Positions 1 through 64,000 of a stretch of DNA of 64,000 nt are shown here, one piece after another; within the stretch, counting starts at the first letter, position 1, and each line of letters opens with the position of its first letter. The notes below the pieces were generated by a model that did not search any database, was not told the origin of the DNA, and saw only the letters and a list, made by a program, of their open reading frames with translations. The DNA comes from Microbacterium sp. SORGH_AS_0969 (GTDB taxonomy: Bacteria > Actinomycetota > Actinomycetes > Actinomycetales > Microbacteriaceae), in contig NZ_JAUTAG010000001.1 of assembly GCF_030818255.1 (NCBI RefSeq), positions 2,170,001-2,234,000 of the forward strand, read 5' to 3'. The translations under genes and the position numbers were made by a program.

Positions 1-1059
1 GCGCGACAGGGACAGTCGATAGAACCGCGGTCCTTCCTCGGCGTATTGCAGGAGGTTGCGCTCGCGGAGTCCCCGGATGAAACGAGAACGCTGAGCGGCG
101 CTGCCGCGGATGACGTCCTCGAGATCGCCGGCCTTCACGACACCGCGCTCCAAGGTCACGCGCAAAGCGGCATGAGCCTCACGGCTGACCACACCGTCGC
201 GCAGGAGGCTGTCGAGCGCGGGGCCGACGAGATGGTCGATGACGAACTCGTGACGCTGTAGCTCGATCAATCGAGCGATATCGTCACGGATGCCGCTCAC
301 GAAGAACTCCGCCCAGGCGATTGTCCCGTCGGCGGTCAGGCTGTCCGCTCGTTCGAGTGCAGAGATGTAGGCGTCACGATCGTTGCCGAACACCGCCGTC
401 GGGTTGAGAGCGCTGTAACCCCGTGTGGCGAAGATCGTCTTGCGGAGCATCGCATAGGTGAAGAGGCGAGAGACGCGCCCATTGCCGTTGCGGAACGGGT
501 GGATCCAGACGAACCGGTGGTGCGCGATCGCGATCTGCAGCATCTGTTCGTGGAGAGGGCGCTCCGCGTTGGCGAAGTCGAGCAAGGCCGACATCTCGGC
601 GTGCACGGTTACCCAGCTCGGGGGCACGTGCGTCGATTCCGTGATCGCCACGTCTACCTTTCGGTAGGAACCTGGTGTCGGATCTCCCTCGCGAACGAGG
701 CCGTCCACCGTGCGGCGGTGGATCTCGCGGATAAGGGTATGCGTGAGTGCGGCTTCGGCGGGCAAGCTATCGATGAACCGGGCGGTCTCGGCGATGTTCT
801 TGATCTCGCTGAGTTGATCCGCGGTGGACGATATGCCGCTCTCGATCTGATCCAAGGCGTCGTATACCGTCGTGTGGTTCCCCTCGATCCGCGCCGACAC
901 CACGCTCATCACGAAGTCGAACAGTCTGTGCAGCTCGAGGTAGGTGTCGCGCGGGGTGTCACCTGTTCCGATGTCGGAGCGGAGCCGTTCGATCTCGAAG
1001 AGAATCGCCACGAGTTGTGACTCGAAGTCCAGACGTGGAATCACGTACTTGTCTGTCAT
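1..1059 (-). CDS. Fic domain protein (partial, runs off left edge)
   Basis: Reading the minus strand from the ATG at 1057-1059 gives at least 353 codons without a stop up to the window edge. Residues 187-195 read HPFRNGNGR, the Fic active-site loop, with His187 as catalytic base. Fic enzymes usually transfer AMP or another phosphate-containing group to a target protein. An inhibitory-helix motif (S/T)xxxE(G/N) is visible N-terminal to the domain as SARIEGN at residues 55-61, so Glu59 is the expected auto-inhibitory glutamate. The fourth residue after the catalytic His, normally Asp or Glu, is Asn191 here, which may alter metal binding. A winged-helix-like tail follows the Fic domain. The gene is divergent from menB. 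The partner or target cannot be read from the sequence. Confidence 0.9.
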   Translation of the reverse strand, partial: MTDKYVIPRLDFESQLVAILFEIERLRSDIGTGDTPRDTYLELHRLFDFVMSVVSARIEGNHTTVYDALDQIESGISSTADQLSEIKNIAETARFIDSLPAEAALTHTLIREIHRRTVDGLVREGDPTPGSYRKVDVAITESTHVPPSWVTVHAEMSALLDFANAERPLHEQMLQIAIAHHRFVWIHPFRNGNGRVSRLFTYAMLRKTIFATRGYSALNPTAVFGNDRDAYISALERADSLTADGTIAWAEFFVSGIRDDIARLIELQRHEFVIDHLVGPALDSLLRDGVVSREAHAALRVTLERGVVKAGDLEDVIRGSAAQRSRFIRGLRERNLLQYAEEGPRFYRLSLSR

Positions 1060-1103
1060 GGCTTGCTCACTTGCGGATAGAGGGCAAACTACTTGCACTT
1101 AGT

Positions 1104-1155
1104 GCGCCGAGTTCCCTGTCTTTGCGGTACTAAAGCGCTCACGCCGCGCCGAGTT
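1104..1155. repeat. 10-bp direct repeat in fic/menB intergenic region
   Basis: GCGCCGAGTT occurs at 1104-1113 and again at 1146-1155, and TTGCACT occurs near 1094 and 1158. The pair lies in the short divergent region between fic and menB and could be a regulator-binding site, but nothing else supports that. Confidence 0.3.
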
Positions 1156-1220
1156 ATTTGCACTCACCGTACTGTAGAACTTGCGTGCACCGTATCCGCA
1201 ACGTGCGCAGGGAGGTTCCG

Positions 1221-2123
1221 ATGACCGTCTCCGAGCTGTTCGACCCCGCCGAGTGGACTCTCGCGCCCGGTGCCGAGCGATACACCGACATCACCGCGCA
1301 CGTCACCCACGACGGGAGGATCGCGCGCATCGCGTTCGACCGCCCCGAGGTGCGTAACGCCTTCCGCCCGCACACCGTCGACGAGCTGTACACGGCCCTC
1401 GACATCGCGCGGCAGGACCACCGCATCGGCGTCGTCCTGCTCACCGGCAACGGCCCGAGCCCGAAGGACGGCGGCTGGGCCTTCTGCTCGGGCGGTGACC
1501 AGCGGATCCGCGGGCGAGACGGCTACAAGTACTCGCACGAGGAGCACGTCGTACACGACCCCGGTCGCGCCGGACGCCTGCACATCCTCGAGGTGCAGCG
1601 TCTCATCCGCTTCATGCCGAAGGTCGTCATCGCCGTGGTGCCCGGGTGGGCGGCGGGCGGCGGGCACTCGCTCAACGTCGTCTGCGACCTCTCGATCGCC
1701 AGCGCCGAGCACGGTCGTTTCAAGCAGACGGATGCCGATGTCGGCTCGTTCGACGCCGGTTACGGCTCCGCCTACTTCGCGCGCCAGATCGGGCAGAAGT
1801 TCGCGCGAGAGGTCTTCTTCCTCGCGGAGGAGTACTCGGCGCAGCGCGCGTACGAGTTGGGGGCGGTCAACCGCGTCGTGCCCCACGCCGACCTCGAGCG
1901 CGAGGCCATCGCGATGGCCCGCACGATCCTGACCAAGTCGCCGACGGCGATCCGCATGCTGAAGTTCGCGTTCAACGCGGTCGACGACGGGCTCGTCGGG
2001 CAGCAGGTGTTCGCCGGGGAGGCGACGCGCCTCGCCTACGGCACCGACGAGGCGGCCGAGGGGCGCGACTCCTTCCTCGAGAAGCGCGACCCCGACTGGT
2101 CCGATGTGCCGTGGCACTACTGA
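1221..2123 (+). CDS. menB: 1,4-dihydroxy-2-naphthoyl-CoA synthase
   Basis: A 300-residue crotonase-fold enzyme that closes the second ring of the naphthoquinone by converting o-succinylbenzoyl-CoA to 1,4-dihydroxy-2-naphthoyl-CoA in menaquinone synthesis. Visible features are RPEVRNAF at about 41-48, CSGGDQ at about 89-94 and the oxyanion-hole segment PGWAAGGGHS at about 141-150. SFDAGYG at about 176-182 is typical of MenB rather than other crotonases. The frame is open back to an ATG at 1158, but the ATG at 1221 is preceded by a good GGGAGG ribosome site and matches the family start. menE follows 16 nt after the stop, so the two genes are probably cotranscribed. Confidence 0.95.
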   Translation: MTVSELFDPAEWTLAPGAERYTDITAHVTHDGRIARIAFDRPEVRNAFRPHTVDELYTALDIARQDHRIGVVLLTGNGPSPKDGGWAFCSGGDQRIRGRDGYKYSHEEHVVHDPGRAGRLHILEVQRLIRFMPKVVIAVVPGWAAGGGHSLNVVCDLSIASAEHGRFKQTDADVGSFDAGYGSAYFARQIGQKFAREVFFLAEEYSAQRAYELGAVNRVVPHADLEREAIAMARTILTKSPTAIRMLKFAFNAVDDGLVGQQVFAGEATRLAYGTDEAAEGRDSFLEKRDPDWSDVPWHY

Positions 2124-2139
2124 GGCCCGGAGCGACCGC

Positions 2140-3291
2140 GTGAGGCTCGAGGCCCCGGCATCCGGGGATCCTCGCGATGTCGTGCGCGCCCTGCGGGCGG
2201 CGGTGCTCGGCGCAGGTCCTGCCGTCGCGCTCGGGGGAGAGGCGCTGCCGGGCGAGGTACCCGCGGGGACCGCGGCCGTCGTGACCACCTCGGGTTCGAC
2301 CGGCGTTCCGAAATCGGTGGTGATCTCGCGCATCGCCCTGATCAGCAGCGCCTACGCGACGGCCGCGCGCATCGGCGAGGGGGCATGGCTGCTCGCCGTC
2401 CCCGCGACCTACGTCGCAGGCGTCCAGGTGATCGTGCGGGCTCTGCTGGCCGACCGGGAGCCGGCCGTCGTCGCCGGACCCTTCCGTCCCGAGCCGTTCG
2501 CGGCGGCGGCCCTCGGCATGGCTTCCCACATCGACGGCGCGCGCGTTCCGAGTTACACCTCGCTCGTCCCCGCGCAGTTGCAGAGACTCCTGGATGCCGC
2601 GGACCACGACGACACCATCGCCCAGGCGCTGCGCTCGTTCGAGGCCATCCTCATCGGCGGTCAGGCGCTCGCCCCCGCCGTCCGCGAGCGTGCGGCGGCG
2701 GCCGGGGCGCGGATCGTGCGCACGTACGGCTCGACCGAGACCAGCGGCGGCTGCGTCTACGACGGGGTGCCGCTCGACGGCGTCGAGGTTGCGATCGTCG
2801 GCGGCGAGGTGCGCCTGTCGGGCCCGACGCTCGCCGAGGGCTACCTCGGCGACCCTGAGCGCACGGCATCCGTCTTCCCGACCGACGAGGCCGGCCGGCG
2901 GTGGTACCGCACGGGCGACGGGGGAGAGCTCGTCGATGGCGTGCTGCGCGTGACCGGCCGTCTCGACAACGTCATCGTCTCGGGTGGGGTCAACGTGTCG
3001 CTGGACCGGGTCGAGGCGGCGGTGCGCGGCATCCGGGGTCTCGAGTCGGCCGTCGTCGTCGCGATCCCGGATGCCACCTGGGGGCAGGGGTCCGCGGTGA
3101 TCGCTCCGGGCCTCGACCCTGCCGCCACGAGCGAGATCCTGGCCCGCGTGCGTGACGTGGTCGCTGAGCACGTGGGCTCCGTGGCGCGACCGGCGCGCGT
3201 GATCGCCGTCGACGACCTGCCGACGCTGTCGTCGGGCAAGCCCGACCGGGCGTCGTTGGCGCGGCGGTTCGACGGCGCGGGCTTAGGATGA
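2140..3291 (+). CDS. menE: o-succinylbenzoate--CoA ligase
   Basis: ANL-superfamily adenylating enzyme of about 383 residues that activates o-succinylbenzoate to its CoA thioester, supplying MenB. The P-loop-like motif TTSGSTGVPKSV lies at about 49-60, the A5 motif TYGSTETSGG at about 205-214, the hinge-region motif YRTGD at about 266-270, and the C-terminal catalytic-lysine motif SGKPDR near the end. It is shorter than many ANL enzymes, as actinobacterial MenE proteins usually are. The start is taken as GTG 2140, after the menB stop; an upstream ATG at 2104 lies inside menB. It sits between menB and menA. Confidence 0.92.
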   Translation: MRLEAPASGDPRDVVRALRAAVLGAGPAVALGGEALPGEVPAGTAAVVTTSGSTGVPKSVVISRIALISSAYATAARIGEGAWLLAVPATYVAGVQVIVRALLADREPAVVAGPFRPEPFAAAALGMASHIDGARVPSYTSLVPAQLQRLLDAADHDDTIAQALRSFEAILIGGQALAPAVRERAAAAGARIVRTYGSTETSGGCVYDGVPLDGVEVAIVGGEVRLSGPTLAEGYLGDPERTASVFPTDEAGRRWYRTGDGGELVDGVLRVTGRLDNVIVSGGVNVSLDRVEAAVRGIRGLESAVVVAIPDATWGQGSAVIAPGLDPAATSEILARVRDVVAEHVGSVARPARVIAVDDLPTLSSGKPDRASLARRFDGAGLG

Positions 3292-3297
3292 CCCTCC

Positions 3298-4269
3298 GTG
3301 GCAGCACAGTCTCGTAAGCGCTCGCGTCCCGCCCCGAAGCGTCGTCCGCACGGCAATCCGCAGAAGCACAAGAGCGGGGCACCGCAGGCCGTGACCCCCG
3401 CCACCGCGCGCGACTGGATCGCCGCCGCCCGGCTGCGGACGCTGCCGCTCGCGATCACTCCGGTGCTGATCGGCACGGGAGCCGCGACCCTGGTCGACGA
3501 CCAGCTCCACTGGGTGATCGCCCTCGCGTGTCTCGCGGTCGCGTTCGCGCTCCAGATCGGCGTGAACTACGCCAACGACTACAGCGACGGCATCCGCGGG
3601 ACCGATGACGTCCGCGTGGGACCCGGGCGTCTGACCGGCGGCAAGAAGGCGAAGCCGCGCACCGTGCTCATCGTCGCGCTCGCGTTCTTCGCGCTCGCCG
3701 CGCTCGTGGGCCTCGCGATCGTCGTGCGCACAGGCCAGTGGTGGCTGATCGCGGTCGGCGCGGTGTGCATCGTGGCCGCCTGGTTCTACACGGGAGGCAA
3801 GCGTCCCTACGGGTACAACGCGATGGGCGAGCTGTTCGTCTTCGTGTTCTTCGGCCTGGTCGCGACCCTCGGCACCACCTGCGTGCAGGTGCAGGAGATC
3901 CCGCAGGAGGCGTGGTTCGGCGCGGTGGCTGCGGGGCTCCTCGCGTGCGCGGTGCTGCTGGCCAACAACCTGCGCGACATCGATCAGGACCGTCTTGCCG
4001 GCAAGCGCACTCTCTCGGTGCTGATCGGCCGTCGTGCGACGCAGGTGCTGTTCACGGTGTTCGTGCTCATCCCGTTCGCGATCTCGGCGTTCCTCGCCCT
4101 GTTCTACCCCGTCGCCTGGCTGACGCTGATCGCCCTTCTGGGGGCGCTGTCGTCCGTGCTGATCGTGTGGACCTATCGCACACCGCGCGAGCTGATCACC
4201 GCGCTGCAGGTCACGAGCTTCACGTCAGTGGCGTACGGCGCGCTGCTGTTCTGGGCATTCGTCGCCTGA
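3298..4269 (+). CDS. menA: 1,4-dihydroxy-2-naphthoate polyprenyltransferase
   Basis: Integral-membrane UbiA-family prenyltransferase of 323 residues that attaches the polyprenyl tail to dihydroxynaphthoate, giving demethylmenaquinone. The prenyl-diphosphate/Mg-binding motif NYANDYSDGIRGTD lies at about 90-103, and the second aspartate motif NNLRDIDQD lies past the middle. Eight or nine hydrophobic segments follow a basic, Lys/Arg-rich N-terminal extension of about 38 residues that is not part of the core fold. The start is GTG 3298, 6 nt after the menE stop. The natural prenyl donor would come from the synthase at 10770-11831. Confidence 0.93.
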   Translation: MAAQSRKRSRPAPKRRPHGNPQKHKSGAPQAVTPATARDWIAAARLRTLPLAITPVLIGTGAATLVDDQLHWVIALACLAVAFALQIGVNYANDYSDGIRGTDDVRVGPGRLTGGKKAKPRTVLIVALAFFALAALVGLAIVVRTGQWWLIAVGAVCIVAAWFYTGGKRPYGYNAMGELFVFVFFGLVATLGTTCVQVQEIPQEAWFGAVAAGLLACAVLLANNLRDIDQDRLAGKRTLSVLIGRRATQVLFTVFVLIPFAISAFLALFYPVAWLTLIALLGALSSVLIVWTYRTPRELITALQVTSFTSVAYGALLFWAFVA

Positions 4270-4272
4270 GTC

Positions 4273-4369
4273 GCGAAGCCGGGTGGTGCTCAGCGCTCGG
4301 ACGCGTCGGGCTTCGTCCGAGCAGCGAAGCCGGGCTGGGCTCAGCGCTCGGAAGCGTCGGGCTTCGTCG
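4273..4369. repeat. 51-bp-period imperfect tandem duplication
   Basis: The 46 bases at 4273-4318 recur at 4324-4369 with about 41 matches (GCGAAGCC...GGGCTTCGTC). The second copy contains the last codons and stop of the DUF4229 gene on the minus strand. The first copy lies beyond it in the short menA/DUF4229 convergent gap, so the 3' end of that gene appears to have been duplicated. Confidence 0.85.
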
Positions 4370-4679
4370 GTTCTGCCGCCGCCTCGGTCTCGGGCGACGC
4401 GGCGTCGACCACCGCGTCCTCCGCATCGGCGTCGGCCTCAGCGCCCGAGCGGCGACCCGTCGTGGCGCGAGCGGCGCGGCGCTCGGCGAGACTGCCGGTC
4501 ACCTGGTCGAGCGGGCGGCGGAGGAAGAGCAGCGAAAGGCTGAGCCCGATCAGGGCGGCGAAGACCGCAGCGAGCCACGGGAGCTCTTGGAACACCGGGA
4601 ACAGCAGCAGGATGCCGAGCGGCACGAGGAATGCGAGCAATCGCAGGACCGTGTAGACGAGGGCCGAGCGAGCACGCAT
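4341..4679 (-). CDS. DUF4229 family membrane protein
   Basis: A 112-residue protein with two hydrophobic helices (about 8-28 and 33-52), an LRRPLDQV turn and a charged, Ala/Glu/Asp-rich tail. This is the layout of the small actinobacterial DUF4229 membrane proteins usually found in menaquinone gene clusters. Their function is unknown. It is convergent with menA, and its 3' end carries the tandem duplication noted separately. Confidence 0.8.
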   Translation of the reverse strand: MRARSALVYTVLRLLAFLVPLGILLLFPVFQELPWLAAVFAALIGLSLSLLFLRRPLDQVTGSLAERRAARATTGRRSGAEADADAEDAVVDAASPETEAAAEPTKPDASER

Positions 4680-4753
4680 CTCCCCATTCTACGGCGGGGC
4701 ACGGGCTCGGCGGCGCCCGGCCCGTGTCCAGCCGACGCACGTAGAATCGGTCC

Positions 4754-5158
4754 ATGGCACGGCTGCTTCTGGTACTGGCGCTCGTGGCGACCGCCTTCTG
4801 GGTCTACACGATCGTCGACTGCGCGGTGCAGCCCGCGACGCGACACCGCGGGGTCAGCAAGGGCGCCTGGATGGTCATCGTCATCCTGCTGCCCGTGCTC
4901 GGCGGCATCCTGTGGTTCCTCGTCGGCCGCGGTCGCGCGGGTGCCCCCGCGCTGCGGCGCGCGCCGGACGACGACCCCGAGTTCTTGGGACGCCTCTCGC
5001 CCGCCGCCCGCGCCGACCAGGACGAGCGCATCCGCCGCCTCGAAGAAGAGCTGGCACAGCTCGACTCCGAAGCCGACGACCCGCGCGATGCACGCCCGGA
5101 GACCCGGGACGACCCCGGCGACGACGATGCCCGCGGACAGCGCGGCGCCGTCAGCTGA
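4754..5158 (+). CDS. PLDc_N-domain small membrane protein
   Basis: A 134-residue protein with two transmembrane helices at about 4-24 and 38-60 and a W-V-Y-T-I-V-D-C linker. This is the pattern of the phospholipase D N-terminal transmembrane domain found alone in many actinobacteria. No HKD catalytic motif follows, so it should not have phospholipase activity. The C-terminal half is acidic and probably helical (RRLEEELAQLDSEADD). It starts at ATG 4754 and ends 3 nt before menD, so the two are likely translated from one mRNA. Confidence 0.8.
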   Translation: MARLLLVLALVATAFWVYTIVDCAVQPATRHRGVSKGAWMVIVILLPVLGGILWFLVGRGRAGAPALRRAPDDDPEFLGRLSPAARADQDERIRRLEEELAQLDSEADDPRDARPETRDDPGDDDARGQRGAVS

Positions 5159-5161
5159 CCC

Positions 5162-6955
5162 GTGAGCACGCCCATCGAGCGCGCCGCGGCGCCCGCGACC
5201 GACGCGGCATCCGCCCTCCTCGCCGGCCTCGTCGCCCGCGGGGTCCGGCATGTGGTCGTCAGTCCCGGTTCGCGCTCTCAGGCCCTGGCCCTCGTGGCCG
5301 CCGACCTCGAGCGGGCGGGCCTCGTGCACCTGCACGTGCGCATCGACGAACGCGTGGCCGGATTCACCGCCCTCGGCATCGGCCGCGAGACCGGCATGCC
5401 GGCCGTCGTCGTCTGCACCTCGGGCACCGCGGTCGCCAACCTGCTGCCCGCTGCTCTCGAAGCCCACCACGCCGGTGTGCCGCTGCTTCTGCTCACGGCC
5501 GACCGTCCGCCCGAGCTCCGCGGCGTCGGCGCGAACCAGACCACCCGCCAGCCCGGGCTGTTCCGCGCGGCCGCGCGCTTCGAGGCCGACCTTCCCGTCC
5601 CCGAGGCCGTCGACCACGACGGCACCGCCGAACAGACCGCCGAGTTCGACGCGGTCGCGGCGACAGCTCTCGCCGCTTCCCTCGGCGAAGGGGCGCGAGC
5701 GGCGGGCCCGGTCCACCTCAACGTCCCGCTGCGCGAGCCGCTCGCGGGCGCCGCTCCGGAGTGGCTCATCGAGCGCGCCACCGCGCGGCCGGTGGCCCCG
5801 CCCGTCGACCTCGAGAGCGACGGCGAGGCCGAGGCATCCGGTGCTCTTTACCAGGGCGGAGGCGGGATCGGGGTCGCGGACGTCGCCCCCGAGACCGAGG
5901 CCGCGTTCCTCCTCGAGCTCGGGCCGCGCACGATCGTCGTCGCCGGTGCCGACGCCGGGCCGGCCGCCGAAGAGCTCGCTCACCGCGGCGGCTTCCCGCT
6001 CGTGGCCGAGATCGTCAGCGGGGCACGGTTCGGGCGCCAGGTCGTGCACGGGTATCGCGCGCTGCTGCGTGACCCCGAGCTCGGCGGCCGCATCGAGCGC
6101 GCGGTGGTGCTCGGTCATCCAACCCTCAGCCGCGAGGTCGCGACACTCCTCGGACGCGAAGACGTCGAGGTGATCGCGGTGCGCGGGCCCGGCGAGCCGG
6201 TCAACCTCAACGGGACGACCCAGGGAGTGGATGCCATCCGCGTCGCGGGCGGCGAGATCGACCGCGCGTGGCTCGGCGCGTGGATGCGCGCGTCGCGCGA
6301 GGCGGCGGTCGACCTGTCTCCGCCCGCCCCGGACGCCGACGGTCTCGCCTCGGCCGTGCCGCACGAACGCCTCGGGGCGATCAACGCCGAGGTCGAGGTC
6401 ATCCGCGCCCCGCTCGACCGCGCCGCTCTGGTGGATGCGCTGTGGCGGGCGACGTGGCCGCACGACCGCCTGATGTTCGGATCGTCCCGCCTGGTGCGCG
6501 TCGCCGACGAGCTCCTGGGCGGCAAGAAGGTGTCGGTACATGCGAATCGCGGACTCGCCGGCATCGACGGTACGGTCGCCACGGCCACCGGGATCGCACT
6601 CGCGAGTCAGATCGAGGAGCGCCCCGGCGTGACCCGCGTGCTGCTGGGCGACCTCGCGTTCCTCCACGATCTCGGCGCGCTCCTGCTGCCCCCGGGCGAG
6701 GAGGAGCCCCGCCTGCAGGTCGTCGTCGGCAACGACGGCGGGGGCACGATCTTCGACGGCCTCGAGGTCGCCGCCGTGGCCGGTGCCGACGCGATGGAAC
6801 GCGTCCAGTACACCCCGCAGACGGCACGCCTCGAACAGCTCGCCCTCGCGTTCGGCTGGGAGTACCACCGCGTCACCACGCGCGTCGCCCTCGACCAGGT
6901 GCTCACGGCCCCGGGCGGCGGGCGGCAGCTCATCGAGGTCCCGCTGCCGCGCTGA
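5162..6955 (+). CDS. menD: SEPHCHC synthase (menaquinone pathway)
   Basis: ThDP-dependent enzyme of 597 residues that adds the succinic-semialdehyde unit derived from 2-oxoglutarate to isochorismate, the first committed menaquinone step. The N-terminal pyrimidine-binding region shows SPGSRSQALA and HVRIDERVAGFTALG with the catalytic Glu. VVCTSGTAVANLLPA and LLLTADRPPELRGVGANQT are MenD signatures. The C-terminal ThDP-binding region contains GDLAFLHD and NDGGGTIFDGL. The start is GTG 5162, directly after the PLDc_N gene. Confidence 0.95.
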   Translation: MSTPIERAAAPATDAASALLAGLVARGVRHVVVSPGSRSQALALVAADLERAGLVHLHVRIDERVAGFTALGIGRETGMPAVVVCTSGTAVANLLPAALEAHHAGVPLLLLTADRPPELRGVGANQTTRQPGLFRAAARFEADLPVPEAVDHDGTAEQTAEFDAVAATALAASLGEGARAAGPVHLNVPLREPLAGAAPEWLIERATARPVAPPVDLESDGEAEASGALYQGGGGIGVADVAPETEAAFLLELGPRTIVVAGADAGPAAEELAHRGGFPLVAEIVSGARFGRQVVHGYRALLRDPELGGRIERAVVLGHPTLSREVATLLGREDVEVIAVRGPGEPVNLNGTTQGVDAIRVAGGEIDRAWLGAWMRASREAAVDLSPPAPDADGLASAVPHERLGAINAEVEVIRAPLDRAALVDALWRATWPHDRLMFGSSRLVRVADELLGGKKVSVHANRGLAGIDGTVATATGIALASQIEERPGVTRVLLGDLAFLHDLGALLLPPGEEEPRLQVVVGNDGGGTIFDGLEVAAVAGADAMERVQYTPQTARLEQLALAFGWEYHRVTTRVALDQVLTAPGGGRQLIEVPLPR

Positions 6956-7038
6956 GCTCCCGCCGCGCTGACCTCTCGCAGGATCACCTTCGCGTCAAGG
7001 CGTGGCGCGATGTCGGTGGTTCGCGCCACGATGACGGG

Positions 7039-7896
7039 ATGAGCACGAGCGAAAGATGGTCGGTTCCCGCGTCCGAGGCGTTGAGCGTCGCCCCGGGATT
7101 CCGCCTCGCCGACATCGACACCCGAGCCACCCCCGGGTATGACGGGAAGAAGGCCGACGGCCAAGCCGATCTCGAGGCCGGGATCGCCCCGCTCTCGGGT
7201 CTGCAAGAGCGTCTGTTCGCCCAGAGTGTCGCCGGCACGGCGACCGGTTCCGTCCTGCTCGTGCTGCAGGCCATGGACACCGCCGGCAAGGGCGGCATCG
7301 TGCGACACGTCGTCGGCTCCGTCGACCCTCAGGGTGTCGAGCTCGCGTCGTTCAAGAAACCGACCGCCGAAGAGCTCTCGCACGATTTCCTGTGGCGCAT
7401 CCGTAAGCGGCTTCCGGATGCCGGCCGGATCGGCGTCTTCGATCGCTCACACTACGAAGACGTGCTGATCGGTCGTGTCCGCCAGCTCGCCCCGGCGGAC
7501 GAGATCGAACGCCGGTACGGTGCGATCGTCGGATTCGAGGCCGAGGCGGCGGATCTCGGCATCCGGCTCGTCAAGGTCATGCTGCACATCTCGAAGGACG
7601 AGCAGCGCGCGCGTCTCGCCGAGCGTCTCGAGCGGCCCGACAAGCACTGGAAGTACAACCCGTCCGACGTCGACGAGCGCGAGCTCTGGGACGACTACAT
7701 GGACGCCTACCAGGCGGCGATCGAGCGCACGTCGACGCCGCTCGCGCCGTGGCACGTCATCCCGGCCGACCGCAAGTGGTACGCGCGTCTCGCCGTGCAG
7801 CGCCTGCTCATCGACGCTCTCACCGACATCGATCCGCGGTGGCCGGCGGCCGATTACGACGTCGACGAAGAGAAGCGCCGCCTCGCGGCATCCTGA
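7039..7896 (+). CDS. Polyphosphate kinase 2 family protein
   Basis: A 285-residue PPK2-type phosphotransferase, expected to move phosphate between polyphosphate and nucleotides. The Walker A segment is MDTAGKGGIVRHV; FDRSHYEDVLIGRV carries the Walker B-like and lid Arg residues; MLHISKDEQRARL and the conserved KHWKYNP and HVIPADRKWYARL follow. The ATG at 7039 is used because the family N-terminus starts shortly before the conserved domain; the frame continues open upstream into menD. It is not a menaquinone gene, and it ends tail to tail with menF. Whether it prefers AMP, ADP or GDP cannot be told here. Confidence 0.88.
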   Translation: MSTSERWSVPASEALSVAPGFRLADIDTRATPGYDGKKADGQADLEAGIAPLSGLQERLFAQSVAGTATGSVLLVLQAMDTAGKGGIVRHVVGSVDPQGVELASFKKPTAEELSHDFLWRIRKRLPDAGRIGVFDRSHYEDVLIGRVRQLAPADEIERRYGAIVGFEAEAADLGIRLVKVMLHISKDEQRARLAERLERPDKHWKYNPSDVDERELWDDYMDAYQAAIERTSTPLAPWHVIPADRKWYARLAVQRLLIDALTDIDPRWPAADYDVDEEKRRLAAS

Positions 7897-7914
7897 CCCG
7901 GAACCCGGCTCAGG
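7892..7914. terminator. Putative bidirectional hairpin between ppk2 and menF
   Basis: CCTGA at 7892-7896 pairs with TCAGG at 7910-7914, and CCGG/CCGG continue the stem after one mismatch around a three-base loop. The stem overlaps both stop codons of two convergent genes. No T-run follows, so termination is inferred from position only. Confidence 0.4.
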
Positions 7915-9187
7915 CGAGTGCGTCCACGATGGGCCGGAACTTCACGCGCGTCTCGAGCAGCTCCGACTCCGGGATGCTGTCCGCGACGATCCCCGCCCCC
8001 GCGTAGGCGGTGATCGGCGCGGTCGGGGACGAGGGCTCGGCGCGATCGATCTGGGCGCACCGCAGCGCGATCGCCCACTCGCCGTCGCCCGAGGCGCCGA
8101 TCCAGCCGACGGCCCCGGCGTAGCGCCCACGGTCGAACGGCTCGAGGCGGCGGATCACGTCGATCGCCGCGTTCGTCGGCGTTCCCGCCACGGCCGCGGT
8201 GGGGTGCAGCACGCCCACGAGATCGAGCGACGACGCCGCCTCGCTGAGCACGCCCTCGACGTCGGTGGCGAGGTGCCACACGTTGGGCAGCTTGAGGGTG
8301 AAGGGCTGCTCGGCCGCCGCGAGCGCCGAGGTGTGCGGACGGAGCGCCGTGAGCACGCTCTGCACGGCGAACCGGTGCTCCTCCTGGTCTTTCGTGCTCT
8401 CGGAAAGAGCGAGGGATGCCGCGGCATCGGTGTCGGCGTCGGCTCCGCGGGCCACGGTCCCGGCGAGGACTCGCGCGGTCACCGTCCCGCCCGACACAGT
8501 CACGAGGGTCTCGGGACTCGCGCCGATCAGCCCGTCGACCGCGAAGACCCAGCAGTCCGGGTAGCCCTCGTGCAGCGACCGCACGAGACGGCGGAGGTCG
8601 GAGCCCGCCGGGATCGTGCCGGTGATGTCGCGCGCGAGGACGACCTTTCCCACCTCGCCGGCGTGGATCGCCTCGACGCCGAGGCGGACGGCATCCTGGT
8701 ACGCCTCAGCGGTCTGGCGGCCAGGGCCGAGGGTCGCCGACCAGTGCGGTCCAAACGGGGAGCGGGGCGGTAGCTCGGGTTCCGGCTCGTCCGGGGTGTC
8801 GTCGAACGCGAGACGCGTGACCCACGCGCGTCCGCTGTGGCGGCCGACGATCGTTCCGGGCACGCGCAGGACGCTCTCGCGCTCGGACCGGGGGTCGAAG
8901 ACGAACGATCCGAAAGCCACGAGTCCCGTGCCGGGGAGCTGTACGGGGTCGTCGACCTCGGCGGCCGCCGCGATCGCGCGCCACCGGTCGGCGACGCTCG
9001 CGTCGCCCGGACGTGCGCCCCGATAGCGCAGGGTGAGCAGGTCACCGAACGCGGCGAGGGACTCTCCGCGACGACTCCAGAAGAGCGGGTCGTAGGGGGT
9101 GGTGTACGCGAGCACATCGTCCATCGGGGGCAGCTCGCGCGTCACCACGCGCAGGCGCGGCACGGCGTCATCCGCGGGTTCGATCAC
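7910..9187 (-). CDS. menF: Isochorismate synthase
   Basis: Chorismate-utilising enzyme of 425 residues that converts chorismate to isochorismate, the entry step for menaquinone here. Its C-terminal catalytic domain shows VGKVVLARDI, ASPETLVTVSGG, HPTAAVAGTPTNAAIDVIR, YAGAVGWI and the Mg-binding YAGAGIVADSIPESEL followed by ETRVKF. It is the only menaquinone gene of the block on the minus strand. It is divergent from the DUF402 gene across a 183-bp gap. A siderophore isochorismate synthase is the alternative, but the location among men genes favours MenF. Confidence 0.9.
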   Translation of the reverse strand: MIEPADDAVPRLRVVTRELPPMDDVLAYTTPYDPLFWSRRGESLAAFGDLLTLRYRGARPGDASVADRWRAIAAAAEVDDPVQLPGTGLVAFGSFVFDPRSERESVLRVPGTIVGRHSGRAWVTRLAFDDTPDEPEPELPPRSPFGPHWSATLGPGRQTAEAYQDAVRLGVEAIHAGEVGKVVLARDITGTIPAGSDLRRLVRSLHEGYPDCWVFAVDGLIGASPETLVTVSGGTVTARVLAGTVARGADADTDAAASLALSESTKDQEEHRFAVQSVLTALRPHTSALAAAEQPFTLKLPNVWHLATDVEGVLSEAASSLDLVGVLHPTAAVAGTPTNAAIDVIRRLEPFDRGRYAGAVGWIGASGDGEWAIALRCAQIDRAEPSSPTAPITAYAGAGIVADSIPESELLETRVKFRPIVDALA

Positions 9188-9370
9188 GTTCTCGAGCGTA
9201 GACCCGCTCTCGGCGGGGCTCTCGGCAACCGTTCGCCGTCGACATAACGCCGTGCATCCGTGTCCGTGACCGTTTCGGGCATGCGTGTCGGTGCAGGTGC
9301 CCCCGGCGCGTCGGGCGCGCGGTGCCGCGGGATGCGCCAGGGTGCCGGTGGCCCGTTTTAGACTCGCGAC

Positions 9371-9934
9371 ATGTCCTCCCGTCCCGCTCCCGGCACGCGC
9401 CTGATGTTCCGCTGGCGCAAGTGGGACGGCTCACCCCACTGGGTGCAGGACAGCGTCTACCTCGGATCCGACGACTGGGGCGATTGGTTCGGCCAGCAGG
9501 TGGGCTGGCGCAGCGCGCGCCCCGGGGCCGAGTTCGTCTGCCGCCAGCCCAACGTCACGCTGGTTCCCGCGAGCGGCGACTGGGCCTTCACCCACAACGC
9601 CGCCCCGCACCCGGTGGCCGTGTACATCGACCTCGCGTGGGACATCCGGTGGAGCGACGACGGGGTGCCCGGCGGCATCGACATGGATCTCGACGTCGTC
9701 CGCCGCACCGACGGTCGCGGCACGTGGATCGACGATCGCGACGAGTGGGACGAGCACCGCGTGCAGTACGGCTACCCCGGCGACATCGTCGCGCACCTCG
9801 AGGCCACCGCCGTCGAACTCGAGCACCGTGTGCGCGAGGGCATCGCGCCGTTCTCCGACGCCGTGACCGGGCCGTGGCTCACGCGTCTGGCCGAGCTCGC
9901 AAGCCCCGAAGACCCGCCGCGCCCGCCCGCCTAG
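9371..9934 (+). CDS. DUF402 domain protein
   Basis: A 187-residue protein matching the DUF402/YgaC-type fold, which includes nucleoside tri/diphosphatases such as Ntdp. Visible features are the early RWRKWDGSPHW segment, a Trp-rich sheet, VYIDLAWDIRW, the acidic run GGIDMDLDVV and RVQYGYPGDIV. Those acidic residues are where family members bind metal. No partner is evident. menG begins 10 nt after its stop, so the two are likely one transcript. The enzymatic role is inferred from the family only. Confidence 0.75.
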   Translation: MSSRPAPGTRLMFRWRKWDGSPHWVQDSVYLGSDDWGDWFGQQVGWRSARPGAEFVCRQPNVTLVPASGDWAFTHNAAPHPVAVYIDLAWDIRWSDDGVPGGIDMDLDVVRRTDGRGTWIDDRDEWDEHRVQYGYPGDIVAHLEATAVELEHRVREGIAPFSDAVTGPWLTRLAELASPEDPPRPPA

Positions 9935-9943
9935 ACTCGACGG

Positions 9944-10660
9944 GTGAGCAGCGACCCCAACCGCGCCGACCTCGGCAAGGACCCGCAGCGTGTCAGCGGC
10001 ATGTTCGACCAGGTGGCCCCCGCCTACGACCGCACCAACACCGTGCTGAGCCTCGGCAACGACCGCTTCTGGCGCGCCGCGACACTCCGGGCCGTCGCCC
10101 CGAAGCGGGGCGAGCGCATCCTCGATCTCGCCGCGGGCACCGGGACCTCGTCGATGGCGTTCGTCCCCAGCGGTGCGCACGTCGTCGCGGCGGACTTCTC
10201 GAGAGGGATGATCGCCGAGGGACGCCGTCGCCACGGAAACGTGCCGAACCTCGAGTTCGTGCAGGCGGATGCCACCGACCTGCCGTTCCACGACGAGGAG
10301 TTCGACGCGGTCACGATGTCGTTCGGGCTGCGCAACGTCAATGATCCGCGGCGCGCTCTGCGCGAGCTGCTCCGGGTGACCCGTCCCGGTGGCCGGATCG
10401 TGGTGTGCGAGTTCTCGCACCCGCCGTCCCGCGCGTTCAACGGCCTCTACCGCCTCTACAACGACCGCGTCCTGCCGATCGCCGCACGCGCGGTCAGCTC
10501 GAACGCCGAGGCGTACGACTACCTCAACGAGTCCATTCGCGACTGGCCCGACCAGCCGACGCTCGCCAGCTGGATGCGCGACGCGGGCTGGGATGCCGTG
10601 GCCTACCGCAACCTGTCATTCGGCATCGTCGCTCTGCACCGCGGCATCCGCCCCGCCTGA
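9944..10660 (+). CDS. menG: Demethylmenaquinone methyltransferase
   Basis: SAM-dependent class I methyltransferase of 238 residues (UbiE/MenG family) that performs the last step, methylation of demethylmenaquinone. The signature [16 protein letters not shown] near residue 20 is typical of UbiE/MenG. Motif I is [12 protein letters not shown], and later come [24 protein letters not shown] and [14 protein letters not shown]. The start is GTG 9944. The polyprenyl synthase follows after a 109-bp gap. Confidence 0.93.
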
Positions 10661-10769
10661 TGCGTGCGGCGCGACCGACGCGTGCGCACACGACCTCGCT
10701 CCGCAGACAGCCTGTCAACCGTCGAGATAGCCGAGGGACGGCGCGAGCGCGCCAGGATAGGCTGAAACC

Positions 10770-11831
10770 GTGACCCCGAGACTGCCCGCGGCCAGCACCC
10801 GCCTGTCGGGCAAGCTGGGCCTGAGTGACCGCATCTTCGCCGGCCTGCGTTCGCGCACCCTGCTGTCGACCGTCGAGGCGGGTCTCGCGCGCGTCGAGGG
10901 CACGCTCGAAGAAGAGGTGCGAAGCGCCGATCGCCTCGCCGACGTCACCGCCCGGTACCTGTACGAGGCCGGTGGCAAGCGCGTCCGGCCGATGCTGGCG
11001 ATCCTCACGGCGCAACTCGGGCGCGGAACGACGCCCGAGGTCATCGAGGTCGCCACTGCTCTCGAGCTGACGCACCTCGGCTCGCTGTACCACGACGACG
11101 TCATGGACGGTGCCGACAAGCGCCGCGGGGTGCCGAGCGCCCAGACGGTGTGGGGCAACAACATCGCGATCCTCACCGGTGACCTGCTGTTCTCTCGCGC
11201 GAGCCAGCTCATGGCCCGGCGCGGCGAGCGGGCCATCCAGCTCCAGGCTGACACCTTCGAGCGGCTCGTGCTCGGGCAGATGCATGAGACCGTGGGCCCT
11301 GCGGAGGGCGACGAGCCCGTCGACTTCTACCTGAAGGTGCTTGCCGACAAGACCGGTTCGCTCATCGCCGCGGCCGCGCAGTGCGGCGTCATCTACTCCG
11401 GCGCCCCCGAAGAGTTCGAAGAGCCCATGGTGGTCTTCGGCGAGAAGGCGGGCGTCGCTTTCCAGCTTCTGGACGATGTGATCGACCTCTCGCCGGACGC
11501 GTCCGAAACGGGCAAGGTGCCCGGCACCGACCTGCGCGCGGGCGTGCCGACGATGCCGTACCTGCTGCTCGGGCACCGCTCCGACGCCGCGTCCGCCGAT
11601 CTGCGCACGCGCATCGACGAGGGGCAGGAGCGCATCGCGGCCGGCGCCGACCCGGCGATCCTCGACGCTCCGCTCGCCGAGCTGCGCGATCACGACACGA
11701 CGCACGAGACGCTCCGCCTCGCGCACCAATGGTCGCAAGAGGCGATCGACGCCCTCGTACCGCTGCCCGACGGTGCCGTGCGCGAGGCGCTGACGCGCTT
11801 CGCCCGCGCGGTCGCCGATCGTTCGGCCTGA
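10770..11831 (+). CDS. Polyprenyl diphosphate synthase
   Basis: Trans-isoprenyl diphosphate synthase of 353 residues that probably makes the long-chain side-chain donor used by MenA. Features are GGKRVRPML, the first aspartate-rich motif YHDDVMDGAD, and the second LLDDVIDLSPDASETGK followed by GTDLRAGVPT. Small residues ahead of the first Asp motif (THLGSLY) fit a long-chain (C35-C45) product, but chain length cannot be fixed by eye. The start is GTG 10770. It lies between menG and fprA. Confidence 0.9.
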   Translation: MTPRLPAASTRLSGKLGLSDRIFAGLRSRTLLSTVEAGLARVEGTLEEEVRSADRLADVTARYLYEAGGKRVRPMLAILTAQLGRGTTPEVIEVATALELTHLGSLYHDDVMDGADKRRGVPSAQTVWGNNIAILTGDLLFSRASQLMARRGERAIQLQADTFERLVLGQMHETVGPAEGDEPVDFYLKVLADKTGSLIAAAAQCGVIYSGAPEEFEEPMVVFGEKAGVAFQLLDDVIDLSPDASETGKVPGTDLRAGVPTMPYLLLGHRSDAASADLRTRIDEGQERIAAGADPAILDAPLAELRDHDTTHETLRLAHQWSQEAIDALVPLPDGAVREALTRFARAVADRSA

Positions 11832-11869
11832 CTTTTCCACCACCCCCCGATCCCGATCGAGAGGACCCC

Positions 11870-13243
11870 ATGACGAAGCTGCGCCTCGCCATCGTCGGAG
11901 CCGGCCCCGCCGGCATCTACGCCGCCGACATCCTGCTGAAAGCCGAGCGTCAGTTCGACGTCTCGATCGACCTGTTCGAGCAGCTTCCGGCACCCTACGG
12001 TCTGGTCCGTTACGGCGTGGCTCCCGACCACCCGCGCATCAAGGGCGTCATCACGGCGCTGCGCGAGGTGCTCGACCGCGGTGACATCCGCATCTTCGGC
12101 AACGTCCGCTTCGGCGAGGACATCACTCTCGACGACCTCAAGCAGCACTACAACGCGGTGATCTTCTCGACCGGCGCGATCCGCGACGCCGACCTGGACA
12201 TCCCGGGCATCGACGCGCACGGCTCGTACGGCGCGGCCGACTTCGTCAGCTGGTTCGACGGTCACCCCGACGTGCCGCGCGAGTGGCCGCTCGAGGCCGA
12301 GTCGGTCGCCGTCATCGGCAACGGCAACGTCGCCCTCGACATCACGCGCATGCTCGCCAAGCACGCCGACGACCTGCTGCCCACCGAGGTTCCCGACAAC
12401 GTGTACCAGGGGCTGAAGGCCTCGCCCGTCACCGACGTCCACGTCTTCGGCCGCCGCGGTCCCGCGCAGGTGAAGTTCACCCCGCTCGAGCTCCGTGAGC
12501 TCGGCGAGCTGCGCGACGTCGACATGGTCGTCTACGACGAGGACTTCGACTACGACGAGGCCTCGCTCGCCGCGATCCAGACGAACAAGCAGGTCAAGGT
12601 CATCGACCGTGTGCTGCAGGAGTGGCGTACCCGTCCGGGCGTGAACAACGCCGGGGGAGAGGCATCCCGTCGCCTGCACCTGCACTTCTGGGCCAAGCCC
12701 GTCGAGGTCGTGAAGGATGCCGAGGGCCGCGTCGCCGCATTCCGGTACGAGCGCACGAGGCCCGACGCCGAGGGCGGCGTCGTCGGCACCGGCGAGATCC
12801 GCGAAGTGCCGATCCAGGCGATCTACCGCGCGGTCGGCTACTTCGGTTCTCCGCTGAAGGACATCCCGTTCGACGAGCGCCACGGCGTGATCCCCAACCA
12901 CGAGGGCCAGGTGCTGTCGGCCGAGTCGAACGAGCGCATCCCCGGCGTCTACGCGACGGGCTGGATCAAGCGCGGCCCCGTCGGCCTCATCGGACACACG
13001 AAGTCGGATGCCATGGAGACGGTGCGCCACGTCATCAACGACCAGAGCGAGTGGTGGCGTCCCGCGCACCCCGAGGAAGAGGCGATCCCCGCCCTGCTCG
13101 AGGAGCGCGGCGTCCGGTGGACCGACCTCGACGGCTGGCACCGCCTCGACGAGCATGAGATCGCCCTCGGCGCGCCGCACGAGCGCGCCCGCATCAAGGT
13201 CGTTCCGCGCGACGAGATGATCGCGATCTCGCGCGGCGAGTAA
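11870..13243 (+). CDS. fprA: Ferredoxin/adrenodoxin-type NADP+ reductase
   Basis: A 457-residue FAD enzyme of the adrenodoxin-reductase type that passes electrons between NADPH and a ferredoxin. The FAD motif GAGPAGIYAADIL lies at residues 9-21, followed by APYGLVRYGVAPDHPRIK, the NADP Rossmann motif VIGNGNVALDITRML and the C-terminal FAD contact YATGWIKRGPVGLIGHTK. The ATG at 11870 follows a GAGAGGAC ribosome site. It ends the menaquinone-linked plus-strand block and is followed by a strong hairpin. Confidence 0.92.
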   Translation: MTKLRLAIVGAGPAGIYAADILLKAERQFDVSIDLFEQLPAPYGLVRYGVAPDHPRIKGVITALREVLDRGDIRIFGNVRFGEDITLDDLKQHYNAVIFSTGAIRDADLDIPGIDAHGSYGAADFVSWFDGHPDVPREWPLEAESVAVIGNGNVALDITRMLAKHADDLLPTEVPDNVYQGLKASPVTDVHVFGRRGPAQVKFTPLELRELGELRDVDMVVYDEDFDYDEASLAAIQTNKQVKVIDRVLQEWRTRPGVNNAGGEASRRLHLHFWAKPVEVVKDAEGRVAAFRYERTRPDAEGGVVGTGEIREVPIQAIYRAVGYFGSPLKDIPFDERHGVIPNHEGQVLSAESNERIPGVYATGWIKRGPVGLIGHTKSDAMETVRHVINDQSEWWRPAHPEEEAIPALLEERGVRWTDLDGWHRLDEHEIALGAPHERARIKVVPRDEMIAISRGE

Positions 13244-13260
13244 CCCGCGTTCTCGAAGAG

Positions 13261-13286
13261 CCGCCCCGTCTCCGGACGGGGCGGTT
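13261..13286 (+). terminator. Rho-independent-type terminator after fprA
   Basis: A perfect 10-bp stem, CCGCCCCGTC at 13261-13270 with GACGGGGCGG at 13275-13284, around loop TCCG. It starts 17 bases after the fprA stop and is followed by TTCGTCGTTC. Confidence 0.75.
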
Positions 13287-13608
13287 CGTCGTTCGCGCGC
13301 GCGTGCCGCGCCACAGGGTGAAATCCCCAGGATGCAGGTATAGCTCCCCTCCGTGATGGGTGTTCGCACCCCGTCAGCCCCGGTAGCGTGGCGCCGGCGA
13401 CGTACGTTCATCCACCGAACGGAACTCGCAATCTCGGTCGATGCACCTGCTGGTCGATGGCGCCGGAACGTTGCCCCGAACGTGCGGAGCGGCGCGTCGA
13501 TGAAAACAAAGACGCCCTCCCGGAAGAGGGCGTCGGGCAGCGATCGTGACAATCAACCGCTGCTGTGGTGTCCGCCCAGTTTATCACCGCAGGGAAGTGG
13601 AGGGGAGT
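13287..13608. other. Intergenic region without a convincing gene
   Basis: About 320 bases between fprA and the NYN gene. Short frames on both strands lack ribosome sites and family-like sequence. The only clear structure is the hairpin at 13511-13534; the plus-strand promoter for the NYN gene should lie to its right. Confidence 0.5.
13511..13534 (-). terminator. Hairpin with minus-strand T-rich tail
   Basis: GACGCCCTC at 13511-13519 pairs perfectly with GAGGGCGTC at 13526-13534. Read on the minus strand the stem is followed by TTTGTTTTC, the form of an intrinsic terminator. No minus-strand gene lies just upstream of it, so it may stop antisense transcription from the NYN gene or be left over from a lost gene. 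Confidence 0.55.
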
Positions 13609-14322
13609 GTGGAAGCCGCAGAAGCAGAACGTCTCATCGTCTACATCGATGGCTTCAACCTGTATCACGGCCTGCACGACGCGGCTGGTAACCGGCTGCT
13701 GTGGCTCGACATCGTCAAGCTCGCGACAACTCTGCGGCCGCGGTCAGCTCTCGTTCAGGTCACGTACTTCACCGCCATCGTCCTGAACGAACCCGATGCG
13801 CAGGCTCGCCAGGATCGGTACCTCGCCGCGCTCCGCAGCTTGCACCCGAGCCGATTGACCGTGATCAAAGGCCAGTTTCAGGAGAAGTCTCGGACCTGTC
13901 GATCGTGCGGGGCGACATGGACCAGCTACGAAGAGAAACAGACGCATGTGAACATCGCTGTACACCTCGTCGCCGACGTCGCCGCGAACAGGGCCGAATC
14001 GTTCATGCTCATGACCGCCGACACCGATATCATCCCCGCCGTGAAAATGGCCTGGGGCGCGAATCCCAACGCACACATCTTCGCTCACTTCCCTCCTCAT
14101 CGTGGTTCAGACGCCATGCGTCGTCTGATGCCCGCATCGCGACGCACCACCCTTGCCCGCGTGGAGAAGTGCCTGCTCCCTGCGGTCGTGAAGTCTCAGG
14201 ACGGCGCAACCTTCCGGCGGCCCGAGAAATGGGACCCTTTGCCCGCCTCCGATGTCGTTGCTCCTCCGGCTGCGGCTGGTGAGCACGTGTGTTCATCGCC
14301 TCCACGGCAGCCCGGTAGCTGA
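13609..14322 (+). CDS. NYN/LabA-type PIN-like nuclease domain protein
   Basis: A 237-residue protein of the NYN (DUF88) family, a PIN-like fold generally linked to RNA cleavage. The first acidic site is IVYIDGFNLYHGL (Asp about residue 13), a later acidic cluster is LMTADTDIIPAV, and Glu/Lys residues lie in YEEKQTHVNIAVHL between them. CRSCGATW with a single CxxC is inserted ahead of the middle motif. The GTG at 13609 has a GGAGGGG ribosome site; an in-frame ATG at 13546 lacks one. No operon partner is visible, so it is an orphan gene of unknown target. Confidence 0.82.
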   Translation: MEAAEAERLIVYIDGFNLYHGLHDAAGNRLLWLDIVKLATTLRPRSALVQVTYFTAIVLNEPDAQARQDRYLAALRSLHPSRLTVIKGQFQEKSRTCRSCGATWTSYEEKQTHVNIAVHLVADVAANRAESFMLMTADTDIIPAVKMAWGANPNAHIFAHFPPHRGSDAMRRLMPASRRTTLARVEKCLLPAVVKSQDGATFRRPEKWDPLPASDVVAPPAAAGEHVCSSPPRQPGS

Positions 14323-14443
14323 GGTCGCGCGAGTACCATCCCCCGATCGGCGGGGGCAACCCTCGTGCCCGGATCCGCCCCGCATCGACAGGATGGACGC
14401 ACGACGCCGGGCACCGACGCCCGCACCGAGGCGAGGGGGCCGG

Positions 14444-15709
14444 ATGCGAACAACGAAACGGATCGTGGCCGGGGCGTCCGCGGTGGTCCTCGCCGGCACA
14501 CTCGGCGCCTGTTCCGCGGGCGACGGGGTGCCGACCCTCACCTGGTACATCAACCCCGACGACGGCGGTCAGGCTGAGATCGCGGCATCCTGCACCGAAG
14601 CCGCCGACGGCGCGTATCGCATCGAGACCTCGCTGCTGCCGCGCGATGCCGCCTCGCAGCGGGAACAGCTCGCCCGGCGTCTCGCCGCGAGCGACCGCTC
14701 GCTCGACATCATGAGCCTCGACCCGCCGTTCATCCCCGAGCTCGCCGAGCCCGGATTCCTCGCTCCCGTCCCCGATGAGCTGCAGGACACCGACGGAATC
14801 GTCGAGGGCGCGGTGCAGTCGGCCAGCTGGAACGGGGAGCTCGTGACGGTGCCGTTCTGGGCCAACACGCAGCTGCTCTGGTACCGCAAGTCGGTCGCCG
14901 AAGCCGCCGGTCTCGACATGACGCAGCCGGTCACGTGGGACCAGATCATGCAGGCCGCGGAAGACCAGAACAAGCAGCTCGGCGTCCAGGGCGCACTCGC
15001 CGAGTCGCTCACGGTCTGGATCAACGCCCTCGTCGCCTCGGGCGGCGGCAAGATCCTCGAGGATCCCGAGGCGAAGCCCGACGAGATGCAGCTGGGCCTC
15101 GAGTCCGACGCGGGCAAGAAGGCGGCCGAGATCATCGGGCGTATCGGATCGTCGAACCTCGGCGGCCCGGGACTGCCGACGGCCGACGAGAACGCGAGCA
15201 TGAACCTCTTCCAGGGCGACAACGGATCGTTCATGGTCAACTGGCCGTTCGTCTACCCGGCCATGCAGGGCGCGGCCCCCGAGGTCGTGGAGGACCTCGG
15301 CTGGGCGGTCTACCCCCGAGTGGATGCCGGGACCCCGGCCGCTCCTCCCGTCGGAGGGATCAACCTCGGCGTCGGGGCGTACAGCGAGCACACCGATCTC
15401 GCCTGGCAGGCCGTGAAGTGCATCGTCAGCCCCGAGAACCAGGCGCGGTACTTCGTCACCAACGGCAACCCGCCCTCCAACCTCGCCGCGTACGACGACG
15501 CCGAGGTGAACGAGAAGTTCCCGATGGCATCCACGATCGCGGAGTCCCTGCAGCTGGGGGCGCCCCGACCGCAGACGCCGTACTACAACGAGATCTCCAT
15601 CGGACTGCAGCGCACGTGGCATCCGCCGAACGCCGTCACCCCCGATACGACGCCGCAGACCTCGACCGACTTCATCCTCGCGGTGCTCAGAGGGGAGCGA
15701 CTGCTGTGA
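14444..15709 (+). CDS. ABC transporter substrate-binding lipoprotein
   Basis: A 421-residue family-1 extracellular solute-binding protein. The signal peptide ends in the lipobox LAGTLGAC (about residues 16-23), so it should be lipid-anchored outside the membrane. SDRSLDIMSLDPPFIPELAE and PVTWDQIMQAAE are typical of sugar-binding proteins. The ATG at 14444 is chosen because it begins a proper signal peptide; the open frame runs further upstream. Its stop overlaps the permease start (GTGA). The substrate is probably an oligosaccharide, but this is inferred from family resemblance only. Confidence 0.88.
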   Translation: MRTTKRIVAGASAVVLAGTLGACSAGDGVPTLTWYINPDDGGQAEIAASCTEAADGAYRIETSLLPRDAASQREQLARRLAASDRSLDIMSLDPPFIPELAEPGFLAPVPDELQDTDGIVEGAVQSASWNGELVTVPFWANTQLLWYRKSVAEAAGLDMTQPVTWDQIMQAAEDQNKQLGVQGALAESLTVWINALVASGGGKILEDPEAKPDEMQLGLESDAGKKAAEIIGRIGSSNLGGPGLPTADENASMNLFQGDNGSFMVNWPFVYPAMQGAAPEVVEDLGWAVYPRVDAGTPAAPPVGGINLGVGAYSEHTDLAWQAVKCIVSPENQARYFVTNGNPPSNLAAYDDAEVNEKFPMASTIAESLQLGAPRPQTPYYNEISIGLQRTWHPPNAVTPDTTPQTSTDFILAVLRGERLL

Positions 15710-16677
15710 CTGCTGAGATCGCTGCGGCCGGCAAGATCCGGGCCGACAAGGAACCGGGCGCGAAGCCCAAGAAGCGTCGCTCCGACCGTGCCCGGGCGGA
15801 GGCCCGCCTGGGCTGGATGCTCGCCGGCCCCGCTTTCGGCATCATGCTCCTGGTCACGCTGTACCCGATCGTGCAGGCTCTGTGGGACTCCCTCTTCAGC
15901 CTGCGACTGACGGCACCGGACGACCGGGAGTTCATCTGGTTCCGCAACTACCAGGTCATCCTCGGCGACCCGGCTTTCTGGCAATCCATGGGCGTGACGC
16001 TCTTCATCACCGTCGTCACCGTACTACTCGAGCTGATCATCGGTTTCGGTTTCGCGCTCGTGATGCACCGGGCGATCAAGAAGCTCCGCGGCTTCGCCCG
16101 CACGGCGATCCTCGTGCCCTACGGCATCATCACCGTCGTCTCGGCCTTCGCGTTCTTCTACGCCTTCGACATCAACTCCGGCGGGTACGTCAACAGCTGG
16201 CTGTCGTGGATCCCCGGGTTCGACGAGAACCTCAACTGGTTCGCTTACCAAGGCACCTCGCTCACGGTCATCATCCTCAGCGAGGTCTGGAAGACCACGC
16301 CCTTCATCTCGCTGCTACTGCTCTCCGGTCTCGCTCAGGTGCCCGGCGACCTTGAGGAAGCCGCGAAAGTCGACGGGGCGACCGGGTGGGAGGTGCTCCG
16401 CCGCGTCATCCTGCCGAACATGAAGGCCGCGATCATGGTCGCGGTGCTCTTCCGCACGCTCGAGGCGTTCCGCATCTTCGACAACATCTTCATCATGACC
16501 GCAGGGGCCAACGACACCGAAGCGCTGTCGCTGCTGGCCTACAACACCTCGATCGGACGCCTCGAGATCGGTCTCGGCTCCGCGATCTCGGTGCTGCTGT
16601 TCCTCAGCGTCCTCATCATCGCCGGCATCTTCATCAAGGGCTTCAAAGTGGATCTGTCTGCGGGGAGGAACTCCTGA
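15706..16677 (+). CDS. Carbohydrate ABC transporter permease (MalF type)
   Basis: A 323-residue inner-membrane subunit with about six helices after a basic cytoplasmic N-terminus. The permease EAA loop reads EEAAKVDGATGWEVLRRV and docks with the ATPase. The GTG start at 15706 overlaps the binding-protein stop, and its own stop overlaps the next start (TGATG), so the genes are translationally coupled. Confidence 0.9.
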   Translation: MTAEIAAAGKIRADKEPGAKPKKRRSDRARAEARLGWMLAGPAFGIMLLVTLYPIVQALWDSLFSLRLTAPDDREFIWFRNYQVILGDPAFWQSMGVTLFITVVTVLLELIIGFGFALVMHRAIKKLRGFARTAILVPYGIITVVSAFAFFYAFDINSGGYVNSWLSWIPGFDENLNWFAYQGTSLTVIILSEVWKTTPFISLLLLSGLAQVPGDLEEAAKVDGATGWEVLRRVILPNMKAAIMVAVLFRTLEAFRIFDNIFIMTAGANDTEALSLLAYNTSIGRLEIGLGSAISVLLFLSVLIIAGIFIKGFKVDLSAGRNS

Positions 16678-17525
16678 TGCGTGCAATGACCTGGCCCCAG
16701 CGGATCATGTGGCTCGTGATTATCGCGGTCGTGCTGGTGTGGTCGCTCTTCCCGGTCTTCTCGATCCTGATGACGTCGTTCAAGACGCAGGCGGGCCTCT
16801 TCTCCGGAACGCTGCTGCCCACCGAATGGACGCTCGACAACTACGCCACGATCCTCGCTCCGGGCGGTAGCGCGCCGGACCTCTTCCTCCCGGCGCTGCG
16901 CAACTCGATCGGCATCTCGCTCATCGCGACGTTCGTCGCCGTGGTGCTGGCGACGCTGTGCGCTTACGCGATCGCCCGGCTCGACTTCCCCGGCAAGCGC
17001 ATCATCCTCACCACGGCGCTCGCGGTGTCGGTCTTCCCGATCGTGTCGATCGTCACTCCGCTGTTCAACCTGTGGCGTGTGGTCGGCCTGTACGACACGT
17101 GGCTCGGCCTGATCATCCCGTACCTGTCGCTCACGCTGCCGATCTCGATCTGGACGCTCGCGGCCTTCTTCCGCCAGATCCCGTGGGAGCTCGAGCAAGC
17201 CGCCCAGGTCGACGGGGCGACCCCGTTCGAGGCGTTCCGCAAGACCGTCGTGCCGCTCGCTGCACCGGGGGTGTTCACCACCGCGATCATCGCGTTCTTC
17301 ATCGCGTGGAACGACTTCGTCTACGGCATCTCGTTGACGTCGACGGATGCCGCCCGCCCGGTGCCGGCGGCCCTGTCGTTCTTCACCGGGGCTTCGCAGT
17401 TCGAGGAACCCACGGGCGCGATCTCGGCGGCGGCCATCGTCGTCACCATCCCCATCGTCATCGTCGTCGTGATCTTCCAGCGCCGGATCGTGTCCGGTCT
17501 CACGCAGGGCGCCGTCAAAGGCTAA
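16677..17525 (+). CDS. Carbohydrate ABC transporter permease (MalG type)
   Basis: A 282-residue second permease with six predicted helices. Its EAA loop is [19 protein letters not shown], followed by the usual AWNDFVYG near the end. It pairs with the preceding permease to form the channel. ATG 16677 shares a base with the previous stop. Confidence 0.9.
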
Positions 17526-17536
17526 GGAGCGAGTCC

Positions 17537-18805
17537 GTGGCATCCATCACTCTGAACAAGATCGTCAAGACCTACGACGACGGCTTCACCGCGGTCAAGG
17601 GCGTCGATCTCGACATCGCCGACGGCGAGTTCGTGATCCTCGTCGGGCCCTCGGGCTGCGGCAAGTCGACGCTGCTGCGCATGATCGTCGGACTCGAGGA
17701 CATCTCGGACGGCGAGCTGAAGATCGCCGACGAGGTCGTGAACGACAAGGCGCCCAAGGACCGGAACCTCGCGATGGTCTTCCAGAACTACGCGCTCTAC
17801 CCGCACCTGACGGTGTACGAGAACATCGCCTTCCCGATGCGGCTGAAATCGAGCGACCTCGACGACAAGGAGATCGACGAGCGCGTGCGTCGGGCCTCGA
17901 AGCTGCTCGAGCTCGACGAGCACCTCGAGCGCAAGCCCGCCAACCTCTCGGGCGGTCAGCGTCAGCGCGTCGCGATGGGCCGCGCGATCGTGCGCAACGC
18001 CAGTGCGTTCCTGTTCGACGAGCCCCTGTCGAACCTCGATGCGAAGCTGCGGGGGCAGATGCGCACCGAGATCGCGCGGCTGCAGCGCTCCCTCGGGATC
18101 ACCACCGTCTACGTCACGCACGACCAGACCGAGGCGATGACCCTCGGCGACCGCGTCGCGGTGCTGCGTCGCGGCGAGCTGCAGCAGGTCGCGAGCCCGC
18201 GCGGGCTCTACGACCAGCCGGTGAACCTCTTCGTCGCGGGCTTCATCGGCTCGCCGCCGATGAACTTCCTCAGCGGCACCGTCGACGGCGACGTGCTGCG
18301 CCTGCCGATCGCCGATGTGCCGCTCGACGACCGGCTGCGCAAAGCCGTCGAGGGGCGCGACCTCGTGATCGTGGGCGTCCGACCCGACGCGTTCGAAGAC
18401 GCCGACTCGACCGAGCGCGATCTCACGGGCGGTGTGACGGCGGAGCTCGACATCGAGATGACCGAGTGGCTCGGCGAGGTGCTCTACGCCTATGTGCCCT
18501 ATGAGACCGACGCCACGGTGAAGGACAAGCTGTCGGAGCTCGACCGCGACCTCGACGGCGAGAGCCTGCGCACCGAGCTCGTCGTGGCACTGGATGCCAT
18601 GAGCTCGATCCGCGCGGGAGACGCGGCGCGCCTGTGGTTCTCGCCCGACTCGCTGCACCTGTTCGACCCGGAGACGGGCGTGAACCTCACGCGCGACGAG
18701 GCGAAGGCCGAGAAGCTGGAGGAGGACGCCCGCGCGGCGCGCAAGCGGGCGCTGGAGCGGGCGAAGGAGCGCGCCGCCCGAGAGGACGCGTCGGCGTCGC
18801 GCTGA
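17537..18805 (+). CDS. Carbohydrate ABC transporter ATP-binding protein (UgpC/MsmK type)
   Basis: A 422-residue ATPase with Walker [10 protein letters not shown] at about 37-45, the Q-loop [19 protein letters not shown], signature [15 protein letters not shown], Walker [12 protein letters not shown] and switch His in [11 protein letters not shown]. The C-terminal third is the TOBE/MOP regulatory region of the CUT1 family. It ends in a Lys/Arg/Glu-rich helical tail and a tandemly duplicated stop region. A dedicated ATPase encoded with the permeases is notable, because many actinobacteria use one shared MsiK. GTG 17537 follows AAGGAGCG. Confidence 0.9.
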
Positions 18806-18825
18806 CGGGCGTCGGCGTCGCGCTG
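18788..18825. repeat. 21-bp-period tandem repeat over the ATPase stop
   Basis: GCGTCGGCGTCGCGCTG at 18788-18804 recurs exactly at 18809-18825. The first copy encodes the last residues of the ATPase and its stop begins in the following bases, so the second copy lies in the 3' untranslated region. It probably arose by slippage. Confidence 0.8.
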
Positions 18826-18833
18826 GGCGGGCC

Positions 18834-18909
18834 GAACTCCTGAGTAGCGGCACCTCGGGGGTCGGAGCCGCCGTCTACCCGGCTCTTTCGGCCGGCTTCT
18901 CAGGAGTTC
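18834..18909. repeat. Perfect 11-bp inverted repeat flanking a 54-bp spacer
   Basis: GAACTCCTGAG at 18834-18844 is the exact reverse complement of CTCAGGAGTTC at 18899-18909. The spacer has a further smaller stem (CCGGCTCTTTCGGCCGG, about 18879-18895). The structure sits between the ABC operon and the hydrolase gene and could be a terminator or processing structure; the function is unknown. Confidence 0.6.
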
Positions 18910-18948
18910 TGCGCGGTCTCGCTAAGCGCCCCGCCGTAGGCTGGGGCG

Positions 18949-19911
18949 ATGGGGGAGTGGCATCCGGACATGCTCGGTGAGGGCTTCGAGCAGCAGACGC
19001 TGCCGCTCGGGGACGATGTCGACGGAGAGGTGGTCGCCACGCTCGTGCGAGCCCGGCCGCACGCGGGGGCTCGCCTGTTCGGTGAGCTGCGCGATACCGA
19101 CGTTCTCTACGTGCACGGATGGTCGGACTACTTCTTCCAGACGGACCTCGCCCGGTTCTTCACCGACCGCGGCGCACGGTTCTACGCGCTCGACCTGCGC
19201 AAGTACGGTCGCAGTCTGCGATCCGACCTCGCGCCCGGATACGTCGCGTCTCTCGACGTGTACGACGCCGACATCGCCGCGGCGCTGGATGCCATGGCCA
19301 CCGTGCGCGAGGGGCGACGGCTCGTGCTCCTCGGGCACAGCACCGGTGGCTTGACGTTGACGCTCTGGGTGGCGCGGCATCCCGGGGTGGCCGATGCGCT
19401 CATCCTGAACAGCCCGTGGCTCGAGCTGCAGCTCGGCCCGCTCGGACGGCAGGCCCTCGCCCCGCTCGTCAACGCCCGCGCGCGATTCGACCCGCTGGGG
19501 ACGCATCCCGTCGTCGACCTCGGCTTCTACACGCGGGCCCAGCGCGAGCTGGGCACGCTCCCCGACAGCCCCGAGGGCTGGCGCCCGGCCCAGGGCTTCC
19601 CGACGCACCCGGGCTGGTTGGCCGCCATCATCGCGGGCCACGCGCGGGTGGCATCCGGTCTCGACGTCGGCTGCCCGACCCTGGTGCTGCTCTCGGCGCG
19701 ATCGACGGTGGCGCTCAGCTGGAACGACGCGATGCGCGAGACCGACTCAGTCCTCGTGGTCGACGACATCGCTCGAGCGGCGACCCGCATCGCCCGCACG
19801 GTAACGATCGCGCGGATCGACGGTGCCCTGCACGATGTTTTCCTCTCGGCACCGGGGGCGCGGGAGGCCGCGTACGCGGCGCTCGGGGCATGGCTGCGAG
19901 GGCTAGCGTAG
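18949..19911 (+). CDS. Alpha/beta hydrolase (serine lipase/esterase type)
   Basis: A 320-residue alpha/beta hydrolase resembling the lysophospholipase or monoacylglycerol-lipase group. The nucleophile elbow is GHSTGG (about residues 126-131), the oxyanion segment VLYVHGWSDYF precedes it, and ALDLRKYGRS is the family's conserved strand. The acid is probably in VVDDI and the His in GALHDVF. It starts 38 bases after the inverted repeat and ends 20 bases before the acyl-CoA synthetase, a context suggesting lipid metabolism. Assignment as MenH was considered, but the sequence and distance do not support it. Confidence 0.8.
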   Translation: MGEWHPDMLGEGFEQQTLPLGDDVDGEVVATLVRARPHAGARLFGELRDTDVLYVHGWSDYFFQTDLARFFTDRGARFYALDLRKYGRSLRSDLAPGYVASLDVYDADIAAALDAMATVREGRRLVLLGHSTGGLTLTLWVARHPGVADALILNSPWLELQLGPLGRQALAPLVNARARFDPLGTHPVVDLGFYTRAQRELGTLPDSPEGWRPAQGFPTHPGWLAAIIAGHARVASGLDVGCPTLVLLSARSTVALSWNDAMRETDSVLVVDDIARAATRIARTVTIARIDGALHDVFLSAPGAREAAYAALGAWLRGLA

Positions 19912-19931
19912 AACGCGATCGAAGGAGACCC

Positions 19932-21621
19932 ATGACCCTCACCGCCACCGAGCGCTACCGCGCCGCCCGTGACGAACTCCTCGCGGCGCGCACCGACCCC
20001 GACCGCGCGGCGGCGTTCACCTGGCCACGGTTCGAGGGATCCTTTAACTGGGCGATCGACTGGTTCGACCCGATGGCGCGAGGCAACCACGCTCCGGCTC
20101 TGATCGTCGTCGACGACGACGGCACCCACCACCAGCGCACCTTCGACGAGCTCGCCCGCCGATCGGACCAGGTCGCCGCGTGGTTGGCATCCCGGGGCGT
20201 CCGTCGCGGGGACGCGGTCCTGCTCATGCTCGGCAATCAGGTCGAGCTGTGGGAGGCGATGCTCGGCATCATGAAGCTCGGCGGCGTGATCGCGCCGACG
20301 ACGACCGCTCTCGGCGCCGGCGACCTCGCCGATCGGATCGAGCGGGCCGAGATCCGGCACGTCATCGTCGGAGCCTCGGATGCCGAGAAGTTCGACGACC
20401 TGCCCGAAGGTCTGGGCCGCATCGTGGTGGGCGGTCAGCACGCGGGATGGGCCGCGTACGACGACGCGTTCCTCGCCGAGGCGGACCCCGCGCGGCATCC
20501 GGAGACCCTCGCCGACGACCGCCTGCTGCTCTACTTCACGTCGGGGACCACGTCGAAGCCGAAGCTCGTCGAGCACACGCACGCGTCGTATCCCGTGGGG
20601 CACCTCTCGACGATGTACTGGCTGGGTCTCCAACCCGGCGACGTGCACCTCGCCATCAGCTCGCCGGGGTGGGCGAAGCACGCGTGGAGTCTCTTCTTCG
20701 CGCCGTGGATCGCCGGGGCCACCGTGCTCGCCCTCAACTACTCGCGCTTCTCGGCCGAGCGTCTGCTCGACGAGCTCGAGCGCGACCGCGTCACGACGTT
20801 CTGCGCTCCGCCGACCGTGTGGCGCATGCTGATCCAGGCCGACCTCGCCGGGCGTCGGGGGGCGCTGCGCGAGGTCGTCTCGGCGGGCGAGCCGCTCAAC
20901 CCCGAGGTCATCGCGACCGTGCAGCGCGCGTGGGGCCTCGACATCCGCGACGGCTACGGCCAGACCGAGATGACCGCCGTGGTCGCGAACAACCCCGGGA
21001 GCCCAGCTCGTGCCGGGGTCGATGGGACGCCCGCTGCCCGGGTGCCCCGTCGTGCTGATCGATCCGGTGACCGGAGAGCCGGCCGACGAGGGCGAGATCT
21101 GCCTCGACCTGTCGGTGCGGCCGCTCAACCTCATGACCGGCTACGTCGGCGACCCGGAACGCAACGACGAGTCCACCGCGAACGGTCTGTTCCACACGGG
21201 AGACGTGGCGCGCCGCGACGACCTCGGCACGATCACCTACATCGGTCGCACCGACGACGTGTTCAAGTCCTCGGACTACAAGATCAGCCCGTTCGAGCTC
21301 GAGAGCGTGCTCATCGAGCACCCCGCCGTGGTCGAGGCGGCCGTCGTTCCCGCCCCGGACGACCTGCGGCTGTCCGTGCCCAAGGCCTACGTCGTGCTCG
21401 CCGCGGGATTCGAGGCCGGTGATGAGGTCGCGATCGACATCCTCCGCTACGCGCGCGAGAAGCTCGCTCCGTTCCAGCGGCTGCGCCGCGTCGAGTTCCT
21501 CGAGCTCCCGAAGACGATCTCGGGCAAGATCCGCCGCGTCGAACTGCGTCAGCGCGAGGAGGCCGCGGTGCGCGGCGAGGTCACCCCGGTGGAGTGGCGC
21601 GACGACACGCTCCGGGGATGA
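19932..21621 (+). pseudogene. Acyl-CoA synthetase (AcsM type) with a frameshift
   Basis: An AMP-binding enzyme of the acetyl/medium-chain acyl-CoA synthetase group. The 5' frame from ATG 19932 has LLYFTSGTTSKPKLVEHTH and DGYGQTEMTAVVANNPGS. It then loses the frame near 20998-21010, and the homologous sequence resumes one base later as LVPGSMGRPLPGCPV, on through TGDVARRDD, YIGRTDDVFKSSDYKISP and the catalytic Lys motif KTISGKIRR. Removing one C from the CCC at about 21003-21005 restores a full protein of about 562 residues. It is either a true +1 frameshift or an assembly error; the absence of any other damage favours recent loss or error. The stop overlaps the SGNH start (ATGA). Confidence 0.88.
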
Positions 21622-22409
21622 CCCGGCGCGCGTGGACCATCGCGGCGTCGCTCGTCGGCGTCGCCGCGGTCGTCGCCGCGGCGCTCGTGCTCTCGCAGGG
21701 GGCGACACCGGATGCCATGCCGTCCGCATCCGCGACGTCGCCGTCGGTGACGCCCACGCGCACCTCGTCGCCGCGTCCCTCGCCGTCGGTGACGCCGACG
21801 TCGTCCCCGACGTCGTCCCCGACGCCGTCCATGTCGACCTCGGGGCTGTTGCGGATCCCGCGCGACGCGAAGGGGAACGCGCGCGTGCTCGTCACGGGTG
21901 ACTCGCTCGCGGCCGGATTCTTCGCCTCCACCGAGGCGCAGGGCTTCTCGTCCCTCGTCACAGGAGCGTTGGGGCGTGTCACGCCGACGACGGTGTCGCG
22001 CGCGCATCAAACCCTCTCGACGGTCGCGGGTGTCACCGAGGTCCCGCCCGACCTCGATCTGGCGGTGATCGAACTGGGGACCAACGATGTCGGCATCCCG
22101 ACCCCGCTCGCGGACTTCGAAGCGCAATACGGCGATCTGCTGGGGCGGATCCGCACGTCGTCGCCGGACGCTGCCCTGGTCTGCCTCGGCACCTGGACGC
22201 ACGACGGCGCTGCGTACGACGAGGTGATCGCGCGCTCCTGCGCGGCGAACGCCGGACGCTACGTCTCCCTTGCCGGTCTCTTCGCCGTGGCCGAACTGCA
22301 CGGGCCGGCCGGCCGCGACACCTTCGTCGGTACGGGCGACGAGTTCCACCCCAACGACGCGGGGCACCGCGCCATCGCCGACGCCGTCTTGGCGGTGCTC
22401 GCGCGCTGA
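21618..22409 (+). CDS. SGNH/GDSL-type hydrolase, membrane-anchored
   Basis: A 263-residue secreted or anchored esterase-like protein. A hydrophobic segment at about residues 7-26 is followed by a Pro/Ser/Thr linker (SPSVTPTRTSSPRPSPS region, about 38-72) and an SGNH domain. Block I is VTGDSLAAGF with the nucleophile Ser, the Asn block is ELGTNDVG, and the catalytic Asp/His block is DEFHPNDAGH. It is probably exported, with the linker spanning the cell wall. ATG 21618 overlaps the preceding stop. The substrate is unknown. Confidence 0.85.
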   Translation: MTRRAWTIAASLVGVAAVVAAALVLSQGATPDAMPSASATSPSVTPTRTSSPRPSPSVTPTSSPTSSPTPSMSTSGLLRIPRDAKGNARVLVTGDSLAAGFFASTEAQGFSSLVTGALGRVTPTTVSRAHQTLSTVAGVTEVPPDLDLAVIELGTNDVGIPTPLADFEAQYGDLLGRIRTSSPDAALVCLGTWTHDGAAYDEVIARSCAANAGRYVSLAGLFAVAELHGPAGRDTFVGTGDEFHPNDAGHRAIADAVLAVLAR

Positions 22410-22447
22410 TGGTTGCGCTCCGCACGCGGGGTGCCGAGAATCACGGG

Positions 22448-22855
22448 GTGAGCGTGATCCTGGATGCCGGTCCCTTCTTCCACGGAACGAAAGCCGCTCT
22501 GCGGGTCGGCGACCTGCTGACCCCCGGCTTCCGATCGAACTACCGCCCCGAGATCGTCATGAATCACGTGTACTTCACCTCGCGTCTCGACGGGGCGGGG
22601 CTGGCCGCCGAGATCATCCCGGGGGATGGACTCCCGCGCGTGTACGAGGTCGAGCCGACGGGCGAGTTCGAGGACGACCCGAACGTCACCGACAAGAAGT
22701 TCCCCGGCAACCCCACACGGTCGTTCCGCAGCGCCGCACCGGTGCGGATCGTCGCCGAGCGCGACGACTGGACCCGCCTGACCCCCGAGGCGCTTGAGAC
22801 GTGGCGACGACGCCTGACCGAGATGCGCGACGAGAACGCCGAGATCATCAACTGA
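22448..22855 (+). CDS. arr: NAD+--rifampin ADP-ribosyltransferase
   Basis: A 135-residue protein matching Arr along its whole length: GPFFHGTKAALRVGDLL near the start, the MNHVYFT segment, then YEVEPTGEFEDDPNVTDKKF and PGNPTRSFRS. Arr inactivates rifamycins by ADP-ribosylating the ansa-bridge hydroxyl using NAD+. His in FHGT and Asp in FEDDPN are in the positions of known active-site residues. The GTG at 22448 fits the usual Arr length; an in-frame ATG at 22409 overlaps the SGNH stop and is the alternative. It is chromosomal in context, with no integron or transposon next to it. Confidence 0.9.
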   Translation: MSVILDAGPFFHGTKAALRVGDLLTPGFRSNYRPEIVMNHVYFTSRLDGAGLAAEIIPGDGLPRVYEVEPTGEFEDDPNVTDKKFPGNPTRSFRSAAPVRIVAERDDWTRLTPEALETWRRRLTEMRDENAEIIN

Positions 22856-22864
22856 CCGCGCGGT

Positions 22865-23005
22865 TCACGCCGGCTCGGTCGTGCGGATCAATCCGCAGTT
22901 CACGCACGACCACGCGACGAGGAAGCGTTCGTCGTCGAGAATCTCGAACGACAGCGGGTCTCCGCACGTGGGGCACCGGCGCGGGTCGGGAGTGCGCTGA
23001 CGCAT
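22865..23005 (-). CDS. Small zinc-ribbon protein
   Basis: A 46-residue protein with CPTCGDPLSF and, 20 residues later, CVNCGLIR, two CxxC knuckles forming a zinc ribbon. The ATG is at 23003-23005. It is convergent with arr and divergent from the membrane protein at 23057. Such tiny ribbons are common in actinobacteria and have no known role. Confidence 0.65.
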   Translation of the reverse strand: MRQRTPDPRRCPTCGDPLSFEILDDERFLVAWSCVNCGLIRTTEPA

Positions 23006-23056
23006 GACACTCAGGCTACGCGCGGTGGCGCGAGAGAGGGTCGATAGGCTCGGGGG

Positions 23057-23353
23057 ATGCCGGACGCCCCTCGCCCCGCCGACGCGCGGACGCTCCACAT
23101 CGTGGCGCTGGTGCTTACGGTTCTCTCGGTCGTGGCGTTCTTCACGCTCACCGGCGGAGTGATCGACTACCTGATCATGATCGCGTGCGCGGGAGCGGCG
23201 GTGTTCTTCGCCATCCGGGGAGTGCTCCGCCCCGGGACGCTCCGGTGGGTGGTCCTCGCCGCCGGAATCGTGGCGACGCTCATGCTCGTGACGTCGCTCG
23301 GTCTGTTCGTCATCCGCGTGACGCGGGTGCTGACGTCCGACGCCCCGTTCTAA
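23057..23353 (+). CDS. Small membrane protein of unknown function
   Basis: A 98-residue protein with three hydrophobic helices (about 13-33, 36-54, 61-86) and little soluble sequence. I recognise no family. It starts at ATG 23057 and its last bases overlap the 3' end of the convergent RibD-like gene. Confidence 0.6.
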   Translation: MPDAPRPADARTLHIVALVLTVLSVVAFFTLTGGVIDYLIMIACAGAAVFFAIRGVLRPGTLRWVVLAAGIVATLMLVTSLGLFVIRVTRVLTSDAPF

Positions 23354-23991
23354 CGGGCGTAGGTGACGTGGATGACGCCGCTCTCGGCGACCTCCGACGT
23401 CACGCTGTAGCGCTGGTCGAGGCCGCGCAGACCGTCCCACAGCCGGTCGCCCTGTCCGAGGATCACCGGGCGGACGGCGACGTGCAGGTGGTCGACCAGG
23501 TCGGCCTCGAGCGCGGACCGAACGGTCGACAGCCCGCCGCCGATCCGGACGTCCGCGTCGCCGGCGAGTTCGCGCGCCCGGGCCACGGCATCCGCGATGT
23601 CCTCTGACGTGAACTCGAATCGCGTCCCGTTGTCGAAGGTGATCGGCGCGCGCTCCCGGTGGGTGAGAACGAGGACGGGAACGCGGAACGGCGGCTCGTC
23701 GCCCCACCAACCGCGCCAGTCGGGGTCGTCGGGGAACAGGTGGAGTCCGAACATGGCCGCCCCCATCACCTCGGCGCCGATGCCCTCGAAGTACGCCGCG
23801 GCGTAGCGGTCGTCGACCCCGGTGGTGCCGGCGCCCGAGGTGTCGCCGAAGACGCGGGCGCGGAACGTCCGCGTCGCCATGTAGTCCTCGACGAGCCGGC
23901 CCCAGTCCTCGCCCATGGGATTCTCGGCGGTCTGGTCGGCGGGCGCCGCGACTCCGTCGAGCGAGATGTTCAGATCGACGCGGACGGCCAT
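23350..23991 (-). CDS. Dihydrofolate-reductase-like (RibD C-terminal) protein
   Basis: A 213-residue protein of the RibD C-terminal/DHFR-fold family, presumably an NADPH-dependent reductase. Evidence: VRVDLNISLDGVAAP at the start, VFGLHLFPDDPDW-like and PVLVLTHRERAPITF in the middle, VRIGGGLSTVRSALEADLVDHLHVAVRPVILGQG for the nucleotide site. The ATG at 23991 follows AAAGGGG; a longer open frame to 24081 lacks a ribosome site. Proteins of this type are often annotated as DHFR but rarely make tetrahydrofolate. Confidence 0.82.
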   Translation of the reverse strand: MAVRVDLNISLDGVAAPADQTAENPMGEDWGRLVEDYMATRTFRARVFGDTSGAGTTGVDDRYAAAYFEGIGAEVMGAAMFGLHLFPDDPDWRGWWGDEPPFRVPVLVLTHRERAPITFDNGTRFEFTSEDIADAVARARELAGDADVRIGGGLSTVRSALEADLVDHLHVAVRPVILGQGDRLWDGLRGLDQRYSVTSEVAESGVIHVTYAR

Positions 23992-24159
23992 GGCATCCCC
24001 TTTGCGGAACCGGTCAGTGATGATGCGTGAATCGTACGCCGGTGGCCCTTCACCGCCGAAAGGGGGACAGACATCGGCCATGCTCCGCCGTACGGTGGAT
24101 CCCTTACTCGCTTCGACGACGCAGCGCTCCCCGCACGATCTGACCGTTCAGGAGCACCG

Positions 24160-24351
24160 ATGTCTCGCCCACGCACTGTCACCCACGCGTACCGAATGCC
24201 GGGCGGGTGGGAGAAGATCGATCGGCAGGCTCTCACCGCCGACCACGCGGAGGCGCTTCGCGGCGAGGGTTTTACTCTCGTCCGCGCTCGCCGCGGCTGG
24301 TCCGATACGCGGGAGATCTCGCTCAGCCTCTTCCTGGCGAAACACGGCTAG
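24160..24351 (+). CDS. Small hypothetical protein (63 aa)
   Basis: A 63-residue soluble protein starting at ATG 24160 and rich in Arg. I do not recognise it. It lies between the RibD-like gene and a second orphan gene, in a stretch that also holds an integrase remnant, so it may be imported cargo. Confidence 0.45.
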   Translation: MSRPRTVTHAYRMPGGWEKIDRQALTADHAEALRGEGFTLVRARRGWSDTREISLSLFLAKHG

Positions 24352-24495
24352 ACCGAGCGGCTCCGTGCCCCCGCGCGAGTCGCCGAATCGGGCAGTACCC
24401 GGCGGTGGCGAGCTGGCGGCTTCCGGGGTGGACCTGCGCGCAGAGCTGGTCGGCACCGCTACGCATGCTGCACCGCGTCCAACTACCATGGAGGC

Positions 24496-24822
24496 ATGAC
24501 CCCGCGAGACAGTCCGACTCTCGCCGATATGACGTCGTGGGTTCATCACTACGACGAGCACATCGCTGCCACGCCGGCTCGAGTGGTCGCGCACGGCGAT
24601 CCTACGCAGGAGGGCCCGGGGATCGTTCTTGTCTATCTGAAGTACGCGCCTGCGGCCGTTTACCTCCAACTCAACGCGAACGGCAAGTGGGCGGCCACCC
24701 TCACCGAGCGCACCGACGAGCTGACGGGCACATCGCTCGATCTCATCGGTCTCGGCGAAGAAGTCACGGCCGCGGGGCGGCTGTGCGCGTACCTGCAGGA
24801 ACGCACGGACGCACTCGTCTGA
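24496..24822 (+). CDS. Hypothetical protein related to the gene at 33132
   Basis: A 108-residue soluble protein without a known domain. Its C-terminal 70 residues follow the same pattern as the protein at 33132-33482: a V-Y/V-D-L strand, YLQ, a G-x-W strand, LxxLIxLGxEVT and a closing (C/A)(Y/F)L(Q/E) helix. The two are probably paralogues. The ATG is at 24496. Confidence 0.6.
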   Translation: MTPRDSPTLADMTSWVHHYDEHIAATPARVVAHGDPTQEGPGIVLVYLKYAPAAVYLQLNANGKWAATLTERTDELTGTSLDLIGLGEEVTAAGRLCAYLQERTDALV

Positions 24823-24887
24823 GCTCGCTGCTCGGCACATTCACCTGCCGACCTCGCTGCTCGCGGGCACGAGATGCGACGTGGCAT

Positions 24888-24983
24888 CCGCCGCGGCTGC
24901 AGTCGTCGTTCACGCTGAACACGTACGCCCACCTGTGGCCGTCCGTGGAGGACACGACGCGAGCGGCGACGGCGGACCTCATG
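24888..24983 (+). pseudogene. Tyrosine recombinase (phage integrase) C-terminal remnant
   Basis: About 30 codons read as a recombinase tail, with LQSSFTLNTYAHLWPSVEDT and then TRAATADLM. This is the catalytic-Tyr region (Tyr codon 24924-24926) of tyrosine integrases. The preceding R-H-x-x-R region and all upstream domains are absent, so it is an inactive fragment. It marks a lost or decayed integrated element beside the two orphan genes at 24160 and 24496. Confidence 0.75.
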
Positions 24984-25050
24984 ATCTCCTTCGCCGCTCT
25001 CGCGGACTGTCCGCGGGCTCCGGGCGGAAAGCCCGGCTCAGCGCGAATTC

Positions 25051-25542
25051 TTACCGATAGTTCGTGAACTGCAGATCCACGTCGAGGTCGGCGGCCTTCA
25101 GCAGGCGCTGAACCTCTTGCAGGTCGTCGCGCGACTTCGACTGGACGCGCAGTTCGTCGCCCTGGATCTGCGACTTCACGCCCTTGGGGCCCTCGTCGCG
25201 GATGATCTTGCCGATCTTCTTCGCTATCTCCTGCGAGATGCCTTCCTTGAGCGTGGAGGTGATGCGGTACTCCTTGCCGCTCTGCACCGGCTCGCCGCTC
25301 TCGAGGCTCTTCAGCGAGATGCCGCGCTTGATGAGCTTGGTCTGGAAGACATCGAGCACGGCGTTCGCGCGCTCTTCGGAGTTCGCTTTGATGACGATCG
25401 ACTCGCCGCTCCAGGCGATCGACGCGTCGGTGCCCTTGAAGTCGTACCGCTGCTCAACTTCTTTGTGAGCCTGGTTCAGGGCGTTGTCGGCTTCCTGTCG
25501 ATCGATTTTCGAGACGATGTCGAATGAGCTGTCGCTTGCCAT
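25051..25542 (-). CDS. YajQ family nucleotide-binding protein
   Basis: A 163-residue protein with the YajQ signature: [20 protein letters not shown] at the start, [13 protein letters not shown], and the closing [14 protein letters not shown]. It contains two ferredoxin-like domains. Family members have been reported to bind cyclic di-GMP or nucleic acid; which applies here is not known. It is a single-gene unit. Confidence 0.92.
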
Positions 25543-25649
25543 TCCGCAAGTTTACAACCGCGGAAAATCAGGCCTCGGGGACTTGTGCTCGACGTCAATG
25601 AGAGCCACGCATACCGGGTGACGTATGGGGTGAGCCCTAGCCTCGGGCC

Positions 25650-26429
25650 ATGTCACGACGACGCGTCCCCCGCTTCCGCGCCGTACTGCTCTCCCTCATC
25701 GCGGTAGGGGCGCTACTGCCGCTCTCGGCGTGCGCGTCCGGATCCGGCCACGCGCCGCCCTCGGGAGCGCAGGATCCCGAGGTCGTCGCCGCTCGCACCG
25801 CAGCCGCCGGCGCGGAAGACGAGTTGCTGGCCGCGGCCGCAATGGGTGAGGTCATCTCGACGGGCGTGCAGGACTACTGCAAGCGCGGGTCGTACAGCGC
25901 ACCCTGGGGTCCCTTCGACCGGTACTACTGGTCGTGCGGACACGTCACCACCCGGGTCGTGTCGACCGACACCGCCGATCCTGCCGCGCTCATCGCCGGA
26001 TACCGCGCCCGTCTCGGCGACATCGGGTGCGTGCCCGACGAGGCCGCCTTCGACATGACCGCCCAGTACTGGCAGATGTACGGGGTGCCGGGGCACAACG
26101 CCAACGGCGACCCGTACTCCGTCGACGACCTGCCCGGCGGGACTGCCGTCTGCGCGGACGGACGCAGCATGGGGGTCGCGGTCCGCTCCGCGGCGGGCTT
26201 CGACAGGGGGACTTTCTTCACGTACGCCGAGGGCGACGGCGAGAAGATCACGGATCAACGCGTCGATGCGGCCCTGGTCCACGCGCGCGCTCCGGAACTC
26301 GTCGTCGTGCTGAGCACCAGCACCGGGTATCACAGCGTCCTCCGCAACGAGCCCGAGCCCGAGGACACCCCCGAGCCGGGATACTGCGCCTGCTACAGCG
26401 GCAATCCGTGTGACTGCCCGGGCGGGTAG
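25650..26429 (+). CDS. Hypothetical lipoprotein
   Basis: A 259-residue exported protein. The signal peptide ends in the lipobox LLPLSAC (about residues 22-28), followed by a Gly/Ser/Pro linker, a helical segment (VVAARTAAAGAEDELL) and a Cys-containing globular part. The C-terminus ends with a Cys cluster, YCACYSGNPCDC, which could bind metal or form disulfides. I recognise no family. Confidence 0.7.
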   Translation: MSRRRVPRFRAVLLSLIAVGALLPLSACASGSGHAPPSGAQDPEVVAARTAAAGAEDELLAAAAMGEVISTGVQDYCKRGSYSAPWGPFDRYYWSCGHVTTRVVSTDTADPAALIAGYRARLGDIGCVPDEAAFDMTAQYWQMYGVPGHNANGDPYSVDDLPGGTAVCADGRSMGVAVRSAAGFDRGTFFTYAEGDGEKITDQRVDAALVHARAPELVVVLSTSTGYHSVLRNEPEPEDTPEPGYCACYSGNPCDCPGG

Positions 26430-26543
26430 AGCGTGTTTCCGTGACACTCTCGGGTGCCGTGCGGGTGAGCCTCGAGGGGGCGTCGCGTCGGGTGATCCGC
26501 CGTCGTCTCCCATCGCCGTGGTTCAGCGTTGCCGTCGCACGGC

Positions 26544-27743
26544 TCACTCGTAGTCGGGCAGCTCGAAAGTGTCGGCAGGAGGGCGGAACAGCCCCGCGGT
26601 CACGCGCCGACCGGCGCGCGACGCGGCCGCTCGCAGCACGCCGTGGAAGATGGCGATCCCGGCGCGAGAGCGCGGGTTCGCGAGCCGCGGTGTACCGGGA
26701 GGCAGATCCTGGGCGCGCTCGACGAAGGGGCGGAGGACGTCCTCGTAGCGTTGGAGGGCCGTGTCGACGTCGTTGCTGCGCCCGAGTTCGCCGGCCAAGA
26801 CGTACGCACCCACGAGCGACAGGGTCGTTCCCATGCCGCTGAGCGGGGAGGCGCAGTAAGCCGCGTCACCGACGAGCGCGACCCTGCCGCGGTGCCAGGT
26901 GTCGAGGTGCACTTGCCCGACCCGGTCGAGGTAGAGCTCGTCAGTGTCGGTCATTTCGCGCAGCACGCGCGAAGCCTCCCACCCGGCATCCGCGAACCGC
27001 TCGCGCAGCCCGGCCCGCACATCTCCGGCGGTGTCGTCGCCTGTATCAGTCCGCTCGTCGCCGCGGGTCGGGTACGACAGCGTGGCGCGGATCGTGCCGA
27101 GGTTGTCGGGCCGCAGGGTCACGCTGCGCCCGCCCACGGCCGAGTACCACCGCCACCAGTCGGTGTCGTCGGGCGTGCGGGGGATCGTCAGGTACGCGGT
27201 CGACATGTTCTTCGAAACGATCGGATCGATGCCGGGGAAGACCAATCTGCGGGTACGGGAACGCATCCCCTCGGCGATCACGACGAGGTCGAAGAGCTCG
27301 TCGCTCCCGTCGTCGAATCCGACCTGGCTGTCGGTGGCGCGATCATCGAGTGAGCGGATCGTCGTGCCGAAGCGGAAGACGACACGATCGGCGATGAGGT
27401 CGAACAGAACGCGCGACAGCTCGCCGCGGAGGATTTCGAGCTCCGCTGTCGCGCCACCGGTGTCGTCGCGCCCCGCCGGGAAGCTCGCCACGGTCTGCCC
27501 GCGGCCCCCGATGAACCGCGTCCCCACCTCGTGCGTGTTCCGGGCGCGGATCGCCTCCTCCACCCCCATGCGGCGCGCCACCTCGCGCCCGGCCCCGCGG
27601 ATGTCGATGTTCTGCCCGCCCGTGCGAAGCTCGGGCGCGCGCTCGATCACGGTGACGTCCCATCCCGCGCGGTCCATCCAGAAGGCGAGCGTCGGTCCCG
27701 CGATGCTCGCGCCGCTGATGAGGACTCGTCTCCGCGCGGTCAT
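26544..27743 (-). CDS. FAD-dependent monooxygenase (group A, drug-modifying type)
   Basis: A 399-residue flavoprotein monooxygenase. The FAD motif GASIAGPTLAFWM starts at about residue 10; the later FAD/ribityl motif is GRVALVGDAAYCASPLSGMG. The closest known types are Tet(X)-like and rifampicin-monooxygenase-like enzymes, but substrate residues cannot be assigned. Its start codon overlaps the stop of the DHA2 transporter gene (27740-27743), so the two are cotranscribed, with the transporter first. The pairing suggests modification and efflux of the same compound. Confidence 0.85.
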   Translation of the reverse strand: MTARRRVLISGASIAGPTLAFWMDRAGWDVTVIERAPELRTGGQNIDIRGAGREVARRMGVEEAIRARNTHEVGTRFIGGRGQTVASFPAGRDDTGGATAELEILRGELSRVLFDLIADRVVFRFGTTIRSLDDRATDSQVGFDDGSDELFDLVVIAEGMRSRTRRLVFPGIDPIVSKNMSTAYLTIPRTPDDTDWWRWYSAVGGRSVTLRPDNLGTIRATLSYPTRGDERTDTGDDTAGDVRAGLRERFADAGWEASRVLREMTDTDELYLDRVGQVHLDTWHRGRVALVGDAAYCASPLSGMGTTLSLVGAYVLAGELGRSNDVDTALQRYEDVLRPFVERAQDLPPGTPRLANPRSRAGIAIFHGVLRAAASRAGRRVTAGLFRPPADTFELPDYE

Positions 27744-29377
27744 CGTGTCACCTCCGTCGTGGCCGTCGCCCCGGACGCGGGTTGCTCGGACGCCTCGGCA
27801 CTCACCGGGCGGGAAGGGATGAGGAATGTGGCGATGACGCCGATGACGAGGAACCCGGCGGCGACGAAGGCGCCGAAGGCGACGGCATCCGTCATCGCCT
27901 GACGTGCCAGGGCCGCCACGTTCTCGAGGCCCGGCACCTGGCCGATCGGCGCGATCGCCGCACCGGCGCTGTCGGTCACCGCATCGGCGAAGTCCTTCGC
28001 GTCGGTGGGGGCCAGTCCACTGTCTTCCAGTTTGCCCTCGAGGGTCCGGCTGAGCGAGGAGAAGAAGACGGTCGTGAGGGCTGCGATTCCGAGCGCGGAA
28101 CCGAGCTGACGGAAGGTGCTCTGGATGCCCGAGCTCTGCCCGCCTTCGTCACTGGGCACATCGGCGAGTACGACGTTGGTGACCTGTGCGGTCGCGAACC
28201 CGACGCCCACGCCGTAGAAGAAGAGGACGACGGAGACGAACGGCCAGGACGCCTCGGTGAAGGCCGCGACAAGGCCGAGGCCCGCGAGGCCGAGCACTTC
28301 CAGCACCAACCCGAGTCGCACGAAGGTCAGTGCGCTGACCCGGTTCGCGAGGGGGAAGCTGATCCCGCTGGCGACGAAGCTGCCTATCGCGATTGGTACG
28401 AGCGCGAGCCCCGCCTGCAGAGGGGAGTATCCGAGCGTGAACTGCAGCCAGAGGGGAAGCACCGCGATGATCCCGAACTCGCCGAGCCCGATGATGAGGG
28501 TGGCGATGTTGCCGTTGCGGAAGGACGCGATCGAGAACAGGCGTGTGTCCATGAGCGGCCGGTGGCGGCTGCCCGGGCGGCTGAGTCGCGCCTGCCGCCA
28601 GACGAACAAGGAGAGGAAGAAGGCGGACACGACGAGCGCGATGAAGACGGGTGACAGGCCGGAGTCCCAGCGGAAGCCGAACAGGTCGAGAGTGTTCTCA
28701 CTGAGGATCCAGCCGTAGACGCGGCCCTCGACGAGTCCGAAGGCAAGCAAGCCGAGTCCGATGACCGAGAGAGCGGCGCTGAGGCCGTCGACACCACCAC
28801 GGGAGCGGGCAGGCTGAACGAGGAACAGGGCGCCGATGACGAGAATGACGATCGTGAGGGGGATGTTGATGCCGAATGCCCATCGCCACGAGGCGTGCTC
28901 GGAGAGCCATCCTCCGAGCACGGGGCCGAGCGCCGTGGCGGCGCCGATCGTCGAGCCCCACACCGCGAACGCCTTACCGCGCGCGGCGCCGGTGAACATC
29001 GCGTTGAGCAGCGCGAGCGAGGTCGGCAGGACGGCGGCGGCGCCGATGCCCTGCAGGAAACGGGCGAGGATCAAGATGTCGCCCGTGGGCGCGAGACCCG
29101 CGAGCAGGCTCGTGAGGCCGAAGACGACGACGCCGGTGAGGAACACCGTCTTCGCGCCACGAAGGTCGGAGATGCGGCCGACGACGAGCAGCAGCGCGGC
29201 GAAGACGATCGCGTACGACTCCTGGATCCACTGAGCTTGGCTCGAATCGATGCCCAGGTCATCGATCACCGAGGGGGTGATGACGTTGACGATCGTCGTG
29301 TCCACGACGATCAGGGCGACACCGAGGGCCACGGCGATCAGGCCCACCCAGCGGCGCGCGTTCTCGGACAGTGTCAT
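27740..29377 (-). CDS. MFS drug efflux transporter, DHA2 (14-TM) type
   Basis: A 545-residue transporter with about 14 hydrophobic helices. VDTTIVNVITPSVIDDL in the first helix is motif D1, and GRISDLRGAKTVF is motif A of drug:H+ antiporters. The ATG at 29377 follows AGAGGAGAT; the frame extends to 29407 but lacks a ribosome site there. It is divergent from a MarR regulator across a 107-bp region with a palindrome, so it is probably MarR-regulated. Confidence 0.9.
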   Translation of the reverse strand: MTLSENARRWVGLIAVALGVALIVVDTTIVNVITPSVIDDLGIDSSQAQWIQESYAIVFAALLLVVGRISDLRGAKTVFLTGVVVFGLTSLLAGLAPTGDILILARFLQGIGAAAVLPTSLALLNAMFTGAARGKAFAVWGSTIGAATALGPVLGGWLSEHASWRWAFGINIPLTIVILVIGALFLVQPARSRGGVDGLSAALSVIGLGLLAFGLVEGRVYGWILSENTLDLFGFRWDSGLSPVFIALVVSAFFLSLFVWRQARLSRPGSRHRPLMDTRLFSIASFRNGNIATLIIGLGEFGIIAVLPLWLQFTLGYSPLQAGLALVPIAIGSFVASGISFPLANRVSALTFVRLGLVLEVLGLAGLGLVAAFTEASWPFVSVVLFFYGVGVGFATAQVTNVVLADVPSDEGGQSSGIQSTFRQLGSALGIAALTTVFFSSLSRTLEGKLEDSGLAPTDAKDFADAVTDSAGAAIAPIGQVPGLENVAALARQAMTDAVAFGAFVAAGFLVIGVIATFLIPSRPVSAEASEQPASGATATTEVTR

Positions 29378-29404
29378 CGCGATCTCCTCTAGTACTTTCA
29401 TGAT

Positions 29405-29431
29405 CAAATAATTGCTCGGAAGAATAACTTG
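29405..29431. promoter_or_regulatory. Candidate MarR operator
   Basis: CAAATAATT at 29405-29413 and AATAACTTG at 29423-29431 form inverted half-sites matching in 7 of 9 positions, separated by 9 bases. The site lies in the divergent region between the efflux gene and marR, upstream of both. Confidence 0.5.
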
Positions 29432-29484
29432 AGGAAGTGATAACCTGCAAGTCCGACCACGGCACGTCAGGACGGGAGGCCGAT

Positions 29485-29985
29485 GTGGGCGAACCCCACG
29501 CTCCCCTGACCCCGGACCCGGTTCCGGGGTCGGTCACGGAGGCGGTCACGGAGGCGCTCCGCGCCTACGGAGCGACGTATGCACAGGTCGCCCGGGCGTT
29601 CGCCGCTCACGCGGGACTGCACTCCACCGATGCGGCGGCGATGATCGAGATCCTCGGGGCCGAAGAGCGCGGCACGCCGCTCTCGCCCGCGAAGCTGAGC
29701 GACCGGATCGGCCTCAGTTTCGGTGCGACCTCGACCCTCTTGAATCGGCTCGAAGCAGTCGGTCACGTCGCCCGCAGCCGCACACACACCGATCGTCGAG
29801 TCGTGACACTGCACTCGACCCCCGAGGTGCAGCGGCTCGCCGAGGAGTTCTTCGAGCCGCTCGGGCAGCGCATCGACGCCCTCCTCGCCGCGCACTCTCC
29901 TTCGTTCCTCGCCGAGTTCTCGGCACTGCTGACGACGCTGCGCGACGCCACCGACGATTACGTCTCCGACGGCCGGGCAGGCTAG
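29485..29985 (+). CDS. MarR family transcriptional regulator
   Basis: A 166-residue winged-helix regulator. The HTH core reads LSPAKLSDRIGLSFGATSTL with wing VARSRTHTDRRVVTLHSTPE; long terminal helices form the dimer interface. The GTG at 29485 has GGGAGG 7 bases upstream; the frame starts earlier at 29437 without one. It probably represses the divergent efflux/monooxygenase operon, released by a small ligand. Confidence 0.87.
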   Translation: MGEPHAPLTPDPVPGSVTEAVTEALRAYGATYAQVARAFAAHAGLHSTDAAAMIEILGAEERGTPLSPAKLSDRIGLSFGATSTLLNRLEAVGHVARSRTHTDRRVVTLHSTPEVQRLAEEFFEPLGQRIDALLAAHSPSFLAEFSALLTTLRDATDDYVSDGRAG

Positions 29986-30043
29986 GACGAGTCGTCGAAG
30001 ACGCTCGCGAACCCACCTCCTGTTCGACGTTCGGCGAAACGAC

Positions 30044-30595
30044 CTACGGCCACCCGGGCTTCGGGGAGCGGTTGTCGTCGCGTCCGAGGACGCCGGTCCA
30101 GGATGCCGACTGCTCGCCGTCTCGCGCCCGCACCTGCCCGGGCTGTGCCCCCGTGTAGCGGAACCCGCACTTCTCGGCCACCCGCATCGACGCGATGTTG
30201 CCGACGACGCACTCCCAGAGCATCCGCTCGATGTCGACGCGCGCGAAGGTGGCGTCGATCACGGCTCCGAGCGCCTCCGGCATGATGCCGCGACCACGGT
30301 GCTCGGCCCCGAGCCAGTAGCCGACCATGCCCCATGGGACGCGGACACCGATCACGCCGAGCAGGGGTCCGGCATCCGATTCGCGCAGCGCCCAGGTCCA
30401 TTCGCGGTCCTCGGCCCAGCCGTCCGCGACGTACCCCTCGATGAACCCGACCGCGTCGTCGCGGGTGTACGGCCACGGGGTGGTCATGTAGTGCTCGAAG
30501 ACCGGGTCGGCGCAGTATCGGGCGATGTCGTCGACATCGGCGAGCGTGGGCTGATTCAGGACCAGGCGTGCGGTGCGCAGCGAGAACGGCGTCAT
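30044..30595 (-). CDS. GNAT family N-acetyltransferase (RimJ/RimL-like)
   Basis: A 183-residue acetyltransferase. The N-terminal TARLVLNQPTLADVDDIARY pattern is RimJ/RimL-like, and the acetyl-CoA loop is GYWLGAEHRGRGIMPEAL, followed by ECVVGNIASMRVAEKCGF. It transfers acetyl groups to an amine substrate; the substrate is unknown. It is divergent from the FBP gene. Confidence 0.87.
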   Translation of the reverse strand: MTPFSLRTARLVLNQPTLADVDDIARYCADPVFEHYMTTPWPYTRDDAVGFIEGYVADGWAEDREWTWALRESDAGPLLGVIGVRVPWGMVGYWLGAEHRGRGIMPEALGAVIDATFARVDIERMLWECVVGNIASMRVAEKCGFRYTGAQPGQVRARDGEQSASWTGVLGRDDNRSPKPGWP

Positions 30596-30633
30596 CGCCG
30601 CAGCCTACCGATGCGCTCGTAAACTCGGATTCC

Positions 30634-31134
30634 ATGCGAGCACTCACCGAGAACGAGGTCCGGGACGCGTTCATCAACGCCACCCCCGACGAACTGCGTG
30701 TCATCGCGATGCCCCATGATTTCGTGCTGACGGATTGGGATCACCTCGACTTCTTCGCGTGGCGCGACCCGAGAACCCGTGGGCGCGGATACGTCATCGC
30801 CGAGCGCGACGGCGAGCCCACCGGTGTGGTGCTGCGCGCCGCCGAGGGGCAGTCGCGCGCGCGGTCGGCGATGTGCAATCTCTGCCACACGATGCAGCCG
30901 GGGGATCAGGTGTCGCTGTTCACCGCCCGCAAGGCCGGGGCGGCGGGGGAGCAGGGCGACACGGTCGGCACGTACATGTGCGTCGACCTCTCGTGCCACG
31001 AGACGGTGCGCCTCGCCGCGCCCCTCGCCCCGAGCGAGATCCGCGCCAGCGTGGATCGCAAGATCGACGGAACGAAGCGGCGGACCGAGGAGTTCGTCGA
31101 TCGCGTGCGCGAGGTCGCCGACATCGCACGGTAG
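30634..31134 (+). CDS. FBP (FusB-like C-terminal treble-clef) domain protein
   Basis: A 166-residue protein whose C-terminal part has a treble-clef zinc finger: CNLCHTMQPGD and later YMCVDLSCHETV supply four Cys. FusB/FBP proteins bind elongation factor G and can rescue it from fusidic acid; this actinobacterial version lacks experimental support. The ATG at 30634 is used because the domain begins right after it. The gene is divergent from the GNAT gene. Confidence 0.8.
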   Translation: MRALTENEVRDAFINATPDELRVIAMPHDFVLTDWDHLDFFAWRDPRTRGRGYVIAERDGEPTGVVLRAAEGQSRARSAMCNLCHTMQPGDQVSLFTARKAGAAGEQGDTVGTYMCVDLSCHETVRLAAPLAPSEIRASVDRKIDGTKRRTEEFVDRVREVADIAR

Positions 31135-31240
31135 GCACCCGGCATGAGATGCCCGGGGTGGTTGGAGGCATCCCTTCCGGGATAGTAGAGTGGTCTATCG
31201 CGCCTCCGGTCGACTGCCAAAGCCGGGCGGGTGCGCACTT

Positions 31241-31322
31241 GGCGAGTTACCCAAGCGGCCAAAGGGATCTGACTGTAAATCAGACTGCATTGCATTCGGG
31301 GGTTCGAATCCCTCACTCGCCA
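31241..31322 (+). tRNA. tRNA-Tyr (GTA)
   Basis: An 82-base class II tRNA with acceptor GGCGAGT/ACTCGCC and discriminator A, D-arm with CCAAGCGGCCAAAG, anticodon GTA in loop ACTGTAAATC, a long variable arm and GGTTCGAATCC in the T-arm. CCA is not encoded (the genome reads A-CCG after the acceptor). Confidence 0.97.
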
Positions 31323-31330
31323 CCGGCGTG

Positions 31331-31375
31331 ACGTCCCGCGACATGAGGTTCATGTCGCGGGACGTTCTGGTTTTG
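31331..31375 (+). terminator. Terminator of tRNA-Tyr
   Basis: A perfect 16-bp stem (ACGTCCCGCGACATGA at 31331-31346 with its complement at 31350-31365), three-base loop, followed by TCTGGTTTTGG. It starts 9 bases after the tRNA end. Confidence 0.85.
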
Positions 31376-31386
31376 GAACCTTCGCG

Positions 31387-32568
31387 TCAGAGTCGAGCGA
31401 GCGCGTTCTCGATGCGGCTTTCCATCACCGCGATGCTGTTCTGGTCTGCGCCGTGCGCCGAGGCGCGCTGAGGTGCCTTCTCGAGCGCGGCGCGCGTGGC
31501 ATCCAGGAACTCCGTGACCTGCACCGGCTTGACGCCGAAGAGCGACAGGGTGTCGCCAGCCGTCCAGGCTGCGAGGTCGGGTGCAACGTTGCCGAACAGA
31601 GCGAGCTCGTGCGCGTCTCCGTCGGCGAGCGGTGTGGGATTCACATCGAAGGCGGGAGAGAGTTGACAGTCGCGACCTCGGCGGAGGAAGCCATGATTTC
31701 GGAGATGATCGTCGCGGTTTCCCACGAGGTGGCCGAACACGCCGCGGCGCCACAGCTCGACGGTATCCCCGCCGTTCGTGCGGGTGAAGTCGGCGAGGTC
31801 GAGCCAGTCGCCACCGTCGCCGTCACGGGCCTCCAGAGCGGTGAGGGCCGAGAAGTAGGGAATGCGCGTGTGGGCGACCGTACGGTCGAAGCGCTTCAGG
31901 AAGAGCACCGTTCTCGGCTCGCCGCCGACGGTGAGGGTTCTCGTCTCATGATCGGGAACGTCGATGCCCGCCGCTGACATCGCGTCGAGCATGGTGGCTT
32001 CCCACGCCATGACGTTCCATTCGTCGCCATGGGGTTTCGGGAACTTCACCAGCCACAGGTCGCTTCCGCGGCGTACGCCGGCCTTGGGGCGCGCGCCTCC
32101 CAGGGATCCGGTGGCCCGGAACAGTCGACGCAGCGCGACTTCAGCGATGTCGCGATCTCCGCGTTGGATGGCATCGGCCGCCGCGAGGATCTCGCGCAGT
32201 TCGGCTTCGACGGGGACGCCGTCGCCGTCGGAGACGGCCTGGCCGTCGACCCAGAATCGCGTGGCGCCCTGGCGGGAGAAGTCGTTCACCCCGAGCAGCA
32301 GGGTGATGTCGTCGAGGGTGCGCCCTCCCGAGGCCCGGGTCATCACCTTCCTGCCCCACGTATCGGGGGCCGAGTCGCTGAAGGGATTCGGCGTCATGGA
32401 CTGCGCGCCGCCCGCGAGCGGCAGAGCGGGGACCAGGGGGAACGCTTTCGGATGAGCGAGATAGCTGTCGTCGTAGCGGAATGACCCCGTCGCGCGGGTC
32501 CGATAGATCGTGCCGGCAGGGATGTCTTCGCCGTCGATGACGGTGGTGACGCCTACCTGATCAGCCAC
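31387..32568 (-). CDS. HipA-family Ser/Thr kinase toxin
   Basis: A 393-residue HipA-like kinase. It shows GGARPKAGVR as the Gly-rich/phosphate loop, WLVKFPKPHGDEWNVMAWEA for the ATP-contacting Lys and Glu, GNRDDHLRNHGF at about residues 283-294 with the catalytic acidic pair, and LSPAFDVNP (Asp308) binding metal. HipA kinases phosphorylate translation-related targets and cause growth arrest. The GTG at 32568 overlaps the antitoxin stop by 8 bases (GTGGCTGA), giving coupling. The C-terminal tail extends a little past the usual fold. Confidence 0.9.
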   Translation of the reverse strand: MADQVGVTTVIDGEDIPAGTIYRTRATGSFRYDDSYLAHPKAFPLVPALPLAGGAQSMTPNPFSDSAPDTWGRKVMTRASGGRTLDDITLLLGVNDFSRQGATRFWVDGQAVSDGDGVPVEAELREILAAADAIQRGDRDIAEVALRRLFRATGSLGGARPKAGVRRGSDLWLVKFPKPHGDEWNVMAWEATMLDAMSAAGIDVPDHETRTLTVGGEPRTVLFLKRFDRTVAHTRIPYFSALTALEARDGDGGDWLDLADFTRTNGGDTVELWRRGVFGHLVGNRDDHLRNHGFLRRGRDCQLSPAFDVNPTPLADGDAHELALFGNVAPDLAAWTAGDTLSLFGVKPVQVTEFLDATRAALEKAPQRASAHGADQNSIAVMESRIENALARL

Positions 32569-32863
32569 GATCGGCCCGTACCCGTGTGGGAAGCTTCTCG
32601 CCCGCCAGGAGCCTGCCGCGGTCGGTCCGGTACGGATCGGCAGCGTCGATGACGGCATCCATCATCCCCAGGACCCGCAGGACCCGCAGTGTCTTCTCGA
32701 GGGTCGCTCCTTCCCCCTTTTCGAGCCGGACGATCAGCGGCTGGCTCACGCCCGAGCGTTCCGCGACCATCGCCTGCGTGAGGCCCATGAGCTTTCGTTG
32801 GGTCGAGATGTGCTGGCCCAACGCGCGCAGCGCGCGCTTCACGGGGAGAGGGGTGACGGCCAT
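32561..32863 (-). CDS. HipB-like XRE antitoxin
   Basis: A 100-residue DNA-binding protein with an XRE helix-turn-helix (QRKLMGLTQAMVAERSGV and SQPLIVRLEKGE). It precedes and overlaps the kinase gene, which is the classic HipBA arrangement. It should neutralise HipA and autoregulate the operon through the palindrome just upstream. The C-terminal stretch (TRVRADRG) is basic and probably flexible. Confidence 0.88.
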   Translation of the reverse strand: MAVTPLPVKRALRALGQHISTQRKLMGLTQAMVAERSGVSQPLIVRLEKGEGATLEKTLRVLRVLGMMDAVIDAADPYRTDRGRLLAGEKLPTRVRADRG

Positions 32864-32872
32864 GCCTCAATT

Positions 32873-32891
32873 TAACACAACGAAATTGTTA
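32873..32891. promoter_or_regulatory. Candidate HipB operator
   Basis: TAACA at 32873-32877 and TGTTA at 32887-32891 form an inverted repeat with a 9-base spacer, just upstream of the hipB start on the minus strand. It overlaps a probable -10 element. Confidence 0.5.
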
Positions 32892-33099
32892 CCAAAAGAA
32901 GCTTACGTACACTAATTCGGTTTTTTAGCGCGTGGCGAGGTCCCGCCGTATCAGCGCCGGCCTCGCCCCTGGCTGTCGCGGTGACCCCCTCTTCACGCTC
33001 CGAGCGCCGCACCGCGTCCGTGGCATCCCCGCGTCCGCTCAGACACGTCAGGGCCATCGCATCCGGCCAGCGGTTGCGATCGCGGCCAGGGTCCCGAGC

Positions 33100-33137
33100 G
33101 GGCTCAGCCGGGTGGGCTCAGCCGGGCGGGCTCAGCG
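33100..33137. repeat. 14-bp tandem repeat, about 2.7 copies
   Basis: GGGCTCAGCCGGGT at 33100-33113, GGGCTCAGCCGGGC at 33114-33127 and a truncated GGGCTCAGCG at 33128-33137. The last copy overlaps the stop of the gene at 33132. The rest of the gap from 32892 to 33099 shows nothing else. Confidence 0.75.
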
Positions 33138-33482
33138 CGCCTGTTCGAGGAGGATGCGGGACTTCGACTCGAGGAAGCACAGGAGCGAGCCGAGCACGGT
33201 CACCTCGTGTCCGAGGTTGACGAGGTCGGCCGCGCCGAGCTCGATCACCGACTCGCGCGGCTCCATCGTGACCTTCCACGCGCCTTCGCCACCCGTCATC
33301 GGCTGCAGATAGCTGATCGTGTTGGCGCGGCTGAGATCGACCACGATCAGTCCCGCGTCGGGGTCTTGGTCGTCGTCCTGTTCGAGGACGCGGATCTCGC
33401 TGCCGGTCAGATAGCCGCGCGCGAGGAACTCCGCGAGCCACTGGTCGAGCGTCTCTTTGTCGAGCAGTTTTCGGACCGGCAC
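33132..33482 (-). CDS. Hypothetical protein, paralogue of the gene at 24496
   Basis: A 116-residue soluble protein. Its C-terminal part shares with the 24496 protein the order V-D-L, YLQ, a G-x-W strand, LVxLGHEVT, G-S-L-L-C-F-L-E and a closing helix. The N-terminal 35 residues (RKLLDKETLDQWLAEFLARG) form a predicted helix pair not found in the other. Function unknown. It lies downstream of the DUF7882-like gene on the same strand. Confidence 0.62.
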   Translation of the reverse strand: MPVRKLLDKETLDQWLAEFLARGYLTGSEIRVLEQDDDQDPDAGLIVVDLSRANTISYLQPMTGGEGAWKVTMEPRESVIELGAADLVNLGHEVTVLGSLLCFLESKSRILLEQAR

Positions 33483-33513
33483 GCGCGTCTCCTTCCCCGG
33501 GGGAGAACGAGAA

Positions 33514-33552
33514 GACCCGTTCCCACCGCCATTATGGCGGCCGGAACGGGTC
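33514..33552 (-). terminator. Nested hairpin after the DUF7882-like gene
   Basis: GACCCGTTCC at 33514-33523 pairs with GGAACGGGTC at 33543-33552, enclosing CCGCC/GGCGG at 33526-33530 and 33536-33540. It begins 18 bases past the stop of the minus-strand gene at 33570. The tail is TTCTCGTTCTC rather than a pure T-run. Confidence 0.65.
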
Positions 33553-33569
33553 GGGCGTGCGGTGTGCTA

Positions 33570-33956
33570 CTAGGCGGCGCGGACGGGACGCGTCGAGGGG
33601 CGCGACGGCGAACTCGAGACGGAGGTTCGCGACGACACGCGGACGGCCTCCTCGGTGGCCTCCCATGTGCGTACGTCGATGTTGAGCCCGGTGGCGGAGT
33701 TGGACTGGTCGGCGAGGGCACGCAGGTACTCGCCGCTGAGCTGCTCGGGCTCGGGGGAGTCGAAGACGAAACGCAGGGGAATCGACGGCTGGAGCCAGAT
33801 CGTCGAGCGCCCGGTCTCATCGTCGGCACCTGACCACGTCAGCGTGAACGATTCTCCGCGTCGCAGCTTGGTGGCCGTGATGACCTTGATGTATCCGAGC
33901 AGGCGGTCCGGCAGGGTGACGGGCGACGTGTCGGATCCGTAGTAGAGCTTTGCCAT
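33570..33956 (-). CDS. DUF7882-like small protein
   Basis: A 128-residue protein of a Microbacteriaceae family of unknown function. It shows MAKLYYGSD, DRLLGYIKVITATKLRRGES and STIWLQPSIPLRFVFDSPEP, in the order seen in that family. The last 25 residues are Ser/Arg-rich and look disordered. Relatives are sometimes wrongly labelled ATP-dependent ligases; no ligase motif is present. It is divergent from a MarR regulator across a region with two palindromes. Confidence 0.7.
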   Translation of the reverse strand: MAKLYYGSDTSPVTLPDRLLGYIKVITATKLRRGESFTLTWSGADDETGRSTIWLQPSIPLRFVFDSPEPEQLSGEYLRALADQSNSATGLNIDVRTWEATEEAVRVSSRTSVSSSPSRPSTRPVRAA

Positions 33957-33992
33957 GGCGATCTCCTTGTCTGGGTCGTTGGGCGGGGCTAA

Positions 33993-34045
33993 CTGCTAAT
34001 CTAGCAGGTAATTCACGAATTTAAATAAATACATGAAATGTTCAT
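33993..34045. promoter_or_regulatory. Two palindromes in the DUF7882-like/marR intergenic region
   Basis: CTGCTA-ATC-TAGCAG at 33993-34007 is a perfect inverted repeat, and ATGAA-ATG-TTCAT at 34033-34045 is another, separated by an AT-rich stretch (GAATTTAAATAAAT) that could hold promoters. These are good candidates for binding by the adjacent MarR protein. Confidence 0.6.
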
Positions 34046-34098
34046 CGATCTGGCTATGCTCGAAGAGAGGCCAGCCGGGGCCGCGGGGGAGATCGACC

Positions 34099-34530
34099 AT
34101 GCCAGATGCGTCATCCGTCCTCATCGAGGCCCTCGGCGAGTATGTCGAGGCGGGAAGAGATGCCCTGGTCGTCGCGCGAAAGTCGCTGGGTGTCAGCGAG
34201 CTGGAGGCGCGCGCGATCCGCAGCATCGGTGCTCATCCCGGCATCCGTCCCTCCCTGCTCCGAGAGCACCTCGACGTCACCTCGGCCGGCGTGACGACAC
34301 TCGTGGATCGGCTGGTCGGACGCGGCGTGCTGCGCCGCGAGCTCGACGCCGAGGATCGTCGCGTGAACCACATCTTCCTCGAGGTCGATCTGGATGCCGA
34401 GCCGTGGTCGGCACTCGGGCGCTTCGAGACCGAGGTGTACGCGGCCATTCGCGCGGAGTCCTCGGAGATGTTCCACGGCTTCGCGGATCTGCTCCGCCGC
34501 GTCACCGCGCGGGCGCAGGCGCGGATCTGA
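34099..34530 (+). CDS. MarR family regulator
   Basis: A 143-residue winged-helix protein: HPGIRPSLLREHLDVTSAGVTTL is the HTH and LRRELDAEDRRVNHIFLEVD the wing. The ATG at 34099 has GGGGGAG upstream; the frame extends to 34033 without a site. It is divergent from the DUF7882-like gene and convergent with the zinc ABC ATPase, whose 3' end it overlaps by about 29 bases. Confidence 0.8.
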   Translation: MPDASSVLIEALGEYVEAGRDALVVARKSLGVSELEARAIRSIGAHPGIRPSLLREHLDVTSAGVTTLVDRLVGRGVLRRELDAEDRRVNHIFLEVDLDAEPWSALGRFETEVYAAIRAESSEMFHGFADLLRRVTARAQARI

Positions 34531-35152
34531 CGCGACCCGCCTCGAGGCGCACGATGTGCGTCGCGCAGGCGATGAGCGCCTCGTCGTGGCTCACGCAGAC
34601 GACGGATGTGCCGCGTCGCGTCTCCTCCGCGATCGCCGCGCGGATCAGGCTGCCGCTGTGGGTGTCCAGTCCGGTGGTCGGCTCGTCGAGGAGCAGGAGA
34701 TCCGCGCCGCTCGCCAGCCCCTGCGCGAGGAGCGCGCGCTGTCGTTGACCGCCCGACAGGGACGCGAAGGGATGCCGAGCGAGGGGCGTGATGTCGAGTC
34801 GCGCCATCGCGGCGTCGACGGCCTCGCGCTTCGCGGCTGACGTGCGGGGCCGAGGGGCGGGGCGTCCCCATGTGCCCACCGCGACCATCTCGCGGACCGT
34901 GAGGGGGAGTCGATCGGAGATCGCTGCGCGCTGCGGAACGAAAGCGCGCGTGCGTCCGCGCACCTCGATCTCTCCCGACGTCGGTCGTCGGGCGCCGGCG
35001 AGCACTTCGAGGAGAGTCGACTTTCCCGCCCCGTTCGAGCCGACGATCGCGGTGAGGGCCCCCGCGGTGATGTCGAGGTCGACGTCGTCGACGGCGCGGA
35101 CGCCGGAGAACTCGACGCGGATGCCGCGAAGGGAGGCGGAAAGGGGGGTCAT
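34502..35152 (-). CDS. aztA: Zinc ABC transporter ATP-binding protein (AztA-like)
   Basis: A 216-residue metal-type ABC ATPase: Walker A GSNGAGKST at about residues 39-47, signature [15 protein letters not shown], Walker B LLLLDEPTTGLD, His switch in VVCVSHDEAL. The ATG is at 35152. It stands alone on the minus strand; the permease, binding protein and accessory proteins are on the plus strand across a 55-bp divergent region with a Zur-like palindrome. In other aztABCD loci the ATPase gene is in the same operon, so this layout is a rearranged variant. Confidence 0.87.
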   Translation of the reverse strand: MTPLSASLRGIRVEFSGVRAVDDVDLDITAGALTAIVGSNGAGKSTLLEVLAGARRPTSGEIEVRGRTRAFVPQRAAISDRLPLTVREMVAVGTWGRPAPRPRTSAAKREAVDAAMARLDITPLARHPFASLSGGQRQRALLAQGLASGADLLLLDEPTTGLDTHSGSLIRAAIAEETRRGTSVVCVSHDEALIACATHIVRLEAGRVRSAPAPAR

Positions 35153-35171
35153 GGCATCCATTCTATGAGTT

Positions 35172-35186
35172 TGAGAATCGTTCTCA
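35172..35186. promoter_or_regulatory. Zur-like palindrome between aztA and aztB
   Basis: TGAGAA-TCG-TTCTCA is a perfect 6-3-6 inverted repeat of the kind bound by Zur/Fur proteins. It sits in the 55-bp divergent gap, so one site could control both transcription units under zinc. Confidence 0.75.
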
Positions 35187-35207
35187 TCGACGCTACGGTC
35201 GTCCCTC

Positions 35208-36062
35208 GTGTCCTTTCTCACCGATCCGTTCTCGTTCGAGTTCGTGCAGCGCGCGTTCTGGGGCGGGTCGCTCGTCGCGATCCTGTGCGGCATCGCCGGC
35301 ACGTGGGTGATCGTGCGCGGCATGGCCTTCCTCGGTGAGGCCCTCGCGCACGGGATGCTGCCCGGCGTCGCGCTCGCGACCGTTCTCGGTGTGCCCGTCC
35401 TCCTCGGCGCCGCCGCCAGTGCGGTGGTGATGAGCCTCGGCATCGGGGCGCTGCAGCGCCGCGGACGCCTGTCGTACGACACGAGCATCGGTCTGCTGTT
35501 CGTCGGCATGCTCGCACTCGGCGTGATCGTCATCTCGCACGCCGGGAGCTTCGCGACGGATGCCACGGCCATCCTCTTCGGCGACATCCTCGCCATCGGG
35601 GTCGACGACCTCGTCGTGCTCACGGTCGCCGTCGCGCTCGGGGTGGTGCTGGCGGTGGCCGCGCATCGCCACCTCGTCGCGCTCGCCGTCGACGAGCGAG
35701 TCGCGCGCGTGCTCGGTCTGCGGCCGCGGCTCGCACAGGCGGCGCTCGTCGGGCTCGTCACGCTCGCCGTCGTCGCCTCGTACCAAGCGGTCGGATCGCT
35801 CCTGGTCGTCGGCCTGCTCGTCGCCCCCGCGGTCGCGGCTCGCCCGTGGACCCACCGCATCCCGACCACGATGGCGCTCGCCGCGGTGATCGGTGTGGTC
35901 GCGGTCTTCGTGGGACTCGTGATCTCGTGGCACGCCGCCACCGCGGCCGGCGCGACCATCGCCGCCACCGCCATCGCCGCCGCCGGGGTCTCGGGCGCGC
36001 TGCGCTGCGGCGTCACCGTGCTTCGCCGCCGCCCCGTCTCGGCCGTTCCTGTTCCTCTCTGA
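35208..36062 (+). CDS. aztB: Zinc ABC transporter permease (AztB-like)
   Basis: A 284-residue ABC-3-type metal permease with eight or so helices. FWGGSLVAILCGIAGTWVIVR opens the fold, and GMAFLGEALAHGMLPGVAL is the family's conserved cytoplasmic loop. The start is GTG 35208. It is followed after 14 bases by the first accessory protein. Confidence 0.88.
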   Translation: MSFLTDPFSFEFVQRAFWGGSLVAILCGIAGTWVIVRGMAFLGEALAHGMLPGVALATVLGVPVLLGAAASAVVMSLGIGALQRRGRLSYDTSIGLLFVGMLALGVIVISHAGSFATDATAILFGDILAIGVDDLVVLTVAVALGVVLAVAAHRHLVALAVDERVARVLGLRPRLAQAALVGLVTLAVVASYQAVGSLLVVGLLVAPAVAARPWTHRIPTTMALAAVIGVVAVFVGLVISWHAATAAGATIAATAIAAAGVSGALRCGVTVLRRRPVSAVPVPL

Positions 36063-36076
36063 CGCAGAAAGCCCTG

Positions 36077-37285
36077 ATGCTCCACCGCTCTTCCCCCCAC
36101 CTGCTCATCCCCACTGGCGTCCTGCTCGTCGTGCTCTCCGGGTGCGCGGCCTCGACGGCTCCCGCGGCCGAGCCCTCGCGCGACACCCACGGCGAGATCG
36201 CCGGTGCGGCCGAGCTCGCCGAGCCCGCGCTCGGTCTCACCTCGATCGACGAGGAGGGGCGCGTGTCGCACTTCGACCTGCTCGACGAGACGACGGTCGA
36301 TCTCGGCACCGTCCGCGCTCCCGTCGCGATCCACTCCGACGGGCGCTACCTGTTCTCGGTCGACGACGCCGGGATCTCGATCGTCGACAGCGGCGTCTGG
36401 ACCTGGGATCACGTCGACCACTTCCACTACTACCGCGCCGAGGCGCGCGTCCTCGGCGATGTTGCGGGGGAGGGCGTCGCCACCGTCGCCACCTCGAACT
36501 CGTCAACGACCGGCGGAACGGGTCTGTTCTTCCCCGCGTCGGGAGAGGCCGTGCTCCTCGACACCGAAGCGCTGTCGAAGGGCGAGATCGCCGAGAGGTT
36601 CCGGTTGGCCGTCGAGCCCGGCCCCGGACTGGTCGTGCCCGCCGGGTCGTTCGCCGCGGTGGCCGCGGGCGACGAGGTCATGCTGCACGCCGCGGATGGC
36701 GCGGCGATGGGCGACCCGGTCGCCTGCGTCGATCCGGCAGGCACGATCACGACCCGCGTGGGGGCGGTGATCGGATGCCGGGACGGCGCTCTTCTCGTGA
36801 CGGTCGAAGACGAGCAGCCCGTCGTCGAGCGCATCCCCTATCCCGCGGGAACGACCGCCCCGCGCGCGACCGCATTCGCCAACCGCGAGGGCCGCCCCAC
36901 GGTCGCGGGCGTCGCCGAGGGTGCGGGCGTGTGGCTGCTGGACACCCGAGAGCGAACCTGGACGCTGCTCCCGACGACCCAGCCCGTCCTGCAGGCGGTC
37001 GCGGTCGACGACAATGATGCGAACGTCCTCGTGCTCACGGCCGACGGCAGCGTGCGGGTGCTCGACGGGGAGACGGGCGCGGAGCGCGCGGCATCCGTCC
37101 CGCTCGTCGGCGCGAGTCTCGCCGCGGGGCTCCCGGTCGCCCTTGTCGCCGACCAGCAGCGCGCCTACCTCAACGGCCCCGCCGAGAACCGCCTGTGGGA
37201 GCTCGACTTCGCCGACGGAGCCCGCGTCGCTCGGGAGTTCACGCCGGAGCGCGCCCCCCTGTTCTTCGCCGAGACGGGGCGCTGA
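36077..37285 (+). CDS. AztD-like propeller lipoprotein (first copy)
   Basis: A 402-residue exported protein with lipobox VVLSGCAA (about residues 17-24) and repeated VxVLDxxxG blades consistent with a beta-propeller. A His/Tyr-rich loop, VDHFHYYRAE at about residues 115-124, is a plausible zinc site. Its position between aztB and aztC and its general build resemble AztD, the periplasmic zinc chaperone, but the gene at 38224 is the better AztD match, so this is probably a divergent paralogue. The ATG is at 36077. Confidence 0.65.
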   Translation: MLHRSSPHLLIPTGVLLVVLSGCAASTAPAAEPSRDTHGEIAGAAELAEPALGLTSIDEEGRVSHFDLLDETTVDLGTVRAPVAIHSDGRYLFSVDDAGISIVDSGVWTWDHVDHFHYYRAEARVLGDVAGEGVATVATSNSSTTGGTGLFFPASGEAVLLDTEALSKGEIAERFRLAVEPGPGLVVPAGSFAAVAAGDEVMLHAADGAAMGDPVACVDPAGTITTRVGAVIGCRDGALLVTVEDEQPVVERIPYPAGTTAPRATAFANREGRPTVAGVAEGAGVWLLDTRERTWTLLPTTQPVLQAVAVDDNDANVLVLTADGSVRVLDGETGAERAASVPLVGASLAAGLPVALVADQQRAYLNGPAENRLWELDFADGARVAREFTPERAPLFFAETGR

Positions 37286-37286
37286 C

Positions 37287-38186
37287 ATGAGAAGGATCTT
37301 CGCCATCGCCCTGGCCGGTGCGTTGCTCGCCGTGACCGGGTGCGCGGGGAACGCGGCATCCGATCGTCCGCTCGTCGTGGTGACGACCAACATCCTCGGT
37401 GACGTCGTGTCGCAGCTCGTCGGCGACGACGTCGAGGTCATGACGCTCATGCGTCCCGGCGCCGACCCGCACTCGTTCGAGATCTCGGCAGCGGAGGCGG
37501 CGCGCATGCGCTCGGCCGACCTCCTCGTGGCCAACGGTCTTGGACTCGAGGAGGGGCTGCAGCAGCACCTCGACGCCGCGGCGGCCGAGGGGGTGCAGAC
37601 CTTCGTCGCCGGCGACGCCGTCACGGTGTTGCCCTACACGTCGACCGATGCCGACGGGGCCGACGATCCGCACTTCTGGACCGACCCCGCGCGGATGATC
37701 GCGGTCGTCGATGCCCTCACCCCGGTGCTCGAGAGCCTCGGAGGCACCGCGGTCGTCGATCACGCTGCCGCGTACCGCGCCGAGCTCGAGGATCTGGATG
37801 CCGAGATGACCGCCGCGTTCGCCGCGATCCCGGCCGAGCGACGCGCTCTCGTCACCAACCACCACGTGTTCGGCTACCTCGCCGACCGCTTCGGCTTCCG
37901 CGTGGTGGGGGCGGTGATCCCCGGCGGCACCACCCTGGCTGCTCCGAGCGCGAGCGACCTCGCCGATCTCGTCGCGGCGGTCGACGACGCCGGAGTTCCC
38001 ACGATCTTCGCCGAGTCGTCGTCGCCCGATCGGCTCGTCCAGGCGCTCGCCGACGAGGCCGATCGCGACGTCGAGGTGATCGAGCTGTACACGGAGTCGC
38101 TCACCGACGCCGACGGGGGCGCCCCCGACTACCTGACCATGATGCGCGTCAACACGGAGCGCATCGCCCGCGGCCTGTCGCCCTGA
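37287..38186 (+). CDS. aztC: Zinc-binding ABC transporter substrate-binding lipoprotein (AztC-like)
   Basis: A 299-residue A-I cluster metal-binding protein. Lipobox LAVTGCAG at about residues 13-20. Metal-ligand His are visible in PGADPHSFEI, DDPHFWTDP and TNHHVFGYLADRF; the last ligand should be in the FAESSSPD segment. This pattern is the zinc/manganese class. The gene overlaps the first accessory gene by nothing but is only 1 base apart, so it is cotranscribed. Confidence 0.87.
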   Translation: MRRIFAIALAGALLAVTGCAGNAASDRPLVVVTTNILGDVVSQLVGDDVEVMTLMRPGADPHSFEISAAEAARMRSADLLVANGLGLEEGLQQHLDAAAAEGVQTFVAGDAVTVLPYTSTDADGADDPHFWTDPARMIAVVDALTPVLESLGGTAVVDHAAAYRAELEDLDAEMTAAFAAIPAERRALVTNHHVFGYLADRFGFRVVGAVIPGGTTLAAPSASDLADLVAAVDDAGVPTIFAESSSPDRLVQALADEADRDVEVIELYTESLTDADGGAPDYLTMMRVNTERIARGLSP

Positions 38187-38223
38187 GCGGCTGCCGCCCC
38201 TCCCGAAAAGAAAGAGAAATCAC

Positions 38224-39435
38224 ATGCGAAGTTCTTCCTTCCGCGCGGGTTCCCTCCGCCGTGCGGGCCTGATAGCTCTCGCGGTCGGCGCGACCGTCGG
38301 ACTCACGGCGTGCGCGGGTGGTGCCGGCTCCGCCGCGCCCGCGTCGAGTGCCCCGGCGGACACCGGGACCCGCGTCGCCCTGTCGTACCCCGGCGGCATC
38401 GTCGTGCTCGACGGCGCGAGCCTCGAGACCCTCGCCGACGTCACCTCCGAGGAGTTCACGCGCCTGAACTCCGCGGGCGACGGCCGCCACGTCATGGTCA
38501 CCACGAGCGAGGGCTTCCAGGTCCTGGATGCCGGGACGTCCTCGACCGAGCCCGAGCTGACCGACCTCGTGTTCCCGGCGTCCAAGCCCGGCCACGTCGT
38601 GACGCACGGCGGCAAGACGGTGCTTTACGCCGACGGCACGAGCGACTCGACGATCTTCGACACCGATGCCCTGCTGGCATCCACGGACGCGCTTCCCGCG
38701 GTCGAGACGATCCCCGGTGTCGAGGCGCACCACGGCGTGTCGATCGTGCTCGAGGACGGCTCGTTCGTCACGACCGTCGGCAACGCGAACGGTCGCACGG
38801 GCATCGTCGTGAAGGATCCGTCGGGGGCCACCGTCGCCGAGAACGCCACCTGTCCCGGCGTGCACGGCGAGGGAACCACCGAGGGAGAGGTCGTCGTCTT
38901 CGGCTGCGAGAACGGCGCGCTGATCTACGCCGACGGCGAGATCACCAAGGTCGACGCTCCGGACCAGCCCTACGGCCGCATGGGCAACATCTTCGTCACC
39001 GACACCAGCCCGCTCGTGCTCGGCGACTACAAGGACGACCGGGATGCCGAGGGCTACCTCCTGCACCGCGTCGCGGTGATCGACACCGAGGCGAAGACCC
39101 AGACGGTCGTCGACATGCCGGAGGGTGCCGAGTACACGTTCCGCGACCTCGCGCGTGGCCCCGGAGACCTCGGCTACATCCTCGCCTCGGACGGCGCGAT
39201 CCACGTCTTCGATCTCGAGAAGGGCGCGTTCACCGATTCGTTCCCCGTCATCGACGCGTGGGAGGGGCCCGTCGAATGGCAGAACGCCCACCCCGCCATC
39301 AAGGTCTCGGGCGACATCGCCTACGTGACCGAGCCGGCGAAGAACGCCGTGCACGCGGTCGATCTCACCTCGGGCGAGGTCGTGAAGAGCGCGACGCTCG
39401 ACGTCACCCCCAACGAGATCGCGCTGACCCGCTGA
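38224..39435 (+). CDS. aztD: Zinc metallochaperone AztD-like
   Basis: A 403-residue exported protein. Lipobox-like GLTACAGG at about residues 26-33 and repeated propeller blades. His-containing segments PGHVVTHGGK, EAHHGVSIV and CPGVHGEG lie near the centre, as in AztD, which hands zinc to AztC. It closes the plus-strand unit, about 37 bases after aztC, and is convergent with lysR with only 3 bases between the stops. Confidence 0.78.
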   Translation: MRSSSFRAGSLRRAGLIALAVGATVGLTACAGGAGSAAPASSAPADTGTRVALSYPGGIVVLDGASLETLADVTSEEFTRLNSAGDGRHVMVTTSEGFQVLDAGTSSTEPELTDLVFPASKPGHVVTHGGKTVLYADGTSDSTIFDTDALLASTDALPAVETIPGVEAHHGVSIVLEDGSFVTTVGNANGRTGIVVKDPSGATVAENATCPGVHGEGTTEGEVVVFGCENGALIYADGEITKVDAPDQPYGRMGNIFVTDTSPLVLGDYKDDRDAEGYLLHRVAVIDTEAKTQTVVDMPEGAEYTFRDLARGPGDLGYILASDGAIHVFDLEKGAFTDSFPVIDAWEGPVEWQNAHPAIKVSGDIAYVTEPAKNAVHAVDLTSGEVVKSATLDVTPNEIALTR

Positions 39436-39438
39436 TCC

Positions 39439-40326
39439 TCACCGACCGCCCCGGTCGTACGCCACCTGCAGTGCCCTGCGCACCGCGCGTACGCCGGGGC
39501 GGTCGGCCGTTCCGCGCCGGACGGCCGTGAACACCTCGCGGCGCGGCTCGCCCGGCAGGTCGACCAGCCGCACCGCCGGGGCGTCGCCGGCGAAGACGAG
39601 GTCGGGGATCATGCCGACGGCGTGACCGGATGCCACGAGCCGCACGTGCGCGGTCAGGTCGGCCATCTCGAACCTCACGTCGGGCTCGAAACCGGCGGCT
39701 CGGCACTGCTGGGTCGCCCACTGCCGGGCGGCGGTGCCCACCGGCTCCATCACCCAGGCGCGGTCGCGCAGGTCGTCGAGCCGCGCTGCGGGGTCGTCTC
39801 GGGAGACCGCCAGGCGGATGGCATCCCGCCCCAGCAGGCTCCGCTCGATGCCGCCGCGGTGCTCGCGCGTGTGGCCGGGGTACTGCTCGGCGACAGCGAG
39901 GTCGAAGCCGCGAGCGGCCACCTCGAACAGGCCCTCCTCGGGAGCGAGCTCGGCGACTTCGATGCGCATCCCCGGCTCGCTCTCGGCGAGGGCGTCGAGG
40001 GTGCGAGGGAGCAGGCCGTGGGCGGCGGACTGCATGACCGCGACGCGCACGGGCGCGAGGGACGGGCGAAGGCGTTCGAGCTCCGCGCGGGCGGCTTCGT
40101 CGGCGGCGAGCATGCGCGCGGAGTGGGCGGCGAGGGCCGCGCCCTGCGCGGTGAGGCGGAGGCGGCGGCCGTCGGGCTCGAGCAGCGGGACGCCGGCCTC
40201 CTTCTCGAGGAGCGAGAGCTGCTGCGAGATCGTCGAGGGGCTGTAGGAGAGGGCCTCGGCGACGGCGGCGAGGGTTCCGCGGATCGACAGTTCGTGCAGC
40301 AGGCGGAGACGGCGCAGATCGAACAT
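39439..40326 (-). CDS. LysR family transcriptional regulator
   Basis: A 295-residue LTTR with N-terminal HTH (LRRLRLLHELSIRGTLAAVA and SYSPSTISQQLSLLEKEAGV) and a periplasmic-binding-fold effector domain. It is divergent from putA over a 99-bp gap and is likely its regulator, perhaps responding to proline or a related metabolite. No repressor/activator direction can be read. Confidence 0.87.
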   Translation of the reverse strand: MFDLRRLRLLHELSIRGTLAAVAEALSYSPSTISQQLSLLEKEAGVPLLEPDGRRLRLTAQGAALAAHSARMLAADEAARAELERLRPSLAPVRVAVMQSAAHGLLPRTLDALAESEPGMRIEVAELAPEEGLFEVAARGFDLAVAEQYPGHTREHRGGIERSLLGRDAIRLAVSRDDPAARLDDLRDRAWVMEPVGTAARQWATQQCRAAGFEPDVRFEMADLTAHVRLVASGHAVGMIPDLVFAGDAPAVRLVDLPGEPRREVFTAVRRGTADRPGVRAVRRALQVAYDRGGR

Positions 40327-40341
40327 GGCATCCCTTCGCTT

Positions 40342-40384
40342 TCATCGAAGATAACTCATTGCTATTGATCGCTTTTCCCGATGA
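40342..40384. promoter_or_regulatory. Inverted hexamers in the lysR/putA gap
   Basis: TCATCG at 40342-40347 and CGATGA at 40379-40384 are inverted copies flanking an AT-rich 31-base centre (ATAACTCATTGCTATTGATCG). This is a reasonable LysR-binding region. Confidence 0.45.
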
Positions 40385-40425
40385 GATCCGGGCTGCACAC
40401 TGAGGGCATCCGAGGAAGGATCGCC

Positions 40426-43400
40426 ATGTCGCTCACCGACCAGCACGCCCCCGCCACTCCCGCAGCCCTCGTGTCTCCGCACGAGCTCGCAGACGAGGCG
40501 ATCGCCCTCGTGCGCCGCTGGCTCGCCGAGAGTCGCGACGAGCCCGTCGACGTCTCGGCCGAGCGTCTCGCCGGCGTGCTGCGCGATCCGCACGGCCTCG
40601 ACTTCACCGTCGGTTTCGTCGACGGTGTCGTGCGCCCCGAGGACGTGCGGGTCGCCGCGCGCAACCTCGCCGCGCTGACCCCGCTCATCCCGGGGTTCCT
40701 CCCGCTGCACCTGAAGGCCGCGATCCGCCTCGGCGCGTTCACCGCGCCGATCCTCCCGCGAGTCGTCGTGCCCGCCGCACGCCTCGCGCTGCGGTCGATG
40801 GTGCGTCACCTCATCGTCGACGCGAGCGATCACAAGCTCGGCGCGGCCATCACCGCGATCCGCGGCCGAGGAGACGGCATCCGTCTCAATGTGAACCTTC
40901 TCGGTGAGGCGATCCTCGGCAAGAAGGAGGCAGCGCGCCGGCTCGCCGGCACCCGCAGGCTCCTCGCGCGCGACGACGTCGACTACGTCTCGATCAAGGT
41001 CTCGTCGACCGTCGCCCCCCACACGCCGTGGGCGTTCGACGCCGCCGTCGCCGATGCCGTGTCGGCTCTGCGCCCGCTGTACCGCGTGGCGAAGCAGACC
41101 GGCACCTTCCTCAACCTCGACATGGAGGAGTTCAAAGACCTCGACCTCACCCTCGCGGTGTTCGAGACCCTGCTCGGCGAGCCGGAGTTCCACGGTGTCG
41201 AGGCCGGCATCGTGCTGCAGGCCTATCTGCCCGACGCCCTCGCCGCGACGATCCGCCTGCAGGAGTGGACCGCCGCGCGGGTGGCATCCGGGGGCGCGCC
41301 CATCAAGGTGCGCGTCGTGAAGGGCGCGAACCTGCCCATGGAGCGGGTCGATGCCGACGTGCACGACTGGCCGCTCGCGACCTGGCCGTCGAAGCAGGCG
41401 ACCGACGCTTCTTATAAGGCGGTGCTCGACTACGCGCTGCGGCCGGAGCACACGAAGAACGTGCGGATCGGCATCGCGGGACACAACCTGTTCGACGTCG
41501 CCCTGGCCTGGCTGCTCGCGGAGCGGCGGGGCGTCACGGCCGGCATCGAGGTCGAAATGCTCCTGGGCATGGCCACCGCGCAGCAGGCCGTCGTGCGCCG
41601 CACCGTCGGGTCGATCCTGCTCTACACGCCGGTGGTGCACCCGCAGGAGTTCGACGTCGCGATCGCGTACCTCATCCGACGGCTCGAGGAAGGGGCGTCG
41701 AGCGAGAACTTCATGTCGGCGGTGTTCGACCTCGACACCCACGAGGCGCTGTTCGCCCGCGAGCGCGATCGCTTCCTCGCATCCCTCGCCGATATGCCTT
41801 CCGGCGTTCCCGCCTCGAACCGGGTGCAGGATCGCACCGCGCCCGCTGCTCCCGCGCCGACCCGGGGCTTCCGCAACACCCCCGACTCGGACCCGGCGAT
41901 CGAGGCGAACCGGCGGTGGGCCGCCGGGATCGTGACGCGGATGCAGGGCTCTTCGCTGGGCATCGACACGATCGCGGCCCACACCGTCACCGACGAAGCG
42001 GCTCTGAACACATTGATTCAGGATGCCGCGGACGCCGCCGCCGCGTGGCACGCGCTCGGGGCCGACGGGCGCGCCGAGATCCTGCACCGGGCCGGCGATG
42101 CCCTCGAGGCGCGTCGCGCCGACCTCATCGAGGTCATGGGCGCCGAGTGCGGCAAGGTCATCGAGCAGAGCGACCCCGAGGTGTCGGAGGCGATCGACTT
42201 CGCGCACTATTACGCCGAGCAGGCCCGGGCGCTCGCGTCGATCGACGGAGCGCGGTTCACCCCCGTCGGTGTCACCGTCGTGACCCCGCCGTGGAACTTC
42301 CCCGTCGCGATCCCCGCAGGCTCCACTCTCGCGGCGCTCGCCGCGGGCTCCGCCGTCGTCATCAAGCCCGCGGCACTCGCCGAGCGCTCCGGCGCCGTGA
42401 TGGTCGAGGCGCTGTGGGAGGCCGGCGTTCCTCGCGACGTGTTGAAGCTCGTGCAGGTGTCGGAGAACGACCTGGGTCGGCAGCTGCTCACGCACCCCGC
42501 GGTGGAGCGCGTCGTGCTGACGGGTGCCTATGAGACGGCCGAGCTGTTCCGCTCGTTCCGTCCCGACCTTCCTCTGCTGGCCGAGACGAGCGGAAAGAAC
42601 GCCGTGATCGTCACCCCCAGTGCCGACCTCGACCTCGCCGCGAAGGACATCGCGATGTCGGCGTTCGGGCATGCCGGTCAGAAGTGCTCCGCGGCATCCC
42701 TCGTCGTCCTCGTCGGCTCCGTCGCCCGCTCGCGCCGCTTCCGCGACCAGCTCGTCGACGCGGTGATCTCGCTCGAGGTCGGGATGCCGTGGGACGAGGC
42801 CTCGCGCGTCGGCCCCCTCATCGAGCCCGCGCAGGGGAAGCTGCTCTCGGCGCTGACCACTCTGGAGCCCGGCCAACGTTGGGTCGTCGAGCCGCGCCGC
42901 CTGGACGACGAGGGTCGTCTGTGGCGTCCCGGCATCCGCGGGGGCGTGCAGCCCGGTAGCGCCTTCCACCGGACGGAGTACTTCGGTCCCGTGCTCGGCA
43001 TCATGACTGCCGAGACGCTCGACGAGGCGATCGACATCGTCAACGCGATCGAGTACGGCCTCACCTCCGGTCTGCACGCGCTCGACTCCGGCGAGATCGA
43101 CGCCTGGCTCGCGCGCATCGAGGCGGGCAACGTCTACGTCAACCGCGGCACCACGGGAGCGATCGTGCAGCGCCAGCCCTTCGGCGGATGGAAGAAGTCG
43201 GCGGTGGGTGCGGGAACCAAGGCCGGCGGCCCGCACTACCTGTTCGGGTTCGGATCGTGGACGGATGCCGAGAACGAGGCCGTTGCGGGTCCGGACGCGC
43301 TCGCCGCTCCGGCGCTCGCCGCCGTGCCCGCCGCGGACCGTGCGTGGCTGGCATCCGCTCTCGCGAGCGACTCCGCCGCATGGGCCTCGGAGTTCTCGCT

Positions 43401-43878
43401 CGCGCGCGATGTGACGGGGCTCGAGTCGGAGCAGAACGTGCTGCGGTACGCGGCGGTGCCGGTGACCGTGCGGGTGGAGGAGGCGTCGGAGACGACGCTG
43501 GTGCGGGTCGTCGCCGCGGGGGTTCGGGCCGGTTCCCCGGTCGTCGTGAGCTCCGCGCGAGAACTGTCTCCCGCGGTGCGTGCGTGGCTCGAGGGAGTGA
43601 GCGTCGGCTTCGCCGTCGAGGACGCCGCGGAGTGGGGCCGTCGCGCCGCACGTCTCGCGCGTTCGGGTGGCCGCGTGCGCCTGCTGGGTGGGTCGATCGC
43701 CGCGGTCGCGGAGGTCACCGGGGGATCGCCATCGGTGGCCGTCTACGCCGGCGACGTCACGCGCGCCGGGCAGGTCGAGCTGCTGCCCTTCCTGCGGGAG
43801 CAGGCCGTGTCGATTACCGCGCACCGCTTCGGGACACCGCGGCGGCATGCGGTGCCGCCGCTGGTGTCCGCCGGCTGA
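40426..43878 (+). CDS. putA: Bifunctional proline dehydrogenase / glutamate-semialdehyde dehydrogenase
   Basis: An 1150-residue PutA: the N-terminal half is the FAD-dependent proline dehydrogenase barrel (YVSIKVSSTVAPH, NLDMEEFKDLDLTL, VVKGANLPMER, GIAGHNLFDVALAWL), the C-terminal half an aldehyde dehydrogenase with Cys in HAGQKCSAASL and Glu in LLAETSGKN. It oxidises proline to glutamate. It lacks the N-terminal ribbon-helix-helix DNA-binding domain of enterobacterial PutA, so regulation probably falls to the divergent LysR. The ATG at 40426 follows AGGAAGG. Confidence 0.94.
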   Translation: MSLTDQHAPATPAALVSPHELADEAIALVRRWLAESRDEPVDVSAERLAGVLRDPHGLDFTVGFVDGVVRPEDVRVAARNLAALTPLIPGFLPLHLKAAIRLGAFTAPILPRVVVPAARLALRSMVRHLIVDASDHKLGAAITAIRGRGDGIRLNVNLLGEAILGKKEAARRLAGTRRLLARDDVDYVSIKVSSTVAPHTPWAFDAAVADAVSALRPLYRVAKQTGTFLNLDMEEFKDLDLTLAVFETLLGEPEFHGVEAGIVLQAYLPDALAATIRLQEWTAARVASGGAPIKVRVVKGANLPMERVDADVHDWPLATWPSKQATDASYKAVLDYALRPEHTKNVRIGIAGHNLFDVALAWLLAERRGVTAGIEVEMLLGMATAQQAVVRRTVGSILLYTPVVHPQEFDVAIAYLIRRLEEGASSENFMSAVFDLDTHEALFARERDRFLASLADMPSGVPASNRVQDRTAPAAPAPTRGFRNTPDSDPAIEANRRWAAGIVTRMQGSSLGIDTIAAHTVTDEAALNTLIQDAADAAAAWHALGADGRAEILHRAGDALEARRADLIEVMGAECGKVIEQSDPEVSEAIDFAHYYAEQARALASIDGARFTPVGVTVVTPPWNFPVAIPAGSTLAALAAGSAVVIKPAALAERSGAVMVEALWEAGVPRDVLKLVQVSENDLGRQLLTHPAVERVVLTGAYETAELFRSFRPDLPLLAETSGKNAVIVTPSADLDLAAKDIAMSAFGHAGQKCSAASLVVLVGSVARSRRFRDQLVDAVISLEVGMPWDEASRVGPLIEPAQGKLLSALTTLEPGQRWVVEPRRLDDEGRLWRPGIRGGVQPGSAFHRTEYFGPVLGIMTAETLDEAIDIVNAIEYGLTSGLHALDSGEIDAWLARIEAGNVYVNRGTTGAIVQRQPFGGWKKSAVGAGTKAGGPHYLFGFGSWTDAENEAVAGPDALAAPALAAVPAADRAWLASALASDSAAWASEFSLARDVTGLESEQNVLRYAAVPVTVRVEEASETTLVRVVAAGVRAGSPVVVSSARELSPAVRAWLEGVSVGFAVEDAAEWGRRAARLARSGGRVRLLGGSIAAVAEVTGGSPSVAVYAGDVTRAGQVELLPFLREQAVSITAHRFGTPRRHAVPPLVSAG

Positions 43879-44013
43879 GTTCGTGGCGCCGTCGGGTATC
43901 GCAGCCGTGCGCGCGCCGTCAGGCGGAGTTCGGTGTCGGCGCGCGGAACCGCGTGGGTGCGCGGCGGCGTGTCGCGTCTCGACTCCGCATGACGGTCCGC
44001 CCGTGGTCGCGGG

Positions 44014-44688
44014 TCAGGCCGTGCCCGAGGCCGTCACCCGCTCGGCCGCACGTCGAACCGAGGCCGGAACGGGCGTCCCCTCCCGCGTCTGAGGCGACGT
44101 GACGGGGTCGCCCACGCTCATCCGCAGCGGTAGCGTGCCGGCCCACACCGAGCGGTCCTCACCGTCGTCGTCCTCCTCGACCATCGAACCGGCATTGTCC
44201 TTGACGCTGGCCACGGCGAGCGGGATACGCAGCACCATGGTCGCGGCCAGTTCTCGTCCCGTCATCGGTCGCACCTCGAGGCCGCGCCCCGGCATGAGGT
44301 GCTCCGAGAGCGTCAGGAGCGCCGCTTCTTTCTCCTCGGCGGGAACCACGGATGCCACCCCGTGCACGACGGCGCACCGGTACCGCATCGAGCTGTCGAA
44401 CAGGGAGCGCGCGTACTTCAGGCCCATGAGGTGGGTCACCGTGACGCACACCGGCGCGCCCGCGGCGATGCGGCGGAAGAAGTCGCTTCCGGTCGACCCG
44501 TGGATGAGGAGGTCGTCCCCGTCGCGGCCGATGCCGATCGGAAGCGCCACGGGGCGATCGTCGCGCACGATAGCCAGGGTGGCGGAGAGGGCGCCGTCGA
44601 TCACGTCGTACAGGGCCGCACGATCGGTGACCTGGTAGTGGGATTCGCGGCGGACGCGGGTTTGGGCGGTGAGAGGGAGGTCGGTCAT
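44014..44688 (-). CDS. Pyridoxamine-phosphate-oxidase-like flavin-binding protein
   Basis: A 224-residue split-barrel protein of the PNPOx-like/nimA group. Residues ALPIGIGRDGDDLLIHGS and the FMN-type loop FFRRIAAGAPVCVTV with TGREL match the family. It is divergent from a MocR-type regulator that shares the palindrome between them, so the pair may respond to B6 or a related cofactor. The substrate is unknown. Confidence 0.8.
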   Translation of the reverse strand: MTDLPLTAQTRVRRESHYQVTDRAALYDVIDGALSATLAIVRDDRPVALPIGIGRDGDDLLIHGSTGSDFFRRIAAGAPVCVTVTHLMGLKYARSLFDSSMRYRCAVVHGVASVVPAEEKEAALLTLSEHLMPGRGLEVRPMTGRELAATMVLRIPLAVASVKDNAGSMVEEDDDGEDRSVWAGTLPLRMSVGDPVTSPQTREGTPVPASVRRAAERVTASGTA

Positions 44689-44710
44689 TCTCCGAGTTCA
44701 CTCGATCGAC

Positions 44711-44753
44711 TGGTCTAGTACGTAGACCAATTCGTGCCGTTCCGCGTGGACCA
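44711..44753. promoter_or_regulatory. Operator cluster between flavin-binding gene and mocR
   Basis: TGGTCTA-GTACG-TAGACCA at 44711-44729 is a perfect 7-5-7 inverted repeat; a related TGGACCA lies at 44747-44753. Such multiple sites are typical of MocR/PdxR regulators. Confidence 0.65.
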
Positions 44754-46212
44754 GTGGCAAACTGTCGCGGTGATCTCCCTTGGCATCCTGGATCGGCGCT
44801 CCGCCGTGCCCCTGCATGAGCAACTCGCGCACGGCTTGCGAGCCGCTGTTCTGGACGGGCGCGTGAGCGGTGGAGAGCCGGTGCCCTCCACGCGAGCCCT
44901 CGCCGCCGACCTGGGGGTCGCCCGGGGAACGGTCGTGGCGGCGTATGAGATCCTCGCGGGCGAGGGCTACCTTCTCGCCACTCCGGGGGGAGGGACGGTG
45001 GTCGCCGATCTTGTAACCCGTTCGGCCGAGCGACCCGCGCCGACGGTGGTGCCCGCGGCCGCGTCGGACGATGAGGTCGATCTCAGTCCCGGCCGCCCCC
45101 GCACCGAGGGTCTCTCTGACGCAGCCTGGCGCTCGGCCTGGCGGCGGGCGGCCGCCCTCGACCCGGCGTCGGACGTCGACGACGCGCAGGGGTTCCCCGC
45201 CCTGCGCGCGGAGATCGCGAGGCACCTCGGGCGCACCCGCGGTCTCGGGGTCGCGGCGGACGACGTCATCGTCACCGCCGGCACCAGCGATGCGATGCTG
45301 CTGACCCTGCTCGCGCTCGGATCCGAGCGCGGTCGGGAGCGACTTCGCGTGGGCATCGAGGACCCGGGCTACCCTCGCGTGCGCATGGTCCTTCGGCGTC
45401 TCGGTATCGACTCTGTGCCGATCCCCGTACGGGTGGGATCCGGGCTCGATCTCGACGCCCTCGCTCAGCACCGCGATCTCGACGCGCTGATCGTGACGCC
45501 GAATCACCACTACCCGCTGGGCAGTCGACTGGATGCCGAACAGCGGGCGGTCCTTCTGGCCTGGGCCGCAGAGGAGAACGTGATCGTCGTCGAGGACGAC
45601 TACGACAGCGAGTTCCCGCACGGGCGGGCACCCCTGCCGCCCTTGGCGCTCCTGGATCCGTCCCGCGTGGTGCTGATCGGCAGCATGTCGAAGGTCCTAA
45701 CGCCGGCCGTGCGGTGCGGATGGGTCGTCGCTTCCGGACCGGTGGGCGAGCGGATCCGTGCGACGCGCGAGGACCTCGATCTCCCGGTCTCGCTCGTGCA
45801 GCAGCATGCGTTGGCGCTGTACCTCGCCGAGGGGGCGCTCGCCCGCCATACGGCCCGACGGCGGCGCGACTACCGGCATCGTCGGCAGCTGCTGCTCGAG
45901 GCGTTCGCGAACGTGCCGGGGGTCGAACTCGTGGCGACGGACGGTGGACTGCACGCCGTGGTCCTGCTCGCCGGACAGGGACTCGACAAGGAACGCGCGA
46001 TCGTGGCCGGCGTGGCTGAGAGCGGTGTGCGGGTCGAACCGCTGTCACGGTACGCGGCTGGCGTTGCGTCTGCGCCGCTTCCCGCGGGTTTCGTGTTCGG
46101 GTACGCCGAGCCGTCGACCGTGGCTCTCATGGAGGCGGTCGCTGCGATGATCGGCGTCCTGCGGGCCGAAGTCGCGGGCAGCGGTGCGGCGGAAAGGCTG
46201 AGTGGTCCCTAA
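44734..46212 (+). CDS. MocR-type GntR/aminotransferase-fold regulator
   Basis: A 492-residue fusion of a GntR winged helix (PLHEQLAHGLRAAVLDGR and PSTRALAADLGVARGTVVA) with a fold-type I aminotransferase domain. The PLP Lys is in GSMSKVLTPAVRCGW, and VEDDYDSEF is the co-substrate Asp region. Most such proteins are regulators, not enzymes. GTG 44734 is the ORF start, but the third operator half-site is inside this segment, so the GTG at 44770 may be the true start. Confidence 0.87.
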   Translation: MPFRVDQWQTVAVISLGILDRRSAVPLHEQLAHGLRAAVLDGRVSGGEPVPSTRALAADLGVARGTVVAAYEILAGEGYLLATPGGGTVVADLVTRSAERPAPTVVPAAASDDEVDLSPGRPRTEGLSDAAWRSAWRRAAALDPASDVDDAQGFPALRAEIARHLGRTRGLGVAADDVIVTAGTSDAMLLTLLALGSERGRERLRVGIEDPGYPRVRMVLRRLGIDSVPIPVRVGSGLDLDALAQHRDLDALIVTPNHHYPLGSRLDAEQRAVLLAWAAEENVIVVEDDYDSEFPHGRAPLPPLALLDPSRVVLIGSMSKVLTPAVRCGWVVASGPVGERIRATREDLDLPVSLVQQHALALYLAEGALARHTARRRRDYRHRRQLLLEAFANVPGVELVATDGGLHAVVLLAGQGLDKERAIVAGVAESGVRVEPLSRYAAGVASAPLPAGFVFGYAEPSTVALMEAVAAMIGVLRAEVAGSGAAERLSGP

Positions 46213-46742
46213 TCGGGCCGGGTGAGCCACCCCGCCCCGTACAGGATCTCTCGCCCGATGTCATCGGGGGAGCGCCCGTTCGTCGCGATCCGCGCATCGG
46301 CGGCGTGTGCGTCGAGCTCCGCGGCCGCGCGTCTGCTCCGGGCGATGTGCTCGTCGACGGACGTGCCCCACTCGCGCCGAGCGAGTCTCTCCGCTGCGGC
46401 AGCGTCGGTCGATGTCAGCAGAACGGTGTGGGCCCGCACCTCGCCACCGGCCGCCGCCAGCGCGGCCGACAGGGCCTCGACCTGCGCGATGCTCACGGTG
46501 TTCGTGAACAGCAGCCGGTGGTATCCGAGGGCTCGATAGGCGGCCCACATCGAGGTCAGATTGTGCTCAGCGAGAGCAATACCCTCTCGCCAGGGTTCCG
46601 GATATGCCTGGTCGAGATTGTCGCCCTCGATGACGGCGTGCCGTACGCCGTGTGCCGCGAGGATTCGCGACGCTTCCGCAGCCACCGTGGATTTGCCCAC
46701 GCCGGATCGGCCCCCGATGAAGATGACTTCTGTGAGCGGCAT
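46209..46742 (-). CDS. P-loop kinase-like ATPase
   Basis: A 177-residue P-loop NTPase: FIGGRSGVGKSTVA is Walker A at about residues 8-20, and VIEGDNLDQAYPE is a nucleoside/shikimate kinase-like lid. The stop overlaps the convergent mocR end. The ATG at 46742 fits the domain; an upstream ATG at 46781 is possible. The substrate is unknown. Confidence 0.72.
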   Translation of the reverse strand: MPLTEVIFIGGRSGVGKSTVAAEASRILAAHGVRHAVIEGDNLDQAYPEPWREGIALAEHNLTSMWAAYRALGYHRLLFTNTVSIAQVEALSAALAAAGGEVRAHTVLLTSTDAAAAERLARREWGTSVDEHIARSRRAAAELDAHAADARIATNGRSPDDIGREILYGAGWLTRPD

Positions 46743-46838
46743 GTCCTTCGGTGGGACACCGCCGCGAAGCACGCGCATCATCCCCGAATTATGTCGGCAT
46801 CGCGCGATCGGTGCGGCGTCGGGGTCGAAAACGTTCCG

Positions 46839-48290
46839 TCAAAACGGCGCGGCGTCCGGCGGGGTCGAGATTGCGGTGGTGTAGCCCTCGCCCGCTCCGT
46901 CTGAATCCGGGAGGAACATGATCCGCGGCGGCGGAGTCTCCGTCACGTGCTGACCCAGCGGACTCCGGAAGCGGAGCGTGCCGTCAGACTCCTGAGTCAC
47001 GCTCCACGCCGTCTCTGTCTTGAGGGTGTGATGCCGCACGCACAGGTGGCACAGGTTCGTCAGCGTGGTCGCGCCGCCGTGCTGTGCTTCGTGATTGTGA
47101 TCGAGCTGGCACCGGGTCAGCGGTGCACGGCACCCCGGAGCGCGACAGTGCTGGTCGCGCGCAGCGAGGTAGCGGCGCTGGGCGGCGGACGGGCTGTAAC
47201 GGTCGACCTCGAGCACCGTGCCCGTGACGGGGTCGCACAGGACGCGATCCCACCCCGGAGCGTGGGCAGCGAGGTGCCGTGCCGACTCCGGGTCGATGGG
47301 GCTTCGCCCGGCGACGGCCGCACCCGCGTCGGTGTGCCCGAGGAGCGTCAGCACGGGCACAGTGATCTGGACCTGAGCGCGAATCGCGCCGAGGCCGCCG
47401 GGACACGTCGCCTCGGTCGTCGGGTCGATCGTCGGAGCGGCCGTCAGGAGAAGGTCGGCGCAGAGATCGGCCCCGATCTGCGCGAGCGTCCGCTCGTCAG
47501 GGGAAACGCGAGGGGTGTCCGCCCGTGAAGGGGTCGCGCGATCGGCCGCTGTCGCGGTGTCACCGGGGAGCCCGCCCGTCGCGAGCTCGTCGGTTCCGCC
47601 ATCTCCGGCCACCGCTCTGCTCGACGCCCGGATCACCGCGGCCTGTCGGCGCAGACGGTCCCGGATGCCATAGGCCACGGTCGCGGACAGGATGACGCTC
47701 AGCTCGGCCATGCCGTCCGCGAGGTCGCGAACGCTCACTCCCCGCGCTCGTGCTGCGCGGGCATGCCGAGTTGTCATCCCCTCCGGCTGAACACTCTCCG
47801 CGAGTTCGCGCGCGAAGGCCCGCACGCGCGCCGGGGAGTCTCGTTCCGCGCGGGAGAGAACGACCTCCTCCCACCCTCTTCGCGTCTCGTCGTCATCAAT
47901 GGCGACCCCTGTCTCGAGCACCGCCTGAACGTGCCGGAGCGTGATGCGACCCGATTCGAGCGCATCGACCGTTGAGCTGAATTTCTCGGTCAGCGTGTAC
48001 GCGTCGTCGAGCTCTCGCTGGACGGTCAGGTCGTGCGACTTGGTCGCCACCGCGATCTCGAGAGCCGCCGAACGGATCGGCATCTCGCGTTCTCGTGACG
48101 CGCGGGAGCCTGCCCGTGCGACCTCTGCGAGTGCGATCTGCATGACCTCTGCTCGCTGCCGGATCAGCGTGGCCTGCAGGCGCGCGACGTCGGCGGTGAC
48201 CGCGCGGATCTCGGCGACCAGCGCGCGGAGGCGGTCGCCGTCGTCGGGACTCGGCCCCATGGGAGAGGGGGGAGCGAGGAGATCGGTCAT
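46839..48290 (-). CDS. DUF222 / HNH endonuclease-domain protein
   Basis: A 483-residue protein with a long DUF222 (13E12-like) helical region and a C-terminal HNH motif, HCRAPGCRAPLTRCQLDHNH followed by NLCHLCVRHH. The HNH region carries the Cys and His residues expected for zinc and catalysis. These multicopy actinobacterial genes are often mobile-element associated, but their activity is not established. The ATG is at 48290; the frame continues upstream without a ribosome site. Confidence 0.85.
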   Translation of the reverse strand: MTDLLAPPSPMGPSPDDGDRLRALVAEIRAVTADVARLQATLIRQRAEVMQIALAEVARAGSRASREREMPIRSAALEIAVATKSHDLTVQRELDDAYTLTEKFSSTVDALESGRITLRHVQAVLETGVAIDDDETRRGWEEVVLSRAERDSPARVRAFARELAESVQPEGMTTRHARAARARGVSVRDLADGMAELSVILSATVAYGIRDRLRRQAAVIRASSRAVAGDGGTDELATGGLPGDTATAADRATPSRADTPRVSPDERTLAQIGADLCADLLLTAAPTIDPTTEATCPGGLGAIRAQVQITVPVLTLLGHTDAGAAVAGRSPIDPESARHLAAHAPGWDRVLCDPVTGTVLEVDRYSPSAAQRRYLAARDQHCRAPGCRAPLTRCQLDHNHEAQHGGATTLTNLCHLCVRHHTLKTETAWSVTQESDGTLRFRSPLGQHVTETPPPRIMFLPDSDGAGEGYTTAISTPPDAAPF

Positions 48291-48420
48291 GGCTCCACGA
48301 TAGAAACTATGTTCGAATGTCTCAATCGAACTCACCCCGCTGTCGCGGAATCTCACCCGAGTACGCGCGCGCCGTCGCCGTCGCACTCGAGGCCTCCGAC
48401 CTCGAGCGCCCCCACCCTCC

Positions 48421-50001
48421 TCACCCCTCGAGAATCTCCAACGCCGCCATCGCCGCGTTCTGTCCCCCGATCCCGCTCACCGCGCCGCCACGCTGCGCGC
48501 TCGACCCGCACAGCAGCACGCGCGAGTGCGCCGTCGCGACGCCCCATCGCGCGGACGGGGTGGCAACGGGCGCAGCAAGCCACGGCCACGACAGTCCGCC
48601 GTGGAAGATGTTCCCGCCGACCATGTTGAGCGATTCCTCGAGATCCGCGGTGGTGCGCGCCTCGATGCACAACCGCCCGTCCGGCGCCCGCAGGATGCAG
48701 TCCCGCAGCGGCTCGTCGAGCACCGCGTCGAGGGATTGCTGCGCTGCCGCCAATAGGCGCGCGCCGGCCGCGACGGGATCGGTGTCGTCGATGAGGCGAT
48801 GCGGCACGTGAAGCCCGAAGAGCGTCAACGTCTGCGCTCCGCTCGCGCGCAACTCCTCGCCGAGGATCGACGGATCGGTCAGCGAGTGGCAGTAGATCTC
48901 GAGGGGAAGCGGATCCGGCAGCATCCCGCCCGTCGCCGCGACGAAGGCCGAGTCGAGCTGCGTCATGGTCTCGTTGACGTGGAACGTGCCCGCAAACGCC
49001 GCCTCGGGTGAGACGGAGCGGTCGCGAAGTCGGGGGAGCCGCGAGAGCAGCATGTTGACTTTCACCTGTGCTCCCTCCGGCTCGTCGACCGAGGTCGGTG
49101 TCCCGCCGGCCGTCAGGAGCCGCGCGAGCACCGCTTCCCCGACGCCGCTGAGCACGAGCGAGCCGTAGAAGACCTCGGGTCGATCGGTCACACCGTGCAC
49201 TTCTCCGTCGGGGGAGACCGACACGACGTCGATGCCCGTGAGGATCTCGGCCCCGGCTTCGCGCGCGACCCGCTCGAGCTCGGCCGTGACGGCGCCCATC
49301 CCGCCCACGGGGACGTCCCAGTGCCCGGTCTCGCCGCCGATCACGTGATAGAGGAAGCACCGGTTCTGCGCGAGCGACGGATCGTCCGACGACGCGAAGG
49401 TCCCGATGAGTCCGTCGGTCAGCGCGATCCCGCGCACGAGGTCGCTCTCGAACGACGAGCGCAGCAGGTCGCCGAGCGGACGCGAGGTGAGCGCCGACCA
49501 CAGCTCGTCGTCACCCACGCGGTCCCGAACCTCGTCCTCGGTCGGCAGCGGCTCCGTCATGGTCGGGAAGACCGCGCGCGCCAGCGGCGCCAGACGCTCC
49601 CCGAACGCCGCGTACCTCTCGGCGTCGCCGGCATCACCGAGCGTTCGGGTGAACGAGGCGGCGGTGGCCTCGGCATCCTGTGTGTCGATCAGGATCCCGC
49701 GCGATGGATCAGCCGGATCCGGCGTGTACGACGAGTACCGCCGACGCCGTAGGTCGATCCGCAGGCCGAGATCGTCGATGATCTTCCGCGGCAGCAGACT
49801 GACCAGGTACGAGTACCGCGACAGGCGTGCATCGACCCCCGCCCACGGTCGTTCCGACACGGCGGCGCCGCCCACGGCATCCGACCGTTCGAGAACCACC
49901 ACCGATCGCCCTGCCCGGGCGAGGTAGGCCGCGGCGACGAGGGCGTTGTGTCCTCCTCCCGCGATGACGACGTCGTACCGGCGAGTTTCCGAAGCGGTCA
50001 T
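48421..50001 (-). CDS. CrtI-like FAD-dependent oxidoreductase
   Basis: A 526-residue flavoprotein with an FAD motif YDVVIAGGGHNALVAAAYLA at about residues 9-28, VVVLERSDAVGGAAVSE, and a C-terminal GGAVSGIGGQNAAMA. It belongs to the phytoene-desaturase-like/PYROXD2 group. No carotenoid genes surround it, so a role in carotenoid synthesis is not supported. It is divergent from the inositol monophosphatase gene. Confidence 0.8.
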   Translation of the reverse strand: MTASETRRYDVVIAGGGHNALVAAAYLARAGRSVVVLERSDAVGGAAVSERPWAGVDARLSRYSYLVSLLPRKIIDDLGLRIDLRRRRYSSYTPDPADPSRGILIDTQDAEATAASFTRTLGDAGDAERYAAFGERLAPLARAVFPTMTEPLPTEDEVRDRVGDDELWSALTSRPLGDLLRSSFESDLVRGIALTDGLIGTFASSDDPSLAQNRCFLYHVIGGETGHWDVPVGGMGAVTAELERVAREAGAEILTGIDVVSVSPDGEVHGVTDRPEVFYGSLVLSGVGEAVLARLLTAGGTPTSVDEPEGAQVKVNMLLSRLPRLRDRSVSPEAAFAGTFHVNETMTQLDSAFVAATGGMLPDPLPLEIYCHSLTDPSILGEELRASGAQTLTLFGLHVPHRLIDDTDPVAAGARLLAAAQQSLDAVLDEPLRDCILRAPDGRLCIEARTTADLEESLNMVGGNIFHGGLSWPWLAAPVATPSARWGVATAHSRVLLCGSSAQRGGAVSGIGGQNAAMAALEILEG

Positions 50002-50062
50002 GCCCCCACGCTAGCGATGACCCCGAATCGCACCGAGGGGGTGGCGCAGTAGCGTGGATGCC

Positions 50063-50863
50063 ATGACCCTCGCCGCGGAACTGCTCGACATCGCCACCCG
50101 CATCGCCCGAGAGGCCGGTGACCTCGCACGTCGCCGCCGAGAAGAAGGAGTGACGGTCGCCGCGACCAAATCGGCCGCCGCCGACATCGTCACCGCCGCC
50201 GACCGCGAGGTCGAGGCGTTCGTGCGCGCCGAGCTGGAGCGCGTGCGTCCGGGGGACGGGTTCTTCGGAGAGGAGTCCGCGGCCACCGAGAGCGCCACCG
50301 GCGTCACGTGGGTCGTCGACCCGATCGATGGCACCGTCAACTACGCCTACGGTATCCCGGCGTGGGCGGTCAGCATCGCCGCCGTCGAGGGCCCCGCGGA
50401 TCCGGCCGAGTGGGTCGCGCTCGCCGGTGCGGTCTACAACCCCCTGACCGGCGAGATGTTCCGCGCCTCGCGCGGTGGGGGCGCCTGGCTCGGTGACACG
50501 CGTCTCGCGGTGACGAACGATGTGGGCGAGGCCGGGGGCCTCGTCGCCACCGGCTTCGGATACGACCCCGCCACGCACCCGCCCACTCTTGCTCAGCTCG
50601 GCCGGGTCATGCCCATCGCGCGCGACGTCCGCCGCATCGGGGCGGCCTCGCTCGACCTCGCCTCGGTCGCCGCCGGACGAATGGATGCCTATTACGAGAA
50701 GGGCACCAACCCCTGGGATCACGCGGCGGGGGCGCTCCTCGTCGAGGAAGCGGGTGGCATGCTCGGGGGCGCTCCCGGGGGCCGTCCGGGCAAGGGAATG
50801 GTCATCGCCGCGGGGCCCGCGTTCTTCCCGCGCCTGGAGGAGCTGCTCGACTACGACAGGTGA
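50063..50863 (+). CDS. Inositol monophosphatase family protein
   Basis: A 266-residue Mg-dependent phosphatase: GFFGEESAAT, VTWVVDPIDGTVNYAYGIP (metal-binding Asp pair) and NPWDHAAGALLVEEAGG are the family blocks. It may hydrolyse inositol phosphate, histidinol phosphate or a related sugar phosphate. The ATG is at 50063, following an in-frame GTG at 50054. Confidence 0.9.
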   Translation: MTLAAELLDIATRIAREAGDLARRRREEGVTVAATKSAAADIVTAADREVEAFVRAELERVRPGDGFFGEESAATESATGVTWVVDPIDGTVNYAYGIPAWAVSIAAVEGPADPAEWVALAGAVYNPLTGEMFRASRGGGAWLGDTRLAVTNDVGEAGGLVATGFGYDPATHPPTLAQLGRVMPIARDVRRIGAASLDLASVAAGRMDAYYEKGTNPWDHAAGALLVEEAGGMLGGAPGGRPGKGMVIAAGPAFFPRLEELLDYDR

Positions 50864-51013
50864 GATCGGGGCTGCACTCATGGCATTCACAGTCCCGCCG
50901 GGTTAGTCTGTTTACCCGATCGTTATTTTCGCGACCCGAACAAGCGGAAATGGCAAAAGCCCCGAAAGCCCGAAGCCGTCGCGCCTGCGACACGACACGA
51001 GAGCCATCGCGCG

Positions 51014-52585
51014 TTGCCGTCAGAAGCCCCAGAGACTGAGCCCGCCCGCACCCGGCGATCCAGTCGACCCACCGCAGTGCCCGCCTCGACCCCGCAGCTC
51101 ACGCGGGCCGAGATGCGCCGCCGCACCGCTCCCGCCGTCCTGGATGAATCGACTCCGGATGCCGCCACCCCCAGCGAACCCGCCCCGGTCGATGCCGAGG
51201 TGGCTGCCCAGTCGGCCATGGTCGAGCAGGTTGCCGCGGCCGTCGTCGAGACCGTCATCGCCGCGACGATCGAGCCCACGCTTCCTCCCCGCCGACGGTC
51301 GAGCCGCGCGGCCGAGGCGACCCCGGCTTCCGAGCAGCGTTCCTCCGAGGCCGGCGTCGAGGTCCTGGCATCCGAGTCCTCCTCCGTCGACGCCGATGCC
51401 CTGTCGGTGACCGTCGTCGACGAGCGCCAGTCCGACGAGGGCGACATCGCGGTCATCCTGCAGAGCGCCGAGCCCGCGACCGCGACCACCCCGGTCACGC
51501 TGCCGACCTCTCCCATCACTCTTCCCGCCACGCGGCGGACCCGTCGTCGACCCGTGGCCCCCGCGGAGATCGCGGACACCGAGGCGCAGCCTCAGACCGT
51601 GAAGCCCGAGGCCGCAAAGCCCGCGCAGGACGCGCCCACGGGCGCTTCTTTCGGTCCCGCCGCGACCACGGCCGCTGACAGCGACGTCGTGGACGAATTC
51701 GAGGCGGCCGCCCGCCTCTTCGCTTTCACCGGCGAGCCCTCCGAGCAGTCGGCCCCCAAGGTCGCCGCCCCCACCCAGCCCGTCACTCAGGGACTCCCGG
51801 TCGCCGCGGCTCCCCGCACGCGTCGGAACGGCCGCCGCATCGCGGCCGCGTCGTTCTCGGTCGGTGTCATGGGTCTCGTCGGCCTGATGACCGTCGGCAT
51901 GACCATGCCCGTGAGCGCGCTGGCTTCGGCCAGCGGTACGTCGAGCGTCACGGCGCCCGACACCACCCAGCCCGCGACCGTCACGCTCGCGGCCGGTGAC
52001 ACGTCGGGCGGAGACGTCGGCGACAGCCAGGCCATCCAGGCGTACGTGGCCCCCGCCGAGTCGCAGGCCGCCGTCGTCGACCGCGCCGACGACGGCTACC
52101 AGGCGTCGACCTACGCGCAGATGGCCATCGACTCGGGCATCAAGTACCCGTCGAACTTCTACGTCAACAACCCGAACTCGCCCATCCAGTGGCCCTTCGC
52201 GGTCGGCGTGTCGATCTCGTACGGCTTCGGCATGCGCGACGGCGGCTTCCACGAGGGCGCCGACTTCGTGCCCGGCGAGGGTGCCCCCGTGCAGGCGATC
52301 GCCGACGGAACCGTCCGCATCGCGACCGAGCAGGGCGGGGCCTTCGGCGTCACCGTGCTGATCGACCACGAGATCGACGGTCAGCTCGTCTCGAGCCGCT
52401 ACGGACATATGCAGTACGGCTCGCTGCAGGTCACCCCGGGCGAGCACGTGCACGTCGGACAGTTCCTCGGACGCACCGGCAACACCGGCCGCTCGTTCGG
52501 TGCTCACACGCACGTCGAGATCCTTCAGAACGGCACCACGCCGATCGACCCGATCGCGTGGCTGCGGCAGCACGCGGGAGGCTGA
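51014..52585 (+). CDS. M23 metallopeptidase with long disordered N-terminus
   Basis: A 523-residue protein. The first 270 residues are Ala/Pro/Glu/Thr-rich and probably disordered, with Arg clusters (RTRRSSR). A membrane-spanning segment lies at about 279-299, and a LytM/M23 domain follows at about 385-520 with GFHEGADF (metal His and Asp) and GAHTHVEI (HxH). It should cleave peptidoglycan cross-links outside the cell. The start is uncertain: TTG 51014 is the ORF start, but the frame is open far upstream and the ATG at 50950 is in another frame. Translation may begin at the ATG at 51113. Confidence 0.8.
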   Translation: MPSEAPETEPARTRRSSRPTAVPASTPQLTRAEMRRRTAPAVLDESTPDAATPSEPAPVDAEVAAQSAMVEQVAAAVVETVIAATIEPTLPPRRRSSRAAEATPASEQRSSEAGVEVLASESSSVDADALSVTVVDERQSDEGDIAVILQSAEPATATTPVTLPTSPITLPATRRTRRRPVAPAEIADTEAQPQTVKPEAAKPAQDAPTGASFGPAATTAADSDVVDEFEAAARLFAFTGEPSEQSAPKVAAPTQPVTQGLPVAAAPRTRRNGRRIAAASFSVGVMGLVGLMTVGMTMPVSALASASGTSSVTAPDTTQPATVTLAAGDTSGGDVGDSQAIQAYVAPAESQAAVVDRADDGYQASTYAQMAIDSGIKYPSNFYVNNPNSPIQWPFAVGVSISYGFGMRDGGFHEGADFVPGEGAPVQAIADGTVRIATEQGGAFGVTVLIDHEIDGQLVSSRYGHMQYGSLQVTPGEHVHVGQFLGRTGNTGRSFGAHTHVEILQNGTTPIDPIAWLRQHAGG

Positions 52586-52649
52586 CCGATTGGGGAATCG
52601 GGCCTCGGCTCTGATATCCTCTTCTAGTTGCCCGGAGAGATCCGGGTAC

Positions 52650-52721
52650 GCCCCGATAGCTCAGTGGCAGAGCACTTCCATGGTAAGGAAGGGGTCGTCA
52701 GTTCAATCCTGACTCGGGGCT
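52650..52721 (+). tRNA. tRNA-Thr (GGT)
   Basis: A 72-base tRNA with acceptor GCCCCGA/TCGGGGC, anticodon GGT in loop ATGGTAA between stems CTTCC and GGAAG, and T-arm GTTCAATCC. A short hairpin CCCGGA-GAGA-TCCGGG lies at 52631-52646 just upstream. CCA is not encoded. Confidence 0.96.
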
Positions 52722-52754
52722 CAAGGCATCACTTTCGAACACCGGATGCCGTGC

Positions 52755-52828
52755 GGCGGGGTAGCTCAGTTGGTGAGAGCGCACGACTCATAATCGTGAG
52801 GTCGCGGGTTCAAGCCCCGCTCCCGCTA
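52755..52828 (+). tRNA. tRNA-Met (CAT)
   Basis: A 74-base tRNA with acceptor GGCGGGG pairing TCCCGCT, anticodon CAT in loop CTCATAA, D-arm TAGCTCAGTTGGTGAGAGC. It looks like the elongator type. The accessory island begins directly after it. Confidence 0.95.
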
Positions 52829-52850
52829 CTTCTCAGAGGGGTTAGCTGCC

Positions 52851-53003
52851 TTACTCGAACAATCCTCGAGGCCAGGGCGGACCCTCCGCGTGGATCGTGC
52901 GGTGGTTGCTTAGATCGATGTTCTCCGGGAAACGCTTTCCTTGCCCGTCGCGGAACTATTGGTTCGTACCAAGCTCGGCCCGGAAACGATCGTTTTCGGC
53001 GAC
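52851..53003. repeat. Repeat R1: right-end fragment of the island unit
   Basis: From TTACTCGAACAAT to the palindrome P1 (GGAAACGATCGTTTTCGG, about 52982-53000) this matches the right end of unit R4 at about 63111-63412, with a large internal deletion. Shared stretches include CGGAACTATT and GTACCAAGCTCGGCCCGGAA. It starts about 22 bases after tRNA-Met. Confidence 0.85.
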
Positions 53004-53006
53004 CAC

Positions 53007-53495
53007 CTACTCCGATGCGACTCTGCATGGCGGGAGGTCCACGGTGCCGGCGGATCCGCACGTCAGTCGCATGCCCCATGTTCGATCGCGCCGACAGTTC
53101 ACCATCTTGAACTCCGACCAGTCGTAGCTTCCGAACTTGCCGGGCCATGCCCAGAAGATGACTGCGGAGTCTTCGAATTTCACCTCAATGCCGGTCTCGG
53201 AGAACCAGTCCCACGTTGCAGCACCCGAGTAGACCTCACCTGTGTCGTCCCAACAGATTCCGGAATCGGTCCTCACCCATTGCCCTTCTGGCACATTCGT
53301 CAGTTCGGCATTACCCCCGGGCGAGATCATCAACGACATTCTCGGTTCCGTATCGCTGGCATCGGTATCGTTCCGGCCCCCGTCCCAGGCCGCCGGAGGC
53401 TGCGGTCTGGATTCGGGTTCGCGCCCACCGCAAGCCGCTAGTCCAATGGTCAGGAGAAGGGTGGCAGAGGCTATCGCGGCTAGGCGTCGGAGCAT
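53007..53495 (-). CDS. Hypothetical lipoprotein
   Basis: A 162-residue exported protein with lipobox TIGLAAC (about residues 16-22), a Pro-rich linker and a Trp-rich globular part with three Cys. I recognise no family. Its stop lies only a few bases from the palindrome P1 of repeat R1. It is island cargo with a composition different from core genes. Confidence 0.62.
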   Translation of the reverse strand: MLRRLAAIASATLLLTIGLAACGGREPESRPQPPAAWDGGRNDTDASDTEPRMSLMISPGGNAELTNVPEGQWVRTDSGICWDDTGEVYSGAATWDWFSETGIEVKFEDSAVIFWAWPGKFGSYDWSEFKMVNCRRDRTWGMRLTCGSAGTVDLPPCRVASE

Positions 53496-53662
53496 TGCAT
53501 CATCTCTGTTGGTAGGCCAGTGGGGACACTCTGAGGCGTCGATGTTGCGGGCTCCGGAGATGAGCCCATCCGCGTGGGGACTGCCGCACGAGCCGACCTC
53601 GTTGACCCCGTCCTCTGCTGGTTTCGACGCAAGCTAGCGGCGCGGGCCGAGCAACCCAAGGT

Positions 53663-54181
53663 TCACTCCGCCGAGAACAATTGATCTCGCGCTACCCCCG
53701 TTGAATCAGCTTTGCGCCCGATGACCATCACAGCGGTTGCAAGGACCATGCCGAGGAGTCCGACGAGTGCTCCGGGGATAGTCAGCCCTGTCAAAGTCAT
53801 AAGGTCGCTATTCGATCCGCTTGTCGCGCCAACGAGATAGGCGGCAACCGTGACGCTCGCCCAGACCAGCGTCACCGTGGACGTCAGCAGAAGAGAGGGA
53901 GCCGCGGTAAGGGTCCCGAGACCGCTTATGCACCTCGCAGCGCCTACGCAAAGGCCCACGGCCAAGAGCGCGAGAGCGGAGGCAATTGCGATCGCATAGC
54001 CTTCCTCTCCTTCGTCTGTGTAGCTAGCCGTGGACGCGAAGAAGAGAACCGCAGTCAGGACGCAGAACACGGCGACTGATACGCAGACCAAGGCTGCGAA
54101 CGCGGCGCGCCAATGGATAGCCCGCCGCTCTCGAGCATGCAGTGCGCCGGGCGATTCAGACCTGATTCTGGTGACCCCCAC
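53663..54181 (-). CDS. Four-helix membrane protein of unknown function
   Basis: A 172-residue protein with four hydrophobic helices (about 25-50, 60-85, 92-115, 125-155). I see no recognisable motif. It is located between repeats R1 and R2. Confidence 0.6.
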   Translation of the reverse strand: MGVTRIRSESPGALHARERRAIHWRAAFAALVCVSVAVFCVLTAVLFFASTASYTDEGEEGYAIAIASALALLAVGLCVGAARCISGLGTLTAAPSLLLTSTVTLVWASVTVAAYLVGATSGSNSDLMTLTGLTIPGALVGLLGMVLATAVMVIGRKADSTGVARDQLFSAE

Positions 54182-54316
54182 GCCGCGAGCCTAGTCCCGT
54201 TTGCCTGTCAACTCCGTACGTGGTGTCGCGAAGTCGACTGATCTCCGACGGCGCTAGCCGTTTGCGCATTTGATGAGCGTGGACGTCAACGAGCTTTGCG
54301 TAAACAGCGTTCGGCG

Positions 54317-54549
54317 TGTTGCGAAAACTAACCGGTTTCGGCTCGGGTGAAGCCGTGGTGAAAAGCTCCCCTGAACATGCGTGTCGAGTCGACTTGATAC
54401 CCCGTGCCGAAACGAGAAATGGGTCGAACGACGTGAAGCCATATCTGGGCCACAGGTTGATGCTCGTAACGCCGGGGGCGAGTCACCTCACTTGGGGCTA
54501 CCGCCGCGCGGGCGCCGGCTGGTATGAAACCGATCGTTTCTGGGTCTAG
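54317..54549. repeat. Repeat R2: short internally deleted unit
   Basis: A 233-bp derivative. It opens with palindrome P2 (about 54317-54347), continues with the same 150 bp as the left part of R4 (61170-61335), then keeps only the last few codons of the tandem-HTH gene (CTACCGCCGCGCGG, about 54499-54512). It ends with another palindrome copy, P3 (54519-54549). This is the layout of a non-autonomous derivative of the unit. Confidence 0.8.
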
Positions 54550-54589
54550 TGAGGCGCAGCGAGTCTAAGGGTGTGAACTGCCGTGGCGA

Positions 54590-55509
54590 ATGTCGCGTTT
54601 GTCGCATTGTTTCGCGTCCGATGAGGAGGACTTCCTCGGAGGCATCGACGGCCTCCTAGAGGTGACGCGGTTGCGGCCCTACTCATGCGATCGTGGACCA
54701 GTGAGCTTCGCAGACCTGGATCTTCCTGTTGCAGTGACGACACTTGGCGAGGGTGCAGGTCCGCCGGTGATCGTCCTGCCCGGAGGGCCCTGCCGAGGAC
54801 CGGAGTACTTAGGTGATCTAGCAGGCTTAGGTGAGACGCGTCAGTTGATCCTGATGCATCCCCGTGGGACCCCTAAAAGCGGCGGCCTCTCCCGCGGTTG
54901 GTGGACAGACGCGAACGACGTCATCCTGGTTGCGGATGCACTCGGCCTTCAATCGTGGCCCACTCCGCCGGAACCAGACTCGCTCTCGCCACGGCGACCC
55001 AGTTCACGTCGCGGGTTCGTTCCATGGCTCTCATCACCCCGCCCGCATCCTGGCTCACCGACATACCGTCCGACGCCGAATCGATTGCCGAGAAATACTG
55101 CGCTCTGGAAGCTCGGGAGGCTCTTGCGCTCGTGTTGACGGACGAACCCTCCACAGAGTTCGAGTTTCATGAGGCCTTCCAAAGGCAGGCGCCTGCGAGC
55201 TACGCACACTGGACCGCGGTCGAGCAGAGCCACGCGAAATCGGGAGCCGTCAGTTTAGTAGCGGCGGCGGCATGGTTCGCCGACATTCCTCCGGACGCAG
55301 GCGATCGCATCCGAGCAACCCCACAACCACCAACCCTCGCGGTTGCGGGCGATCGGGACCTCCTGACCGGCGTCAAGCCCGTCGCTGGGTACGCCAGCCT
55401 TCTTGGCGCTGACTACGCCCTCATCGAAGAGTGCGGCCACTACCCGTGGGTCGAGCAGCCGCAAGCGTTCCGCGGCCGACTGGACGCCTGGCTGAACCGA
55501 CACGTCTGA
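54590..55509 (+). pseudogene. Alpha/beta hydrolase, frameshifted
   Basis: The first frame (54590-54961) carries VIVLPGGPCRGPEYL and LILMHPRGTPKSGG, the oxyanion and strand region of a proline-iminopeptidase-like hydrolase. The frame changes near 54955, and IVAHSAGTRLAL (nucleophile Ser), AGDRDLLTG (Asp) and EECGHYPWVEQP (His) are encoded in the +2 frame to 55509. The two frames together make one hydrolase of about 300 residues. One base appears lost between ALG and IVAHSAG. The gene is most likely inactive. The true start is unclear (GTG 54702 is possible). Confidence 0.85.
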
Positions 55510-55679
55510 GACTCAAGCCGCCGCATGGTCGCGTGACACACCGCGTACATCGGCGTACGTGGGGACTGGCATCGCGGTAGGCGCGGAGTGTTCTCAAACA
55601 CCGAGCCGTTGGCATCGGCGCCCCTCACGCACGCGTACAACGACCTGTGATAGCGGGCGGACGAAGACTCGAACGCCGC

Positions 55680-56072
55680 CTAGGTTCGACTCCCACCCCG
55701 GGGCCGGCGCTGGATACCTGCCCGAACTAGGGCTTGACGGACACCGTTGTAGCTGACGTCGAAGTGGGCCGCGGTAGCCGCGAGCGACTTGCCGCTCTTA
55801 TAGAGCGCAGTGGCTTCGCGCACCTGCTCTTCCGACAGGGGCTGACGCCGAAGCTGAACGCCTTCGTCGCGGAGCAGCTTCAGCAGGCCACCCTTCGAAA
55901 GGGTGTAGTCGACGCAGAGAGATGGGGTTGTCGCGCCGGACTGGTACTTCTTTACGATCTCATCGACGAGAGAGGGATCAAGCCGACGGCGCAGGAGTCG
56001 AGGCGACCTCTTGGAGGGTGCATTGAATACGGGCGTATTCGGCGCTAGGCCAGCCAGTTTCTTCAGTTCCAC
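55680..56072 (-). CDS. Tandem helix-turn-helix protein (copy 1)
   Basis: A 130-residue DNA-binding-like protein with two similar HTH units: LRRRLDPSLVDEIVKKYQSG and TTPSLCVDYTLSKGGLLKLL, then LSEEQVREATALYKSGKSLA with AHFDVSYNGVRQALVRAG. It ends RPRGGSRT. The frame starts with GTG at 56072, but conserved coding-like sequence (KSALLPPPL) continues upstream in both copies, so this may be the C-terminal remnant of a longer recombinase-like gene. A paralogue is at 61335. Confidence 0.75.
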   Translation of the reverse strand: MELKKLAGLAPNTPVFNAPSKRSPRLLRRRLDPSLVDEIVKKYQSGATTPSLCVDYTLSKGGLLKLLRDEGVQLRRQPLSEEQVREATALYKSGKSLAATAAHFDVSYNGVRQALVRAGIQRRPRGGSRT

Positions 56073-56372
56073 CAGGGGTGGCGGCAGAAGTGCCGATTTA
56101 TTCGAGTTGCGGTGTACTGGGCCTACTTCAGGGATAGGACTCGAGTCTTACTCGAACAATTGGCCAAGGCCAAGGCGCGGCACCTCCGCGGCGATGGCTC
56201 AGACACGTTCTCTTCCTTGCCCTATCGCGGGTCGCGAGACCATGCTGACCTGCTTTTCGTTGAGTCCAAGCAGCAGAGAGTCGCGGTCACCGGTACTCCG
56301 GGTCCGACTGAGCAGCGATCTGCCTGACCGGCATGGAGTGGTTGCTCAGATCGATCACCGTGTTCTGGAATT
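56040..56372. repeat. Repeat R3: uninterrupted copy of the unit's middle part
   Basis: 56040-56092 (GCTAGGCCAGCCAGTTTCTT...GGTGGCGGCAG) matches 61701-61745, and 56093-56372 matches 63058-63345. There is no IS here, so this copy shows the pre-insertion state of R4. It joins the HTH gene to the end of the antitoxin gene. Confidence 0.9.
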
Positions 56373-56541
56373 CGCCGTCCGTTGCCTGGGTCAGCTCGGG
56401 AGATAGGTGCTCGATCGGGACGAGAGCAGCTACGCCCTTGCCGTGCCGGGTCAGGACGATGGACTCGCCCCCGAATCGGACGCGGTTGACGAGTTCCGAG
56501 AGCTGACCGCGGGCCTCGGAAACTGGAACTTCGTCCGTCAT
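56287..56541 (-). CDS. Phd/YefM-type antitoxin (orphan)
   Basis: An 84-residue prevent-host-death antitoxin: VPVSEARGQLSELVNRVRFG, VLTRHGKGVAALVPIEHL. No toxin gene follows downstream. Its last 26 codons (NHSMPVRQIAAQSDPEYR) are part of repeat R3 and recur in R4 and partly in R1. It is divergent from the MFS gene, with an operator-like palindrome between. Confidence 0.8.
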   Translation of the reverse strand: MTDEVPVSEARGQLSELVNRVRFGGESIVLTRHGKGVAALVPIEHLSPELTQATDGEFQNTVIDLSNHSMPVRQIAAQSDPEYR

Positions 56542-56550
56542 GACACCATG

Positions 56551-56581
56551 CTACATTATGTGAAATTTGTACAAAATGTAG
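56551..56581. promoter_or_regulatory. Operator-like palindrome upstream of antitoxin
   Basis: CTACATTATGT at 56551-56561 and ACAAAATGTAG at 56571-56581 form an inverted repeat (10 of 11 matching) with a 9-base centre. It lies between the antitoxin and MFS starts and would allow antitoxin autoregulation and control of the MFS gene. Confidence 0.7.
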
Positions 56582-56594
56582 CGAGGCGAGGTAC

Positions 56595-57809
56595 GTGGTC
56601 TATCGGGCGGAGGACGGTCGTAGCTTCGGGTGGCTGTGGGGCGCCACGGTAGGGGCCGCGCTGGGTGACGGTTTATCGATGACGGCCTTCCCGTTGTTGG
56701 TCGCCAGTCAGACGCGGGATCCGTTCATCGTCTCTCTTCTGCAGGTCGCGACAGGCCTACCTTGGCTGCTGTTCGGTCTCTTGGCGGGGGCCCTGGTCGA
56801 TCGATGGGACCGCCGAGCGGTCATGTGGCGCACTGACCTGGCACGCCTTTGCATCGCCCTCTCGCTCGGGGTGCTGGTCGCGCTCGGTCATGCGCCGGTG
56901 GCCGTCGTTCTGCTCGCGGCTTTCCTTCTTGCGTGTGGGTCGACGTTGATCCGGAGCGCGGCGCCCGCGTTGCTCCCCACGCTCGTTGCGCGTGAGAAAC
57001 TGGCGCACGCGAACGGCCGCCTGCAGGCGGGTTCTACCGTTTCGGGCAGCTTCCTCGGTCCCGCCGCGGGAAGCGTGCTGTACTCCCTCTCCGCGGCCGT
57101 GCCCTTCCTCACGCAGACGTTCGCCCTGGTCGTGTCGACAGTGTGCGTGTGGCGACTCCCCGCGACCCTCGTGCCGTCAGCATCGCGAACAGGGCGCAGC
57201 TCGATCTGGGCTGAGGCCACTGACGGGGTGCGGTGGCTGGCTGCGCACCGAGTTCTGCGCTCCATTGCAGTCGGCACGATTCTGCTCGCCGCCTCAACCG
57301 GCGTGCTCCTCGCCGTTCTCGTCATTCATGTGCTGGAGTTCCTACGTCTGCCGCCCGTCGGGTACGGCGTACTCATCAGCGTGTACGCCGGCGGGAGCCT
57401 CGCGGGATCACTCCTCACCGCACGACTCCGACACACACTCGGAACCAATCGGTGTCTGCTGACTTCTGCGCTCCTCGGGACTGTGTCCATCGCAGCCCTC
57501 GCGATGGCTCCCAACGCAGCTCTCGCAGGAGGCGCCCTCTTCACCCTCGGCGTCGCAACCATGCTGTGGAACATCCTGGCGGTCACGGTCCGACAGGAAC
57601 TCACCCCAAACCACCTTCTCGGGCGGGTGACGAGCGCGTTCACCGTCGCAAGCGTAGGCACCGCACCCATCGCCGCACCGCTAGGGGGCGTCGTCGCTTC
57701 TCTCACCAACACGTCGGTGGCAATCAGCGGCGCAGCGCTGCTCTGCGCATTTGCATGCATTGCCGTCGGTCGACTCCCGTACCTGGATGACACAAAATGG
57801 GCCGAATAG
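56595..57809 (+). CDS. MFS transporter (DHA3-type)
   Basis: A 404-residue transporter with about 12 helices. ALVDRWDRRAVMWRTDLAR is MFS motif A, and a repeat of it is present after the central loop as LLTARLRHTLGTNR. It resembles the macrolide-efflux-like DHA3 group. GTG start at 56595, close to the operator. Cargo between R3 and the SnoaL pseudogene. Confidence 0.85.
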   Translation: MVYRAEDGRSFGWLWGATVGAALGDGLSMTAFPLLVASQTRDPFIVSLLQVATGLPWLLFGLLAGALVDRWDRRAVMWRTDLARLCIALSLGVLVALGHAPVAVVLLAAFLLACGSTLIRSAAPALLPTLVAREKLAHANGRLQAGSTVSGSFLGPAAGSVLYSLSAAVPFLTQTFALVVSTVCVWRLPATLVPSASRTGRSSIWAEATDGVRWLAAHRVLRSIAVGTILLAASTGVLLAVLVIHVLEFLRLPPVGYGVLISVYAGGSLAGSLLTARLRHTLGTNRCLLTSALLGTVSIAALAMAPNAALAGGALFTLGVATMLWNILAVTVRQELTPNHLLGRVTSAFTVASVGTAPIAAPLGGVVASLTNTSVAISGAALLCAFACIAVGRLPYLDDTKWAE

Positions 57810-57907
57810 ATGACGCCATGGTGCGAGACCGATTGACTGCGGGAGCATGTGAGTGTGCATCACACACTGCGCCTCTCAGCCCGCGTCCGTAACTCGTCGA
57901 GGGGAAA

Positions 57908-58399
57908 ATGTTGAGCGACGTTGAGGAGCGTCTCGAGCTCCTCGAAGCCGAACTGGCCATACGCCGGCTTGTCGCCGTGTACTGTCATGGCGCTGATAAA
58001 CGTGATCTTGATCGATTTCTGAGCGTGTGGGCATCGAACGCATCTTGGGTGCTCAGTGACGAGGCGACCTTCAGAGGTCACGATGCCATCGCGAGTGTCG
58101 TTCGACGCCAATGGGAAGCCTTCGCCGGTTACGTTCACTAGACCACCAATCACGTCGTCGAAGTCGACGGGGACCGAGCAAAGGGCGAGTGCGATGTCGC
58201 CGTGGCGGTCCAGCTCCACAACGGTCAGTGGCTACACTCCGGGGGCACCTACATCGACGAGTACGTTCGTAGCGACGGGCGCTGGTTGATCGCTCGGCGA
58301 GATGCCCGCCGCGGCTTCGACATCGACCCGCCGCCGGAACCTCACGATATTCCGGTTCGTTTTGACGACCTTCTCTCGTCAACTGACGAAGAGAACTGA
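57908..58399 (+). pseudogene. SnoaL/NTF2-like gene with an internal amber codon
   Basis: The frame from ATG 57908 reads an NTF2/SnoaL-like start (LEAELAIRRLVAVYCHGADK and RDLDRFLSVWASNASW) up to a TAG at 58139-58141. It continues in the same frame as TTNHVVEVDGDRAKGECDVA, then LDEY-like YIDEYVRSDGRWLIARRDAR. The expected residue at the stop is Gln (CAG to TAG), so it is a nonsense mutation. A degenerate palindrome-like TGGTGCGAGACCGAT lies at about 57820. Confidence 0.85.
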
Positions 58400-58443
58400 G
58401 CCGTCCCTGTCGGCTAAAGAGCGAAGCCGTGCTCATGACGTTT

Positions 58444-58474
58444 TGGTGCCAAACCGATCGGTTTCGCGCCGAGG
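58444..58474. repeat. Island palindrome P4
   Basis: TGGTGCC-AAACCGATCGGTTT-CGCGCC, the best-preserved copy: the central 14 bases are a perfect palindrome. It lies between the SnoaL pseudogene and the 2H gene. Confidence 0.85.
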
Positions 58475-58557
58475 TGTGCCGCTTCTGTCACATCAGCGCA
58501 CCGTGCCTGGTCGGCGGCTAGGGTCGAATATCTCAGCGAGCGAAAGGAGCCCATCGG

Positions 58558-59157
58558 ATGCGACGCCCCTTCATGACCGACCCCGAGCTGCTGCGCTCGT
58601 TGCGGGGCCAGCAGTACCTGGTGCGCCGCCCCGTCGCGGACGTTGCGAAGTTCTACGACGACGAACAGCGATCGCTTCGAGGTCTACTACAGACATCTCT
58701 CCCTTGTCCCAACACCGGCCATGTGACCTTGCGCGGCTTCTTCGAGCCCGAACGAGTGCAGCCGCTTGGAGATGCTCTAGCGGGGTGGGCGCAACTCCAA
58801 GCTCCCATCGATCTCCGGGTGGCAGCCGTCGACGGATTCCCGACACCATTTCAGATCGTGATCGCGCGAGCCGAACGTTCGCCATCCCTCGTGAGCGCCT
58901 ACACGGCCCTCACCGAGATGCTCGACACCAGCGACTTTAGACGCATCGGCGAACTCCCGCTTTACGAGTGGGTGTTTCACCTGTCACTCCTATATGCCGG
59001 TGCCCTGCCCGAACTCGAGTGGCTGGCGCTCCATGGTCAGAGTCGGCGCGACCTTGCATCGGTGCCGGCCGAAGTGATCACCTCCGCTGAGTATGTCTGG
59101 TACGACGACGACGGCGAACACATCGAGGTCCTGCCCCTCGGCACGGATCGCTACTGA
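58558..59157 (+). CDS. 2H phosphoesterase / 2'-5' RNA ligase-like protein
   Basis: A 199-residue protein with two HxT/S motifs: HVTLRGFFEPERVQPLG at about residue 62-78 and FHLSLLYAG at about 140, as expected of the 2H phosphoesterase fold (LigT-like). Family members act on 2'-5' linkages or cyclic phosphates. The start is ATG 58558 or ATG 58573. No RNA-processing neighbour is present. Confidence 0.72.
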   Translation: MRRPFMTDPELLRSLRGQQYLVRRPVADVAKFYDDEQRSLRGLLQTSLPCPNTGHVTLRGFFEPERVQPLGDALAGWAQLQAPIDLRVAAVDGFPTPFQIVIARAERSPSLVSAYTALTEMLDTSDFRRIGELPLYEWVFHLSLLYAGALPELEWLALHGQSRRDLASVPAEVITSAEYVWYDDDGEHIEVLPLGTDRY

Positions 59158-59240
59158 CCCAACGGCGCTACCTCAAACATTGAACAAAGGCTCGGGTGCG
59201 AGCGTGGGATGCCGTGGCTATCGCTCTACCATTGAGCGCC

Positions 59241-59531
59241 ATGCGATACCGGCTGATGAACGATTACTTAGCGGACTGGCCGTTCTGGGGGGAGGGGGAG
59301 GATGCCGGGCTGTGTGCTGCAGGTAATCCCGCGCTTCCCGCTGATCTGGAAGCCGACATTCGGGCATGGGCTGCATGCTTCAATGACCAGTTCAGTTGGG
59401 AGTATGGATGGCCGGATGAGGAGACCGCCGCTGCTCACAAAGTCGAGGGCGAACGGCTGCACCGTTGCGTACAGCGGGCCCTACCTGAGCATGACATCGT
59501 CCTCAACTACTGGGAGAAATCCGTCCGATAG
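59241..59531 (+). CDS. Small conserved-looking hypothetical protein
   Basis: A 96-residue protein starting MRYRLMNDYLADWPFW, with RAWAACFNDQFSWEYGWPDEE and HDIVLNYWEKS. The Trp-rich composition is unlike noise, so it is likely real. I recognise no family. Confidence 0.6.
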   Translation: MRYRLMNDYLADWPFWGEGEDAGLCAAGNPALPADLEADIRAWAACFNDQFSWEYGWPDEETAAAHKVEGERLHRCVQRALPEHDIVLNYWEKSVR

Positions 59532-59569
59532 GCACTCGCGCTTCGACGCATCACCGATCGACTTCGCTG

Positions 59570-60172
59570 CTATCGATTGATGGCTGCCCATGCCTCAAAC
59601 TCCCCCTGCACCTCGTCGAAAAAAGCCGTCTTCGCCCGCGTGTAATCGTCGTAGTCGGCTTTGCCGACCTGTTGTGCACTGAGATCTCGTTTCACTGCCT
59701 CGTAGCGACTGCGAGCGTCAGGGTTAGCCCGTAACCAGTCGCGGAACCAGACCGTGTAAAAGCCCCAGGGGGAGTCTGCTCGTCGGACATGCAGGATGGC
59801 TTGGGCGTCCTCGTTCCAGAAAAGTTGCTTCTCCCATACGCGGGGATCGACCTCGACCGAGCCTCGTGGAAGGTCGCGGTCGACGCCCGGGGAATCTGGT
59901 CGGGATCCACGAGCCCTCATGTAGCCCAACGGTTGCAACCTCGCGCGGAGGTCCCCCTCGGCGGGCAGGGGAGAAATGCGTAGCTGCAGATCGATTAGAG
60001 GCTTCGCTGCAAGGCCAGGCACGGAGGTGGAGCCGATGTGATCGAGTTTCGCGGACTCGCTGCCATCCATTCCTTTCAACGCGTCGCCCACGTCAGACAG
60101 TAAACGCGATGCGCGCTGAGGCCACTCGGCTTGATGCTCGACCAGCGCAGCCGGATTTTTCTCCTCGCTCAC
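59570..60172 (-). CDS. GrpB family protein
   Basis: A 200-residue protein of the GrpB/UPF0157 nucleotidyltransferase-like group: KLDHIGSTSVPGLAAKPLID is the family's nucleotide-binding motif, with HVRRADSPWGFYTVWFRDWL later. Its role is not known. The stop is 39 bases from the end of the small gene at 59241 (convergent). Confidence 0.85.
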   Translation of the reverse strand: MSEEKNPAALVEHQAEWPQRASRLLSDVGDALKGMDGSESAKLDHIGSTSVPGLAAKPLIDLQLRISPLPAEGDLRARLQPLGYMRARGSRPDSPGVDRDLPRGSVEVDPRVWEKQLFWNEDAQAILHVRRADSPWGFYTVWFRDWLRANPDARSRYEAVKRDLSAQQVGKADYDDYTRAKTAFFDEVQGEFEAWAAINR

Positions 60173-60173
60173 G

Positions 60174-60587
60174 TCAGCTTCGCAGGGTCGCGTAGTCAGC
60201 TACGGACGTGAACTCTGCCGCGGCCGCTTGAAGTGTGGGGTCGGCGGCGATGAAGGCGTCGGCCTGCAAGGTCGCGACGGCGAGGTACTCCGCGAGCGCG
60301 GTGTCCTCCCAATCGAGTTGTCCTGCGATCTTCCACGCGGTGGCTCGGGAGACACGGTCGCCGAGCAGACGGATCTGCAGGGTGGCGAGCCCGTCGAGTT
60401 GAGCGCGCGCAACCTTCTCCTCAATCGCACCTTCGCGCATCTCGCGGTAGAGCAGGGAGAGCACGTGGCTGCGCAGCACGGCGGGACCCACGAGGCGATG
60501 CCGAGACCCGATTCCGGGATCGTCGCGAATGATTCGGAGTGCGGTGGGCGCGTCGATCGCGAAGCGCTTTCCTGCGGGCTTCATCAT
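60174..60587 (-). CDS. VapC-like PIN-domain toxin
   Basis: A 137-residue protein with a PIN-like order: KRFAIDAPTALRII with the first Asp, LRSHVLSLLYREMREGAIEE, RLLGDRVSRATAWKIA, DTALAEYLAVATLQADAFIA with Glu and Asp. It matches a subgroup of VapC toxins (RNA-cleaving). No intact antitoxin precedes it; a 3'-like frame ending RIERDWLKR overlaps its ATG. The start at 60587 is chosen because the open frame above it runs into palindrome P5. Confidence 0.68.
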   Translation of the reverse strand: MMKPAGKRFAIDAPTALRIIRDDPGIGSRHRLVGPAVLRSHVLSLLYREMREGAIEEKVARAQLDGLATLQIRLLGDRVSRATAWKIAGQLDWEDTALAEYLAVATLQADAFIAADPTLQAAAAEFTSVADYATLRS

Positions 60588-60741
60588 CTCTTCAGCCAAT
60601 CCCGTTCGATCCTGGTACTCAAGTCTGAGGCGGAACACCACGGAAAAGGTGTCGCCCCCGAGGGCACAAATAGGAGTAACCAACCACTTCCACGGGACGC
60701 CTGGAAAATGGCCACTGACCCCGCTCCGCAACACCAACCTG

Positions 60742-60771
60742 TGGTGCAAAACCCATCGGTTCGCGCCACCA
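60742..60771. repeat. Island palindrome P5
   Basis: TGGTGCAAAACCCATCGGTT and CGCGCCACCA: a slightly degenerate copy whose ends (TGGTGC/GCGCCACCA) are also inverted. It lies upstream of the VapC-like gene. Confidence 0.8.
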
Positions 60772-60848
60772 ACCCGTCGAGGGTGGAGTGAGTGACGGTG
60801 TACGTATTACCGCCCTGCAGAAGACGCCTCGATCCTCTGACTCCCGAG

Positions 60849-61073
60849 TCAACCCTCGCCCGGACCCGATGCGAGTCGGGTGAGCCGCGTGCGCCCCGAG
60901 ACGCTGGCGTAGTCGACCAGATACACATGTTGTCCCGGCCCAAGCCGGTCGATGAGATCGATTAGCGGGATACCTGACCGGAAATCGTGTTCACTGATCG
61001 ACCGTGGGTAAGCCCCAGCGACGAGGAAAACGGGCATGCGTTCGATTCCGTCAACCGGGTGAGTCCTGGTCAT
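60849..61073 (-). CDS. Small hypothetical protein (doubtful)
   Basis: A 74-residue frame with plausible strand/helix order (PVFLVAGAYPRSI, LIDLIDRLGPGQHVYLVDYA). No family recognised and no strong ribosome site. It lies between palindromes P5 and P6. Confidence 0.35.
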   Translation of the reverse strand: MTRTHPVDGIERMPVFLVAGAYPRSISEHDFRSGIPLIDLIDRLGPGQHVYLVDYASVSGRTRLTRLASGPGEG

Positions 61074-61334
61074 GTGACGAGTCTGCTATGTGCGGCGGCA
61101 CCGACGCCACATCGGTCGGGACAGGGCTAGCGCCAGTCCGACCGCGGGGTGGGAGTGCAACGAGCGATGTGGTGCGAAGCCGATCGGTTTTGAGCCGGGC
61201 AACGGCGCCGCGAGAAGTTTCCCTGAACGCGCTCACGGAGTGGGCTCGAAACCCCATGTCGAAACGGGAAACGGGTCGAAAAGTGTGTGGGCATTCTTGT
61301 GGCCAGGGGTCGATGCTCTCAGTGCTGGGGGGGC

Positions 61335-61691
61335 TCACTTATAGCTACCGCCGCGCGGACGCAGCTGAACTCCCTCTCTGATGAGGCGCTGCCGCACGTT
61401 GTTGTAGCTGGTGTCGAGGCGAGACGCGATGGTGGCGATTGGATGGCCGTGCTCGTACATCGCTCGTGCGACCTCGACCTGGTCGCTAGTGAGCGCTTGA
61501 TGTCGCAGTGATGCTCCCTCGTCTCGAAGCAAGCGAAGGATGCCGGTCTTCGACAGACCGTAGGTCTCACAAAGACTTGGGGTCGTTGCGCCCGACTCGT
61601 ACTCAGTGACGATTCGCTTGACCTGCGCAGGTTCGAGACGTCGCCGAAGTGATCGGCTCACCTGTTTTAGAGGGTTGGTTGAGAGAGGCAA
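61335..61691 (-). CDS. Tandem helix-turn-helix protein (copy 2)
   Basis: A 118-residue paralogue of the protein at 55680: VSRSLRRRLEPAQVKRIVTEYE, TTPSLCETYGLSKTGILRLL, then LTSDQVEVARAMYEHGHPIA and SRLDTSYNNVRQRLIREGVQ, ending RPRGGSYK. The start is TTG 61691. The GTG used by copy 1 is GGA here, but upstream bases remain coding-like (GELQKLAGLA) across the IS insertion point, supporting decay of a longer gene. Confidence 0.75.
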   Translation of the reverse strand: MPLSTNPLKQVSRSLRRRLEPAQVKRIVTEYESGATTPSLCETYGLSKTGILRLLRDEGASLRHQALTSDQVEVARAMYEHGHPIATIASRLDTSYNNVRQRLIREGVQLRPRGGSYK

Positions 61692-61767
61692 ATCTGTCGC
61701 TAGGCCAGCCAGTTTCTGCAGTTCTCCCAGGGGTGGCGGCAGCAGTGAATCGGCCTGGCTTTCGTTC

Positions 61768-62694
61768 CTATTGGGAGCCTTGTCCGGCAGGTGCTGGATT
61801 GGCTGATTCGAGGTCAGCGTAATACGCGTCCTCGACTTCGATCGGGGTGCGCATGTCGAGCTCGCCGTGGAGGCGGGAGTTGTTCCACCGCCACACGTAT
61901 TCGAGTGTTGCCAGTTCCACCTGCTCGACGGTTCGCCAGGGGCCTCGCTGGCGGATCAGTTCGGTCTTGTAGAGGTTGTTCACGGCCTCGGCCATCGCGT
62001 TGTCAAACGAGTCGCCGACGGTTCCTGTCGAGGGGATGGCGCCGAGTTCGACGATCCGGTCGGTGTAGACCATTGCGGTGTAGTTCGATCCGTGGTCGGC
62101 GTGATGGATCAGCCCGTCGAGCCTGCCGCCGGCGTCCCACGCGGCCATGTCGAGCGCCTGCATCGGCAGGATCTCGGCCTTGAGCGTGGCGGCGACGTTC
62201 CACCCGACGATGCGTCTCGAGTAGACGTCGGTGACGAACGCGACGTACGCGAAGCCGGACCAGGTCGCGACGTAGGTCACGTCGCAGACCCAGAGCCGTC
62301 TCGGAGCCGGCGCGGTGAAGCGCCTGTTTACGAGGTCGGCGGGCAGCACCGTTGTCTTGTCGGAGCGGGTCGTGAACACCCGCTTCGACTTCCTCACGCC
62401 CCGGACACCCGCGAGACGCATAAGCCTCTCGGTCTGGTCGCGGCCGATGTCCCACCCCTGCCGGCGTATCAGCGCATGCATCTTCCGTCGCCCGTAGACG
62501 CCGTAGTTCTCCGCATGCAGCCTGGCGACCTCCGGTGCGAGCAGTTCGTCCCGCAACCGCCGCGTTGACGGCGTTCGGGCGAGGGCGGCGCGGTAGCCGC
62601 GGGAGGTAAGGAAACCCTGGACTGCCGGTCGGAGGACCCGGCAGATGAGCTCGACCCCGAAACGATCCCGGTGTTCACTGATGAACCGGATCAT
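61768..62694 (-). CDS. IS3-family transposase orfB (DDE integrase)
   Basis: A 308-residue rve-type DDE transposase. HTH-like YGVYGRRKMHALIRRQGWDIG precedes the catalytic core; first Asp in WVCDVTYV, second Asp in HHADHGSNY, Glu in NAMAEAVNN, with the usual EYVWRWNNSRLHGELDMRTP tail. It is read by a -1 shift from orfA: in the TTTTTC tract near 62722-62727 the -1 frame runs on into orfB. Confidence 0.93.
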   Translation of the reverse strand: MIRFISEHRDRFGVELICRVLRPAVQGFLTSRGYRAALARTPSTRRLRDELLAPEVARLHAENYGVYGRRKMHALIRRQGWDIGRDQTERLMRLAGVRGVRKSKRVFTTRSDKTTVLPADLVNRRFTAPAPRRLWVCDVTYVATWSGFAYVAFVTDVYSRRIVGWNVAATLKAEILPMQALDMAAWDAGGRLDGLIHHADHGSNYTAMVYTDRIVELGAIPSTGTVGDSFDNAMAEAVNNLYKTELIRQRGPWRTVEQVELATLEYVWRWNNSRLHGELDMRTPIEVEDAYYADLESANPAPAGQGSQ

Positions 62695-62699
62695 CTCGG

Positions 62700-63005
62700 T
62701 CAGGGGCGGTCGAGCTCCTTCGCGAAAAACACACTTGCAGCCTTGAGAATCTCATTCGCCTTACGAAGCTCGGCGTTCTCCTTCTGCAGCCGCTTGATCT
62801 CCGCCGCCGCGTCCGTTGTCAGCCCGGGTTTGGCGCCCGCGTCGACTTCCGCTTGACGCTGCCACAGTCGCAGCGTCTCCGGACTCATCCCCAGCAGGCC
62901 CGCGACATGCCGCACGGCGCTCATCATCGTCGGGTGCGACGGCCGCGTCTCCGCGAGCATCCTGAGCGCCCGCTCACGCATCTCCGGCGAGTACTTCCTG
63001 TTCAT
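62700..63005 (-). CDS. IS3-family transposase orfA (HTH)
   Basis: A 101-residue protein with HTH RERALRMLAETRPSHPTMM and a leucine-zipper-like C-terminus (IKRLQKENAELRKANEILK). The stop is 5 bases before the orfB start; a TTTTTC tract upstream of the stop allows a -1 frameshift to form the OrfAB fusion transposase. Confidence 0.92.
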   Translation of the reverse strand: MNRKYSPEMRERALRMLAETRPSHPTMMSAVRHVAGLLGMSPETLRLWQRQAEVDAGAKPGLTTDAAAEIKRLQKENAELRKANEILKAASVFFAKELDRP

Positions 63006-63504
63006 CGTCTTCCATCCTTGCTTGAAGAACGGAACGAAAGTCAGGCCGATTCAGCAGCGCGGATTTATCCGAGTAGCGGTGTACCGGCTCTACTTCGGGG
63101 ATGGGACTCGAGTCTTACTCGAACAATTCTTCAAGGCCAAGATGCGGAACCGCCGCATGGATGGCTCATACGCGTTCCTTCTTTGCCCTGTCGTAGGTGG
63201 CGAGACCCATGCTGACCTGCTGTTCGTTGAGTTCAGTCAGCAGGGAGCGGTGGTCACCGGTAATCCGGGTCCGACTGAGCGGCAATCTGCCCGAGCGGCA
63301 TGGAGTGGTTGCTCAGATCGATCACCGCGCTCTCCGGAAAACGCCTTCCTCGCCCGTCTCGGAACTATTCGTTCGTACCAAGCTCGGCCCGGAAACGATC
63401 GGTTTTGCGCCACGTGCGGTCGACGCTTTTCGTAGTGCGCACCGCGTTGATGCGCGAGGCGCTGGATTTGACTGTTGGGTAAGACCGTTAGGGTTGCGCC
63501 TCGT

Positions 63505-64000
63505 CTAGGAAGCCGCCATGCGTACTAACCAATCGCCGATCAGTGTGAGGACGACTCCCGATCGGTCCAGATGGACGTTGTGCCCGGCGGTATCCAAGGT
63601 GACGAAGGTGGCGCGCGGGTAATGCTCAATCGTTGCCCATGCGTCTTCGCAGCCGACCACATGGTCCTGCCGTCCTGTAAAAAACAGTGACGGCTGCGTG
63701 AATGGCTCTGGGGATAGAGTCTCAGGCTCAGCCGACAGCGCGTATCGCTCGGAGATCCGATTCAAAGCGTCTTGGTCTGCCGCGGCGAGGCCAGGATGCG
63801 CATGTTCTAGGAAAGCCTGCGCCTTGTCGTTCGTGTGCATCACGGCCATGTCGGCGTACTGGGGCGCAACGTCACCAAGTTCGCGCAACACCGACGCGTC
63901 GGATGACAAGACCGTCCGCTCTGGGACGGCCCTGTGTGACTTGTTGGACACGAAAACGGGTGCGATCAGCGCCAGCCCGAGAGCCTGGAGTCGGAAGTCG
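63505..64000 (-). CDS. Alpha/beta hydrolase (partial, runs off right edge)
   Basis: The C-terminal 165 residues of an alpha/beta hydrolase. GLALIAPVFVSNKSHR at the window edge is the post-nucleophile strand; FTGRQDHVVGCEDAWATIEH has the acid, and DTAGHNVHLDRSGVVL the catalytic His. The nucleophile and N-terminus lie beyond the window. The frame is open to the last base, so the apparent GTG at 63951 is not the start. Confidence 0.82.
   Translation of the reverse strand, partial: DFRLQALGLALIAPVFVSNKSHRAVPERTVLSSDASVLRELGDVAPQYADMAVMHTNDKAQAFLEHAHPGLAAADQDALNRISERYALSAEPETLSPEPFTQPSLFFTGRQDHVVGCEDAWATIEHYPRATFVTLDTAGHNVHLDRSGVVLTLIGDWLVRMAAS

Follow-up and report, generated by a model that had tools for sequence, protein, structure and literature searches.

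The window, by which we mean the whole analysed stretch of 64,000 nucleotides from Microbacterium sp. SORGH_AS_0969 (NZ_JAUTAG010000001.1, positions 2,170,001 to 2,234,000), contains an island of small genes punctuated by palindromes (Table 1), and ARAGORN finds the tRNA-Met gene after which the original prediction had the island begin. The 162-aa and 172-aa ORFs gave no Pfam family above cut-off, and the second of the two hydrolase ORFs (54898-55509) carries an Abhydrolase match.

Table 1. Features of the island, with positions counted from the first nucleotide of the window.
Feature	Position	Strand	Basis or remark
tRNA-Met, beside which the island starts	52755..52829	+	ARAGORN; same locus in relatives G007, G024 and NS220
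Site, both sides of class 2 type	52977..53002		Exact class 2 match at 52979-53000
162-aa ORF whose start looks lipoprotein-like by eye; 172-aa membrane-like ORF	53007..54181	-	ORF list
Decayed site, left end of partial tandem-HTH unit	54319..54344		Left end repeated at 61171
Site, left half class 1-like, right half class 2-like	54521..54546		Site matrix
Alpha/beta hydrolase gene split across two frames	54590..55509	+	ORFs 54590-55138 and 54898-55509
Tandem-HTH gene (passenger-like)	55680..56072	-	PF19575
MFS transporter cassette	56595..57809	+	Common to G007 and NS220
Decayed site	57820..57845		Counterpart at 11058 of G007 locus L051; flanks beyond differ
SnoaL-like gene with in-frame stop	57908..58399	+	Open in NS220
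Class 1 site, two mismatches to consensus	58445..58470		Perfect in NS220
2'-5' RNA ligase-like gene, small ORF, GrpB gene and unassigned 191-aa ORF between sites	58558..60749		ORFs, Pfam
Class 1 site, one base short of consensus	60743..60767		Site comparison
Class 1 site, left end of tandem-HTH unit	61171..61196		Site comparison
Tandem-HTH gene (passenger-like)	61335..61691	-	PF19575, PF02796
Insertion sequence (rve and HTH_Tnp_1 ORFs)	61746..63052	-	Absent here in NS220
Site, left half class 2-like, right half class 1	63386..63411		Site comparison

The palindromes of the window are genuine, occur in clusters and exceed chance expectation. A 26-bp palindromic site is present at every one of the eight places originally predicted, with starts at 52977, 54319, 54521, 57820, 58445, 60743, 61171 and 63386. 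At up to two mismatches the 14-mer core has five matches in the window, against 0.09 expected and a number reached in 0 of 100 shuffles, the three remaining places having more than two mismatches; across the 3.94-Mb genome it occurs at seven places at the same tolerance, confined to two islands, and its reversed control has no match in the whole genome. The description of these places as near-identical copies does not stand, as the sites comprise class 1, class 2, apparent hybrids and two near background. The sites at 58445, 60743 and 61171 form a single class (class 1), with the consensus GGTGCGAAACCG-AT-CGGTTTCGCACC, and the one at 52979-53000 belongs to the other, while those at 54521 and 63386 look like hybrids of the two half-site classes. 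We count together as near background the sites at 54319 (matrix score 8.6) and 57820 (below 7.5), the best scores in three shuffles being 9.6 to 12.5; the former is recognised by the left-end repeat that it has in common with 61171, and what identifies the latter is its better-preserved counterpart in a relative. Two sites (P1 and P7, here 52977 and 63386) had been called inverted relative to the others, but palindromes have no orientation, and what differs there is the half-site class. The 0.93-kb unit, also part of the original prediction, holds as a tandem-HTH segment between 61171 and 63386, with a site at either end and partial copies elsewhere, once corrected for the 1.3-kb insertion sequence inside it (about 61746-63052).

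The palindromes match site I, the 12-AT-12 crossover subsite, of small serine resolvases rather than transposon ends. Among Microbacterium relatives, this palindrome belongs to a complete res with extra subsites on one side, which adjoins a resolvase gene in several loci, and bare copies stand between cassettes of one or a few genes. When class 1 regions were aligned, 12 sites had a one-sided conserved region made of further copies of the arm; at least one arm of subsite II was found in 13 of 13 sites measured, an inverted subsite III was clear in eight of the 13, and the accessory set stood at one of two spacings that differ by 10-11 bp, roughly a helical turn, five sites having the longer one, which amounts to helical phasing to site I. 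Class 2, a sister class with the same CGATCG core and different arms, was recognised starting from L142 and L143, two of 14 loci with less similar resolvases, where the resolvase start codon comes after subsite III; 15 class 2 sites, at loci chosen by hand from the listed class 2 places, have the same res layout built on their own arm. This arrangement conforms to a res some 120 bp long, made up of three subsites that have 12-bp arms and lying close to the resolvase gene, and plasmid NZ_CP121273.1 has it as well. Both arms are alike in each class consensus, the CGATCG core is almost invariant among sites, and the central AT is present in 130/130 class 2 and 92/94 class 1 half-sites, these being sites picked by likeness to the consensus. 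The distribution is patchy, with class 1 in 14 and class 2 in 53 of 198 Microbacterium genomes, and the sites are intergenic in 58/58 and 70/71 cases, the latter count resting on gene calls by a simple caller written for this analysis.

Each of the five resolvases tested, two of which are nearly the same protein, matches PF00239, and all five have C-terminal HTH matches, every one under the curated cut-offs. The distance from resolvase gene to complete res is about 220 bp at L062 and on plasmid NZ_CP121273.1, 0.5 kb at L047 and 1.5 kb at L058. Counting against the system, eight of the 14 class 1 genomes are without a resolvase at 85% identity or more to the two query resolvases, the majority of the class 2 res sites (15 in all) have no resolvase alongside, and in genome G109 a close resolvase and an interrupted res occur in the absence of any class 1 site. 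Near less similar resolvases (57-74% identity) the class 1 accessory motif was absent in 14 loci, the sole class 1 matrix match among them being a weak, class 2-like one at L143 (14.1). Viral contigs had no exact match to the site, and a plasmid collection gave one good match, the others being weak or partial. In the host, the only close resolvase gene is a copy that matches in two frames, and the window array is therefore probably no longer active; we read the window as holding an old, partly decayed chromosomal cassette array beside tRNA-Met.

The flanks of the sites are shuffled among genomes. Among 60 class 1 pairs, seven were cut and 43 of the 53 evaluable ones had only one flank in common (10 had both), in a count of non-independent pairs into which six low-scoring sites of the window and of L005 had been put by hand; once pairs with a common res accessory region were set aside, 29 of 38 were one-sided, across 10 flank families. 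Class 2 pairs, likewise non-independent, were one-sided in 80 of 82 cases and, with the accessory family left out, in 28 of 29 cassette pairs across 16 families. A separate procedure found one-sided sharing in 23 of 27 comparisons at sites versus 42 of 147 at other intergenic points. Within the palindrome, among 19 class 2 pairs hand-picked, like the class 1 pairs, at 95% flank identity or more, variable position 7 agreed 14 times on the shared side versus three on the other, with shared halves that differ there in five of the 19; class 1 half-sites showed a small excess (170/182 for the shared half versus 158/182 for the other). The half-site letters thus tend to go with their own flank, locating the exchange within the palindrome. 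At plasmid site 34690, which has one extra base, the left half of site L056_974 meets the right half of L056_3911 and the intervening 2.9 kb is missing.

The MFS cassette is common to the window and G007 up to the site at 57820, beyond which the flanks differ, so that exchange at this site can be seen against the relative. Neither an even spread through the genome nor universal synteny was found, as the sites lie only in two islands and the content varies among relatives; the exception is the stretch 55735-61745, kept in common with M. testaceum NS220, where three window sites are unmoved. The proposal that the palindrome is a recombination site separating exchangeable cassettes is supported by one-sided flanks, half-site exchange, the presence or absence of segments and the patchy, clustered sites.

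A res-like architecture, adjacency to resolvase genes in several loci and flank shuffling at the palindrome can be read directly from the sequences, and it is highly probable that a small serine resolvase system, with the palindromes as its site I, exchanges cassettes of one or a few genes. Exchange would proceed by cutting and rejoining within two copies of site I, most likely at the central AT, a cutting point set by analogy given the almost invariant CGATCG core. The complete res with its accessory subsites, one site of many arrays, would be the platform and the bare 26-bp palindromes the cassette ends; the symmetry of the site would let cassettes enter in either orientation, and sites of related classes could combine into hybrids. 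We infer that the cutting is done by these resolvases and that they act on bare sites, with a complete res as the probable partner; cassettes would move as circles or via plasmid cointegrates. In Tn3, no recombination was detected between two isolated subsites I (PMC12217951), a result that counts against bare sites recombining.

Other readings of the palindromes fare worse. General homologous recombination, with the palindromes as mere short homologies, could shuffle the flanks, and the 26-bp repeats are indeed nearly identical across cassettes, with half-site letters imperfectly linked to the flanks; against this, the one-sided flanks begin at the site in two site classes, the site is associated with res and resolvases, and a homology of 26 bp is very little for RecA-type exchange, which leaves this reading very unlikely. 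Less probable again is a transposon or MITE-like unit, mobilised by a DDE transposase, with the palindrome as its inverted terminal repeat. This version of the transposon end originally suggested draws on the tandem-HTH unit, with its terminal sites, partial copies and internal insertion sequence, and is already weakened by the res layout: the segments between sites are unrelated, single sites stand alone, the site belongs to a res whose accessory arms and resolvases go with it, and no target-site duplication was seen at 61171/63411 (one unit, by eye).

The intergenic position of the sites would also suit regulatory or REP-like repeats (operators or terminators) that lie in islands by chance, a reading we consider hardly credible, since one would not expect such repeats to be patchy (present in 14 and 53 of 198 genomes) and clustered, or to show hybrid half-sites and shuffled flanks. 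The least credible is a Xer-type tyrosine recombinase acting as in dif modules: the palindrome can also be read as an 11-6-11 site with a CGATCG spacer, and the module architecture resembles that of dif modules (PMC13141974), but the arms are alike and the accessory arms adjoin serine resolvase genes.

The serine resolvase system that we favour has an integron-like arrangement, apparently built on a different enzyme family. Integrons consist of IntI, attI and attC, a platform site and simple sites between small cassettes in variable arrays. The present arrays share with them the platform site and the simple recombination sites between small gene cassettes, and differ in that a serine resolvase replaces the tyrosine integrase, that the sites are symmetric palindromes and not folded like attC, and that either orientation is potentially allowed. 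Both class consensuses are symmetric palindromes without the RYYYAAC and GTTRRRY boxes of attC sites, and a motif scan of genes called by a simple caller had no match to IntI beside the array. The sites of the Hin and Gin invertases, each of which inverts one segment, are 26 bp long in a 12-2-12 form with AAACC and GGTTT letters near the centre; the present sites have this form and similar letters, and differ in their resolvase-type accessory subsites and many exchangeable segments. In dif modules, unlike XerC and XerD arms stand around a spacer. The Acinetobacter modules (pdif; PMC13141974) resemble the present cassettes as accessory genes flanked by short sites on plasmids, rearranged and exchanged, but use the XerC/D tyrosine recombinases, whereas here the arms are alike and go with res accessory subsites and serine resolvases. 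Tn3- and Sin-type systems (PMC12217951, PMC2428073) are alike in components: their small recombinase combines PF00239 with a C-terminal HTH, and the res near its gene has an inverted site I together with accessory subsites, including a head-to-tail one in Sin. They resolve multimers or cointegrates and require accessory sites; here, unlike there, unrelated genes are separated by bare copies of site I, and the flanks are shuffled among genomes.

It is rather probable that Microbacterium harbors a third type of mobile gene-cassette system, after integrons and dif modules, with a serine resolvase, res as platform, bare site I as cassette end, at least two site classes and their hybrids, which is present on plasmids and in islands of the chromosome and moves metal resistance as well as numerous single genes; the literature searched, mostly open-access, yielded no description of such a system. 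Integrons and dif modules, the cassette systems compared, use tyrosine recombinases, and the proposed system, if true, would represent a plasmid-resolution enzyme turned into a gene-capture system and would account for numerous patchy insertions, each of a single gene or a few, in a genus common in the environment. It raises the testable question of how bare copies of site I evade the control that forbids their recombination in Tn3, and the two site models provide a means to find cassettes, including a metal-resistance block.

As for the tandem-HTH proteins, offered originally as the only recognisable recombinase candidates, they were rejected as recombinase or system factor: no catalytic domain was found, and a site lies on the 3' side of only two of the 10 gene copies examined. 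Relatives at 50% or more occur in four of 198 genomes, two of these with class 1 sites, and the proteins look like passengers. A 144-aa HTH protein beside another recombinase of plasmid NZ_CP121273.1 is unrelated to them. The antitoxin-like ORF at 56287-56541, taken as a passenger too, ends inside the repeated right part of the tandem-HTH unit.

Judged from sequence, the window carries a genuine array of sites for site-specific recombination, and a cassette system run by a serine resolvase is the best explanation of arrays of this type; no description of such a system was found in the open literature. With at most two mismatches, the window contains the 14-mer core five times (0.09 expected), a count reached in 0 of 100 shuffles, and the whole 3.94-Mb host genome has it at seven places, confined to the window's island and a second island near 1.13 Mb. 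The original prediction had described near-identical palindromes; all are present where it placed them, but their scores range widely, with six of eight at 22.8 to 33.7, 54319 at 8.6, and 57820 below 7.5, on a matrix derived mostly from these same window sites and against background maxima of 9.6 to 12.5 from three shuffled sequences. The copies are thus real yet not near-identical, those at 54319 and 57820 being recognized through comparison alone.

The sites fall into two palindromic classes with a common CGATCG core and different arms. For class 1, the consensus GGTGCGAAACCG-AT-CGGTTTCGCACC is perfectly palindromic, and the class pattern, GGYGCNAAACCGATCGGTTTNGCRCC, was found with at most three mismatches in 14 of 198 Microbacterium genomes, the host included (reversed control, 0 in all 198), the copies frequently being grouped within ~10 kb. 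Searching one genome from each of 84,980 species for exact 22-mer matches returned 23 stretches: 20 from Microbacterium, two from one MAG titled Actinomycetota bacterium, and one from Cryobacterium. No exact class 1 match was found in viral contigs, and the plasmid collection gave one good match, the M. proteolyticum plasmid NZ_CP121273.1, which is recorded as a head-to-tail dimer with a unit of ~68 kb, either an assembly effect or a true multimer. Class 2, GCCGNAAACG-AT-CGTTTNCGGC, is present at two loci with more distant resolvases (genomes G083 and G187) and, with at most one mismatch, in 53 of the 198 genomes at up to 13 copies each (control, 0); in an order-wide sample, exact class 2 sites were found in 4 of 297 genomes, namely 3 of 13 Microbacterium, including the host, and 1 of 284 others. 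Within the window, class 1 comprises 58445, 60743, and 61171, and the site at 52979-53000 matches class 2 exactly, while 54521 and 63386 each combine a class 1-like half with a class 2-like half, as would fit crossing between classes via the shared core.

Among 79 class 1 sites, 60 pairs have a common flank; 43 share that flank only, 10 share both, and 7 are cut by contig ends. With accessory-region pairs excluded, 29 of 38 pairs are one-sided, over 10 flank families, and a second procedure found one-sidedness in 23 of 27 comparisons at sites versus 42 of 147 at other intergenic points. The class 2 set (71 sites, from 20 loci of 14 genomes hand-chosen among the places listed, plus L142 and L143) gave 80 one-sided pairs of 82 and, once the accessory family is set aside, 28 of 29, across 16 families. 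Nearly all sites are intergenic (58/58 tested for class 1, where called genes make up 73% of the loci, and 70/71 for class 2). In G058, they alternate with a zinc alcohol dehydrogenase gene and two genes of RibD type (PF01872 in the one tested), and in G055 with a 7-kb metal-resistance-like stretch, then three genes, then two (names by eye). A metal-resistance block starts at a site in G058, G044, G024, and the plasmid, with flanks 98.8-100% identical, and its left flanks belong to three different families, one of them common to G058 and G044. Site 7568 of G027 is made of one half from G053 site L068_15 and one from L056_974 of the same genome; at plasmid site 34690 the outer halves of G053 sites 974 and 3911 are brought together, with the intervening 2.9 kb absent and one extra base; and plasmid site 41655 shares one half with G027 site 17462 and differs in the other. 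Half-site letters tend to travel with their flank, which places the exchange inside the palindrome: in 19 class 2 pairs, the shared-side halves agree at variable position 7 in 14 cases and the opposite halves in 3, and agreement over all positions is 239/247 versus 202/247; for 14 class 1 pairs it is 170/182 versus 158/182, the extra base of the plasmid site lowering the shared-side figure.

According to PMC12217951, a res site spans ~120 bp and has three subsites, each built of 12-bp arms; the cut falls at the central 2 bp of site I, and phasing matters. At 12 class 1 sites, a conserved region on one side carries extra arm copies, as a head-to-tail pair (subsite II) and, farther out, an inverted pair (subsite III); a head-to-tail arrangement is also described for site II of Sin (PMC2428073). 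Allowing up to one mismatch in each arm, all 13 measured sites have one or more subsite II arms and 8 have subsite III, and in 5 of the 13 the entire subsite set lies 10-11 bp farther from site I. Resolvase genes with PF00239 lie near class 1 sites in four sequences and form two groups, A and B.

Resolvases beside class 1 sites and their distance to the site
Sequence	Resolvase	Resolvase position	Distance to site
L062			223 bp
Plasmid NZ_CP121273.1	WP_076677903.1	41897-42487	~220 bp (site 41655)
L047			0.5 kb
L058			1.5 kb

Resolvase matches of at least 85% occur in seven genomes (A: G000, G044, G053, G058, G109; B: G024, G167), six of which are among the 14 with class 1 sites, a co-occurrence that is partly circular, as the query resolvases were picked beside sites. 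Near the close resolvases of G109 and G053, accessory arms are likewise present, as they are in the host's other island (L005); none were seen in L132 (G044, a 3.8-kb contig) or in L147 (G167), where transposase genes intervene between resolvase and site, and the class 1 accessory motif was not found near resolvases of 57-74% at 14 loci. Fifteen class 2 sites share a I-II-III layout with 14 different opposite flanks; the resolvase start codon follows subsite III in L142 and L143, a resolvase match from residue 57 lies ~207 bp away in L171 and L181, and no resolvase was seen within 1 kb of the rest. Outside this family, the L175 site lies 166 bp before another resolvase. By eye, Tn402-like insertions seemingly lie inside res sites at L005 ~5137, L131 ~7890, L122 ~19080 (the plasmid), and L064, the last with a TniA-like gene, as expected of res-hunting transposons.

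Such an array would work in the manner of an integron or a dif-module system, but the tested defining features of neither were found; the sequence features of resolvase/res systems are present. Most likely, the resolvase would bring a complete res to a bare site I carried by a circle or plasmid and exchange strands at the centre, a step that must get round the lack of recombination reported for two isolated Tn3 subsites I (PMC12217951). One edge of the product would be a complete res and the other edge a bare site, an arrangement matched in most of the examined stretches with at least two sites: by eye, the accessory region is on the outer side in L046 (with L045), L048, L049, L053, L060, L063, L096, L097, and at plasmid site 41655, but not at plasmid site 19007, and the six sites of G055 (L043) show no accessory motif.

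The window array itself is probably inactive, as the host's close resolvase, in the other island (1122352-1122934), is split into two matching pieces in different frames and its accessory arms (L005 ~5043-5107) adjoin no site I but an apparent Tn402-like insertion (by eye). Much of the array predates the split from the relative M. testaceum NS220, since 55735-61745, including 58445, 60743, and 61171, is 92.6% identical there, with a perfect counterpart of 58445. NS220 has other genes in place of 52866-55734 and lacks the insertion sequence; these genes (L110 1571-4426) are DUF6791-ThiF, DUF6527, multiubiquitin, and ImmA-like. The G007 island, only ~3.4 kb, has the MFS cassette in common with the window up to the counterpart of 57820 and differs beyond it, so exchange is seen at one of the window's own sites. 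A segment of ~40 nt from the 3' flank of tRNA-Met recurs 5' of the tandem-HTH genes (52826-52866, 56123-56163, and 63090-63130; family D4) and may represent an attachment-type repeat belonging to a separate element. The island extends ~26 kb past the window (2233901-2260086 of the host genome; L007, L020) and carries enzyme genes there, P450-like ones among them (by eye), and two further tandem-HTH genes.
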